Assembly (NCBI RefSeq): GCF_018143015.1
Contig: NC_054741.1
Location: 61,005,197 to 61,069,196 of the forward strand
Length of the DNA: 64,000 bases
Origin: Lytechinus variegatus
Taxonomy: Eukaryota > Echinodermata > Echinoidea > Temnopleuroida > Toxopneustidae
Direction of reading: 5' to 3'
Part shown: in pieces, positions 1 through 64,000 of the stretch
Layout of the letters: each line of letters begins with the position of its first letter
How positions within the stretch are numbered: position 1 is the first letter of the stretch
The notes under the pieces: model-generated
Databases searched by the model: none
What the model saw: only the letters and a program-made list of their open reading frames with translations
Told to the model about the DNA's origin: nothing
Position numbers and translations under genes: made by a program

Positions 1-139
1 TTGTGAAATTAAGCAAACTTCAAAATGTCATAACTTCTTAATCTATATCCGATTTTGATGAAATTTTCAGTGTTATGCTTGTTGGATTTTTCTCTTTTTA
101 GTAAAATCTAATTTTTGTGGGGGTGGACTTGTCCTTTAA
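1..139. mobile_element. Right half of a TTAA-type MITE
   Basis: Matches 40905-41046 over GATTTTGATGAAATTTTCAG, CTTGTTGGATTTTTCT and GGGGTGGACTTGTCCTT, then TTAA. The left half is outside the window or lost. Confidence 0.7.
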
Positions 140-539
140 TGAGCATGCATTTTTAGGCAGGTTACAGTAGGGCAAGGAAACCAAACTTGTGATCTTTATA
201 GACCGTTGGTATTTTTATACAGGTTATGACAAAAAATGAATATATGTTTCTTACTCGTAAAATAAATTGTCAATAACAACAAATATCAATGAGATAATCA
301 TAATACCATTAATATATTCAATTGACAAGGTACGATGAATTTGATAAAGTCTACACATAAAAAAGCAGAAAGAATGATGCCAAGGCTCATCTTCATAAAC
401 GTTTATTATCGATTCACATCAATCACAGATTATATAGCGATTTCTTTAAAGGCTGCAACTCAAACTTGAATTTAATCCAAGGGAGTCACTTCCATTGACT
501 AGTGATATCATACATGACCCCAAAACCACGTAAAAAGGA

Positions 540-930
540 TCTCTTTTTCAAGATAGGGCATGTTACGTACGTAACGTAATAAGGGTGTCCAATACACTAA
601 AATAATGAAAAAAAGGTATATATTTCGCTAGGAAAACTATGTGTTTACGGTCCAATTTGTGAGCGTATAAAAAAGACTCAAATATCTTATTTCCCCAACA
701 CTACGTGTTTAAGGTCCGATTTGAGTAAGGTCCGTGATCACGTCTGTGACGTAAACCCTCCTTGTTTAGGGGTCAAATCAGGGAATACTTGTCAATAGGT
801 ACCCTTTTTGTTTCCAATACTTGTTAAGGGTAGGGTTTCACACATCAATATTTGTTAGGGGGTGCATTTTCAGAACATGGAAAATACTTGTTTACGGTGC
901 TTTTTGAAACACCCTGGTATCCATTCGTCA
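540..930 (+). repeat. Degenerate short-period repeat (AATACTTGTTAAGGG type)
   Basis: GAATACTTGTCAATAGG, AATACTTGTTAAGGG, AATATTTGTTAGGGGG and AATACTTGTTTACGG recur every 30-55 bp, preceded by two TGTTTA-GGTCC copies. No gene. Confidence 0.55.
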
Positions 931-1390
931 ATGGAAGTGCCCCCCCCGCAGACTAAATCTAAAGTTGATTTTAGATGAATTGTTTGTAAAATAGGTTCAT
1001 AGACCAAAGTGTCTCTATGTTAATTTAGAAACATTCAGCAAAATTACATATGGTGCACATTCACAAGAGGCAAAAATCAGGAAGGGGTGCAATACCATTT
1101 ACGACACAACGGTGCAGATTCATAGTGTAACTCAGCACATAAACTGAGAAAGTACGATGAAAAAATTTGCAATTTTTTTCAAATGGTGCATGATATCTGC
1201 ACAGTCCACGGATTTGTACCCTCCTGGTATGAAGCCCTTTGTGCAAATCAAGGTAAAGTGTTTTTGTTTCTTTACAAACATATTGTGGTATTGTAGTTAT
1301 ACATCAATTTACAATGCACATGCCATTGAACAAAGTGTAGAAGATCTTGATCAAGTCTCACAGCCTATAAACATAGAAAAAACATAAGTA

Positions 1391-1806
1391 TTGCTGGAGC
1401 GAGCACATAATACACCCGCCTGTACACGGAAAATGGAGTTATTTGTCAGGCAAGAAAAGGGAAAGGTAGCGACTTGACCTTTTGACCTCAAAATCAATAG
1501 AAATCCTGGGATTCATGCTAGTATCATACAAACCAAAGTATATGAGCCTAGGTTAAGTTTAACTAAAGTTATCTCATTTACAAGGACTGCAGAAGTGTAA
1601 GATGTAAACACATCACTGTGACCTTGACCTTTGAACTTTTGACCTCAAAATCCATAATTTCTTGGGATCTATGCTAGTATGATACACACCAAATTATGTG
1701 ATCCTAGGTTAAGTCAACTGAAGTTATTGCGTTTACAAAGAAAAGTTAACGGACGAACGGACACGGAGTGAGATATCATAATACATCCTGTCTAGGACGG
1801 GCATAT
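1391..1806 (+). repeat. Two-unit tandem element with TGACC-rich units
   Basis: Two ~150 bp units share TTTTGACCTCAAAATC, GCTAGTATGATACA, CCTAGGTTAAGT and GTTTACAA. It ends with GGACGGACGAAC-like sequence and a hairpin (CCTGTCTAGGACGGG). Architecture parallels the element at 4507. Confidence 0.7.
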
Positions 1807-2739
1807 AAACACACCTGTAAAACTTCTCTTTACATAATGAGAGCTGTGATTGCGGTAGGCCTGTATATTTCACAGTCGTAATAATCAATATGTTAAAAGT
1901 AAATCAAAAAGATAAGTTGACCTAATTGTGGGGCCGGAACACCTTGATCAGACAAATGGTTGGAGGGGCATAAAGGCATTGTGTATTTTTGCAAGTGTTT
2001 GATTCTCCATTTGTTTTTTTACCTGATCAGAATGTTATGGTGCTGCTAGCATGCTACCTAGTCTGCTGGGCAAACCCTTCGCTCGAGTTAAGGGTCTGAA
2101 TGTGCAGCCTACTCATGCCTTGTGCACAGAAGGCTCTCGCGAACAGCAAGTTTTGTATGTGCTAGTCTTTGCGTGGAGGCATGCTTGTTAATCAAAGTTC
2201 CAATGAGGGTCTGTGCCTGCAGACTACATGCTACCCATGCATAATGTGTTTGCAATGGACAGTCCACTTGGGGAAAATGGTGGTACAAAAAAAGTAGCAC
2301 AGGGCCCTTTTTCACAAATACTGGTTTATGTTGCACCAATGTTTATAACAAATTTACTGTCGGGCAACCATATTGAATGTTTTCAGTAGCTTAAAACTGT
2401 TATTATACATTTGATGTTATAACAAGCTTTATGCAACAGGTCACTGCACTCCTTTGCAGAAGATACAACAATTTTAAATAGAGAGCCACCATTTATTTTG
2501 GCTGGTCTGTTAGTAGCATGCTCCTACTCATTTAAACTTAAATTTGTCAGACTATTTAACGAAAATTGCATTGATTCAAACCAGGTGGAACATTATATCT
2601 CTAAGCAAAAATAAATGCAAGTACACCATTTATTGCACAATATTCTATAGAATTTGTACTTTTGTTCTCTTTATGACCTGATTCATACAGAATAACTCTG
2701 CTTATACATGTAGACAGTGATATAATTCATGACAAGGAG
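1807..2739. other. Intergenic, nothing recognised
   Basis: Moderately unique sequence; small ORFs on the minus strand (2109-2339) show no family pattern. The stretch 2040-2260 is somewhat GC-richer and may be an unclassified repeat. Confidence 0.4.
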
Positions 2740-2957
2740 ATGAGATAAGGTCTTGTACGTCAACCTAGTCAGGATGAGAAGATGGGGAAGACAAGAATAC
2801 AAAATCCTGGATCTCATCAAGTAAGATTTTTCAGGATAAAAAGACAAGGAGACATGATCTGGGATCTTGTTGGGTTGACCATTTGGTTTGGATGGGCAGA
2901 CAAAGTGAGAAAATCCAAGATCTTGCTTATGACTTTGTCACAAAGATAATACAATAA

Positions 2958-3405
2958 GAGGCTGTTCTAACTACGTTCCTAAAACTAGTTTAGTGGAAAC
3001 TAGTTTAACGCGTAGTGAGAACGGTCAAAGCGGTCTTGGAAGCGATCTTCCAAACCAGTTTGGAAAACCACCTCGCGATGTAGTTTTCAAGATCGCTTTG
3101 CCTCGTTAAACTGGTTTTAGCGTAAGTGAGGACACAACCGTTCTTCGGGAAGCGATCTTCGCACATTTTGAGCGTGCTACTCCACACGACAGGTGTAGAA
3201 TGCCTATGCTGCGGTTTCGAATTTCGCGCGAAACGTGTCACCCCACTGAGAGCGTTTCCATAGCAACAAGAGCGCTTTTCGTGAAGTGATTTTGAAAACC
3301 ACTTTCATGTGATCAAGTGAGAACGCTAGCAAAGCGATCTTCCAAAGTGGTTTCCTGAATCGGTTTCCAGTAAAGTAGTTTTAGGAACGTAGTGAGAACA
3401 GCCTC
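2958..3405. mobile_element. 448 bp MITE with TAA target duplication
   Basis: Inverted ends GAGGCTGTTCT-ACTACGTTCC / GGAACGTAGTGAGAACAGCCTC, flanked on both sides by TAA (2955-2957 and 3406-3408). A 3 bp TAA duplication is typical of PIF/Harbinger elements. The interior contains further inverted segments (AGCGATCTTCC, CTGGTTT). It is inserted in a minisatellite. Confidence 0.85.
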
Positions 3406-3608
3406 TAAGACAAGGTGATAGATCTTAACAAATAGACTTTTTTGCTGGGAAGACAATAAATTTGTCAGGATGAGAAGACAAGAATGTAAGATGGATGATC
3501 GTAAAGTTGACTTGTCAAATTTGAAACATGAGGAGACAAATAGAAAAGATTCTGGAAAATGTCATGTTGACATTTTTTCAAGATGGTAAGAAAAGGAGAC
3601 AACTGCCC

Positions 3609-3753
3609 TGTTGCATAAAAGTTACTATTACAGTAACTTTGCCATCCAATGATAACTACAATGGTAATAATACTGATTAGCCAATCAAGATCAAGATTTC
3701 AGGAAAGTTACAATTTGATGGCAAAGTTACTATTATAGTAACTTTATGCAACA
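3609..3753. mobile_element. 145 bp MITE, TGTTGCATAAA termini
   Basis: Inverted ends TGTTGCATAAAAGTTACTAT and their complement, extending to GCCATC/GATGGC. Also inserted in the 2740-4100 minisatellite. Confidence 0.85.
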
Positions 3754-4185
3754 CGACGAAGATCCACAAACTTGTCAACTTGACTCAATAAATGTAAAAG
3801 TGAAAGGACAAAAAAAAACAAGATCTTGTATATTGCCATTTTGATTTTTTTTAAGAAGGTATGGCAAGGAGACAAGATCCAAGATCTTTTTAATCTAACT
3901 TGTCAAATGTGATAGGCGAGAATGAAAATAACAAAACTTTCAGGATGGTAATACAAGGCGACAAGATCATGGACCTTTTTAAGGTCATCTTTCCTGGGAG
4001 AAGAATAAAAGATATCCTGGAGCTTGCTTACTCATCTTTTCATGCTCATCATACAATCAATAATAGTTCATTAATAAATAAAGGTGAGGAGATAAGGGTG
4101 AGGAGAAAAGAAGAATAAGGAATGAGTGATAGAGAGGTACATTGAACATAAAACTGCATAAATGAGAGACTTTTTTTTCCTTGTC

Positions 4186-4285
4186 TCACTTCTTGTCTTT
4201 CGGCTTTACTCGTCTGTAGATAGTTTCTTTCTTTCCTTCTTCCTGGGCAACGTATCTAGCAGCTGTGAACAAGTAGTCACTTAAC
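4186..4285 (-). CDS. MMAB: MMAB coding exon 9 (C-terminus)
   Basis: Terminal exon encoding [19 protein letters not shown] and a short Lys/Arg tail, then TGA at 4188-4186. LSDYLF-x-x-ARY is the family's C-terminal cobalamin-side motif. Acceptor CTTTAG. No clear polyadenylation signal could be fixed downstream. Confidence 0.95.
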
Positions 4286-7200
4286 CTAAAGTTGAGAGGG
4301 GGAGAAAGAGAGCATGATTCAGTCATGAACAATATAGAGCAAAAAAGGAAGATAGACAGAAAGATTTACAGAGAGAAAAGGAGGGGTGGACAGACAAGAC
4401 GATTCTGAGCAATCAAGAAAGAGAGAGAAAATAGAAAAAAAAAAACAAAGATAGAGAGCAATAAACAATAAACGCTAATCCAATAACAAGTGGAATGCCT
4501 CTGGCCGTCTCACCTGCATCACGCGGTTCAATATAGCAGCAGTGCTGACTTTGAAAACTACTTTAACTCGCACAAGATGTTCAGTGATACATGGTTACTC
4601 CTATGTCCACTTTTTATGAACTAGACCAATAAACTTACAGAGATATGATGGTTATTCAACAAAAATCCCAACATGGCCAAAGTTCATTGACCTTACATGA
4701 CCTTTGACCTCGATCATGTGACCTGAAACTCGCACAGGATGTTCAGTGATACTTGATTACTCTTATGTACAAGTTTCATGAATCAGATCCATAAACTTTC
4801 AAAGTTATGATGGTAATTCAACAGTTACATCCAATTCGGAGAAAGTTCATTGACCTTTGACCTTGGTCATGTGACCTGAAACGCGCACAGGATGTTCAGT
4901 GATACTTGATTACTCTAATGTCCAAGTTTAATGAACTAGACCAATAAACTTTCAAAGTTATGATGGTACTTCAAAAGACACCCCCGATTCGGCCAAAGTT
5001 CATTGACCCTAAATGACCTTTGACCTTAATCATGAGACCTGAAACTTGCACAAAATGTTCAGTGATGCTTGATTACTATTATGTCCAAGTTTCATGAATC
5101 AGATCCATAAACTTTCAAAGTTATGATGGGAATTCAACAGATATCCCCAATTCGGCCAAAGTTCATTGACCCTAAATGACCTTTGACCTTGGTCATGTGA
5201 CGTGAAAATCATGCAGGATGTTCAGTGATACTTGATTAACCTTATGTCCAAGTTTCATGAACTAAGTCCATATATTTTCTAAGTTATGATGACATTTCAA
5301 AAACTTAACCTCAGGTTAAGATTTCGATGTTGATTCCTCAAACATGGTCTAAGTTCATTGACCCTAAATGACCTTTGACCTTGGTCATGTGACATGAAAC
5401 TCTGATAGGATGTTAAGTAATACTTGATTAACCTTATGGCCAAGTTTTATTAACTAGGTCCATATACTTTCTAAGTTATGACATCATTTCAAAAACTTAA
5501 CCTCAGGTTAAGATTTGATGTTGACGCCGCCGCCGCCGCCGTCGCCGCCGGAATAGCGGCGCCTATAGTCTCACTCTGCTATGCAGGTGAGACAAAAATC
5601 AGAGAAAGAGAGAGACAGATTAAGAAATCTCAAGTGAAATCATAACAAAACAAAGAGATTAGAAAGAAAATGTCACAATTGCACTTTAATGCATTCTATG
5701 CTGATATGTTAAATATTTGTAAACCCCCCCAAAAAAAAAAAAAAATCTTGATCAAACTTCTGAAATTTACAAACTGCATAATTGATATTCTTGTTAAACC
5801 AGCAATACTTAATGGTCAAATCAAAATCATTTAGGTCAGACTGGAAAAGGTAAAGCCCTAAAGTGGTCAGTTATTCACCAAGATATCTAGAATTTCCTGA
5901 TAAAGATGCACCATACCGTTCAGAATTCTTCTAGCAGGCATGGTCTCTGTGTCTCGCATGCTGCTGTGCTGGACTACCAATGCAATTAACCTGATGGGTG
6001 TTCTCAAGCATGGGGTATACAGTGCGTCCCACAAAAAACGAAACCGAGATTTATCGATGATTTATCATAACTTAGTCACAAATACAATAGACAAATGACC
6101 TACCATTTTAAAGCTTAGAATCTGCTCTTTCATCTGAAATTACTTAGGTTATTTCTCATTCACGCATGAGTGAGCAAAAAAATTTGAAAAGGGGATACCA
6201 AAAAGTCACTTGGCGGGCCGTATCTGGTTTTAAAAAGAAAACCACATTTCTAAAAAGTAATATCTGCTCTTTAATGTAATACCACAATTACAGAAAATGG
6301 TCAAGAAATAAAAAAGTTCTGGTCATTTGAAATAAGGCTTGTATTTCCATAATTTCATGAGATAAACGTGTTTTCACCGGTTTCCCACAGAAGCTTTCGC
6401 ATGGTGAACAAAAGATTTAATGCATGGCTGATCGTCAACAAAACGGAGTGTCGAGAGAGTTTGAACGCCAGCCTGGAGAACCTCTTCATTCATCTAAGTA
6501 ATATCAGATGAAAGAGGGGATTCTAAGCTTTAAATTGGTAGGTCATTTGTCTATTTTATTTATGATTAAGTAATGATAAATGATCGCTAAATCTCGGTTT
6601 CGTTTTTTCTGGGACGCACTGTATATTGATTCTTGATAGGCTTTTTAGATTCTAAAAAATTATGCCCAAAATCAAATACCACAGAATATTGATAATAATA
6701 TTTCGCATTTATCTAGCGCTTAACACATCGGAACAACCTCTCTAAGCGCTTTACAGATACATTACCCCAGTCATCGGATCCTTGCATGCCTGCATACAAT
6801 GTATGCACCTTCTCCACTCCCTGAGGAGCATTCCAACAAGAGTTCCAAGACTAATTGCTGGGCATTCTACATATAGGCTTTCACATCCTACCAGGTACCC
6901 TTTTAACACCTGGGTGGAGAGTGGCAAATTGTGAACTGACATCTTGCCAAAGGATGCTAGACCATGGTGGACTGATTCGAACACATGACCCTCTGATTAC
7001 AAGGCGAGAGTCAGAACCACTACACCACGACGCTTCCACAATAAATACAAGACAATCAAAATGAATCAACTCAGACCCCGATCCGTTTTCCTAGTCTGGA
7101 GTACCACCTCTTCAAATTTGGGCTTCTTTAATTTCAAGGTCTCTGGATGGAGATCACCATTTTTCCCATGGTAAATTAAAAATTGTGACGTCAGTGACAA

Positions 7201-10200
7201 ACTCCATCTCTAATGCGTTTGCCTATCAAAGATTCTATTTCACCATCAAAAAATCAAATATTCACATAAAACTCTTTAAAATATTGTTCCAAATATGTTG
7301 GATATTATATTCTATTTTCAAAATATGATTTGATGAATTTTAAACCCATATCTACATTTTCAAAATTGGTAATTAGCTATTATTTGCCAAATTTGAATAT
7401 GTAAATAAGGGTGCAAAATCAATCTTTCAAAATTCATTAATTCGTATTTTGAGAATATAATATGAGTATATTTGATTTTTAATGGTAAAATAGAATATAT
7501 TATAAGCATATTAGAGATGTAGTTCATCACTGATGTTACAGTTTTGAATTAACCCCGCAAAAATGGCCATCTCTATCAAACTTCGAAACTAGAGAGGTCA
7601 AACTTTGGAGAGGTGGTACTCCATACTAGGAAAACAGATTGGGGTCTAAGTGGATTTATTTTGATTGCCCTGTATTTTTCAGTGGTGATATATGGTATTT
7701 GAATTTGGGTTTCATTTTCCTTTAATGATTTCATCTAAACATTCAGATATTCTTTATTCAACAATAGGAAGTGAAAAAATTATACCTCTCATCCGTCAGA
7801 ACTAAATTTCATCTTGCTAAAAAGTTTATTCATCCCTTTTGTTCAAAATCCAAGTACCAATAACTGAGATACAGTTGTAACATACATACCTGTTGATGAA
7901 TCTACCAACTGCAGGATCAATTTCATCACTTGTGCAAAGAGGTGAAATGCTTCAAAAATAAAAAAAAAAGAGAGAAAATGATGACAAAATATAAATATGG
8001 TAAGTAAAATACACAAAATGCTAATCAAATTGATGTTTATCACTTGAAATATGACTCAAATGTTCACAGCAAAAACTGTGGTGTTAACCGGTGTACATAG
8101 AGGACCACATCAGTTATTTTACACCGGTGTTAAATTGGTGGTGTTAGTTTTACACCTATAGGTGTTATTACAACACCTTTTGTTGTTACATTTACACTCT
8201 TTGGTGTTATGTTTAATCTGTAGGGTGTAATTTTAACACCTCAGGGTGTGGTCCTCTATTAACACCAATTGGTGTCAGTTTTGACACCGCAGTTTTTACA
8301 GTGTTCTGAACGTCACCTGAATGCTAAGGTTTTGTTAGGAATCTGCTCCACTGAATGTTACAGATGGCACCATACCATTGCTAAAATTACAATCATCATA
8401 CAAGGACCTCTCTCATGATATGGTAAATACCCAATAAACTATCAGTCACTATTCCAGTTTTCACTATATGTATGTAAAAAGCAGCCAAGGTGTGAACGAT
8501 ATATATTTTATTGGAAATGTATTACGTGGTTTTACTTGAAATTCATTTTGGTCAGGATCTCAATCCTTTTGTTGTTAACCAATATGTCATGCACTGTATA
8601 GGCCAATAACGTCAGGATATAGTCTGTAAATAGCTTTCTTATATGCAACAACTAATATTATCAAGAGGGTGCTAACTGCTAAATATCCTCAAATATGAAA
8701 TTCATATTTTAAAAACAGGTCACATTTGCAAGATGGGAATGCTACTGGGATAGTACTCCAATATATGAATTATTAAACCTTTATCAAAACTTATGGCGGG
8801 GCATTAACATCATGGTGTTAAGAGTATTTTTGGCCACATCCAATTTACTTTCAGACAGAATCATTTCCCTCACAGACCTAGATTTCAAAAGGAAGTGGCT
8901 CCAAATTCTGCAATACATGGGGGGGGGGGGCAAAGGATATATTGTTTCATCGCCATACTACAGGCAATGCAGAATCTTTATAAACCTATACCTTCTCTCC
9001 TCCCCTTTCCCTCCATACACTATGAAATTAAGATACCCATCACCAAGTGACTTTTTAAAGCCTTTCTTCAAAGTGTTTTTACTCGCTCATGTGTGAATGG
9101 AGAATCGTCTGATTTATACCAGGTGAACAGGGAGATTCTAAGCTTTACTATCATAAATAATTTGTCTATTGTATTTTTGATTAAGTTATGATAAGTCTTT
9201 GATCATTCTTGGATTTATGTTTTTCTGGGACGCACTGTATAAGTATAATAATTTACTAGATTATTTTCTGGGACCTGTAAATCTCAAAATACCAACATGG
9301 AGTATGGATTACATGGTAATAAAACTGTGGCTAAATTTAGAAAAATTCCCCGTTCAGATCAGTCTACCAAAGGTTCCTTAATGCTTTATGACGACAGATA
9401 TGAGACATATGCTGAGAAAAAAAAACAGCCTCAATTCAAACTGTTCTTTGGAATATTTCTTCATAATCTCTTTATACAGTGCGTATAAAAAAAGGGACAG
9501 ATTTGAAAAGTCTATTTGTTTCAAATTATGATCTCTATATTTTGGTTTCAATAGGTGCTCTGAGTTCTTATCTTTTAAATGCCATTAAAATAATGGTATT
9601 AATAATACTAGTTTGTTCATGCTTGAGCGAACATGAAATGTTTTTGTCTGGGGTTAAAAAAGAGACTTGCGACAAAATGGCATAAAATGATAAGATGGTC
9701 GGACCCTAAATAAAAAATCATGACCAAGAAAAAAAGGGGGAAAGGAAAATACCAAAAAACATAAAAATTGAAATATGATATAATTTACTGAATATTATGT
9801 TAAAATCACAAAATTTGATATTTTAATGAAAAAGTGGAAATTTTTGGTTGCTCGCTTCACAACTTTTTTTGTACATTTTACCCAATCTGCCATATCTTGC
9901 TCCTTCAAAACTGACTCAATACACCATTGCCATTGAAAGACCTGAATCCTTTCCTGTTTGTCCTGTCAAGCATAAAATTAAACTTGGTGAAGGATTCAAT
10001 AACCCCTTGAAAATAGGATTAATGTCTTTTATAGGTACCATAACATAATTTTGTTTCACAAACCAGTAATAAAAGGATTTGAATGATTACACATTCTCCC
10101 AATTAATAATGCAAATCTTCTTACTAGGGTGACAAAAAGTCTTCTCATCTTACTTATAAAGGAAAATAATTCAGGTAAATAAATAACTTTTTAAATGAAA

Positions 10201-13200
10201 TTTGACAACATAATTCTTAAGGGATAGCAAAGATAATAAAAATATCAAGAGTAAGTCTGCCGATTAGCCAAAAGTCTTATCAAATTTCTCATTTCTGCCA
10301 TCTTGGCGCAAGCCTCTTTTTAACCCCCCGACAAAAACTTCCCGTGTTCGCTCAAGCATGAACAAAATTTATATTTTAAAACAGCATTTCAAAGATAAGA
10401 TATCAGAGCATCTATTAACACCAAAATATAGATATAGTGATTAGAAACAATTTTTTTATAGACTTTTCAAAACTGTCCATTTTTTTTTAATATGCACTGT
10501 ATAGCACATATACCAATATTGCATGATCTTTCTTTGTATTTTGATTGATGCTGAAGAGAGGGAAGAGATTTCAGCAGAAAATAGACATCACATTGAGGGC
10601 TGTTTCACAGGGAATGACCTGCAATCATGCTTACATACCCTGTGCATATGACAATTAACTGTAATTTAATAAATGTTAATAGCCTACTGGTACACTTTGA
10701 AGCCTGTCTTATCAGGACAGATTTAGTGATTGCATATACAAAAGAAAAGTAAGAATTCGAATATTTATAACAATTTTTCAATATAATGCTTTCTGTTTGA
10801 TGTGTTTAATGCGGCCTGATGCAGGCCAAACCAATCACGTAATTGTCATATAATTGGGAAACAAGTTCAACTCCTTTAATATTTCATGTAATTATAAATG
10901 TGAGGCACGTAAATAACTGCATAGATGCGTGCATGCATGGTGCTGTAATATTCATTTTATATGATTTTTGTTTCATTTCAAACATTTCCAAAGAACTTTA
11001 AAGTACTTTAAAGTAGTAAATTCAAACACACTTAATTAATCATTTCCTCTCACTGTTTGATATCTTAACTTTATTTACGAGTCAACTTTATGCATCTAAG
11101 AAAGTTTCTAGAAATTTTATTTTTCATGATCATCTACTTCATAAAAATAGTCTTCATTGGTTACATTCAGTGGCTGCTCAGGTCAAGGGGGTCTGACTAA
11201 AGGTCAATGAACTTGCCTCAGATGCAATTCTTGCTTTGAGGGGGCCCATAAATCAGTTAGTGCTATACACAATAGAAATAGATGATCTACTGAAGGATCA
11301 TATCCAGTTACATTCAGTTCAAATTTCAGGGACTTCTGACAAGAAAATTGAGGATGATTATAAATAGGAATATTATGAGAGAAAAAAAGATTACTTCAGT
11401 GAAAATCGACACCAAAACAAAATGAGGAAAGCCTCGAGAAATATTTTATGTATGGATGCATACTACATGTACACAATCTTTCTTTAAAAAAAAGAAGAAA
11501 GGTTGCATTTTCAGTTTAAACTTAATTAAATTATAATTCAGCTGGGGGGGACAAGACAACCCTCACCAATATAATAGTTGAATATTCCTTTTAAATAATA
11601 AATTCAGGTGGTTCTCTTTGTCGTTTGTCTATTTTTGTTAAAAGACTTAGAGTTTGAAGAGATAATTTATAGGTAAATTGTATGATCACAAAAATAATAA
11701 GTTTTAGGCAAATGATTTACAATGCCATTGTTGACAGAGTTTTTTCATACTTGATAACAATAACTTTTGTTTTTGGTGCTGAATATTACGGGTACTAACA
11801 GCAGGGAATGCCACTTACAATTCCCTTCTACAGGTACCTTTCTTTAAAAGTAATATCCATGATGTAAGACATATTGACAAGGGTGTCCAAAACATTCCAT
11901 TTGTAAACTTATACTATCACTTAACAGCTTCTGACTAAAGAATTTATGGACTTAGGAATCTTAACAATATAAATTTGATCTTTATTCACTCCACATGATG
12001 ACATTTTGATGACTGTCACTGGCCTCATAATGTCTTCTAGTATTCCGCCTGATAACTTTTGACATCTGAACTTTGACCCCTAGTTGGGTGGCAACAGTGG
12101 CATGATGGGTAATTAAAATGGTCAATGTTTTATAAGTTGCAATTGTATTCACCTATCAGCAACCGATTCCAATAACATCACATACTTCTTAAGATAATGG
12201 TGATAGAGCACATAAATCCATGACAGATGTACTCATAAAATCAATGATATATTGAGGGAAAGAGAGTACAGAATGGAATGACCTACTTTTTTTTTATTTT
12301 GAACCACATTATGAATGGTATTTCTCCAAATTCCTCTCTATTCATATTCGGGAAATGTGATCACTACTAAACCAACATTCTGATATTGGATTTAGCTTTC
12401 TTTGAATAAGTTAACATATACATTAGATAAATAAAATGATATCAATTAGCAATTGCATGGCAATAAGATTCAGGGGGGGGTCAAAAGGTTTTCTTCATAC
12501 AAAACGAAGGAAAGGATGAGCAAAGAATAAATGAAGATATGAATGGAGAAGAATGACACCCAGAAAACTGAAATGCAAATGAACACTGATGAAAGAACAC
12601 ACTCAATAAAAAATGAAATTATAATACAGGAGTAAATCATACAGAATCAAGGAATGAAAACAAAAACCTTAGTCAAATAGATATTCATCATCAAAGCAAT
12701 ATAAAAATAAGTCTTATAATATTTATAGCCATTCTGAATTTAGGACCATTGTTCTCTTCATTTATTTCTTTCAAAACACAATTTGAATACAAGAGTTGCT
12801 AAAGCTGTTGTACATGTATAATTTCTCACACATACATACATACATGTATATATAGAAAGTTTAGATAGCACTTGGAAATTAACTTTTGTTAGAACTGAAT
12901 GCATTACCACTCAAAGATGCTCTCTTTGTCTCTGTTAATGTCCATATATATTTAGCTACTTTAATTTGAACTATTTTTCTGTAATTAAGTAAGGGAGGCA
13001 ATACATGGAGAGTATTAATGATTTATCTGGGTATCAACACTCACCTTCTCTCTGCTCTTCGACATACTGATCTTGCGACATGGAGAGTGCTGCTAGCCTT
13101 CCCTCCCGACTGATGAAACACAGAAACAAAGACAAGAAACACATTGAATGACATGTTTCTTTTATTGCTCGGTTGTGTGTCCAACTAACTGTCAATATCC

Positions 13201-16200
13201 ATTACACATACCCTCAAACTCGAACTTTACATAAAACATGCATGGGAGGTGTTATTGTTTTTGCACTAACTGCAGCAAATATATTGACTTTGCTTTTTTC
13301 TTGCATAATCATCATCTCCAATCAATAAGAGTAAAATAGTAGAGAAAATACTGGATAAGGATAGAAGAATGACAAACAATCTTGGCTGCAGTGGCTTATC
13401 TGTAAACTCTGTTAAGAGTAAAACCAAGAATGATAAAAAGGATAGTCACTTAACCATAAAAACTTTGTCGTTTGTCAGAAGGGAAAAATATATTCCAACA
13501 ACTAAAAAAAGTTGCCAAAGATCTTTGCCATTTACAGAAGCATGTTTCCAATTCTGAGCACTCTACCCCCTTCCCCTTGCCCCTCAGGTATGCATTTGGG
13601 TAGATACCAACTCATGGTTAAGTATTTAGAACAGAAAAGCTTTCTGTAAATTTATTCCTAATCCATGGCAAGTTAATGATTATAAATTTTTTACCATATT
13701 TTCCTGCAATACAATACAAACATTCTGGCTTGATGCTTTCTCACACGGAAAGAGTTATGGATCAAGTGTTTGTTTTTTATCAGTTGGCATGCAACATGCT
13801 CTAAAGTCAGAGGTTTCCCATCAAGTACATAAATGTTTATGATGATGAACACCAGGCCACAAGCACCGATGGGGGTGGGGGATACTCAGAGGGTTGAGTG
13901 TGCCCTTTTTTGGTACCAAGTTGCACATTGTTTCATCCTTTTACAATAAATGTCCTTGTTTGGAGGATGTTAAAGAAATAGGTCCTTTTCTGGGTGATGG
14001 GCTATTTCTGTATATTTTAAACATGAAAACTTGATCTGTTTGGGAGTGAGAGCCGTCTACAAATTTCTCCAAAAGTTTTTGTGTCTCCCATTTATTCAAA
14101 TCCTGGTTCCACCTCTGACATCAGTGTTGACATAATTCATCCTGGTGAATACATTCCTATTCAAGTACCATGACGTTCCACTTATGATAATGACTACACT
14201 CTAAGGCCATGTTCACATGGCACTGAGGAATAGCTTCAGTTGATATTCCACTTATAATGACCACACTCTAAGGCCATGTTCAGATGGCAGTGAGAAACAG
14301 GTCTAGTTCAACAAAATCACAAAGTGTGATGTAGCCTTCGATTCCATACACCGCTATTTATCAAATATAGGTATACTTAGTGAGTAAAAAGAATCTTGAC
14401 ACACCCAAAATGATTATTTCATCACTATAAAATGCCATGTAACTAAAATCCTCAGGTAAATTGGTTTGGTTTTGAACATAGAAAATGCTAGTTAGAATTC
14501 ACTGTTCACACCGTAAATTAAATACCAGTATTCATATTTGATATCAGATCAGACTGTGATATTTCAAAAGTTAAGAAGCACAACGGTAAAATCAGTTTGG
14601 AAAAATGTCTAAATAAATGAGCTTTATATGTAAACAATGTTGATCAAATACAAATGTAATCATTAAATATTGCACATTCCTCATGGAAATGAATGTGGAA
14701 AAAGATCAAATGATTTAGGAAATGTAATTTTTTCCCTATATTCTCACCGGAAGGATGAAGTTTCTTAGTGGAGGCAGAGACGTCGTCATTTCATCTATCC
14801 AAGTCTCCAACATCTCTACGGTGTCACTGTTGAACTCCGTCATCGCTGGAACAAATAAATCACAACATAGTGAGCTATTGATATAGTGTGAACTGGACAA
14901 GAGAAAAAGAACAAAGATCATTAAATTTCCAAACCCAATATATAAAAACTTTGCCTTCCCCTACCTACCCTCTTTCTTGAAGAAAGATTGCTTATTTGTT
15001 TACAGGGGAGGATCCATGATTTAATAGGAGGGGAGGGGGCACTTTTAGAGAAAAGAAAAAAAAAAGACTCCTGGTGAGCATTTTCATTTGAAAAAAAGTC
15101 CCTTACAGGGGGTGGGGGAATGTACAGTGCCGCCTCTGCCCTCCCCCTCTCTGGATCCATGCCTGCTTAATGGTGTATATATCCTACCCACATCACATAG
15201 CTGAACTTAATAGATACCGAGCAGTATACAGTCCTTAAATGCACTGAGCAACTGAAAGGGCAGCTCGAGCTAAAGCTGGAGAAATAATGATTAATGATTG
15301 TACACTTTGGATTACTTGTCATGACCATAACTCTTTCAACCTTCCTACATGTATAAACGATTATCATTGTAAAGCTGATTAAATAAAGCACTGGTCAGTG
15401 GCATAATAGGCGGGGGGGGGGGAGGCTGCCCCCCTGGCAGATTTCACCGGGAAAATGAAAAAAAAAAGGGGACAAAAAAAAGAAAAGCGAGGGAAAAAGG
15501 AAGGGAAAGGGAAAGTAGGTTAGGAAAGGAGGAAAAGGAGGGGAAAAGGGAAGGGAAAATGGAAAAGAGAACAAAGAAGAGGGAGGAAATAGGGACGAAA
15601 GGTTCGAGAAAGGACAAATCATTTGATATAGGCCTATGTAATGCAATAGCATAATGGGAAATAAATTAAAAGATGACAAAATGGCAAACAATAGCGGGAA
15701 AAATGAAGGTAGAATGGAATTTGTCAAAAGCTAAATTGGAAAACAAAGAAAAGTGACAAGAAAAAAAAACTTAATAACATGACCGGGCTGCCGAGGATAG
15801 AAAATAAAGAGCGGGAAGAAAGATGGACTGCATACAACATTGTGCTATAAGCTTGCTAAATATTATGTAAATAAGCTACCGGGGCTTTGCCCCAGACCCC
15901 ACTATAACGCCCCCCTGGAGGGACCTTTCCCACATTAAGCTTTACGTTCAATCACTGGCGTACAGGCCCGGGGGGGTCTTGGTTCCACACCCAAGAGAAA
16001 ATAAAAGAAATTATAGGAGACAACATAGGAAACAATGAAATGTGTTATATGGGTATCTATCACATAATCAAAATTTAATTTCAATAGGCATTTTTTTCCA
16101 GCTCGCTTTGCTCCCTAGCGACTTTTTACAAATTTTCCCACATTGCTATATTTTACCCCCTCAAAATATTTGGTTCAACTGGGTTGAATAAATGTGTTGA

Positions 16201-19200
16201 GTAAAAGCTATACTCTGTATATACCCTCGATTTGATTAAAAATAGCGGCAGTCTGCGAGGTTTAAATGGCATTGATATCAAGAAGTTCCGGAGGCTCCAG
16301 ATGGACCCCAACCGCATAGCACTGCTGTATATGAGTATGGAAGGGTTGGCCATGGTCCCCAAAAGTTCTACAACCAAGAAAAAAAGGAGGAAAGAACAGC
16401 AAAGGAAAAGCGTAGGAAATGATTTTATTTACTAAATATAACGTCCAAAATATCTCAAAGTTAAATTCTCATGAAGATGTGATTTTTATTCTCGCTCGCC
16501 TCGCTCACTCCGGACTTATATTAAGCAGCTTTTTAGCACATGCGCCATACTGCGCCTCTCATTTTTTTACTCTTCACACTACTGCCGCAAAGAATCTTCT
16601 TCACAGTGGCATACTAACCACAAAAAAAGAATGGAAAGACAGAAAAGTGAAATATATTATTCTCTGGATATCATGTCAAAATCTATCACAAAATTGGATT
16701 TTTTGTATTAAAAAAGTCAAAATTTTTGCTCGCACACAACTTTTTATTTAAAGATAAATTCTGCCTGATACGCAATGTTTGGCCCTCTCAAAATTGTCAC
16801 CTCATTACACCATTACGCCTGTTCATACCATGAGATGACCGGGAAATTTGTGTCTCTTGCCCCCCCCCCTGGCCACCGACCCCTGTTACGCTGCTGGCAC
16901 TGGTTTACATTGACTTGGACTACAAGCAGCTGGCCTACTTCTCGGATATTCTAATACCACACAGACTAAAATCTGTTTGGTCTTTGGTCTAATTGCTGTT
17001 CAGTCTACACTACATTCGGCCTAATACCCACTTAGTCTAATTCTCATTTGGTCATTTGCCCAGCTGGTCTAATTTTCACCCAGTCATTTGCCCAGTACAT
17101 ATTAGGCTACTTCTTTTACTTTGTGAAATGAATATCTGGTTCATGAACAGTTCATCTAGCAATATTGATGAAGCGGTATTGGAAAAAGCAGATATCAGAT
17201 GAGATGGGTATGGCCTAACCAAAAAATAGACAAAATAGTGAATAGGCTAAATGACGATGAGATTATGATAAGTAGACCAACTAAGAGTAGAAAAGAAAAA
17301 AGAATGCGTGAGGGATTGCATGAAATGGAAAGTAGATGAAGCAAGTGTTGACAGATAGGCAATTTACAGAAGCACTTACCCAGCTGATTCTTGGAAGCTA
17401 AACTCTTAGGAGTGGCAATGTTGGAACCTGCATCTTGAAGAATGCATTGAATCTGAAACGATGAAAGCAGCATCGGTATAAAGTCCACCGCACTCAACCA
17501 GTTTATGACTGTTCTGTGACTGAGTGAGTGGAGAAGAATTGCAAGGTAGTCATAAGCCTTGACAATGCACACCTTGCGATCCGACTACCCTGCTGTCTGC
17601 GACTAACGCCATAGCAACTGAGAAAATTACGCTTATTACTGCGTGTTGCATATCATGTACGCGTCGAGACTCTGCTGTCTGATTGGATGGAAGTTGGAAT
17701 GAGCTTGCGATCCAGTTGTAAGGATTCAACATGTCAAATCCTTGCATGATGTCTCTGACCGGTCTGCGACTCTCAAGCTGACAAGAGCTGTGACGTCACA
17801 TTTCCCCTCACTCAGTCGCAGACCAGTCGGGTCGTAAGGTGTGCAGAGGCCTTAAGAATGCATGATGGTATGAACATGTGTTGAGGAGGCATGCTTTTAA
17901 GGAGAAGGGCTTTTGAGGTTGATGTGGACCGTTCATGGAGAAACGGATGACCAAAGAAGATGTGGAAGAAGAAAGTGGAGAAAAATAGGAGGGTTGGGCT
18001 GAGGATGGAGGATTAACTGAATAAGCCAGTTCGTAGTTCTATTCTGCGCATGATGAGAAGATTCTGCGTATGATTAGAAGGACATTTGTACCAAAGTGAT
18101 ATGGTGGTTTACTATTTAATGAGATAAGAACCAACTTTGATGTCTTGATTATTCATACATTCTTTTGAATTGTGATTTTTTATTAGATCCACAAACAGCA
18201 ACAATGCGTCCACTAGCGACTGGTATTTCACAGTTGGCCAAGCACATTGTTTTAACAACAAGCTATTTGATTCAAAGTAGAAATGCAACATAGAGTGTTC
18301 ATTGGTGTGCTATTCTAGTCACCTGGGGAGCGTTTCATCAACATTTTTGTCCAACAAGTTGTCAGATCTGACAATTTTTCTGGATTTTGATTGGCTGAGA
18401 AGCACTGTTACTTTGGTAACTGTCGGATAAAATGTCTGACAAGTCCTTTCATGAAAGGCTCCCCAGGTCTATTCAATTTTCTTCATCCTGCTATGTAAGG
18501 GCCTGATAATGTACCCTCTAAAATGCTCAATTGTATATCTCGCTCAATTGCACCCCCTTTGACTTATATCATTAATCAGTCTATACTTTCAAGCACTGTC
18601 CCTAGTCAATGGAAGTTAGCGAGAGTTACACCAATTTTTAAAGGAGGTAGTAAATCATGTTTTGATAACTATCGTCCGATTTCCGTTATTTCAGTCTTGG
18701 GCAAAGTTATGGAAAAAGTAGTACACGACCAATTGATGCATTTTATAACTAAAAATAATATTCTAACTCCGTTTCAATCCGGCTTTAGACCCAAACACTC
18801 AACGCAAACTGCATTGATAAATGTAACTGATCAATGGCTTTCTTCAATTGACAAAGGGGAATTAACTGGCTTGGTTATGATTGATCTAAAAAAGGCCTTC
18901 GACACGGTGGACCATTCGATCCTGTTGGATAAAATGAAAATGTATGGATTTGACCATCACACCACTGAATGGTTTCAGAATTATTTATTTCAAAGACAAC
19001 AGTTTACGTGTATTAATGGTATATCATCTCTTACAAGGCAGGTAAACTGCGGTGTGCCACAAGGCTCATTGTTAGGGCCCGTATTATTCTCATTATATAT
19101 AAATGACCTACCTGATAAATTACACTGTAAAGTGTCTCTCTACGCGGACGATACATGTATATTTTATTCTTCAAAAAATCCCGAAGTCATAAATAATAAG

Positions 19201-22200
19201 CTGAATGAAGATTTATCGATTATTTCATCTTGGCTAAAAGATAACAAATTAATCATTAACACCACAAAATGTGAAACCATGTTTATTGGTTCAGCCCAGA
19301 GGCTTAAGAAAAATGAAACCGAACTTAATAAATGCAAAGTATGTATTGATGACTGTGAAATAAAAAGAGTTCGTGTTTGTAAATATTTAGGCATATATAT
19401 TGACGAGTCTCTACTCTGGAACGATCATGTCCAGTCTCTATGTAAAAAAGTTATAAAAAGCCTATATCTCCTTAGAAGAATTCGTTACTACATTGATAAA
19501 AAAACTGCTCTCTTATATTACAAAAGTATCATCCAGTCTCAATTTGATTACTGTAGCACGGTTTGGGGTAACACGGGTAAAAACAATTCTAAACAACTCC
19601 AAATTTTGCAAAATAGGTCCCTTCGATCTGTTCTTAAAGTGGACCATATGTATCCCACTAAAGTATTATATAACACCCTAAAACTTGATAATCTTGAAGA
19701 CCGTAGATCAAAACAGTTGGCTCTTTCTATGTATCGTGCCGTCTACAAACTTGCTCCTGATTATATTTGCAATACATTTTCCATTCGTAACACACCCTAT
19801 AATACCAGATCTGGAAAAACCCAATTAAGGTTAACGCATCCAAAGACGAATTATGGTAAAAGATGCTTCGTCTACCGAGGTGCCCAAATATGGAACTCTA
19901 TTGAAAAGAAAATCCCTCCTTGTATCACTATACATTCCTTTAAAACACATCTTAAAAACATGCTCATCCTGATTATTGATGTTAAAAGCTCCTGCATCAT
20001 CCCCCCCCCCCTCATTTCAATCCCTTAGCCCCTGCTTGAGTTTAGTTTATCTTTAAGTTATTTCTCTATTGTTTTACATTTATTCCTTGCTTTTAGTCCC
20101 CCTATTGTTTTTATATATATTTTGCTTTTATTATCATATTGTATTTTGTTTCTTTCGCCTTTTATTGTATGTTCTTATGATTTATGTCATATGATTTTGT
20201 GTTTTTGTAATTATCATGTTTGATTGTTTATTGTACATTTTTATTGTTGTGTGTATGGACCCCTACGAAAAACAGCATGTGCTGATAGGGTGTTCCATCC
20301 CACAAGTGGTAAATAAATAAATTAAAAAAAAAAAATGCTCACATAATATCTTGCTTTGAAATCTGCCTATCAAAACGAAAGAAATGAAAGGTCATTTGAC
20401 CAAAATTGACCATGAAGTAACTACGAACTGGTATATTGTATAAGGTAAAGGTTGTTGAAGGGAGTGTGAGGGTTTTTTTTTCAAACTTTGGACAACTGAC
20501 TGAGTGTTGTAGTTGTTATGAGGGTAAAAGTGGCAGTGCTAAAAAAGGTGCTTGAATGACTGAAATAACTTTGTTCTGCTAAAAAATGCACAATTCTAAA
20601 TGGACACACAAATATCATGAGATGGCGCTAGACTAAAAAGGTATAAACAAGAAAGGGTTCTGGTTTCTTTAGAAGTAGGCTCCCATGTGTTTGGAATAGA
20701 AAAAGACCCATCTTTTACACAAAAGGAGTGACATTATTGTGATAATTGGTGATGTTAGGTGGAATGGTGAATATATATCACTTATTATAATAAATATTAT
20801 TCAAATGGAGGTATGCTCATAAGGCTGTCCAAGCCAAAACTTCTTTTAGTTGGTAGATCAACCATTAACGCTTTCCACTTAAACAAAAATTAATAGAGCA
20901 AAAACATAATGTAAGTGACACTAATCATTGTAAATTCATCACTGTGAATCTGACTTAAATGAATGCATATTCAAGCAAAAAATTAGAATAAAAATGAAAA
21001 GTTAATGGCTTCTAAATTGATGAGATAAAACTTGAATTCCATCAGGCAACCTCATTTTCCTTATACTGAAGAGTAGTTGGACTATGTGCGAGAGTATAAT
21101 TTAACTCCAAATCACAATCACTGTAAAAGGAAATTACTCAAAATTTAAATCTCCATTTCAAAAAATTAATTTGTATCCATTTGTCCTTTTTTATTGTTAA
21201 GCACTTACAGATTAATTACTATCAATATAAGCACTATATAAGCTAAAAAGAAATATATATTTAATTAATTACCTCCTCTAGCTGTAGATTTGTCGCTTCT
21301 AAATTTGATTCCAGCACAAACTCTCTTGCAAGCCTGTGAGAGAGAAAAATAAAAACAAAAATACTAGAAATTGAGAAGAGTAGCAAAAAGGGAAGAAAAA
21401 CATAAATCTATGGCAGTATAACAAGAATTGCTGTGCATTCACCAATGCTCGCATGTGTTCTGCTACAAAAGAGGGGGTGAAATAACTGGTGAAAATGGGA
21501 AGTCAAGCAAGCAGTAGAGAGGGAGAGCGAGAGAGATATATATATATATATATATATATAAAGGGGGGGGGGTGAAGGGTCGCATTTAGAACGAGAAAGA
21601 AAGGAAAGAATTTAAAGTACACTGGTAAAAGGCAGAGCAAGAAACCAAACATATTGTACATATATAGCAAAAGTTTACATATTTCTATTTGTTATCGATT
21701 CCTTACCCTATCTGTGAGGAAAGTTCATCTGTGGCCCCAAGAGCTTCAAAGACTTGATCATTCTTTGGCCTCCTGTCCCCAGCTATCGTAACAGATGTAC
21801 CTAGCACAAATCAAAATGAAATCAAGAATAAACTGATCAATACCACTTCGTACAAAATCATTATTGCAGCATCAGTACAGGACTGAACCACTTCCCAGAT
21901 CACTTCTATCAAGTTCTACATAAACAATATTTTGTTTCTATCCTGGCTAAGAAGGTGCATCTAACCAGTCTTCCACAAACCAGTCATCTGTCTCCTGTCC
22001 CTCTTATTTATTCATCTTCATCCTGTATGCGTGGGGAGCATTCATCTTCCATAAGCCCCAAGAGCCTCAAAGTCATAGTCATTACCAAAGTCATAGTAAG
22101 TCATTAACTGTATTATTAAAGGGGAAGTTCACCTTGACAAAAAGTTTATTGTAAAAAAAGCAGAAAAAGTGATAAAAAATATTGCCGAAGGTTTGAGAAA

Positions 22201-25200
22201 AATTCATCAAAAGTTATTAGAATTTCAATTATTTGATTTGTGACGTCATATCCGAGCAGCATTCCTACATAGCGAATGGTAAAAATCAATGAAATGTCAT
22301 TTTCTCAGAAAATTGAAAATGGTTTTCACTGTACCTTTTGTATATCAATAGATCATTTCACACCTGATCATGAATAGGAAACAAAATTAAGTCATCAGGA
22401 ACCATACAAAATTTGAAATTCATGCATTTTATATTTATACATAACACATGGAGCAGCTGCTCGTTTATGACGTCACAATTCCAAAACTTTGAACTCTAAT
22501 AACTTTCTTACTCTTAACAGATTTTCCTCAAACCTTCAATATTTTTTTACAATTTTTGGGGCTATTTTTACAACAAAGTTTTCTTCAGGGTGAACTTCCC
22601 CTTTAATACTCAAGGGAATAACCCTTTTCTCATGCACTACCATTGACAACCATCACTCCACACTCAAACAAAAGAAACACTTCTAAAAGAAAACCATTTC
22701 ATCTTTGCACTTTTTTCTTTTACTTTTGAAGAAATGGTTTATGGAATATGATATGAATCAAAATCACCTAAGAGTTTAAAGAAACCATTAAGAAAAATCT
22801 ATTTTCTGCATCCTGTTGTTAAGAAACAGCATGGTTACATTTGAAATGATATGAACATACATGTAGGCTATATGTAATTTCATAGAGAGGAATAACACTT
22901 GTAATTGATCCTAAAGTGATTGTACAAATAACTACCAGTTATATTTAAAATCCTGAAAATATTAGAGAACCCCCCCCCCCCACAAATCTTGTTCCCACAC
23001 ATATATTAATTTTGATAAATAGATCTTTCATTTACTTATCTATCTATTCATTCATTCATTTATTTATTCATTTATTTATCTATTTATTTATTCATTTATT
23101 TATTTATATATTTATTCATTTATTTATTTATCTATTTATTTATTTATTTGATTGATTGATTTTATTCATATATATACATCATTTTCAACATTACATGATA
23201 TTCATATTAATATAATCATTTATATTATATATATACATGATTGGAGCATCTTAAGCTCTATGAGCTTGATAATGATGTTCCATGAGAAAAAAAAATACAA
23301 AGATACATAATTATACATTGGCTTAAATAATATATTCAATGATGCAAACATCAACAAAGAGTAAAAAGAAGAGCGAGAGAGTTAGAGTGAGGGGTGATAG
23401 GAACAGAGTGGGAAAGAAAGAACTGAATAGAAAGAGAGAAACATGAAGAGAGTTTTAACAAGATATATAACAAGTCATCATGTTTGATAACAAAGACTTA
23501 TTTACTTATTTATTTATTTACTTATTTATTTATTTTCTATCTATCTTTCTATCTATCTATCTATCTATTTGTTTAACTAATGTATGTGATGTTATTATTT
23601 ACCGTATTTACTTATTCATTCATTCATTTATTTGTATCCATTCATCCATCCGTCCATCCATCCACCCACCCATCCATCCATCCATCCACCCACCCACTCA
23701 CCCACCCATCCATCCATCCAAATGCACACCCACCCATCTACCCACTGATCCATCCATCCACCCATCCATCCACCCATCCACCCACCAATCCATCCACCCA
23801 CCCATCCATCCATCCATCCACCCACCAACCAATCCATCCACCCAACAACCAACCCATCCATCCATCGATCCATCCATCCATCCACCCACCCACCCACCAA
23901 CCCACCCACCCATCCATCCATCCATCCACCCACCCATCCATCCATCTAAAATTACAAAAAAATCAAAGTTAAGAGATAAAGGAAAATAAAATTGGGAACA
24001 AATCAAAGTGGAGTTTGAGAAAAGATGAATAAATAATAAGAATGTTATGAGCATTTGAAACTTGAGACCACCAATAGTAGACATCATCCCATTGGCAATG
24101 CGACCAACATATATGTGTGATGTCAGAATTTTATAAATCCCCAATTACTTAATAAGTTACATATTGTCACTTTTATCAAGTCTATCCATAGATCAAAAAA
24201 TTTTATAAAATATATAATGGACAAAAAGTTTGTAATATCATTAGAATGACCAAACATATATGCTTTTGTTTATATTTTCAAATTTCAATGTACAAGGGGA
24301 GAGTTGTACTTCTGTGACATCATTATTCTTGATTGCATTGCCAATGGGAGCATCTCCATAACAGCATTAGTGATTTCGACATTCAAATGCTCATAACTTT
24401 CTTACTGTATTTCCAATTACTCTAAAAATTTCATTTATTTGTTTGATTTGTCTGTTTTCATACTTGTAAGCTAACTTGTTCCAAGGTATTCAATCTCCTT
24501 CAATCTCCTTTTCTCCTGAAGATTGATTATATACAATATGTACATGTACTCACCCTTATCACCAGTTCTTGTATAGATTTTAGGTACTTTACTCTCTGAC
24601 CTTTTGTCAGTTGATGATCCACTATCACAAGAAAAAAAATATATTGAGAAGAAAAAAATTAGGATCTTACTTGTGAAGCTGCGAGGCTTGATGCACTAGC
24701 AGATCCGGAGGGGGGGGGGGGGGGGTGGGGCATGGCGCCCCCCCCCCCTTTTGAGAGGCATAATCAAAATTTGTAATGCAAAAATGCTGTTTAAACAGAA
24801 GTTTGCCTCCTGCCCCCTTTTGAAAGTAAAGACATTTTTTAATTTTTTTTTTATTTCTATTTGTGTTTGCTTGTCAATTTTTTCCTCAGGAAAATGTGCC
24901 CCCCCCCCCCCTGGAAACTTCTCGATCTGCACCTGGCTTGATGGATTGTGTTGGGCAAGGAAAATGATTTAAAATAGGAAAAAAAATCTTCAAATTAATA
25001 ATGCATGTGCTCTTCAACAATAATTTAGGCCCACTTGTAGGCTATCCATTAATTCTTTCTGATTTTAAAGCTGCAAGTAATTTTTTTCAAGATTTTTTCT
25101 TACAGTAGCGGTGCTCGCTCGAGTGGAAACTTTTGTTGATATTCATTAGTGTAATTTACTTTCAAGAAACTATTGAATACCAATAGCACAAAATGTAGCA

Positions 25201-26913
25201 CTAAATTAAGGCATGACTGCAATGAATGAATCCAGATGTCATTGATGTCATAATCCTAAAAGGATTCCATTAAAATGCATTTCAAAACACATTTTCACTA
25301 AGTTTCATCATAATCTTTTAATAAAAACATTTTTAGTATAAATCCTCACGTTAATTCCATTGAAAAAACATATTCACTTACTCATGTAAGATTATGACAT
25401 CAATGGCACCTTTTTTCATTAATTGCAGTCATGGCTTACTGTGGCGCAAGTCAAAATTTATAATATTACTGCAAAGAATACCTACTGTTTATCCAAGCAT
25501 GAAGACATACAACATACATGTAATTTGGTATCAAATTATTTGAGAGAAGATACTCTGTCCAGCCATATAGTCCTATAATAATTATATGTCCATGACATTT
25601 TCTTCCTTAAATTGTGGATTTGTGAGGTGTCAAGGTTTTTTTTTTACTCACATGGTAGAAATGTTGATAAAAAAAATCACTTCAAATTGAAATGGCTACA
25701 ATACAGGAATAATGGTAGCCAAACTCATTCCGCTACTTACTAGGGCTTTTTCAGGTGACGGGCGTTCCATTTTCAATTTTTGGTGAAGGCTAGTGACAGT
25801 GTAGATCTAGTATGTAGTCAAATGCGACACGATGAGAACAAAACAATTTAGATCTAGAAAGTGTGTATATTTGAGTTTTGTCAGACGTGTATCAATCAAA
25901 TATGATTATTTACGTCTGGGACCGACCTTTAACGTCACCATCCGAAAGACGTGACCAGGGCTCGAACCTCTGCATCAATTTGTAACTTCCTCACAGCTTG
26001 GATTACAGGCGCACGCCACAACGCCCAGAGAATTACAATTAGGGATGGTATTTATAATAACACAACAAAATTTAAAGTGCATTTCTAACATTCCCAATCA
26101 GACAATACAAATATTATCATTTGTGCTTTAGCTTAGGTTAATATTTTAGCAACTGAGTGAGGAATTGTTTTAATGTTAATCAAAATCAATTTGACTTTGA
26201 GGACAATTCTAAATCCAATGATGCAGACAAACTAATATCTAATTCAAAGTAAAATAAGTCATAAAAATTAGGCACTTCTGAGCTGACTGAACTTAATAAG
26301 ACATAGTCATCATAGGATGGGGTTCGGGTGTCCGGACACTTTATATTTTTGAAGCCTTTTTTTTGTCATTGGATTACACTAAATTATATCAACATGATCA
26401 ACTCAATAGTTCATCTTCTATTTTGTTGTCTATAATACTTCCTAACATTTTGTACTAAAAATTGATGAAACTTTGCCTGTAAATTTTTCCAAATGACTTT
26501 CTAAAATTGATCGTCCTACACACAACCTGAACCTGTCCGGACACACAACAGCTAGGATTATAGTGTAACGCCACGGCTAGATCTAGACATCTATATATTG
26601 CAAATGATATTCATTGAGACAGAAAAAGTTTGGGCTAAATATTTCTCCAAGGCCAAGCCCGAAATTCCCACCTGTTGCAAGTGGCCGTAGAACACAACAA
26701 TCTATGCAGCTGGCGCGGGAGCAGTTGAGTTTTAGCCGGGCTTCGACAATTATTACGCCGACAGTTCAGGCGGGAACAGCTCTCATCACTCCGATAAAAG
26801 AAGCTACAAATAAAATCTGTCGCGTTTCTCCTTGGTAACATATAAATGCTTCGACTTTGAACACTCAATGATGTGATATGAACTGTTTTCAAAGTCCGCA
26901 TGAAGGCAGTCAT
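4186..26913 (-). CDS. MMAB: Cob(I)alamin adenosyltransferase, mitochondrial (whole gene, 9 coding exons)
   Basis: PduO-type ATP:cob(I)alamin adenosyltransferase, which transfers the adenosyl group of ATP to cob(I)alamin in mitochondria to make the cofactor of methylmalonyl-CoA mutase. I assembled it by eye from nine exons with AG/GT borders. Coding pieces (minus strand order): 26913-26672, 24621-24554, 21800-21707, 21333-21273, 17452-17380, 14845-14748, 13109-13045, 7949-7890, 4285-4186. They total 861 nt, stay in one frame across all eight junctions and give 286 residues. Family landmarks: IYTRTGDKG near residues 96-104 (ATP-binding N-terminal motif), [19 protein letters not shown] at 113-131, FILPSGGK at 209-216, and VCRRAER at 227-233 with the active-site Arg/Glu group. 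The N-terminus is basic and Ser/Arg-rich with few acids, consistent with mitochondrial import. Human MMAB has about 250 residues; the extra length here is N-terminal. A start at the second Met (26901) is also possible. Confidence 0.95.
4507..5593 (+). repeat. Tandem-repeat element (pearl/HINE-like) with inverted ends
   Basis: About six diverged units of 150-190 bp, each containing AGTTCATTGACC, TGACCTTTGACCTTGGTCA, GGATGTTCAGTGATACTTGA and TTTCAAAGTTATGATGG. The block is bounded by GTCTCACCTGCAT at the left and its complement ATGCAGGTGAGAC at the right, with a GCC-triplet run and a GC-rich hairpin just inside the right end. The layout resembles pearl elements of molluscs and non-autonomous Helitron-type elements; class assignment is inference. 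In MMAB intron 8. Confidence 0.8.
4698..5380 (-). promoter_or_regulatory. Five perfect DR1 nuclear-receptor motifs in the tandem repeat
   Basis: TGACCTTTGACC (AGGTCA-A-AGGTCA on the other strand) occurs at 4698, 4851, 5014, 5178 and 5369, once per repeat unit. In four of them a third half-site follows after TTGG or TTAA. DR1 is the RXR/HNF4/PPAR-type consensus; function here is unproven. Confidence 0.4.
6018..6623. mobile_element. 0.6 kb TA-flanked element with long TIRs (Tc1/mariner-like ends)
   Basis: Ends TACAGTGCGTCCCA / TGGGACGCACTGTA. The inverted arms extend over about 110 bp or more on each side (AAACCGAGATTTATCGAT, AGACAAATGACCTACC). No ORF. In MMAB intron 8. Confidence 0.88.
6690..7038 (-). 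mobile_element. tRNA-derived SINE
   Basis: On the minus strand a tRNA-like head has an A box (TGGTGTAGTGGT), an anticodon-arm-like segment and a B box (GTTCGAATC). A body follows, then a tail with AAGCGCTTAGAGAG, TTAAGCGCTAGATAAATGC and ATTATTATC. The tail resembles the 3' end of the LINE fragment at 40054. Lies in MMAB intron 8. Confidence 0.85.
7043..7678. mobile_element. 0.6 kb foldback MITE, ACCCCGATC family
   Basis: Inverted arms include AATACA-G-CAATCAAAAT, ACTCAGACCCCGATC and GTTTTCCTAGT-TGGAGTAC, recovered in reverse complement near 7580-7678. The centre is AT-rich. It abuts the head of the SINE at 6690-7038. Confidence 0.85.
7890..7949 (-). CDS. MMAB: MMAB coding exon 8
   Basis: 60 bp exon encoding [20 protein letters not shown] (last Arg split with exon 9), equivalent to the human VVPL...VAKFLNR segment. 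The acceptor has a long pyrimidine tract on the minus strand; donor GTATGT. Confidence 0.93.
8065..8303. mobile_element. 239 bp MITE rich in GGTGTTA/ACACC steps
   Basis: Ends CACAGCAAAAACTGTGGTG and CGCAGTTTTTACAGTG; a second inverted pair is AGAGGACCACA / GTGGTCCTCT. The interior repeats GGTGTT or AACACC about a dozen times. In MMAB intron 7. Confidence 0.8.
9028..9239. mobile_element. Truncated relative of the 6018 element
   Basis: Keeps one terminal arm (ATTCTAAGCTTTACTAT to TGGGACGCACTGTA) and part of the middle, including CAAGTGACTTTTTAAA; the other arm is missing. Confidence 0.75.
9475..10501. mobile_element. 1.0 kb TA-flanked element with ~210 bp TIRs
   Basis: Flanked by TA; ends CAGTGCGTATAAAAAAAGG and their complement near 10499. 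Arms are readable inward through TTTTGAAAAGTCTAT, CTATATTTTGG, TTCATGCTTGAGCGAACA and TTTTTGTC-GGGGTTAAAA. The small ORFs at 9479-9685 and 9848-10048 are not recognisable proteins. In MMAB intron 7. Confidence 0.87.
10502..13044. other. MMAB intron 7, unremarkable part
   Basis: AT-rich, without clear TIRs, SINE boxes or coding frames. Short A/T runs and a TACATACATACATG stretch near 12836 are the only simple repeats. Confidence 0.5.
13045..13109 (-). CDS. MMAB: MMAB coding exon 7 (active-site Arg helix)
   Basis: 65 bp exon encoding [20 protein letters not shown]. It carries the conserved Arg-x(3)-Arg-Arg-x-Glu group (residues 225-232), which in human MMAB binds ATP and is hit by disease mutations. 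The residue after the motif is Ser here (split codon with exon 8), where human has Arg. Acceptor TTTCATCAG, donor GTGAGT. Confidence 0.96.
14170..14300 (+). repeat. 70-bp tandem duplication
   Basis: CACTCTAAGGCCATGTTCA preceded by CCACTTAT and followed by GATGGCA-type sequence occurs twice, about 65-70 bp apart. In MMAB intron 6. Confidence 0.8.
14748..14845 (-). CDS. MMAB: MMAB coding exon 6
   Basis: 98 bp exon encoding [19 protein letters not shown] then RNFILP, matching the family helix (human LELEQWID...LPPLTAFILP). The first two bases complete Ala180 with exon 5. Donor GTGAGA. Confidence 0.96.
14990..15170. repeat. Inverted G-rich block with GGATCCATG ends
   Basis: AGGGGAGGATCCATGATT at the left and TCTCTGGATCCATGCCTG at the right, with G-runs between. 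In MMAB intron 5; the ORF across it is not a protein. Confidence 0.4.
15398..16905 (+). repeat. Composite G-rich/polypurine repeat elements
   Basis: Two heads (CATAATAGGCGGGGGGGGG near 15403, GGCGTACAGGCCCGGGGGGG near 15957), a long polypurine tract 15440-15610, and AGCTCGCTTTGCTCCC / CTCGCTCGCCTCGCTC motifs near 16100 and 16493. The region ends with CCCCCCCCCCTGGCC. Same family as 29063. In MMAB intron 5. Confidence 0.6.
16950..17115 (+). repeat. Degenerate 17-bp tandem repeat (TTGGTCTAAT type)
   Basis: About eight to nine units of the form CA-TTGGTCTAATNNC, at a period near 17 bp. The same unit is found at 47690-48075. In MMAB intron 5. Confidence 0.7.
17380..17452 (-). CDS. MMAB: MMAB coding exon 5
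   Basis: 73 bp exon encoding [15 protein letters not shown] and KSLASKNQL. The IQC-LQD-GS--ATP pattern is the family signature also found in human MMAB. Acceptor GTTTCAG, donor GTAAGT. The nested MITE/LINE complex lies in the intron just upstream of it (to the right). Confidence 0.94.
17553..17855. mobile_element. 0.3 kb MITE, GCACACCTTGCGATCCGACT family
   Basis: Left TGCACACCTTGCGATCCGAC and later GTCTGCGACT are mirrored near 17805-17855 (AGTCGCAGAC, GTCGTAAGGTGTGCA). In MMAB intron 4, 100 bp upstream of exon 5. Confidence 0.8.
18325..18464. mobile_element. 140 bp MITE, GGGGAGC termini
   Basis: Imperfect inverted ends GGGGAGCGTTTCAT / ATGAAAGGCTCCCC. A relative lies at 62997-63143. The interior has DNA like TTGTCAGATCTGACAA. 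Comparison with the empty site at 56.56 kb gives no more than about 2 bp of target duplication. Confidence 0.85.
18499..20028 (+). pseudogene. LINE reverse transcriptase, N-terminally truncated but open
   Basis: An uninterrupted frame of about 510 codons. The Met at 18523 is internal, because the frame already reads GPDNVPSK before it. RT landmarks in order: [10 protein letters not shown] and [37 protein letters not shown] (motif A), [19 protein letters not shown] (motif B), LYADDT (motif C with the catalytic Asp pair), CKYLGIYID, and a C-terminal region ending near FKTHLKNM. No stop or frameshift is seen, so the insertion is probably young. It lacks the upstream endonuclease and cannot be autonomous. 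Confidence 0.92.
18501..20335 (+). mobile_element. 5'-truncated non-LTR retrotransposon (CR1/jockey-like LINE)
   Basis: Begins abruptly inside the polyprotein just before the reverse transcriptase domain and ends in an AAATAAATAA repeat and A-run. The endonuclease part is absent, as in normal 5'-truncated insertions. The empty site at 56.5 kb fixes both junctions; no clear target-site duplication is seen. Confidence 0.9.
20433..21272. other. MMAB intron 4, unremarkable part
   Basis: AT-rich; I see no repeat ends or coding signal between the nested element and exon 4. Confidence 0.5.
21273..21333 (-). CDS. MMAB: MMAB coding exon 4
   Basis: 61 bp exon encoding [21 protein letters not shown], a helix of the adenosyltransferase bundle that follows TDELSS in the family. 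Acceptor CTCACAG, donor GTAATT. Confidence 0.9.
21516..21580 (+). repeat. GA then TA microsatellite and G-run
   Basis: (GA)n into an 11-12 unit TA run, then a G-run. In MMAB intron 3, 130 bp from exon 3. Confidence 0.92.
21707..21800 (-). CDS. MMAB: MMAB coding exon 3
   Basis: 94 bp exon encoding [22 protein letters not shown] and TDELSSQI, the best conserved stretch of PduO-type enzymes (human has RRPKDDQVFEAVG and TDELSSAIG at this place). Donor is GTAAGG. A decayed partial copy of this exon lies about 240 bp away at 22035-22092. Confidence 0.96.
22035..22092 (-). pseudogene. Decayed partial copy of MMAB exon 3
   Basis: On the minus strand the sequence CTTTGAGGCTCTTGGGGC differs from exon 3 at one base of 18, and similarity continues on both sides with gaps. 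One frame reads [14 protein letters not shown], against [14 protein letters not shown] in the exon. No splice sites or full frame are left. Confidence 0.6.
22120..22602. mobile_element. 483 bp MITE with TTAA target duplication
   Basis: Ends AGGGGAAGTTCACC / GGTGAACTTCCCCT, flanked by TTAA at 22116 and 22603. Inverted similarity extends inward through AAACTTTTTG-type and TTGAGGAAAAT-type segments. TTAA is the piggyBac target. In MMAB intron 2. Confidence 0.87.
23030..23165 (+). repeat. TTTA/ATTC tetranucleotide repeat
   Basis: Interrupted (ATTT)n with ATTC and ATCT variants. In MMAB intron 2. Confidence 0.9.
23498..23575 (+). repeat. TTTA then CTAT tetranucleotide repeat
   Basis: (TTTA)n passes into (TCTA)n; the same strand then continues into the CCAT array. 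Confidence 0.9.
23628..23947 (+). repeat. CCAT/CCAC tetranucleotide satellite
   Basis: About 80 tetramers mixing CCAT, CCAC and few variants. The reading frames on both strands stay open ([15 protein letters not shown] and [16 protein letters not shown]) only because a 4-bp repeat free of stops reads the same way in all frames; no protein is called. Confidence 0.95.
24554..24621 (-). CDS. MMAB: MMAB coding exon 2
   Basis: 68 bp exon with a pyrimidine-rich acceptor ending GATAG and a GTGAGT donor. It encodes a polar linker followed by KIYTRTGDK, the start of the conserved cobalamin adenosyltransferase fold and its ATP-binding motif. The last base plus two bases of exon 3 complete the motif glycine. 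Confidence 0.93.
24690..24935. repeat. Inverted G-rich/C-rich block
   Basis: GCAGATCCGGAGG plus a run of about 16 G at the left; a C-run, CTGGAAACTTCTCGATCTGC at the right; an inner C-run at 24739. The ends form an imperfect inverted repeat. It lies just upstream of MMAB exon 2, in intron 1. Confidence 0.55.
25207..25438. mobile_element. 0.23 kb MITE, GCATGACTGCAATGAATGAA family
   Basis: Inverted ends TAAGGCATGACTGCAATGAA and TTCATTAATTGCAGTCATG; inner pair TCATTGATGTCATAATC / GATTATGACATCAATG. In MMAB intron 1. Confidence 0.8.
25870..26030 (-). mobile_element. SINE-like repeat with a 7SL/Alu-like head
   Basis: Minus strand from about 26028: GGGCGTTGTGGCGTGCG, CCTGTAATCCAAGCT, later AGGTTCGAGCCCTGG (B-box-like), then CGTCTTTCGGATGGTGACG and GGTCGGTCCCAGACG. 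The first 32 bases resemble the Alu domain of 7SL RNA closely (see findings). Boundaries are approximate. Located in MMAB intron 1. Confidence 0.55.
26672..26913 (-). CDS. MMAB: MMAB coding exon 1 (transit peptide)
   Basis: Starts at an ATG and runs 80 codons plus two bases to a GTGGGA donor. The peptide is rich in Arg, Ser and Leu and poor in acidic residues, as expected of a mitochondrial presequence; no catalytic motif lies here. The two leftover bases (AG) pair with the T that opens exon 2 to make Ser81. This phase match is the main support for the exon, since transit peptides are not conserved. Any 5' UTR lies to the right. Confidence 0.8.
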
Positions 26914-28139
26914 ATTTCTGGCTCTTGGATTAATTTTGAAAGGAAATTTATAAAATTACCAAATTAACCTGCACAAGTTTCTTAACACATGGGACTGTAT
27001 CATTTATTCCGAATTGGAGTGCTTCCCTTTTTTTCAATCAATAATATGTATTTTACATAATAAAAGTATTAATTAAAATTGTTTGACATATACAATCTGA
27101 GTTAAAAATAAATATTCATTAAAAATTGGATTTATAATAATTTTCAAAATATTAAATTCAATTTGGATTTTCAGATAACATCATTTTTTACTTGAAGCAG
27201 ACAAATTGGACACTATTTTGGAGGTGTCCACTAGTAGATCTGGCCTGCCACGGGAATAAAAAAAATATATTTCCGTGCATATCGCTTTATCCTGCTGCTG
27301 ACAAAATTCTACGCGATACACAGGGGCCGTCTCTTCAAATTATAGCAGTTACATCTTAAGTGAAAATAAACAAACGAAGTTAATCATTTGATATTGGTGA
27401 GTATAGAGCTAGAGTCATGAGTGATGAGATTAGCTTATTAGATGTTGTGAACTTGTGGAATCGGACATGGGACTTTGGCTGTGTGTTGTTAGCGTTAGTG
27501 TTATTGTTACTTAATTTTTTCTTAAAATCAAATCAATGAATGTCCTGCCGTTTATCAATGAACTTCGAAGTTCAATTAACTTCTTGCCTGGGCTTGGCTT
27601 GCTTTTTTTATGTGGTATTCATGGTATTGGAAATTACAGATTAACAGGGGCCTAAGATGCTAATAATAGGGTTACCAAAAGGAAAATCTAAGTTTTTAAA
27701 TCTATGTTAAAAAGCATTGAAAAGTACCTCACCTGAATCAGCATACTCAAAAACCCCAAGTGAATGACTTTTGGTATATCAAAGAGATCTAATTATCTGT
27801 TAATCTGAGGCTAAATTAGGTCCGAATTGTGACAGTTTTTGTGTACAAATTTGTAGTTGAAATTTCGTCGACACGCATGCACAAAGCTCGGCACTGAACG
27901 AGGGATTGTGGGCGTGTCCTTTCTCGCCTCGGCCTATTGTTACCCAAATAACGAAAGTACGTTCATCGTCCCAGTTAGTCTCGGATCCGAGCTTATCCAA
28001 ATACACAATGATTAAAAAACAACCCAAAAATAAAAAGAGAAAAGAAGAAATAAACGGCTCAAATGCAGTCGTTTGGTGACGGATAGTATGCTCTGACATC
28101 TCGCTGATATAAGGATTAGACATGGCATAAGTTTTATGC
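26914..28139. other. 5' flank of MMAB
   Basis: Should hold the promoter and 5' UTR. No TATA box placed convincingly. MVK, the divergent neighbour of MMAB in vertebrates, was looked for and not seen. ORF 27800-28123 on the minus strand has no family pattern. Confidence 0.4.
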
Positions 28140-28680
28140 TATGATAACTAAAGCATGGGGGGGGGGGGCGAGGGCACTCTGACTTTCAAAATTATTAATT
28201 CTTTAAACATCTATATCTAGACAAGGGAGGGTCCAGGATTTTCCAAAGGGGGGAGCATTATTATCTACGGCAGTCAAAAAAATTTAGGGGGGGCACCAAC
28301 ATTTTTGACAAAAAAAGGTTATCAAAGGGGGGGGCGAAAAAAAAAATTGCCCAAAAAAAGTAACGTCCCCCCATAGGCAGCGCGGGGGGGGGGGGGGTCG
28401 TGCCCCCCCTCTAATTTTGAGGTGGGGGACGATCGCCCCCCTAATTTTTTTGTTGATAACCTTTTCTTTTTTGCTTGTCAATTTTTTTTTCGTGCGTGCC
28501 CCCTAAATTCCAGTGGACCCCCCTAAAAAAATCATGTGGTTTCCCCTAAAATTTGTGCTGATAAACTTTTTTGGGGGGATAGGGCTTGTCACTAAAGTTT
28601 GGTGCCCCCCCCCCTCCCAAAATTTTGCTTTCCGCTGCCAATGGTCCCCACTTGAAATTTAGGGGGATAAGGCCTATGGA
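28140..28680. repeat. G-run/C-run repeat block
   Basis: Poly-G and poly-C runs of 8-13 in both orientations, with the phrases GGTCCAGGATTTTCCAAAGG and GCCCCCCCTCTAATTTTGAG. Looks like abutting inverted pieces of the G-rich repeat family; no gene. Confidence 0.55.
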
Positions 28681-29062
28681 GGGCACATTTTCCCGATACA
28701 AATTTGATATGCCTTAAAAAATGTTTTTACCAAAAATGGAAAGTCCTTTCGTCCCTAAAAATTGACAAGCAAAAAATAGGGCCTATTAACAAATTACAAT
28801 ATTGGCTCTCGATAATTATGCCCCTTGGATCCACCAGTAATCTAAGGGGAATTTTTTATAGTTTTGATATGGCTACCTTCTCGGAGGGCGTCCTCGCCGC
28901 GGTAGCTGGATAGTGCTGCAAAAGAGTAGGCTTTATACTTCTTTTGCAGCATTAACTGACACTCCGAGACTTATAATTTTACCTTATACTTAAAAAATGA
29001 ATGATACAAAATAAAACATAAACACTTGTTTTTAGAGTAAGTTGATGTAAAAATATATTCAG

Positions 29063-30370
29063 TCTGGGGCCATTGGCGTAGCAACGGTGGGCCGGGGGCA
29101 TCTGCCCCCCTGAGATTTGGGGCCCCTCCCCAGGTCCCCCCCAGAAAAAATTGGAAGAGAAAAAAAAAGTAAAGAAAAAAGGGAGAAAGAAGAAATAAAA
29201 AGGAAAAGAAGTAGAAAGACAGAAGAAAAAAGAAGAGAAAAATAAGGAGGAAGACGAGTGAATGAAATAATGTGAGGGGAAGACTTGCAATTTTTAAAAA
29301 ATCTTTTCATGTTACTATATAAAATTTTTGCTGGCGCTTTGCGCCATAATTGCCTGTTCGATGGGATTCATATCTTTCTCAATAGGCTGATGTGGAGCAA
29401 GTTTTGAAGTCAATATGCAACACATATTTTAGCTCGGACATCGAGCTTTCATTATTTTTTTTCATTTACAAATTTAATTGCTCTGTAAAATGTCCGTTTT
29501 ATGGTCTACATTATCAGCATTTTAAGCTCATGCTGCGTGGTCACATTGTTTGATTTGCCAAGTTCATATTGTCTACGGGTATTCCATAATGTTCATTCCA
29601 TTCAACAATTCAGAATGCCCAGAATTTAGGTCTGAATATAAAACATGCGCGATAGCGTGCACGTTCTTTATTTAAAATGTACTTAAATTATTCAGTTTTA
29701 CATCAGAATATCAATAATTGTCTGCTCACGCTTCACGATCGCATTATTAATGATACCCAATTGACTATATCCTATTTATGACTTACAAAATATGAATAGA
29801 GTGTCCCGCTTTTAGGTCTAAAATCTCAGTTATCTTTCTCTCGCGCTTCGCGCTCGCATCAATTGTTTAGTTAAATACCTATCAGCTATCCCATTAATTA
29901 ATACAAAAAGTGCTCAGAATGATCACGTTTTTTTAGGTCGGAATGTCAAAAAATTTGCTCGCGCTTCGAGCTCGCATTATTGAAATATATACCGTCTTCA
30001 TGGGTAACTGTAAGCAGTCCTTAACAGGTCTCTTTTCGATAAGGCTAGAACAGTTGATAAAAATTTATGTTCAAGCTTGGGGGTACATACGAATCTTGTT
30101 GAGGATCACACATAACATTGCCCAGAAAATTAAATTTCAGGAAAAATACATTAAAGTATAAAAAAAAAATCGCTCGCGCTTCGCGCTCGCACTTTTATGA
30201 GATTATTTTATGTTTATGTTGTTTTATAAGAATAAAACTAACAAGTGACTGATATAGGTGAAGATAATTTCGGGCCCAATCCCCTATTGGCGAAATTCGG
30301 ATCTCTTGTGGACACATACACACCCCCTGAAAAAGCAAGGACCCTGGAAAAAAATCCTAGCTACACCACT
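29063..30370 (+). repeat. G-rich headed element with GCTCGCGCTTCGCGCTCGC array
   Basis: A head (TGGCGTAGCAACGG, CATCTGCCCCCCTGAG) is followed by a polypurine tract. Then come about seven copies, near 29331, 29432, 29646, 29725, 29842, 29957 and 30172, of a motif like GCTCGCGCTTCGCGCTCGC, spaced about 110 bp or multiples. The sequence between motifs is diverged and AT-rich. ORFs in the region are not proteins. Confidence 0.75.
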
Positions 30371-30739
30371 GTCTGGGGCATGGAGACTTGGAACTCTGCC
30401 CCATATCACTGTGCTTGCCTCGCTCGATTTGTATCATAAAAAAAATGTTTCCACATTAAAATACAGATCTAAGTACAATGGCCAGAAATGTTAGTACGAA
30501 TAAGCTAGCAGAATTTGTATCATACCACCCATATAATTGAACGCCAACGAAGGCGTTTCTAAAACCTGTTTGTTTTATCCTACTTAGTCTCTACTTTTCC
30601 GCTAAGATCTATCCCTTTTGCGTGTCACATGAAAGTAGTTTTGTGTGCAGATCTAGCGTACCGGTAGGACCACATGCAGTCATTAATAGGTCTCTATTTT
30701 TTTTCAACAAATGATGTCTCACTCACGCTTTCTTTAAAA

Positions 30740-31420
30740 TTAATAAATTAGAGTCCTTGTATATGGTCCTGGGAAGTGGGGTGCTCGGGTTGTGACCCCC
30801 AAGATTTTTTTTTTTTTAGCTGGTGGTGCGTTTTTTTTTGTACACGTACGACAGGGGGAGTGGAGCAAAGTTGAAAGTGGGGAAACAGAAAAGGGGCACT
30901 TTTTAGTGATTTTTTAAAGTGGGGGCATTGAGCTCCCACCTATCCCCAGGATCGCCGCCCCTGAACCAGAAGCACCATCCCCTGGAAATCAGTTTAGTAT
31001 GATATTCGACCAAAATCAACTTATCTTTAGAGAGATAATTTCTTTCCCTTGGCTTTTTTTTCAAAGCCAGCAACCCCTTTAAAAGATATCTCCTCGGGCA
31101 ATCCTCATGATTATCTAAAAAAATAGTGACGGATGTATACCTGGTAATCATATTACTAGCAGTGGCGGTATTGCCACCCCCTCCCAGTTTTTTTTTTTCA
31201 AGTAGTTTAAAACAGAAAGAAGAATGACATTGATTTTTGTACCGCATTATATTTCATTAATAATTTCATTGGTAGAAACACACACACAAAATTCAAAATT
31301 TCATGTTTAGCCCCTTTTTCAAAACTATTCCGCGGCTCCTTGAAGAATGGAGAGATGGATGAAAGGAGAGAAACAAATAGGATGAAGGGGTTGATTCAGC
31401 TTTCGTCAAGGGGGGGGGGG
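30740..31420. repeat. Mixed fragments with T-runs and G-rich pieces
   Basis: AAGTGGGGTGCTCGGG, two long T-runs, GACAGGGGGAGTGGAGC and CCCCAGGATCGCCGCCCCTG resemble the ends of the G-rich repeats. No gene recognised. Confidence 0.4.
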
Positions 31421-32775
31421 CGAATTCTTTTTTCACCCGTATTTTTCCCCAAGCGGCCGCGCGAAGATGATTTATATTTGTTTCTTTGAAGAAATGTTAC
31501 TTTTTAGCTTTTGTCTTATAAATCAACATAGATATATAACCCTTTTTATTTAGTGCCAGCGCAAAGCGCGAGCTAATTCATTGAAATAATTATTTTTTGA
31601 TCCACAAACTTTGAAATTTCTGGGCAATGTTTATCATGAAATAAAATGTTTATGCAACTAAACAATTACTAAGAACGCAAAGCGCAAGCAGAATTGACAT
31701 CATATATAGGCACTTTTTGTAACTTAAACAGGATAGGTACGCAACTCAGCAACTGATGCGAAGCGCGATCACAAAATTTGAAGATTTAGACCTAAAAACG
31801 AGACATGTCTATTCGTGTCTTTTTACATCATGCAAGGAAAGGATTTTTTGCCCGGGGATTTTTGTATACGTTTCGAACTGATCAAAAAGGTACCTGTTAA
31901 GGACTATTTCACTTAATGGAGACGTTACTTCAACAATAAAATAATGCAAGCGCGAAGGGCGAGCCCGGCGATTTTTTTTGGACTCTTCTAAATAAAAAAT
32001 GGAAAATTTAAATCAGTTATTGTGACCATGAACAGGATCGTCGCTATAAAACAATTAATGCGAGCGCCAAGCCCGAGCAGAAAAAAAATCGAGATTTAGA
32101 CCTAAAAAATGGGACACTCGATTCATGTGTTGTACATCATGAAAAGGATGAGTAATAGGGGTTCCTCCTACATTAAAAATGCGAGCACAAAGCGCTAACA
32201 TAATTTTGTTTTTCTGAAACTGGATAATAATTATTGAAATACTAACAAGTTGAGTATCTGGATAAACATGCGCGCGCGTGTTTCCGATTTATGCCTACAA
32301 TCTAGGCATTCTGAATATATATTTAATATACGAAAATCCAAGCGAGCACGAAGCGCGTCCTTAAAATATTTGATATTCCGATCTGAAAAAAGGATAGATT
32401 TCAGATCAAGTACTTTGTGAGGTGCATTTGGATCGCACTTAATAAAGAGCTGATATAGATTTGACAAAGGATCGGACCTGAAAGTGATGAATATTTTTCT
32501 ATTCCTCTTGTTAAGCGCGAGATGAAACAAAATGGACAATTTAACCATTAAAATTAATATCTGATCTATTAATGCCTAACGACTTACCTATTCAAGCACG
32601 CACGCTCAATGCTAACTGATATAAGATTTTGAGAAATTTATGAAATAGGGCCTTCATGAAGAGTGTAGGTAGTCCACAAATGAAATAATGCTCTAGGGCA
32701 CAGCGTGAGCTAAAAATGTTGATACTCAGATCATAAGACAAATATTTTACAAAGCACTTTTTTATTGATTCGTGA

Positions 32776-35654
32776 TACCTCGGTCACATTTTTTTCTAAG
32801 GTGAGTAGAAAACAGTTGTATTAAACATTTTTTGTGTGTGCCAGCTAAATATTGGTGGTTTCAATAAAAAAGAATGAAATGGCTGTTTCGACTTTCTAGT
32901 CAGGCAGCATATGTCATGATTTACCGGCTACTTCGACAAATTGGCTAAGTCTGATTTTTCACTTTTATGTGATTGGTGACATCACAAGGAACAACTTCCA
33001 ACTTGGTGACAAATTTCTAATGGTCATCTTGACCATGTTAGGGGTCAAAATGTGGTCAATAGGGGTCAATTTTTTAAATTGCCCCAATTCTGTCAAATGA
33101 CACATCAAATTGTTTGTCTTGTTATACTGAACAAAAAAGTGTACACAATCATATACTCTTGACCTCCCGTTAAAAAGTTATGACCGGAAATGTCAAAGGT
33201 CAACGAACTTTTGTTCAATGGCAAATTACACTGAAGGTGTTAAGAAAGCTCATTTTTTCCGTGTTTTTATGCATGTGTGTACTTTTTTATTTTCGATTTT
33301 GATAAGTCCATCGTCAGAAGTCCTTATCCAGAAGGTATAATAAAGGGTCAAAACAAGGTCAGGGAAAGGTCAAAAGGTCAACAAACTTTCATTGGAGGCC
33401 AAAATACACGTCTAATATAGCGGTTAGAAGTTTAGAAGTCTTATTTTTCGTGGGTTTTTTTATTTTGAGTCTATATCTAAGAAGATATTTTATATACAAA
33501 GGGGTCAAATATGCTTATTTAGGAACAATATAGATAAACAGAGATAGACGTCGAATACATTCAGTGTGGTATGGTATTGCAGGAATACTTTGAAAAGACT
33601 TGACAAACCCTTATGCCCTTAAAATCTTATGATCTTCAAGATGTGATGAGTGCAACCAGGGTGTTTTTTATTTAGGAATTCAATTCAAGTTCAGTTCACT
33701 TTCCATTTTCTAATCTTTGATATGTAAAGAAGTATTTCCTTCATTTGCTTTGTACAGAATATCTTAATTAACAGAAATTATTGTAATGTATTGGGGTATA
33801 AGTATAATACTATGTTAACAGAAAAAACACATCGATTGATCAGTGCTCCCAGCTCCTCAGAAAGATGCCCAACATTTTATTTGGATTATCTTGCAAATAA
33901 GATAATGAGGTTAGGATTGAGGATGATAAGTTGGGCTTCAATTGCTCCTCAATTCATTCTAATGTCTGACGGTCATATTGTTTCTGACAAAGAAGCAACA
34001 TCGTGTATGCATGCTCATTGTAGTCATGGATGTCCATTATGCTGATGTAATATATTCTGACCATTACTCGATCTCTGGAGTCAAGAAGGACTATATTCAC
34101 ATTTATGGTTCATGTGCTGTTCTAAGCTTATCATTGGGCCCTTTTGCATTTTGTAAAGTGAAAATTTATAAGGATTTCGTGCATACTTTTGGTCAATTGC
34201 ATTTATTTTTTAGTAAAAATGCAAGTCTTCACAATTTCTGGGGGCAGCTGCCCCCCCCCCCTTCCCGCTGCGGTATGGCTGTGGTTTACTTCAATTATAT
34301 AATTATTCTTTCTAGTAACATGCAGGTAATTCAGCAAGTAGGAAAAAAACAAGAGCGATTAAGTTTAGTTTCACGTTGTATGCTCTGGAAACACACACTT
34401 GATAAAATAGTACAAGCCGCGTTAATGTCAGCACATAATCAGGAATGTGTAGTCGTTGGCTCCAGAGATCGAGTAATGGTCAGAACATATCACATCAGCA
34501 TGATGGATACCCATGACTACAACGATCATGCATACACGATGTTGCCTCTTTGTCAGAAATAATATAACAGTCACACATTAGAATTAATAGCAATTTGAGT
34601 CCAACTTATATCATATCATCCTCATTCCTTACCTCATTATCTTATTCGTAAGTTAATCCAAATAAGATGTTAGGCATCTTTCTTAGGAGCTGGGAGCACT
34701 GATCAATCGATGTGTCTGTTAACATAGTGCACATAATTATATTCCCCAATACATTACAATACACTCTCTATTGATTAAAATATTATGTACAAAGCAAACT
34801 AAGTATTAAATGTATCTTTACATGCAAAGACGAGTAAATTGAAAATGAACTGAACTTAAATTGAAGTCCTAAATCCAGAAACTCGGAAAGAGCTGGTTGC
34901 ACTTATAACATCATGAAGATGATTTTAAGGGCATAAGAGTTTTTCAAGTCGTTTCAAAGTACCACACTGAATGTATTCGACGTCTATTTCTGTTTATCTA
35001 TTTTAAATAAGCATATTTGACCCCTTTGTATATAAAATATCTTCTTAGATATAGACTCAAAATAGAAAAACCCACGAAAAATAAGACTTCTAAACTTCTA
35101 ACCGCTATATAAGACGTGTATTTTGGCCTCCAATGAAAGTTTGTTGACCTTTTGACCTTTCCCTGACCTTGTCTTGACCCTTTATATCTTCTGGATAAGG
35201 ATTTCTGACGATGGACTTATCAAAATCGAGAATAAAAAAGTACACACATGCATAAAAACACGGAAAAAATGAGCTTTCTTAACACCTTCAGTGTAATTTG
35301 CCATTGAACGAAAGTTCATTGACCTTTGACATTTCCGGTCATAACTTTTTAACGGGAGGTCAAGAGTATATGATTGTGTACACTTTTTTGTTCAGTATAA
35401 CAAGACAAACAATTTGATGTGTCATTTGACAGAATTGGGGCAATTTAAAAAATTGACCCCTATTGACCACATTTTGACCCCTAACATGGTCAAGATGACC
35501 ATTAGAAATTTGTCACCAAGTTGGAAGTTGTTCCTTGTGATGTCACCAATCACATAAAAGTGAAAAATCAGACTTAGCCAATTTGTCGAGGTAAATGACA
35601 TATGCTGCCTGACTATTCCGCACGGCCGCGGTACAAGCAAATGTGACCGAGGTA
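32776..35654. mobile_element. MITE carrying a 2.7 kb foldback insertion
   Basis: Outer ends are TACCTCGGTCACATTT and AAATGTGACCGAGGTA, beside TA. The first ~120 bp and last ~40 bp match the left and right ends of the intact 164 bp MITE at 53278, so a small MITE has been split by the foldback at 32897-35615. The whole lies inside a GCGCGAAGCGC-type repeat element. Confidence 0.85.
32897..35615. mobile_element. 2.7 kb foldback element with about 1.2 kb inverted arms
   Basis: Left arm 32897 to about 34085 and right arm about 34458 to 35615 are inverted copies that match nearly base for base over long stretches; differences are mostly single substitutions and short indels. The loop is about 370 bp. 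Tips read TAGTCAGGCAGCATATG and its complement. No transposase ORF is present; the ORFs across the loop (33791-34045, 33978-34562) look non-coding. The arrangement recalls the TU foldback transposons known from sea urchins, a comparison from general knowledge only. Confidence 0.88.
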
Positions 35655-36139
35655 TAAATAAAAAAAATAATAATGAAAGTTCAATGTTCTATAGCTGACT
35701 GTAGAGTATATGTTTTGTATTTTGACTGCAAAGCTTGAAATGTCAAGCTGATATATATCAGCTATTGAGCAATATGTACTCATCGAAAATGAGCAATGCG
35801 AGTGCGAAGCGCGAGCGAAAATGTCAATTTTGCATGTTTTTTTTTTAAATCATCAAAGTCTATCCCCTCCCTAATTTTATTCACTTTTCTCCCTCCCATT
35901 CCCCTCTTCCTTTTCCCCTCTCTTTTCCTTCTGTTTCTTCTTCCTTTCTTAATTTTTTGGCCAACGGGGTGGGGGGTGACCGGCCCCCTGATCCCTTCTT
36001 TGGTAGCGATTGTGAAAGCATTTGAATTATTCACCTCACAGTGCATGTTAAACGGGGAAAATAGGAAATGGCTAATTTTGAAAATCATTAATGTGATGGA
36101 GCCCTATTCAAGTTTATTTTCATTTATATACACCTTGAC

Positions 36140-36560
36140 AGGGGCTGATCCAGGATTTTCAAAAGTTGAGGCATTCAATACAAAAAAATAAACAAGACCT
36201 AGTATACTAGACCCCCCCCCCTTTAATAGGTGAAATTTGCTAGGAAAAAAATCATCAAAAGTTGAAAAATAAGTCCTCACTTGAGAATGAACGACAAAAT
36301 CCACTAACAAATATTTGATATATTACGGGAGGGGGCACCTTTATTTTTCTCCCCTTTCCTTATTCCTCATCCATTCCATAGGCAGATCCAGGTGCCGGAC
36401 CCAATTATGGGCGGCGGCACCCCCTCCTACTGGCGGTGCGAAAAATAAAAAGAAAGGTATATCATGCTGTTTTGTTAAAGAAAAAAAAATCGGTTTTTTA
36501 ACGGCGCCGATCGGGGAGAAAAATTGTAGCCACCCCCCATTAGCAAAATTTTGATCTACA
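36140..36560. repeat. Fragments of G-rich repeat family
   Basis: GGGGCTGATCCAGGATTTTC at 36141, a C-run at 36212 and GGCAGATCCAGGTGCCGGAC at 36380. No coding content. Confidence 0.5.
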
Positions 36561-36894
36561 CTGGGTATTTGTCTGTCGTACCTCTGAGTAAATGAAACAA
36601 AAAAATCAACAAATCACCGTTGCACTATAGTACTAAAATTTTTGCGAGTCTTTATTTTTTAAATATTTTTGTTTATTAATAATGGAGGTTCGCATCCCGA
36701 GAATGTGAAATGAAAAAAAAAAGAAAAAAAGTGCACTTAATAGGAAACACTAAACGTCCTTTTCAATTCCAATTAACTTAAAGTCCTTTAAATAAAAAAA
36801 AAACAAGCATCATTTTTTATACCTTAACTTGTTCATCACGAATACAATGAAACCGATAATTATTTGCTTTGTTTTCGATTAATCTTTATATCAT

Positions 36895-37375
36895 TAATTC
36901 ACTTAAAATAAAATTCAAACATAAACAGGAAAACAGCACAGAAAATAATATAAAAAATGAATTGCAGTTGTATAAAACATCAGAGAAAATAACATGACAG
37001 CTAAATTCTATCTCGACAGGCACACTGTTCATTCGACCATAAAACAATCGCGCTGTTCCACTCTTTGTATACCCACAACTCTATCAGTATTGTTTCATCT
37101 TCATATGTCCTCAATGGCAAGGACACCAGCATAATAAATTCACTTCAAATAACATTCATACATACATATACAGGAAAATATCAAAGAAAATAATATAACA
37201 AATCAATTGCAGTTGTATAAAACATGGAAGAAAATAACATGGCAGATGAATTTTATCTCGACAGGCACACTAATTCATTCGATCATGAAACGATCGCGCT
37301 GTTTCACTCATTGTACACGCGCAACTCTATCTGAATTGTTTCATCTGTCCTCAGTGCGGCAAACACTAGCAGTGA
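36895..37375 (+). repeat. 240-bp tandem duplication
   Basis: 36895-37133 and 37136-37375 share AATTGCAGTTGTATAAAACA, AGAAAATAACATG, TATCTCGACAGGCACAC, ATCGCGCTGTT-CACTC and TGTCCTCA in the same order, with roughly one difference in six bases. No coding frame is kept. Confidence 0.85.
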
Positions 37376-40053
37376 TGATAAGTGCACAAGTTGCAGTTGG
37401 ACGTGCGCGGAGAATGAATTAAATTCGGCGGCTGAGTCAAGTCTACAAGTCACCAACGAACTTCACGATAGACCACGCCTACTTGCCGAGGTAACCAACG
37501 TTGATTGACGGCCCATTTAGTTTTTTGAGTAGTAGGAAAAAGTGCAGGCATGTATAAACTTCATTTTAATTTGAATTCATTCAAAAAAAGCATTTTTCTT
37601 CTAATATAGATGTTTCCAAAATATTCCATGTGTAAAACATAATTTTTAAAACATTTATTGCTATATTTTTGTAATGAAAAAAGGATTTCTTACGCAACAA
37701 CAAGTATGATATGTGTGGGCAAGAGAACTACCGTTTTAGTCATAAACCATATTTTTTATGATTTTATTGTGAGCCTACTCAAAGGATTTTCGTTTATTTT
37801 TTATGAATTTCTAGACCATGTTCAACAGCGCCATCTCGAGCTTGCAATAATGCATGCGATCGCACGCATTTTTCTCCATAGCGAATACACGCGACGATAA
37901 TCGTGGATTTCTCGTGGATTTAACCTCCAAACGTCACTTTCGATACCACATGAAGGTAAGACACTTCATCCCACATTAGTCAAATTTAATATAGACAACA
38001 ACGAGCCTAAAATTTGTAACTAAGATGAACTAATTTGCTGAGGAAAAGCATTTCAATGCTCATTTTTGCCATCGAGAACAGACGATGGGTGGCAATGCGC
38101 ACGATTTACGCACTTGCAATTGGCTTTTCATTTGCCCATAGGCTTTTTGCTCATTGGATCGGCCGACCTTTTGGTAACCCTACTAATAAAATGACTGCAT
38201 CGTATTGTAATGAGCAGTGATGAGTGTAGAGTGTAGACAGCTGGCAGCCGTCTGCTTCGAGGAGTTTTTAAAATTTTTTTTTTTTTTTAATTTCTCCTCG
38301 TACACAGACGGCTCGCTATCGTGCAGCCAATTTTACAATGCAAAATCCCCCCGTCGGGGCTCTTCAATTTTTGTCTTTAATCAATCAAAATTTTCAAAAT
38401 TAACGCAACCGAAATGCAAATTAAGATTCCCTCTTGGAATTAATTGCCAAAAAATGGGGGGAAAATCAGGTTGAAAGGAACAAAACAGTGACTAACCTTG
38501 GCTGTCGTGCAACTTCACTTCCTGTTTTATCCGAACTTATAATACATAAATATATGGCCATTGAGTCCCCTGTACAGATCGTGCTAGAACTTCGGTCTCT
38601 GTATTTGGTGAGTGAAGCCAACGGAGTTCAGCTAAACAACCAACATAACAGAGACCAAAGCTTTTGGTCTATGATGAGTGTGGCATGATTATTGTGACTT
38701 GACATTGGGATTGTGTCTGACTGTCCGTCAGTAGGCCTAACTTTAGTTACTAATCATATTCATGACATAAGTGACTGTGGCTGAACAAGATTTCTGCACA
38801 TTTTGTACTAGGATTCTATCTAGGCCTTTTCCCTAATTTCTTCTTGTGTCAGCATTTTTAGATCTGAAAAAGTTAGACCTAACTGTTACAGTTGTACATG
38901 TAAGCATAGGCGGCAGAAGCGGGGGGATGGGGGGGGACATGTGTCCATCACAAAAATTTCAGATAGACCCCCTCTAATTTTTTTGGCTTCCTCCCCCAAT
39001 GTATGTAAGTTAGGCCTAGGCTAACCCTTTTCCTTTCCAAATCATGCATGGGGCCCTAAATCTAAAGCTACGCACCAGCGAAAAAAATACACGGGGGTGG
39101 CGGGCGAATTCGCCCCGGAAATGCCTAAAGTCACCCTCGAATTCACCCAAAATCATGCTTTGGGGGGCGAGATGAAATCTTAATGTCGCCCCCAAATTAT
39201 TGCCAGGCGATAACAACTCACTGGCCCACAAGCGCCAGAGCGACGAACGATTCCTATTCTGTATTAAATTTTTTCTCAGAGGCTGGAGTAAAATCTCTAA
39301 ATGCAGAGAAAACCCACATCAGTTTGTAATTTTACAGTTATATTCGCTTTAATTTCATATTAATATCCTAAAATAATGTGAACATATTTTAGAAATTGGG
39401 GCACAGCCACTGGAAGTACTATTTTTTTGATGATCATAAATCAAGTGGGTAGCTTTAGGACCCCTCCTACAAAGTACATCGGGTGGCAAAATCAAGAGGC
39501 GTTTCGAATACATGGCAGGATTTTCATGTTAATGAGTTTTGTGATATTTTCTTCTTGGTTAATGATCTTTAGAATGTCTGCCACCAAAGTGAAAGATGCA
39601 TGTAATTTGTTCAAATATTTAAATTAACATATTTTTTATCATTTGTAAACAAAGCGTGTAGCTTTAGCCCTCCCCCCCCCCCCCCCATCATAGATCTAGA
39701 CCATATGCAATTGTGTGTAGGGAGTCTATTACATGTACATGTAGATCTATAAGTGATTGTATTTATACCTACATGTACTGGCTTTGTATTACCAAATGCT
39801 CGTTTTTATGAATCAGAAATTAATTTCAATACGCTCAAAACTTTGCAACATCCTTCCAGATGGAACTAGAGTAGAAAGATGATGAAATTGGTCAAAAACA
39901 CATTTTTCAATATCATATAAAAATAGCTCAGATATCAGTGATTTTTGTTGTTTTTCAATTATTTCCACAGAAAACACACATGTGGTCAATACCATTTTCA
40001 AGTGACCGAAATATATCACATGCAAAGAGGGTTGTGATTGGAAGCTGATATAA
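37376..40053. other. Intergenic stretch upstream of PHETA
   Basis: Includes an inverted pair near 38240-38310 (GCCGTCTGCTTCGAGGAG / CTCCTCGTACACAGACGGC), an inverted pair GGTCTCTG/CAGAGACC at 38595 and 38652, a G-rich fragment at 38920-39200 and a C-run at 39670. It may include an unplaced 5' exon of PHETA; no protein-coding exon recognised. Confidence 0.4.
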
Positions 40054-40360
40054 TAATAATACATAAGATTTATATCGCGCACTTTCCATCTTGATTAGAT
40101 GCTCAAGGCGCTTCAGAGCAGAACAACAAAAACTATTTACATATACATGTCTGAACAATAAGTCAATGTCTATCAAAAAACACTTTTATATAGGTATGTT
40201 TTCAGGTTGCCCTTGAAGGTGGTCACTGAAGTCTGGGTTTTCAAACTGTGTGGGAGAGAATTCCACAGGCTAGGTCCTGCATGAGCAAAGGCCCACTCCC
40301 CGCATGATTTGTTAGCAACTGGAATTTGTAAGAGATTAGATGATGAGGATATCATAAGGA
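40054..40360 (-). mobile_element. 3' end fragment of a second LINE
   Basis: Reading down from about 40349: NLLQIPVANKSCGEWAFAHA, GPSLWNSLPHSLK, TTFKGNLKTYLYKSVF and stop at 40173. This is the C-terminal tail typical of CR1/L2-like RT polyproteins. The 3' UTR ends with GAAGCGCCTTGAGCATC, GCGCGATATAAAT and a TTATTATTAT tail. Everything upstream of the last 60 codons is missing. Confidence 0.85.
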
Positions 40361-40904
40361 TTTCGGCAAAACTTTTTAAAAATGAAATTTGCTGGGTATA
40401 CAATCCACTACCATACAATACACTATTGTGATTTAGTAGTTTACTGTAAATTATGGTAATGACATTTCTGGTACACTTGGGGCTAACTTCAATTAGCACC
40501 TTGCTATAATTACCAAATTTTTTTGTTCATATGTGATGTATTATTTCATGTTATTGTACCCGACAGTGAGATTTGGTAATAACTTCAATCAATTCCATGC
40601 AATATAGATCTACATTGTAGGCTAGTTGTCTTGTCTTTCTGTTAATGCCCACATTCCACAATTATCACAATTTAGCGCTTGAAGATTGACTTTACCTTTT
40701 GAAGATTTTTGGCAGGTGCAATACACTGGATAAACAGTTACACTGTACATGTACAGTGTACACTAGTCTTTGACGAATAGTCTTTGAGGAATGAATCACT
40801 GTTTCACTTGACAATGAGGAGAAAATCAGAATATTTCATATAATAAAATACAAAAGAAATAGTGAGTGGATGACATCATCAGTCTCCTCATTCGCATACA
40901 TATG

Positions 40905-41046
40905 TGAAATTAAGAAAAAACTTTAAAATGCCATTTAACTTTATTATTTTACATCTGATTTTGATGAAATTTTCAGTGTTGTACTTGTTGGATTTTTCTG
41001 TCTTAAATATTCAAATCAATTTTTTGTTGGGGTGGACTTGTCCTTA
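40905..41046. mobile_element. Right half of the same MITE family as 1-139
   Basis: Shares the segments listed for 1-139; ends GGGGTGGACTTGTCCTTAAA. The left terminus was not found, so it is solo or decayed. Confidence 0.7.
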
Positions 41047-41214
41047 AATTCTACACTGTACTTCAGATTCCTGTCAGAAAGTGCCTTATAGTGTTCAATG
41101 TTCACTATTAAAAAAAAATAACTTTTGATCATGGCATAGCTGATTGGATGGCTTCCTTCATGGTAATTTTCTTGTCTTGGTTGCCCACCTGCTCGGCTTC
41201 CCTTTACTATAAAC

Positions 41215-41640
41215 AGTGATTCTACGGGGGGGGGGGGGGGGCTCTCAAATTATATTTTCATGGGGATGTGCCTCACAAATCCCTGAAATGGGGGTATAAA
41301 GAACTGACTATGTACAAGGGTAAAATACGGGCTCTTGGGAACTAAAAATATACTGGGCGGTGTGAAAAAGGGTCAACAGGATCGCGGTACTATTAGGGAC
41401 AGCACACGCAAGTGCTGTGCAACTGGGCACTAGCCATGCTTGGTGCGGGTAAAGCTGTGCTCGTGGTGGACAATTTAGGCAGGGCTGAGGTATTTTGTGA
41501 GTGGGGCGGGGCGGCCGCTGAATAGAACTTTTGTGATTCGGAGTATCTAGGGAACTGAAAATTAGGTCTGAAAAAAGGGGGTCTTCAAAGGGGCATGTCC
41601 CTGTATCACCAATGTATGTGAGTGCCCCCTTCCCCACCCC
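41215..41640. repeat. G-run headed dispersed repeat
   Basis: Starts with a run of about 17 G followed by CTCTCAAATTATATTTTCAT and ends near GGGGCATGTCCCTGTATCAC. Distinctly GC-richer than flanks, without protein resemblance. Probably a dispersed repeat copy. Confidence 0.4.
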
Positions 41641-43554
41641 TACCCCGATTGTACATGTTGTATGATGATTTTCACCTGAGCTTTCCAGTATACATGTTGT
41701 GTATGTACACAAATCTTGTTAGAAAATCAGGATTTCCTGTTCTGTCAATTTCCTGTGAAACCTTGTTTTTGTATGCTGTGTGTATTAAATATGCAACATG
41801 TTCATATAATGATTATACTCTGTGCCTGTGAATTGTGAAATTTTTTGTTGTCTTTGCTAGAATGTGATTCTGTCCCAATTGTGCCATCATATACTATATC
41901 ATTAGTCCAACATTAATTCAAATTTCCAGAAATTGATTTTTCAGAGCCAAGAAAGAAGAAAATACTTCATATTTCCTTTGGGCTAGCTTTTGGGTATATG
42001 ACAGAAGTAAAAGACATTTGAATTTGGAGTAAACAGCAAATTTTTGAGAAGTTTTTTTGTCTGCTATACGGTCAAATGCTTAACAAATGGCAAAATGGTT
42101 ACCTTGTATTCTTGAAAATAATCATAGAAAATCTAAACAAAGCTTGTGAGGTAGGTAGGACACTCGGACCCCCAAATGGTTTATTTGGCACTTGGCAGGG
42201 GATTATGTGAAGGAGGTTGTGTTAAAGGAGTGTCCCATAACAACAGTTTAGGACTTTTAACAAATTTATTTTGCAGAATGCAATTCTTGCTATGTTGCAG
42301 CTCTAGAAAGTTCTAGTTAATTGAGTATGAAAATATGATGGAACAAAAAGTAAAAAAAAATGTAATTTGCTTTTTAATGTAAAGTTGTTTATGGGATATT
42401 TGTTTCCAATGTCAATAGAGAAAAAGATATCAAATTTGTGTACAAAGTGAATCTAGAATATGACTTTGAAGAATGCTCTATAAATTGATTTATTCACCTT
42501 TTCCAGAGTTAAAGACTGCTTTGATCAGTAAAAAGAATGTAAAGCTAATAAATTGCTGTAAATGGAGGAATAAAACAAATTTTAAAAAAATCAAGAGAAA
42601 TACTATGAAATGCCTGTATCATGATGTTGAAACGTTGAAACAGTTAATTTCTTTTATCATTCTATGTTTCAATAGAATATTTCAAAAAGAAAGAAACTCT
42701 TTATTCCTATATTTGAAATCATTTGAAATTTAAAAATAATGGAAAAATTGTGTGTACTTTGGGGTTATCCTAGGTCAAAAGGTCAAAGGTTAAAATATAC
42801 GTTTCATTATTAGGAATTGTCAGAAGTTTTATCCAATCAAAATCAAGGATAGTTGTCAGACAAAAATTTTGATGAAACACTCCCCTGAATGTATCTTGTT
42901 CTCGTGATGCTTAGGAAGTGTCTCATGATTCAAGTTCAAACTTGCCTCATGTGTGCATACATGTATGGGACTAATGGGAGCAACAATAATGTGATCATGT
43001 GATTATTGTGGGGCCATGAGGTTGAAATTCACAGAGGTCATTTCATATTCCTGAAAATATATTGTTCTCACAATAACTAAAGAACTATTTGAGGTTCAAC
43101 CTCAGACTTGGCTCATGATTTTATTTTGCATATGAGAGTGGCAGTCATCTGATTAGACTTTATTAGGGTGATTAGGTCAAAGGTTAAACAGATAATTTAA
43201 GAGACTTCTTAGGGATCACTTTTGATTTTGTTTTAGAATGAAGATGACCTGAGTGGATTTGAAGGTTTTTAGAAGTTCGATGCAGCTGTGCATGTAGGAG
43301 GCCTACATGTATACCCTTGGTCTGGCAATCTAGGCATACATTTCGACTGCATGCAATCAAGAAACCATCTACATGTAGTTTCAAACCTCAGGACCAGGTT
43401 TTGTATAATTTGTAGAAGAGTAGAAGGTTTGGTTGGGCTATTTGGAGCAACATACTCATATGCAATGTATTTAATTGTATAATTTATTATGATGAAAGTG
43501 ATAGCTATCTTGTAAATTTACACATATTTTTAATTTCATTATTGTTTTTTGTAG
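41640..43554. other. Intergenic or 5' intron of PHETA
   Basis: AT-rich; short ORFs only, none with a family pattern. Contains GGTCAAAGGT-type phrases near 42775 and 43173 that recall the TGACC repeats. Confidence 0.45.
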
Positions 43555-44055
43555 AACTTCCTGATGTGAATAGCTCTTATTGGAATCTTGATGATCGGAC
43601 ACTTCCTGTTGGCAGCTGCAGTTCTCTCTCGCGGAGGAGACGGGAATCTCGGCCCTAATGTGCAAAATCGCTCGTTGCCTAATATCTGCAGAATAACGGT
43701 CATTTCCTCTTGAGTGGGCTTGTTGCCAGTTTTGACAACAGGCTGTAAATAGTGTATTGCTGTGTAAACCAGCTACGTATGTATGAGGTTGAGTCCATGG
43801 CATGCTGTGCTTACTGTGGACAGCGAAGAACAAGTGCATTGGAACAATACATCAAGAGGCTTGTATTAGGTCAGTGAGTTAAAGTTACTGATCCTTCCAC
43901 TTGATCTTGGTCATGAACAAGGATCGTCCACATTTGGTAAAGGAAGAAATGATGAACAGGAATGTGTAACCTATTGAAATATACAGACACAGCATTTGGC
44001 GAAGAGCTGCGGTGTGTTTTGATCGGTTGATTCGTGCGGAGCTGCAGACGTCAGG
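43555..44055 (+). other. Probable 5' UTR part of the PHETA coding exon
   Basis: A good splice acceptor (TTTTTTGTAG) ends at 43554, and the sequence to the ATG at 44056 is more GC-rich than its surroundings and has no repeat signature. This suggests a non-coding first exon further left, which I could not identify; a donor-like GTGAGT near 38609 in a CpG-richer stretch is one unproven option. Confidence 0.4.
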
Positions 44056-45219
44056 ATGAAATTCAACGAGAAGAATGTATCTTACTTTGCATCATGCAAT
44101 TCGCCAGTCGATAAGACTGGATCTTTACTCAAGAAAGCGGATAATCACCGCAACTTTCAAAAGCGCTGGTTTGTGCTGAAAGGCAATTTGCTCTTCTACT
44201 ATGACAAGGAAGGGGACAAGGAACCCCAAGGGGTCATTATCCTGGAAGGATGTCGAGTGGAGCTTGCTGACCTGGAGGACTGCCTGTACTGCTTTCAGAT
44301 TTCTTTCTCTCTGAAGGATTCACGGACGTATGTCATGGCAGCCACCAGCCAGGAAGAGATGGAGTCTTGGATGAAGGCCTTGTCTTGCTCCAGCTATGAC
44401 TACATGAAAGCCATGGTGGACGAGCTTCAGAAACAGCTCGACGATCTTTCACATGGAAATAGTGAAAACTCTCCCGCTATGGTTATCCGGACATCGGTCA
44501 TTCAGAGTTCTGAGGTCCCTGAGGCAGATGGTGCAACAGGCAGATCGGCACCTAGTTCTATTCCTGCAATACCCGAACATGTCTTGGAATTACCCCCGAA
44601 GCAAAACATGAGCACGTACGAGCGGGGCAAGACGGAATCACTTGCTCATAAGGGGGCTCCTCGTCAGAGTGCCTATCAAAGAAATTCATTGCCATTTAAC
44701 AATTACAGTAACCCCTCTTATGACATTTGGGACCCCCTTGTTTCTTCAAGCAAAAATCCACCTGAACAATCAAATGGAGCTGCAAAGCCGATACCCCAAT
44801 TTGTAGTCGAGCAAGATAGCAGTGATAGTGAGGATGACGAAGTAAAGCCATCAGATTCTGCAAACAACTCTAACAAGAATGCCCAAACAGACTATAAGGC
44901 TGACCAGACCGACGGTCAGCATGTGTCTAGGTTAGCATCAAAAGGTCGCAAGGTCATGTCTGTATTCTATGAAAATCTCAACATGCCTCTCATGTCGGGG
45001 TCCAGCGATACCAGTCCCAGACTCACCAGGAAGAGTGTGTTTGGCCGGGGAGGCAACGCCGCTGCACAGGGTCCCAAGCAGGCCCAGGCTGGACAGTCCG
45101 TCTTCCATGTCCACAACGAAAATGTCAGAACTTTCTCAGACATGCACGAGGAGTTTGGAATGCTTATTGTGAGAAAGATGAATTTGTTCCGTCAGAGGAA
45201 AACTTCAGGATCATCTTGA
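44056..45219 (+). CDS. PHETA1: Sesquipedalian-like PH-domain endosomal adaptor (PHETA/FAM109/IPIP27)
   Basis: 387-residue protein read in one exon. Residues about 18-112 form a PH domain: TGSLLKK, then RNFQKRWFVLKGNLLFYYDK, VIILEGCRVELAD and the closing SWMKAL helix; the basic beta1-beta2 loop suits phosphoinositide binding. A short helix (MVDELQKQLDDL) follows, then a long polar linker, and at the C-terminus TFSDMHEEFGMLI. The last piece is a phenylalanine-histidine (F&H) motif, F360/H364/F367, by which the family binds the inositol 5-phosphatase OCRL. In vertebrates these proteins act in recycling and endosome-to-TGN traffic. The N-terminus (MKFNEKNVSYFA) matches the vertebrate family start, which fixes the ATG. 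Vertebrate members have about 250-260 residues, so the linker here is roughly 130 residues longer. Vertebrates have two paralogues; this is probably their common orthologue, so the symbol is nominal. Confidence 0.93.
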   Translation: MKFNEKNVSYFASCNSPVDKTGSLLKKADNHRNFQKRWFVLKGNLLFYYDKEGDKEPQGVIILEGCRVELADLEDCLYCFQISFSLKDSRTYVMAATSQEEMESWMKALSCSSYDYMKAMVDELQKQLDDLSHGNSENSPAMVIRTSVIQSSEVPEADGATGRSAPSSIPAIPEHVLELPPKQNMSTYERGKTESLAHKGAPRQSAYQRNSLPFNNYSNPSYDIWDPLVSSSKNPPEQSNGAAKPIPQFVVEQDSSDSEDDEVKPSDSANNSNKNAQTDYKADQTDGQHVSRLASKGRKVMSVFYENLNMPLMSGSSDTSPRLTRKSVFGRGGNAAAQGPKQAQAGQSVFHVHNENVRTFSDMHEEFGMLIVRKMNLFRQRKTSGSS

Positions 45220-46814
45220 ACTTAGGTGACTAATAGTTGACTTGGAAGCTTCAAAAGTTCCAGTTTCTATCATTTATATGTATTCTTGTGAATGGACGAA
45301 GTCCAGTAGAACATGAGCTGTGTCGTTGTCTTGACCATTTCAAATCCGATGTCGACTCTGTGTTTAGACCATTGATATAAAAAAACCTGGATAGAGCAAC
45401 AACACACTATTTTCTCTTGTGTGTGCTTGTGCATGTTGTTTCTTACGTGTTGGTATGGCCCCCACATACTGTTAATTGTGTCATGGAGTATTTTTTATTC
45501 AGCTTCAAGGTTGTTTGTGCAGCAGCATACACAGAGCTCTATCTAATTGTTTTATATCAATGGTTTAGATCTGTTATGTCTGCCAGGGCAGTGTTTCACA
45601 ATGTTGTAATAGTTGCACTCTACACTTGTTTTCCTTTCTTAGATCCTACATTAGATTTTTAATTATTTTGTTTCCCATCAGCTTAAGTTGAAATCTGATA
45701 TTTGTTGATTATAATTCTAATTTTTTATCTGATTGGATAAGTTCAATCATTTTCAAGGTTTGATGAGGATTACAGTATTAAAAAAGAAAGAGAAAATAAG
45801 GGTATATGTACATCTCATTTTGTACAAGGAAGGGTTATTAGTCATACATTTTTGTGTAACTTTCAAACAGGTTTCTGAAACCACCCTGGGTCAGCTTCTA
45901 ATAATAGACCTACATGTATTCATAACATGTAGCCTATATTCAAATTTACATAATTAAAACAAATGTATTGTTCTTGGCAAGCTAAAAGCTTGCAAGACAA
46001 AGCAACTTGTAAGTGACGTGGAGCATTTGCCACATTAAACCCTTGAAAAATACACTGCTTCCTTACATAAAGTATATAGAAAAAAGTCTGACATTTTTAT
46101 TTGAAGTAAAAAGAAAATAGATGACTTGTTTAAGATACATGTAGAAGTATATTTTGTGATATGTGTGTATGAGGTTGTTGAACAAGATACATTTGGCTAA
46201 GTGTATAAGTTTATATTGATTAGAATGTGAATTTCTAAGAGGCAAGATCAGAGCAACATAATACAAAATGGCCTTGCACTGGATTGGTTTTGGCCATGAG
46301 GGGGGGTGAATTTTAAGCAGGAATTCTTACTTCAGGAATAGTTTTGTACCCCCCTTCCCCTTCTGTCTATTACGACCATGTTTACAAAGATAACTGTATA
46401 CAACATGCTACTGTACGCATTATATTCAGCACTTTGGCTGTTATTTCTGGCTTGTGTAAAAGACATATATTCAAACAAGACTGTGTGCTAGAACACCCTG
46501 GAGTTTAGTTATGTACCTTGAACATCATTGGAATCTCATCATTTGTTTTTCATCTCGGTCTGAAAGTCTTTCCCCAGTACACGTACCTGTATTGAAAACT
46601 TAATCAGTTTAAATACACAGAACAACAGGTAAAATGCAGAGTAAAAGCTCTGTATTTAAAGTTTTTAATGATACATGTAGTTTTGTTATGGCAATTTTTA
46701 TCCTAGATCATCAATTTATATCATTTACATGTATCTCCCGATATAAAGATATTTTCTGCAATGTTCATGAAATAGATTTTCAGTAACGTAATTTTGTTGA
46801 TTTGTACATTTTCA
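45220..46814 (+). other. Probable 3' UTR of PHETA
   Basis: AT-rich, free of ORFs with family resemblance and of obvious repeats until the SINE that starts near 46815. The first canonical AATAAA seen downstream is near 47141 (overlapping AATAAATAAA), just past the SINE, so the UTR may run through it. No transcript evidence. Confidence 0.35.
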
Positions 46815-47090
46815 AGAGTGTTGAGACCTAGTGGTTGATCACTCACTGGACTTGAAACAGAAGGTCACGGGTCCGAATTCCAGCCATTGCATAGTTTTCT
46901 TCAGTTAGAAATTGATTCACATTTTGTTGCACTGAGTTCAGGTGAGGTAAATGCATACCTGGCAGGAATTCATTCCTTGGATGTGTGCTGTAAAGGCCAC
47001 AAGACTTAGGCAAGAATGAGTCTTTTGGAAGCTCATAGAGATATAATAATCATAGCTGATATGCGCAATTGTTATTACTGTTTTTTAGGA
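46815..47090 (+). mobile_element. tRNA-like SINE
   Basis: Plus-strand head with an A-box-like GACCTAGTGGTTGATC and a B box GGGTCCGAATTCC. A body contains TGTGCTGTAAAGGCCACAAG and the element ends near a GATATGCGCAATTGTTATTAC tail. It differs from the SINE at 6690, so a second family is present. It may lie in the PHETA 3' UTR. Confidence 0.65.
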
Positions 47091-47689
47091 GTATTCTTTG
47101 CATTTGTTTTGACCATTGAGATTTGCTTTTATGTACAATAAATAAATCCTAAACTCAAAAGTAAAATTTTGAGAAATGTTACGTTTGTGTTCTAGCAAGC
47201 AAATGTTTTGAAATGTATTATTTTTTAGCTTAAATATGTAAATGTATGATATACGTGTAGGCAAGAGAAAGTTTATTTGATTAAGAGCTTAATAGCTTCA
47301 TGACCTGAATTTACAAAGATGTATAGCCTGAATTCATTCAGAATCTATGCATTATGTATGATCAATTTAGCCTTTATTAATGAGAAAGGTTTAACAATAA
47401 ACAAAGAGATTTTGTTACAAAGGCTAGAATTGTATGTGGCTATGGTTTAGCAGTAACGAGCTTTTTATTATGAATAAATCAGCCCATTGTTTATGTTTCG
47501 GAATTTACATAAATAGTGGCATATATTCCTTATAGCAACAATTGAAACAAAACATGCAGGAGGGGGGGGGGGGGTTCTGCCAGTGGTTAGAGCAATATTC
47601 GTACATTGCAACATGTATACTTCATATCACTGTTCAGAAATCTAAACTCAACTGTCTTGCCTTAACCACCTTGGCATTTCCAACAATTA

Positions 47690-48075
47690 TCGGGTTTATT
47701 TTCATTTTGTCCAATGCCAATTTTTCCAATCGCCAACTCGTCTACTATCATTTGGTCTATCATCAGTTCATCTAATATCCACATGGTCTAATTGCAATTT
47801 CATCCACTCACCACTTTGTCTAATAACCAGTTGGTCAAATATACCATTTAGTCTAATTAGACTACATGTAAGTGTTAAATGGGCAAAATGAATTAAAATA
47901 AAATGAATATTAGACCAACTGGTTATGAGACGAATTGGTCATAGATGAAGTGATGATTGGACCAAATGTTTATTGGACCAAATGGTTGTTAGACAAAATG
48001 TTGATGTACGGAATGGCATTAGACTAAATGAAGGTAGACCATGTGGTGAGTGGAATTGGCAATTTACCATTATTG
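47690..48075. repeat. Inverted pair of 17-bp tandem arrays
   Basis: Left arm 47690-47870 has CATTTGGTCTA, ACATGGTCTAATTG, ACTTTGTCTAATAACC, AGTTGGTCAAAT; right arm 47905-48070 has the complements (ATTAGACCAACTGG, TTGGACCAAATGG, TTAGACAAAATG). The two meet near 47885. Confidence 0.75.
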
Positions 48076-50178
48076 GTCTGCTTTCACCAATGAATCGATC
48101 CCCCTTCAATCCAAATTGTGCCAAAATAAAGCACAAATAAGTAGTTTACTGTACTATAAATGACATAATTATTATTTGTTGTTGTCTTTTTTTTTTAGAT
48201 TTAAGGATGTAGGAGTAACAAGCCACTACACATAGATAACTAGCATGGCCTACAGTATAAAAAGTCATCTTGATATGTACTTGATAAGGGATTTGTTATT
48301 TTGTTTTATGGTGTCAGCCTGAATGTTCCCAATAAATGCGTAAAACTGTTTTCAGTTTGCTTGGCTGAACTTCATTCATTGAAATAAATGAGCAAATTGC
48401 AAACTTTCTTTTCAGATTTATTAGGCATGGCTGTAGCCGAATGTGTGTGAGTCCATTTAGATTTTTTTTTAAGTATGATGGAAAAATATTGATAATGTTG
48501 ATTTCAAAATGATATTTTGCTGTGGTACATGTATATAAAACAAGTATTTATCAGAGCTTTATATTCATACATACTGATGATTCTATTCATGAAAGTGAGA
48601 CGATACATTTAATGGGATTTATTACCAAACATTGTTTAACCAAAAATAATTGGAGTACATACATGTACATGGTGCTTTTAGGGAAAGAGTATACTTATCA
48701 CATGCAATTCATTATACTAACAATTTCGTAAAACATTATAGGCAAGGCTTAAGTAAATAATAAAACTGCAGCTTTAACTTTTTTTATTTTTACTTTGTAG
48801 TAGCTATTTGTTTAGAAGTAAGAAAAGGCCAAAAATTGCTTATCGATTTGTCAGTGTGCAAATTGATCTACATCTTTGTGCACCATGCAATGTGTTGCAA
48901 GAAAATATTTACAATCAGTTGCAATTGCAGTTGCAAGTTACAATTGATGGATCAATTTTAACTAGAATTCTTTTCAATTATTGTAATTTAAAAGAAAACA
49001 TGCAGATTAGGCAGTGAGTGCAAATTTGTAGTAAAATGTAATTTCTTACAATACCCTATAGAGTGAACTGTACATGTAGGATGCAACTCATAGAGGGGGA
49101 TTAGACATACATTGTTTACATGAATTGTTTACTGTTAGATTCATACAGTATTTGTAAGAGGAGTGGGAGGGGAAATTCCTGACCAAAGTAAATTACATTT
49201 GATGTATGTTGACAAGTCATAACAAAAGTCATCGTTCAAATGCGGAAATTGGAGAGCGTTTGAAACTGTAATAATTTACAAGCCCCCCCCCACCCCCCCC
49301 AAAAAAAAATAAAAAATGGAAACAAACTCCCCAAAAGAAATAAAACTTATACATTACCACTGCAAGTCAGATTTATGGAATGAATTAAAGATAGGATATT
49401 GGTATTATTCCCCTTTTTAAAAATTTCAAAGCACATATTGCATTCAGAGAATGGGAATGGGGTTATTTGAATTTCACGTGTTAGTATTATTTTTATTATT
49501 ATTATTATGTTATTATTATTGTTATATGATATTAATATCATCATCATTAATAGCAGTAGAATGTCATTATGATCACTTATTTTCATAAGTGTTTTTATTC
49601 AGTAAGCATTTACTTATAAGTAGTTTATTTCTCTGAACATCTTAAGGAAGGTGTGGTTTTTCTCTGAAGAATAAAACTCTTTGAAGTGTACAGGAAACTC
49701 CAATTTCCCCCTGAAGTGACCAAAACAGTTTCCCTTTCTATTTGCACTTTGCTGTACACTTGTTCCATTTTTAGATTGATGTAGTGTGGCAACCATAATT
49801 TCTATGTAGTCTGAAGAAAAAACAGCCCATTTGACTTGATAATTGCTTGGTCTCACATTAATGTTGGGATCAATCAGTCCAATTGTGATTGTTGACCATT
49901 TATTTTGAATATTGAAAAATTTCCTCAGAAGTTAATGTATTTGATTTTCCTTAGTAATCTATTCCCTATTTTGTCTTTGACACAAATGTTATCTTATTCA
50001 TGTATTGTGCATGTTATATTTTTGTTTGTAGCACTTCAAGCTCTTCATGTTTAGTCTTTAAGATTATGTGATGAAGATGATGATATATGGACTTTTTCTT
50101 CTTTCAAGCACTATTGTACATTTTATAGTCGAGGGCCCTCAAAGAGCAGCTTCATCACCTTGGTTTCCATTCCAGGGG
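48076..50178. other. Intergenic, AT-rich
   Basis: C-run/A-run at 49283-49312 and the ATT repeat at 49484. The ORFs here are not recognisable proteins. Confidence 0.5.
49484..49530 (+). repeat. ATT trinucleotide repeat
   Basis: Interrupted (TTA)n, followed by an ATGATATTAATATCATCATC stretch. Confidence 0.85.
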
Positions 50179-50466
50179 GGGGCATTTCACAAAGCCGTTC
50201 ATAAGTTAAGGGTGACAATAAGAACGACTGGTGATCCATTCTTGTGGTAAATGATATTCACCATTTAATGTTCATTGGTGAATATTTAGCACGTAAGAAA
50301 GGATTACCGGTCATTCTTAAAGTCGCTCTTATCTTATTGCCCCTTTCACAATTGACGGTGCGACTGCTTACAACTGTTGCGATTCTGTGCAACATATATT
50401 GTGACCAAATGATCGCAAACGATCAATTGTGAAAGCCCCTTTACGAACAGCTATATGAAACACCCA
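50179..50466. mobile_element. MITE carrying a nested 104 bp MITE
   Basis: Outer ends are GGGCATTTCACAAAGC and GCTATATGAAACACCC; the body matches the intact element at 59478 (GACTGGTGATCC, TTGTGGTAAATGATAT, AGAAAGGAT-ACC). An inner element (50337-50440) interrupts it. Confidence 0.8.
50337..50440. mobile_element. Nested 104 bp MITE with TTA target duplication
   Basis: Inverted CTTTCACAATTG / CAATTGTGAAAG near the ends, with direct TTA on both sides (50334-50336, 50441-50443). The matching uninterrupted site is in the element at 59478. Confidence 0.8.
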
Positions 50467-51213
50467 CCAGGAACCCACAACAAAAAGCCCAACAACAATC
50501 CTATAATGTAATTTTAAAATTAGTTGTACAGCGTGATCATTGCAGCTACAAAAAATGTGTCTTATGGTCAATTTTAACTACTGTACTGCCACAACTGTAG
50601 GCATATTGGTGAAAGATAATGACACTTTAATTATCGTGACATTATTATGTTCCTGCTCTCTTTGTTCATTCATAAAATGCAGTGATACAAGTCTCAAAGT
50701 GCAAATACTGGTAATGAATTCACATATGTTGTACATCCAGGGACTGAGTAAAATTGATTTTGCCAATTTTTTTTTACTCATGGGAAATCTGTGATATTGG
50801 AAGAAAAAGTAGTATGTGTACTTACATGTACATGTGATATGAATTTACAATGAATGACCACTCGGACACAATTGCCCTTTATTGAGCATTCAGACATTAT
50901 AAATGTCTTGAATTGAAACAAAATATCAGTATCAGAGCATTTTGACGAAAAAATATCCAGCATGTGCATGTGTGTCCTGTATCTTCATGCTGTGTATGTG
51001 TGATACACAAGATTTTGAATGATGACAAAGCCGCCTTTTCTAAGTAAAGAAAATATGAATTTTCATGTACTATAGACATTATGGAATTGAAGTAATAATT
51101 GGATTTGAAATTAATCCAGATCAGCTGAGTAAGATTTAGATTTAAATCTTTTAAGACTTAGTAATAAGTCCATAGGATTGAAATCTAAATCCAGGAGGCA
51201 GTGGTCATTCTTG

Positions 51214-51440
51214 ACAGCTGTTCGGTTCCATGATATTTGCTCTGGCGACAATTTCTCCGCTCTACATCTAAATTCCACACACTAATCGAATGACCAACTT
51301 CAACCCTGGGTTAAAACGCTATACCCTACCCTAAACCTTACATGAAACCCTGTTGCAACCCTAACCCTATTCTTACATCTCAGATGAAATTAAGCTCGGA
51401 ACAATTGTTGCAGGAGCAAATGTTGTGTCACCAGCTGTTC
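51214..51440. mobile_element. 0.23 kb MITE with telomere-like CCCTAA core
   Basis: Inverted ends ACAGCTGTTCGG-type and ACCAGCTGT; inner pairs are TTTGCTC-GG-GACAATT and GAGCAAAT. The core reads AACCCTGG, CCCTACCCTAAACC and CAACCCTAACCCTATT, degenerate hexamer-like. Confidence 0.65.
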
Positions 51441-51970
51441 TACATTCGATGACAGTAAATACAATTTAGATATTTTTTTCATTTCCCATATATAGGATCG
51501 TGAAGATGAATGTAAACAAAACTTTGAAGGAAAACCAAGAAATAAAGGGAATAAGAAATGTAGATAAGCTGTTTGAATGCATACAACTCTGTATTTTTAT
51601 GTGATTGTAAAATGTTTATTATACCAAATCAATTTATATGAAGCATGATTACAAATATTGAATTAAATAGTCTTATAGCAATTTATCTCTTATTCATGAC
51701 TCTAGTCATTTATTTGTTTGTTTTGCCCACTTTTATACATGAGGGGAACCCAAATGTTTATTAAATGGAGTAAAGAATTAAATAAGAGACCGTAGAATCT
51801 CTTCTAGTCAAAGAAAAAGTGATGATGCAGCCCTTTCAGTGAAATTCTGCACGGTTTCAAGAAGAAGTGGCATGTATCCAATTCGAAATATCTGATATGT
51901 ATTATGGTCATTGTTATGTATTTTCAGATGTATTCTCATCCAATCATCATTTAACTTTCAATTGAATTAA

Positions 51971-52552
51971 AGGGGAATCCAACCCAAATAAAAACTTGTT
52001 TTTATAAGGAAAAGAAAAATCAGACAAGTTGATAGGTGAAAGTTCGAACAATATTGGACAAACAAAAAGAAAGATATGAATTTTTAAAATTTGTAAAAAT
52101 TGGTAATCACTATACCCATGGAGATTTCAAATTGGCCGCATATTGGATGTCAAAGTGATTTAAGGCAAGGACTACTCTTCCATGTACTCCAATACATATT
52201 ATGGCTAAAATGTCATTTTCCCCAAAGTTTTATTTCAAATTATATTTTTCTTTCATGAGGACATAAAACAATATACTACATGGGTTATATTTAGATTACT
52301 GCCCCAGGGGAATGGGTACTTAGGAGAAAACCACAAATCCCTGATAATAAAGTACATGGCCTATGGGAAAGTTGTCCTTGCCCCTTGTCATAAATTACTT
52401 ACCCAGTTGCCAATTTAAAATCTACATATCTCAATTTTAAAGCAGCTACAACTTATTATTTTTGTCCAATTTCTTTCAAACTTTCACCATTCTGTTTAAT
52501 TTATTTTTCTCCTTCCCAACACAACATTTTATGGCCAAGGCTGGATTCCCCT
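51971..52552. mobile_element. 582 bp MITE with TTAA target duplication
   Basis: Ends AGGGGAATCCAACC / GGCTGGATTCCCCT, flanked by TTAA on both sides. Further inverted segments: TTGGACAAA / TTTGTCCAA and GGTGAAAGTT / AACTTTCACC. Confidence 0.87.
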
Positions 52553-52769
52553 TTAACACTGAATCGTGAGTGGGCAAGCCTATATGTAGTCAATCCTTTG
52601 TGTGGTGATGGGAAGGGGGGAGGGTAGGAAGATGAATGTAAATTTGCCCCCCCCCCAAAAAAAAAAAAAAAAAAAAATGGAAGATAGGACCAGTGCAGGG
52701 ACGAGGTACACAAATCGATGGACTTTAGACGACACTTTCTGGACCTAGATCATGAAACTTGGACATAAA

Positions 52770-52817
<48 letters not shown>

Positions 52818-52831
52818 AAGTAGTAGTAGTA

Positions 52832-52892
<61 letters not shown>
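52770..52892 (+). repeat. TAG trinucleotide repeat
   Basis: About 120 bp of (TAG)n with two small interruptions (TAGAAGTAG and TATAGTAG). Confidence 0.97.
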
Positions 52893-52893
<1 letters not shown>

Positions 52894-53277
52894 AACTACT
52901 TTGCAAAATGCCCTTGAATCAATTAAATTGACATGATAGTGGCTGAAAATTATTTATAAATTAAACAAGAATTTTCCGGTGAATTTTACTGCTTACTATC
53001 CAGGTGTAACGGTATCAAATAAGCATGAGAAAATACTCTATCTACATGTAAAGTAGCGAATTCAGTATTTTCTAAATTTCTAAAATCTTTTTTTTACTGA
53101 CTCGGTATTCTGCTCACGATCATTGGATCATTTCAATAACATCTTATCAATAGCGCCACCATCATGACCATTAGATCCACCACCTAGATCTACCTAATAT
53201 GATATATCCTAATATATTATCGAAAACTGGTGCATCTCTATTAATATAATTCAGTGTCATAAATTCTCAATGTTTTA

Positions 53278-53441
53278 TACCTCAGTCACATTTTCCCGAC
53301 GGTGTCCGTACGGGGCGAGTCGAAAAACAGCCGTTCAAGCATTTTTTAATAGCTACACATACTAGGTGGTTTGAAAAAAAAAATGAAATTGCCGTTTTCG
53401 ACTCACCGTACGGCTGCCGTAGAGCAAATGTGACTGAAGTA
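53278..53441. mobile_element. 164 bp MITE, TACCTCAGTCACATTT family
   Basis: Ends TACCTCAGTCACATTT and AAATGTGACTGAAGTA. The interior is itself near-palindromic (CCGTACGG, GAGTCGAAAA / TTTTCGACTC). Same family as the outer element at 32776. Confidence 0.85.
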
Positions 53442-56420
53442 TTAATCTCATGAACTTTCCTCTCGTCTCCCGTGAAAATTTATAAATTGAACCTCTAATT
53501 GACATGGTGGTTCTTGGTCTCGCTTGATGTGGATCAACAACCGATTTTCATGATTTTCATCAGCTAAAGCAATTTTGATTAAAAAAAATCATACTGCGAA
53601 AAATCAAATAATGCAGCCATTTGATAAAATTAATATTTGCCTTTGACAAACTCTTCCAAATCATGTATCCCTGTGAGGGACGACATGGGGTGGGATTAAG
53701 GCTGCATGGGACCCCCCCATGATTTTTCAAGGACAAGTAGTGAAAAAAGGGGGGGGGGGAAGAAAAAGAGGATGGAAAGGGGCAAAAAGGGCGAACCTTA
53801 GTAAAAAGTATATACTCTAAATAAGGCTGTCACTCGGAGGCAAAAGACATACAAAAGGGCATTTTCCCGCCTTCTCCTGTCGCTCGCGGCCCCTTTGTTT
53901 CATTTTTAAAGTTCCCGGCTCCTCTTTTCTCGTGTTTCGTTAAAAAGTTTGAAAGTATTTATTTCTTTTACTAATTTTTCAGTAGAAAATAAGTTTCTAT
54001 TTTTATTTCTTTTTATTCATTTATTCGTTTCTGCATGTCATGATAATGTACATAGTGTAACCATCACAAAATTGATTACATTGAATTTTACATAATAATA
54101 TTGTATAATTATGATGATTAACATATGATTAACATAACATTAACATAACTGATTATAACAAGGTTGCAGACATGCAGTGGTATGAAAAAATAAGCAGATG
54201 CTTGAGCTGTTGTCAGACCTTTGGATATATGAAATGCATACATAAATATGAAAACAATACTGAAAAGTCAAAACTAATGATTACACAAAGAAGGAAAAGA
54301 AAAAGAAAACACAAAAAACAACAAATAAACAAATTATTATGTTCTAGAAAATGATAACTTTCCCCTCCTTTAGTACTGAAATACCGCTCACTGTAGAGAC
54401 CTCGCGAAACTGCAATATAACGGTGAAAATTCCATAACTTAAAGAAATACCAATTTAAATAAACTTCATCAATATCAATTTACGAAATATGATATTTATG
54501 ATGGAAAACATGCAACAAGGTGGCAGGAAAGTATTGTTAAAATGTAGTAAATTTCTGGCAACATGCCACAATACTTTCCAGCGTTACTGTTTTATATTAA
54601 CACTTAATTTCATTGGGATTTTTTTCAATATGTTTACCTTATTTGGCTGACCGTAAAAATCAAGTGATTATTTTTATGGTTTCTCCGTTATTTATTTTTT
54701 ACAGTGCCGGCGTCCACGATACCATAACTGCTTCTTTTATCATACACATCCAAGGCTGTAGCCAGAAGCATTATTATTATTTTTCTTTTTTTTGGGGGGG
54801 ATATACAATCAATTTGCCAACTAAATTTGGTGCGACAGCGCCAACGTACGTGCGTGCACACAGGGGAAGCCTGATGGGGGTGTGGCCCCCTCAGATAATG
54901 AAAGATTTTGAATTTATATAGAAATGAATTCGTAGCATTTGTTAATTATTTTAAGTTGAATTCCAGATATTTGCAATATAAAAATACACATTTTGGATCA
55001 AAATGGAAAGGCTACTGTGCCTAAGTTGGTAACTTGCAGGTAGTCGTCAGAAAACATGGCTCCACAAACTTTACAATGAAGTTTGACCCACTTCCGTTTC
55101 TGAAGTTGCTCAGGTTGATCCATTGTTGACAATGGTCAAACCTGCGGCGGAACGTATTTTCGTATTTTTCAAATTTTTAATTCTTTTGTTTTTCGGGGGG
55201 GGGGAGATAAAAAGGGCACTGATATGTCAGAATTTTGATGCAAGCAGATATTTCCACCATGAGATTATCATTTGTGTGAAGTAGTTGCGTGTTTTGTAGA
55301 ATTCAGTTGAGCAAAGCGTTTTAGAAGTGATTTCTGATTGATAAAAAATATATAGGCTTTATTTTTCGGAAGAATTTTCAAATCTGAAGTTGTGAAACTC
55401 GCCTTTTTTCAATTATCGCCCTGATTAATGATTATTGTTAATTGCATCTTCGCGAGATGTTGCGAGCGCAAATTGCAAGCCCAATTTTTTGGACATTTAA
55501 TAAGACATTAAAATTTAACATTCCAAGCAGTTTTTGTAATCATGAAAAAGATGTGTATCTAACTAAAGAATTTACGCGAGCTAGACCTGATTAGGACTGC
55601 ATTTTAGTCACTGGTTAATAGGATACATACATCTCACCACTCGAATAATGCGAGCGCGCAACGCGAGCCCAAAAAATATATTCTAACATGAAACTGGACA
55701 TTCTAAGCATTTTTGTAACCAATTAAGGACAGAATGAGGATCTTACTAAACAATAATTGATGAGAACGCGATGCGCGAGCAAAAAAAATTGATTTTCTTA
55801 TCTGAGAAAATCTGTTTTACTTCAAAAAGGTATTTCATTTTTTAAATAGGGCACATTTCATTTCAAAAAAGGAGAAATCCCATTTTGAAAAGGGGCATTT
55901 TTTCCTACGAGGAATTTAGGAGGGCAAGTACCCTTCCCCCCGGTTCCGCCGCTCATGCAAACCTGTTTCAACGTTCAGGATCATAATCAAACAATTTTAA
56001 CGGTATCTATTATTATCAGGTTAGATGATTAGCAGCAACCTTCTACAGCAAAATTTCGTAAAAACTGGAGGCCTTGTGTTTTTTTCCAACTGCAAACTTG
56101 TTCATTGTCATCATGAATTTGCTAACAGCAGATTACATGGCTGAACATGAGTTACCAGTCTAGGTCTTGTTTTCTGTTCTTTTCAGATCTGCATTTTGCC
56201 GACTGGGCAGTAATTGTACAACACTTTACCGACTGGTAGAGACTAGTGTTTTGCCACTTTAATAGGCCTACTCCATAATTTGCAAACTATACTACGGCTT
56301 TAATTATTTAAAGCTCAACTTTGCAAATTCACCACACCTCATTCTTTACCTACTCTTGCTTCTCCTTATTTTGCAAAACTACTGTGTACGTCAAATTGTC
56401 TTTAGTAGTGGTATAATAGA

Positions 56421-56864
56421 CCATTTCGTAGTTACTTCATGGGCAATATTGGTCAAATGACCTTTCATTTCTTCCATCATGATAGGCAGATTTCAAAGCA
56501 AGATATTACGTAAGCTTGCCTTACATAGCAGGATGAAGAAATTGAATAGACCAGGTGACTAGAATAGCACACCAATGAACACTTAATGAAGGTATTTGTT
56601 GCATCCCTACTTTGAATGCATATCTTAGCATGTTGCACAATGTACTTGACAAACTGTGAAATACCAGTCGTTCGTGGAAGCATTGTTGTTTTTTGTGGAT
56701 GTAAATGAAAACGACAATTCAAAAGAATATATGAATAATCAAGACATCAAAGTTGGTGCTTATCTCATTAGATTGTAAAGCACCATGTCACTTTAGTACA
56801 AATGACCTTCTTCTGTTCATGCGTAGAATCTCTTGATCATGCGCAGAAAGGAACTACGAACTGG
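56421..56864 (-). mobile_element. Uninterrupted copy of the 18026 TIR element
   Basis: 444 bp, inverted relative to the copy at 18026. It has matching TIRs (one with a mismatch) and preserves both empty target sites that are filled in the other copy. Divergence between copies is moderate by eye. Confidence 0.85.
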
Positions 56865-57059
56865 CTTATTTGCAAACTCCTAACCTTTTTTTTTGTTGTG
56901 GCTTACTTTGCATCTTAAAGCTCCATTTTTTTGTCCTTTGTATTTTCTGACAGGTAGGGCCCTATAAGCCTGCCTACATGGACTTGGATTTACCATCTGG
57001 TAGTCTTTACTCTATAGTCTACTTTCTGTAACATTCTTCGAAGATAGTACCACTATCAG

Positions 57060-57132
57060 GTTTATTTTCTTTCTTTCTCTCTCTCTCTTTCTTTCTTTCT
57101 TTTGTTTCTTTTTCTCTCTCTCTTTTTTCTCC
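57060..57132 (+). repeat. CT-rich simple repeat
   Basis: TTTC and CTCT units, about 70 bp of almost pure pyrimidine. Confidence 0.85.
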
Positions 57133-57238
57133 CCTTCTTCCATTTTGCCAACTGATAATATGATTTTGCCTACTGCAAGGAATGTGTGTGTGGGGGGGAT
57201 GTCATACCCCCACCCCCTCTCTAGCTACAGCCCTGCAT

Positions 57239-58751
57239 ACATCTATTTATAAACAAAATAACGATACTCCAGAGAATAGACAGAAAAGCAAAATTAATTG
57301 ATTTTTATGTTTTCTTAATAGTTTATTGGAACGTTGTGATCTAATGTTTACATTCTTGTGTAGTTTTTTTTCCGCGCGACAAACAGCATATTCATGCGCT
57401 GTTTGTATTCATTATCACAGGTTTTGAAAACGAATGGAGACAAATATCGTTCACAATGAAAGTACACACGTATAAAACACTTTCATGCATGGAGCAATAC
57501 TTGGTTTCCAAAACTTTTCCAAGGTTATATAGTACTCGATAAGCTTCATCTCAGATTTTCATGACGTCATCTTTACTTGGTTGACGTCGCTTTTTTTTAT
57601 AACGGAGCACGTGATAAACAGACGACTCATGGTTGCGTCATTATAGTTTGTGATATTTCGCCTAATATTGTGTTAAGGAATCAAGAATGCGGTCGGTTTT
57701 CTTTTTTTATATAAAAAATGACAGAGCATTCCAATAGAGAATGGTGACAGTTTAGCATAAAATCGCAAAATATCAATAACATATACTAAGCAAAAGATGA
57801 AAGAAACAATGGTTCTTTACTTAAAACAGCGTGTCATCTCATAAAACTCCATACTTCTTCAAGTACCTGTTGATGGCATGCGTGACAATATCTGCAGTTA
57901 TCACACATTATGTACACATTCTAACAGATTTACACAAATCGACGCCGTCTAATAAAATGCTCAATGAATACGACTGCTCTATTTCCATTTCCCCCATTCA
58001 ACCATAATACCTATTTGATATCGAATGAGCTGGGTTAATACTACTTTTTCTGTCTTTTACACAATGTTAGAGGTCGGCAACTGTCTTTAAGAAGCAGTGA
58101 AATATGATCTTAAAGGTAAAACAGTTAAGACAACACTTCCAATCTGTTTTTTTTGTTTAAGTTGTAATATACATGTCACACCTATTAAATAAATGTACCA
58201 GGGGCTCGTTGCAGAAATTGTTGCGATCAAACGTAACTAAAAAAAATCTTACGCAGCTTGATTTTCAGCCAATAAAGCACCTGTATTCGGGACTTATACG
58301 CTTGATATTTTGACTTGCGTTTAAACGCAACTCTTTCTGCAACAGGCCCCCTGATCTGTCCTTTGAACCATTGCACATCTCAATTAAAAACAATATATAT
58401 AGATAGAAATTAATATATACACAACATGCCACTGAAATAGAAATCCATTTCATATCTATAAGCGATTGAATTCGAAGACTTTCCTAACAACATGAACTAT
58501 GAGTCTAGAGGCACGATGAAATTAGATTTGATCAAACGCCACTCACGCCAAAAATAAAATCAATTTATCAAAATGCGCATTATTACATAATGTTCGCGCG
58601 TAGTCTTCCCCATGATGACGTACGACAAAACATACAAAGAAAGGAAGCCAAGTTTGCAGGATTCTGGCTAAAGGAGACTTATACAAAAATAAAGTTTGAA
58701 CAGACTCGGGAATGAAGAAAGACGAGGAAGGGTTAATAGATTTAAATATTT
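57239..58751. other. 3' flank / 3' UTR of the carbonic anhydrase gene
   Basis: No coding signal. A short inverted GTTGCGATCAAACG / CGTTTAAACGCAAC pair around 58220-58330 hints at another MITE (GGGGCTCGTTGCAGAAA / TTTCTGCAACAGGCCCC, 58201-58350). No AATAAA on the minus strand near the stop was convincing. Confidence 0.45.
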
Positions 58752-59003
58752 CTATAGTAAACGGCAGACGACGCCCATCAATGCAGAAAGGACGAGGAAA
58801 AGATTTACAGAGATGATGTTTCCAGAGTTGTTGTCTGCACTGTATCCCATACCGGGTTGCGAGGGATTCGGGTAGCCGTTCCTCAGGACCTGTCGACCGT
58901 TCAGGAGCTGTACGGGTCGGAAGTTGTCTTCGATGTGCATCATTTCAAGTTGACCGCTTGGTTCCATAAAGAATCCTTGGTAGAGTTCACGGAACATGTC
59001 AAG
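58752..59003 (-). CDS. Carbonic anhydrase terminal exon with GPI-type tail
   Basis: 252 bp including stop. Acceptor has a long pyrimidine tract ending CCTCAG. Encodes the conserved NFRPVQ-LNGR end of the fold, a polar stem, and a C-terminal hydrophobic segment of about 20 residues preceded by small residues (NNSG). Confidence 0.92.
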   Translation of the reverse strand, partial: LDMFRELYQGFFMEPSGQLEMMHIEDNFRPVQLLNGRQVLRNGYPNPSQPGMGYSADNNSGNIISVNLFLVLSALMGVVCRLL

Positions 59004-59347
59004 CTGAGGAAAAAGAAAAAAAAAAGAAATTAAATTGTATAAACTTTATGGGATACATTTATCGTTTTTAAATGTAGGAAGAGAAAAAATAGGCCTTATT
59101 TTATGCACTCTCTTAAAGCAGCTTAGCCTTCAAACACATTTGTCTTGTTGGGAAATATTGAAAAAAAAATCCCATCTTTCCCTCACCTGATTATGTGAGA
59201 GATGAATGACGTCACATCCGACGGTCCACGTTACACTTTCCCAGCACTTGGGAACTGTCAGAGAGCCGTTGTATCTGTAGTAACATGAAAGGTCGCTTGG
59301 CAACATATCACGGAGGGGTAGGTGTGCGTAGTATTCTACCTTGGTAT
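58752..59347 (-). CDS. Alpha carbonic anhydrase, GPI-anchored type, 3' part (last two exons)
   Basis: Zinc enzyme interconverting CO2 and bicarbonate; only the C-terminal 136 or so residues are here, in exons 59347-59187 (161 bp, starts with two bases of a split codon) and 59003-58752 (ends TAG). The first exon reads KVEYYAHLPLRDMLP, YYRYNGSLTVPKCWESVTWTV and HLSHNQ. The second reads LDMFRELYQGFF, then MMHIEDNFRPVQLLNGRQV. These are the family landmarks YRY-GSLT-P, E-VTW and NFRP-Q-LNGR. Thr199 (human CA2 numbering) is kept, while the next Thr is Val and the second Pro is Lys. Cys203 is present, as in secreted CAs with a Cys23-Cys203 bond. The C-terminus (NNSGNIISVNLFLVLSALMG plus VVCRLL) is a small-residue site followed by a hydrophobic tail, typical of a GPI signal. 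The zinc histidines lie on exons beyond the window. In sea urchins such CAs serve skeleton formation; that role here is inference. Confidence 0.93.
59187..59347 (-). CDS. Carbonic anhydrase penultimate exon
   Basis: 161 bp exon with acceptor CATATACAG and donor GTGAGG, ending in phase 0. It holds the Thr199 loop (GSLTVPKC) and the VTWTV strand. The intron upstream runs off the window (at least 4.6 kb) and is full of MITEs. Confidence 0.93.
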
Positions 59348-59477
59348 CTGTATATGAACGACAATTATAGAAGAGTTAAAAACCAAATATGTAAAGTCAG
59401 TAAACATTATGTATGCGACTATCTTTCACAAGGACTTGATTTTTATTTCATAGGAACCTAATTGACCAGACCCAGTA

Positions 59478-59660
59478 GGTGTTTCATAAAGCTTATAGTA
59501 AGTACGAGCCCCGGGTATGAGCAACCTTACGTACGAGTGGTGATCCTTGTGGTAAATGATATACTCCAAATTTCCATTGATGTTTTATTTAGCGTCTTAG
59601 AAAGGATCACCAGTCGTTTGTTAAGCCGCTTGTAACTTACGAACAGTTTTATGAAACACC
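59478..59660. mobile_element. 183 bp MITE flanked by TA
   Basis: Ends GGTGTTTCATAAAGC and a TTTTATGAAACACC complement, with TA on each side. Intact relative of the interrupted copy at 50179. Confidence 0.82.
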
Positions 59661-60530
59661 TACCCGATCAGGGCTCCTCACACCGCACTGATCTGTTGAA
59701 GTAGTCGGTCAAGATCAGCAAGGAATCCGGGCCGAACTACCATTATCGGCTAGGTCTATCTTGATCTTCATCTTGATCGCTCTTGTTACCTTTTTGAATT
59801 TTTTGAATATTTCCAAAACATTCAGGTAGTTATCCAGGCCGTTGTCGTCGACAACGTTGTCGACCCGACCGTAGACATGATAGATGATTGATCCGGATTA
59901 GATTCCAGAGCTCGACCGACCACTCCTACACAAAGGTTCACGAACCGATGACCTGATCTGATCTAATCATGTTGGGGGTATCAACAGTGGCAAGCAAGCT
60001 GACATGGCAAAGATATCTGTGATCTAGACCTTGAATTCGCTCTTTCGAGCAATGGTCGGGTCGACAGCTTTTCTTTATTTCAGGTCTTTCGCTGAAATTT
60101 TTTCCGAGTTCTGTAATAAGATGGGAAGTGTGTTGAAAACGCCAAAATTCAGGAAGGATGATTGTGCATACATAAATGCCGAACATCGGGGATAGTTTTT
60201 GTACGGTCAGAATATAATTCAGAGAATTACAGTTGTTTGGCGGATTAAAATTTACAAAGCAAGCACGCCGACCAGTTTAGTTTTGTACCAAAAGTTGTTT
60301 TGAAAACCTGGAGTTAATGCGTGTGCTCTGTAATGAGCCGAATGAGCCATGAGATCTGCAATTCACAGTCAGTTCGGCCATCTTTGAACGCAAATTCTTG
60401 GTATTTTAGGAGCTTACTTTATTCCCTTAAAAGGTGTTGGAGGGTTCATATAAATGTAATTTACGATTTGTTACCCGTGTGTTAATTACGCATTAGTTTT
60501 TATCATTTGCTTCTCCTCCTGTCGTGTTAA

Positions 60531-61224
60531 AGGCCCCCTCACACCTAACCGAATTGCCTGAAATATGCATTGCGATGGCTGGTGAAAGGCATTTATTTAA
60601 GAAATCGCTTTCAATGGTAACTGATAGTAAATCATATTACCCTTCGTGTTTGAGTTCGTACACCTTCTGAACTGACAGTTGCAATTTATTCGAATTCGAG
60701 CGGAAATTGTGAACATGTTTAAAATTTCCCGACGAATTGAGAAATCGTTGGTCATCTGTTTGAATTCGCATCTCTTATTTAGTCTGCGGTAATCGTTAGT
60801 TTAGCGTTCGTGTTTTATTGTCGGACATAGTCCCTCATCGCGCTCTTGCCAAAGTGGACCGATCTCGAAAGAACCCGTAACGAAGAAACACGATGACACA
60901 ACGAACAAGATTGCCCGATCTATTCCCTCGTCTTCGTTTCTAATCGCACGCCGTATCAAACCATTGCTCACTGTTTGTTCGTCTTATTGGGTTTAATCAA
61001 CCCTTCGCTCGCCTTCGGCCGCAATTTTTCTACAAAAAAATCGATATCCTTCGCATGTCATATTTATCATTCGCTTACCATTCGTTGATAAAATTTGACA
61101 ATAGTTACTGATCGCATGATTTGACTGATATTTTATTTGAATTCGTTGAATTCGCGTGCATTTCGTTCATTTTCTCCATTCGTCACCCTTCGTCCGCTTA
61201 CGTTCGGTCAGGTGTGAGGGGGCT
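60531..61224. mobile_element. 694 bp MITE with TTAA target duplication
   Basis: Ends AGGCCCCCTCACACCT / AGGTGTGAGGGGGCT, flanked by TTAA at 60527 and 61225. The interior is rich in TTCGTT/GAATTCG steps; no coding frame. In the carbonic anhydrase intron. Confidence 0.87.
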
Positions 61225-61249
61225 TTAACTGCGGCATGAAGCGACTGTA

Positions 61250-61479
61250 CACTGTTAAAATCATTTAAACAACGCTGTTTACTATGTGAATCGCACAGTA
61301 GTTGTTTAAACATTTAAACAAGTGTTCAAAATCTTAAACAACACAGTTTAAATTCAAATATTTGACTATGAATAATTTAAGCATGGTTGTTTAAGATTTT
61401 AAACACTTGTTTAAAATGTTTAAACAACTACTGTGCGATTCACATAGTAAACAGCGTTGTTTGAATTGTTTTTAACAAT
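61250..61479. mobile_element. 230 bp near-perfect palindrome (foldback MITE)
   Basis: Starts CACTGTTAAAAT and ends ATTGTTTTTAACA. The arms share AACAACGCTGTTTACTATGT, GAATCGCACAGTAGTTG and TTTAAACAAGTG with only scattered mismatches over about 95 bp; the loop is short. Confidence 0.88.
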
Positions 61480-62100
61480 ATGCAGATATATTATAGATTA
61501 TATTTCTATTTTCAACGACTTCTAGCCAAAGCTAAGATGACGAGGAGAGTATCCAGACACTGGCTTGTAGTTTCTCGGTCAACTTTTTGTCATGTTAGTA
61601 AACAGTTATTGTTATTATTTTAAATAATATCTTCTTTCAACGTGAAGTCCACCCTGACACCATGGTTCTAAAAGCAGAACAATTATAGAAAATATTAACC
61701 AAAGTTCTATACGAACATCCATCGAAAGAATTAATAGCAAAGAAATTAATATTGAAAGTTTTTCATTTTTGTGTCATCTCAGGCAAGGAGCTGTCCAGGA
61801 AGTCATATAACGTAAATTAGATACATTTAATTTGTTACTGATTCATTTATAAAGACTAAAATAGTTTCTTTTTAATCTATAGACGTATGAGTGAAATAGG
61901 TCTAATAAATGTTTCTTTTCATACAAATGTAAAAATAAAATGTAAAAAATTCAATTTTCTGACGAATGACATTATGACGTCACAAACTTAGAAATTTAAG
62001 AATGCATAACTCGGTTAATCTCTGATGGATCATTTCCGAACCTTTTGTCAGTGTGTTCCTGTACGTTTTTTGCATTTATTAAAATCAACTTAATGTCAGT
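61480..62100. other. Carbonic anhydrase intron, unremarkable
   Basis: AT-rich; a GTGAAGTCCACCCTGACACC phrase near 61640 resembles a TTAA-MITE end, but no partner end was found. Confidence 0.4.
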
Positions 62101-62397
62101 CATGGGCGGAAATTCCAAGGGGACGCGTTCCCCTACCATTTGGAAAGGTGACACGACATGAAATGTGCCCCCTACTGGTCTTTGTGAAAATTTGTGATAG
62201 AAAAAAGTTTTTTCCCAATTTCATCTTTATCTTTGTTTTACTTGTCAAATTTATTTTGGACGAAATGACCTTACATTTTGGACGATAACTTTTTTTTGCT
62301 GGTCAAATTTCCAGGGGGAAATATGCCCCCTCCCCCTTGGAAAATCCTGAATCGGTCCCTGGTTCTTCCTACCGTTTGGGAGGGATTTCCGCCCATG
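62101..62397. mobile_element. 0.3 kb MITE, CATGGGCGGAAATTCC ends
   Basis: Ends CATGGGCGGAAATTCC and GGGATTTCCGCCCATG. Near the right end it contains GGAAAATCCTGAATCGGTCC, a motif shared with the G-rich repeats at 28.2 and 36.1 kb. Confidence 0.8.
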
Positions 62398-62996
62398 ATG
62401 TCACTGTTGGCTTACCCTTACAGACGGAAAGAATTATATCTATTTCTAAAAATAGGATTTTATGACATTCTTTATGAAGGAGTAACTAGATCATACATGC
62501 TGAGAAGCCAGGAGTTCGTACAAAATAAAGGCGAAGCCATAAGCACAAAAATACGATTTTAAGGGAGAACAAACTTTATTTACTGTAAACTGCGATTGGA
62601 TGTATTCTACTGCATTCCAGTGCACTATACTTAGGGATGGTTAAAAAGCAAGGGAAAACTCTAAATGCAAAGAAGTTGGGCTACAAACAAGTCGAAGGTA
62701 TATAAGGTTGAAGGTAACGTTAAAAAAGGATTGTATGTAGTATGTGGAACACACTTAGAATTTTTTACAAAAAATATCAAATTTGAAACTTTTTCTGCAA
62801 CAACGGGAACTTCTTCACGGGTTAGGTTCATGCTGCTGAACTGATTAACCCGATCAAACCCAAATCAACCTTATCAAGCAGAATGAGACTGATAAATAGG
62901 GTCGGAAGAACTGGCCTGATTGGGTTTATTCAAGTTTACAGATCGGCAGTGCATCTGAGCACCCTTCTTTTGCGTTGTACCTTAAAGGAAACTCCT

Positions 62997-63143
62997 GGGG
63001 AGCATTTCATCAACATTTTTCTCCGAAAAGTTGTCAGACCTGACATCTTTCCTTGATTCTGATTGGCTAGAGTTACTGTTACTATGGTAATTGTCGGATA
63101 AAACAGAACTTGTCGGACAAAAACCCTTCATAAAACGCTCCCC
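62997..63143. mobile_element. 147 bp MITE, second copy of the GGGGAGC family
   Basis: Same ends and interior order as the copy at 18325 (TTTCATCAACATTTTT, TTGTCAGA, GATTGGCT, GTCGGATAAAA). Lies in the carbonic anhydrase intron. Confidence 0.83.
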
Positions 63144-64000
63144 TGTTGTTGCGTTTGGGGTGCAAATTTGTAGATTTTTTAAAAATTCTTAATGTATAAA
63201 GGATTTGGGCTCTGAAGATGAGATTATTTTGGGGGCATAAAATGTTTGCCAGTGGTCATTTTGGAGAGTGCATAAAAGAGTGAAGCTGTATGAGATGGGT
63301 GACATAAGTAGCTTTGATAAAATGTGATTTTTATATCGTGCTGATTAATGATTTAATTTGCGATGAAATGGTTAATATTCAACAGGTATTTGTTTACTAA
63401 TTAAACTTAATTAAAGCCTGGTAATGCGACCATGCTACACAGCGTTAGGTGATTAAAAGCATGTTAAAATACCGCGTCCATTATAATGACGCTTTTGTAT
63501 GAAGCAGGGTTACAATATTAAAACTATCTATAATATTATATTAATCAGTGTTATTTTCTCAGTTATTCGATAAGAGTTTTGATAGTAAAGACATTCCAAC
63601 AAACCGATTATTAACCAGACAAAATAATCGAATGTGTAATAAACTCATTCAATAAAAAGATCTTTAGACAAAAAAATCATAGTGAAGATTTTTGCATGAA
63701 AGAAAAACACATATTTGTGGTCAACATACGACGTTGCAGATGCGGACGCGGAGCTCAGCCACGCGGTTCGACGCATTCAATGATTTTATCGACAATCTTT
63801 TTAAGATATTAGACTTTGCGTTAAAAAAGCTCAAATTGCTTGCATTGCGAATGCTGACGTTACTGCGAACTATATCACGAAATATTAGAATTTCCATAGT
63901 ACCCATTGTAACCCAAAATTGTAGTTCTTTTGTTCATATATATATATATTTCTAAATCTTCTCGATGAGAAATTGCGTATCAAATTTTTCGGAAATAAAC
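63144..64000. other. Right edge, probable carbonic anhydrase intron
   Basis: Sequence 63690-63955 is open on both strands for 60-87 codons with a GC-richer core, but it matches no carbonic anhydrase segment and has no convincing splice pair. Confidence 0.4.

Follow-up and report, generated by a model that had tools for sequence, protein, structure and literature searches.

Foldback transposons, of which the Drosophila elements FB, Galileo and Tetris and the sea urchin element TU are the closest described types, consist mostly of long inverted arms and are present in many copies, and no coding capacity has been found in them. Elements of the FB/TU type carry tandem repeats within their arms, and TU combines tandem repeats with 8 bp target duplications. 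In the excerpts available of their descriptions, the target duplication is 8–10 bp for Tetris, for which likewise no autonomous partner was found (PMC4079207), and 7–8 bp for Galileo of Drosophila willistoni (PMC4168063). We analysed a 64,000-nucleotide stretch of the Lytechinus variegatus genome (the window), in which a foldback of 2,719 bp at 32897..35615 resembles these elements in its long inverted arms, its many copies and the lack of detected coding capacity. Whereas Mutator-type foldbacks (FB, Tetris) generate duplications of 8–10 bp, 42 of the 48 copies of the window family with both tips have one of 3 bp, and in contrast to the FB/TU type the window foldback is without tandem repeats in its arms. 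Both traits set it apart from FB, Tetris and Galileo, as these are described in the excerpts. Among the papers listed on foldbacks and TU elements, on transposons with long inverted repeats and 3 bp duplications, on arm conversion and on sea urchin transposons, no title or abstract opening contained a description of this family. Repbase, as outlined in the available excerpt, sorts non-autonomous elements according to their first 11 bases and the length of the duplication (PMC4455052), and the foldback family may already be catalogued there.

The locus is very probably a nest of three DNA transposons, the innermost of which is an old palindrome with gene-converted outer arms and drifting inner arms. 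The nesting itself is ordinary; the points of interest are the 3 bp class of foldback and the half-converted palindrome.

The nest and its empty sites

An intact MITE of 164 bp is located elsewhere in the window, at 53278..53441 (+), as the preliminary description had reported. A second member of the same family is interrupted by the foldback, with its left part at 32776..32896 (+), ending in a TTC target copy, and its right part at 35619..35654 (+). As had also been recognised, its outer ends match those of the intact element: TACCTCGGTCACATTT starts exactly at 32776 and its complement, AAATGTGACCGAGGTA, ends exactly at 35654. The inserted unit has tips of its own, as claimed earlier; these are 21 bp terminal inverted repeats, TAGTCAGGCAGCATATGTCAT, that are 100% complementary (32897..32917, + and 35595..35615, −), and they are flanked by the 3 bp target duplication TTC at 32894..32896 and 35616..35618. 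The interruption of the MITE therefore stands, and its point lies 3 bases beyond the one given previously because the duplicated TTC comes after TTTCGACT. The MITE from which the unit and one TTC were removed aligned without a gap at the junction; once rejoined, it was 76% identical (106/139) to the window's own intact MITE and 75–83% identical to 20 genomic copies.

The MITE family is older and more abundant. It is short and non-coding, has inverted ends and occurs in many copies, as is typical of this class, and the 40 copies scored from 1579 first-look candidates (the window's own included) were all single pieces of 147–172 bp with 78–81% identity to the window copy. The flanks of the intact window copy and of 20 genomic copies (L071–L090) are mostly TWA on both sides. 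When left and right flanks were compared (n = 22), 6 were equal, 8 were reverse-complementary and 8 were neither. The middle base often differs between the two sides, which is odd for a simple 3 bp duplication.

The genome (870 Mb, 33 contigs) was searched with the interval 32776–35654. Among the 40 of 1160 first-look candidates that were scored, only the window's own row started before query base 111 or ended past base 2848 of 2879, and 26 further near-full-length copies comprised the inner unit only. MITE tips on both sides were present in 1 of 50 foldbacks, the window's own; one other (L020) had a one-sided MITE-tip match with 3 mismatches. The flank to the right of the nest (35656–36255) is itself repeated: among the 40 of 305 candidates that were scored, 17 other places matched it with 91–100% identity over 598 or more of its 600 bases. 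These 17 paralogs were fetched together with three weaker ones (L107, L109 and L110). The MITE was uninterrupted in 17 of the 20, and the foldback was absent from all 17. The empty site was exactly TTTCGACTTTCCGCACG, with one TTC, in 13 of these and a one-base variant in the other 4 (one C-to-T, three with CTC replacing TTC). Identity over the joined 1.2 kb was 99.2–99.75% in 12 of the 17 paralogs and 90–98% in the other 5. The three weaker paralogs gave no alignment across the site, L109 aligning on both sides of the MITE and not over it. Foldbacks without MITE ends and sister sites with an uninterrupted MITE both support the nested insertion that had been suggested at the outset.

The alternative put forward with that suggestion was that the MITE derives from the large element, i.e. 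that a single element with TACCTCGG ends spans the full 2.9 kb and gave rise to the 164 bp MITE by internal deletion. Although the small element and the outer ends do have terminal sequence in common, these ends are missing from the 26 further near-full-length copies, and with MITE ends on both sides of just one of 50 foldbacks the MITE cannot be such a derivative. The empty sites, exact with a single TTC in 13 of 20 paralogs and one base different in 4 more, lead to the same rejection, and we give the single-element explanation practically no chance.

Beyond the host repeat recognised previously, we found that this repeat is, judging by its TAGGGTTACCAAAAGG inverted ends and 7 bp duplications, an entire element of 7.8 kb and hence a third layer. 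It extends over 27667..38182 (7,794 bp without the foldback), with TAGGGTTACCAAAAGG at both ends and the target duplication CTAATAA at 27660..27666 and 38183..38189. Since the nest sits inside this element, the proposed order of host repeat, MITE and foldback holds; the foldback was the last to insert, its target being the MITE within this particular host copy. Two 9.9 kb stretches contain further host copies that skip the foldback in alignment: L111 aligns to 27661–32896 (99.1%) and 35611–38182 (99.6%), and L112 to 28032–32896 (98.1%) and 35611–38184 (98.9%), position 28032 corresponding to the first base of the L112 stretch. All three host copies for which both ends were read have a 7 bp duplication, namely CTAATAA (window), TTATTAT (L111) and CTTCAAG (L116/L117, on C17). 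Host copies with as little as 90% identity (L106 and L108) still have the MITE, which therefore predates the spread of the young host copies. In the proposed sequence of events, the 7.8 kb element would already have held the MITE when spreading.

The ends of hAT transposons are TAGGG-like. Their target duplication, 5–8 bp in the excerpt available (PMC4482050), compares with the 7 bp of the host element, which has TAGGGTTACC ends and in which the 11 frames scanned, of 24 frames of at least 65 aa, gave no Pfam match above cut-off; the nearest match below it was Inp1, at 22.6 bits vs 23.0.

The window foldback differs from the consensus of the other 11 copies of its subfamily at 18 of 2712 sites. 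For the window host copy, compared with a consensus built from 14 others, the figure is 3 of 1200. Both divergences are low. The larger deviation of the later insertion is explained if, rates being equal, some of the foldback changes predate its jump.

Several other features were observed in the host element and elsewhere in the window. A tandem duplication of ~240 bp (82%) lies inside the host element at 36890–37371. The window repeat at 6016–6626 recurs as the reverse complement of L111 8384–9204, ~0.5 kb to the right of the point where the host element ends in that stretch. A tandem array with a ~163 bp unit and divergent copies occupies 4565–5524 of the window. A 509-codon frame at 18499–20025 (+) contains a reverse transcriptase domain (RVT_1, E 2.3e-41) and belongs to a LINE-like element, and a long open frame with a PH domain at 44023–45216 (+) is probably a host gene exon.

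Tips, target duplications and the search for a partner

The 17-mer from the foldback tip had 427 matches in the genome (216 + 211) with at most one mismatch, compared to 1 for its reversed control, and is therefore not a chance occurrence. Both tips were present in 48 of the 50 foldbacks read (L001–L050), and the 21 bp tips were nearly invariant across copies; the unit is mobile with conserved tips. Equal 3 bp flanks were found in the 42 copies mentioned above; when the offset was shifted, in seven different ways, only 0–3 of the 48 had them. In 40 of the 42 the duplication has A or T as its central base, and no further motif was evident.

Long inverted arms of ~1.2 kb each make up most of the element in the 27 copies compared and were also found in 20 further foldbacks. 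The arms of the window copy consist of a block of 412 nt at 99%, one of 203 nt at 94% and blocks of 84–96% toward the centre. We found no direct-repeat family in 32000–36500 and no TRF array in 32897–35615. Two closely related subfamilies were distinguished among the 27 full copies: A (n = 12), to which the window foldback belongs, and B (n = 15), with identities of 98–100% within A, 95–100% within B and 94–96% between them. More distant elements, at 74–90% in the best BLAST piece, are included among the 20 further foldbacks. Two foldbacks at different genomic places, L028 (3,673 bp, unequal flanks TTT/ATT) and L029 (3,680 bp, flanks TAG/TAG), share an insert of ~950 bp at the same point, near CCCGGGGGGGGGGCACTT, so that a loaded foldback seems to have moved as one unit.

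CACTA/EnSpm elements end in CACTA/CACTG, the target duplication of Harbinger is TWA, and Academ is counted among the families with 2–4 bp duplications. In the excerpts available, the duplication is 2–4 bp for CMC (CACTA/EnSpm) elements (PMC4482050) and 3 bp for Zator (PMC10045372). Both fit the 3 bp of the window foldback in length, whereas its ends, TAGTCAGG, differ from those of CACTA/EnSpm. The PIF/Harbinger group (PHIS) makes 3 bp duplications too, but the motifs given in the excerpt, ANT for Pangu and CWG for NuwaI (PMC4482050), differ from the NWN of the window family. The TWA of PIF/Harbinger does not fit the same 42 duplications, of which just 3 are TAA or TTA despite the prevailing central A or T. 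By duplication length alone, the likely enzyme class is that of the 2–4 bp duplicators (CACTA-like, Zator, Academ).

The foldback looks non-autonomous. Its longest frame (199 aa), the one frame scanned, had no Pfam match up to E 0.1, and the longest frames in L031–L050 were 80–144 aa. A search with 12 bp of the tip and any next base except A found 18 places (reversed control, 14), with no inverted pair. The corresponding search with 17 bp of the tip and a base other than T gave 7 places, one of them foldback L037, with no pair among the matches listed. Among the 100 tips listed of the 427, 24 were unpaired; 20 of these were read inward, and all led into a foldback arm that continued for between 77 bp (L063) and ~700 bp, where the stretch ended. 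A further two unpaired tips are those of L014 and L016. A genome search with PF07592 (ISAzo13-like transposase) returned nothing, and control genomes were equally silent. Tip variants and inward-read tips (100 of 427 listed) thus revealed no coding partner, and an autonomous copy with the full 21 bp tip could hide among the 327 remaining tips. As no transposase gene was found in these searches, we infer the cutting enzyme. A cellular DDE transposase would act on the 21 bp tips by cut-and-paste; supplied in trans, it would have inserted the non-autonomous foldback into the MITE through a staggered 3 bp cut at TTC.

Histories of the outer and inner arms

In the window foldback the outer left arm (~650 bp, 32897..33546, +) appears homogenised with the outer right arm (34983..35615, −). 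The inner left arm (33547..34084, +) does not appear so with the inner right arm (34456..34982, −), and the two are 82–90% identical in 100-base bins beyond arm position 700. The centre (34085..34455) is unpaired, with 371 nt between arms I3. Arms were compared in 41 of the 50 foldbacks, leaving out rearranged copies (L035, L036, L038, L040, L041 and L046) and copies with large indels (L028, L029 and L030). Arm identity within a copy, in 100-base bins, was 89–100% over the outer 600 bp and 81–95% at 700–1200.

Trees were made from 18 of the 41 foldbacks (36 arms). For the outer 550 columns, a single clade of all left arms was rejected (p-AU 8e-66). Support for both arms of a subfamily grouping together was 95/96 for A and 98/97 for D+E, and was moderate for C (85/79) and A+B (80/84); the best tree did not contain B as one outer-arm clade (p-AU 0.068). 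A single clade of all left arms was obtained (99/99) from the inner 500 columns, and the subfamily clades were rejected there (A 2e-5, B 1.5e-10, C 7.5e-4, A+B 1.5e-4 and D+E 3.7e-3). Clades were named once the distances had been seen, such that none of the p-values, outer or inner, is blind. In their outer ~550 bp the arms therefore cluster by subfamily, and the inner arms cluster by side. One old palindrome with outer arms homogenised several times would explain these opposite topologies.

Single copies also contain tracts of opposite-arm alleles, in the left arm of L017 (72–376), L022 (72–280) and L020 (280–488, and 72–92) and in the right arm of L026 (72–244). The tracts of L017, L026 and L011 differ from the opposite arm of their own copy at 2, 0 and 0 positions, respectively, and from the arms of other copies in the subfamily at 3, 2 and 1 positions at best (medians 8, 5 and 2). 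The L022 tract has 2 differences from the closest of the other right arms and 7 from its own, and that of L020 is a tie (own 2, other 2). In the 12 A and 15 B copies, the mosaic L044 left out, other-arm alleles occupied 14/120 (A) and 53/416 (B) outer cells (~12%), 1/119 and 17/444 middle cells, and 6/1337 and 34/1700 inner cells (0.4–2%); as switched cells are not independent, Fisher values are descriptive only. At two tip sites the counts were 0/48 for A and 0/60 for B.

We infer that the process is gene conversion and that a threshold of similarity limits it. The arms would exchange sequence mainly over the outer ~500–650 bp that are still alike, and because conversion would act mainly there, several subfamily lineages would have had their outer arms renewed, with the inner arms drifting apart. 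Arms of chromosome palindromes are described, in the excerpt available, as evolving in concert by arm-to-arm gene conversion (PMC8981503); the foldback arms likewise evolve in concert. In contrast to those palindromes, the present one is mobile, measures 2.7 kb and has 427 tip matches in the genome, and just the outer half-arm is renewed.

The subfamily palindromes might instead have been rebuilt by template switching during post-excision gap repair that started from the tips. Confinement of subfamily-level renewal to the outer part adjoining the tips is in keeping with such repair, as is the mosaic L044, in which tip site 31 of the left arm has the right-arm allele. The tracts that can be seen are interstitial, however, and the tip-adjacent side-specific sites, which repair from the tip should include, are unswitched in all A and B cells counted above. 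The spared tip argues against repair from excision ends, and we consider this route unlikely. Selection for transposase binding could also have conserved the outer arms so that they just look homogenised. It would account for the nearly invariant 21 bp tips, but does not produce the contiguous switch tracts seen in L017, L020, L022 and L026 or identical derived states in both arms of a subfamily, and is in our judgement highly improbable. Gene conversion between the arms is the explanation we retain.

The timing of homogenisation was assessed within subfamilies. On average, outer arms were as similar within a copy as between different copies (0.977 vs 0.976 for A and 0.944 vs 0.942 for B), so conversion after insertion is rare, most of the homogenisation having taken place in the ancestors of the lineages, before the individual insertions; post-insertion conversion as a general rule was rejected on these values. 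Copy-specific changes common to both arms in A numbered 5 in the outer part, compared to ~1.4 expected from the arms of other copies, and none in the inner part, and 6 such changes in B were slightly above the ~3.9 expected.

A further and speculative idea, to which we assign a rather small chance, is that the palindrome renews itself: arm-to-arm gene conversion would keep the family mobile by regenerating the outer arms, and new subfamilies would be founded by freshly matched copies. If so, matched outer arms would be a condition for mobility, the inner arms would already be below the similarity needed and decaying, and conversion, not the transposase, would pick the next master copy.

The locus offers a clean stratigraphy within one genome, in which a single insertion can be read with its target duplication alongside 17 sister sites that are uninterrupted. 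A 3 bp duplication is a length not reported for foldbacks in the excerpts of the descriptions compared, and its difference from those foldbacks makes the enzyme behind the family an answerable question. With many natural palindromes in one genome, conversion tracts, tract length and the similarity limit become measurable, which bears on palindrome survival outside sex chromosomes.
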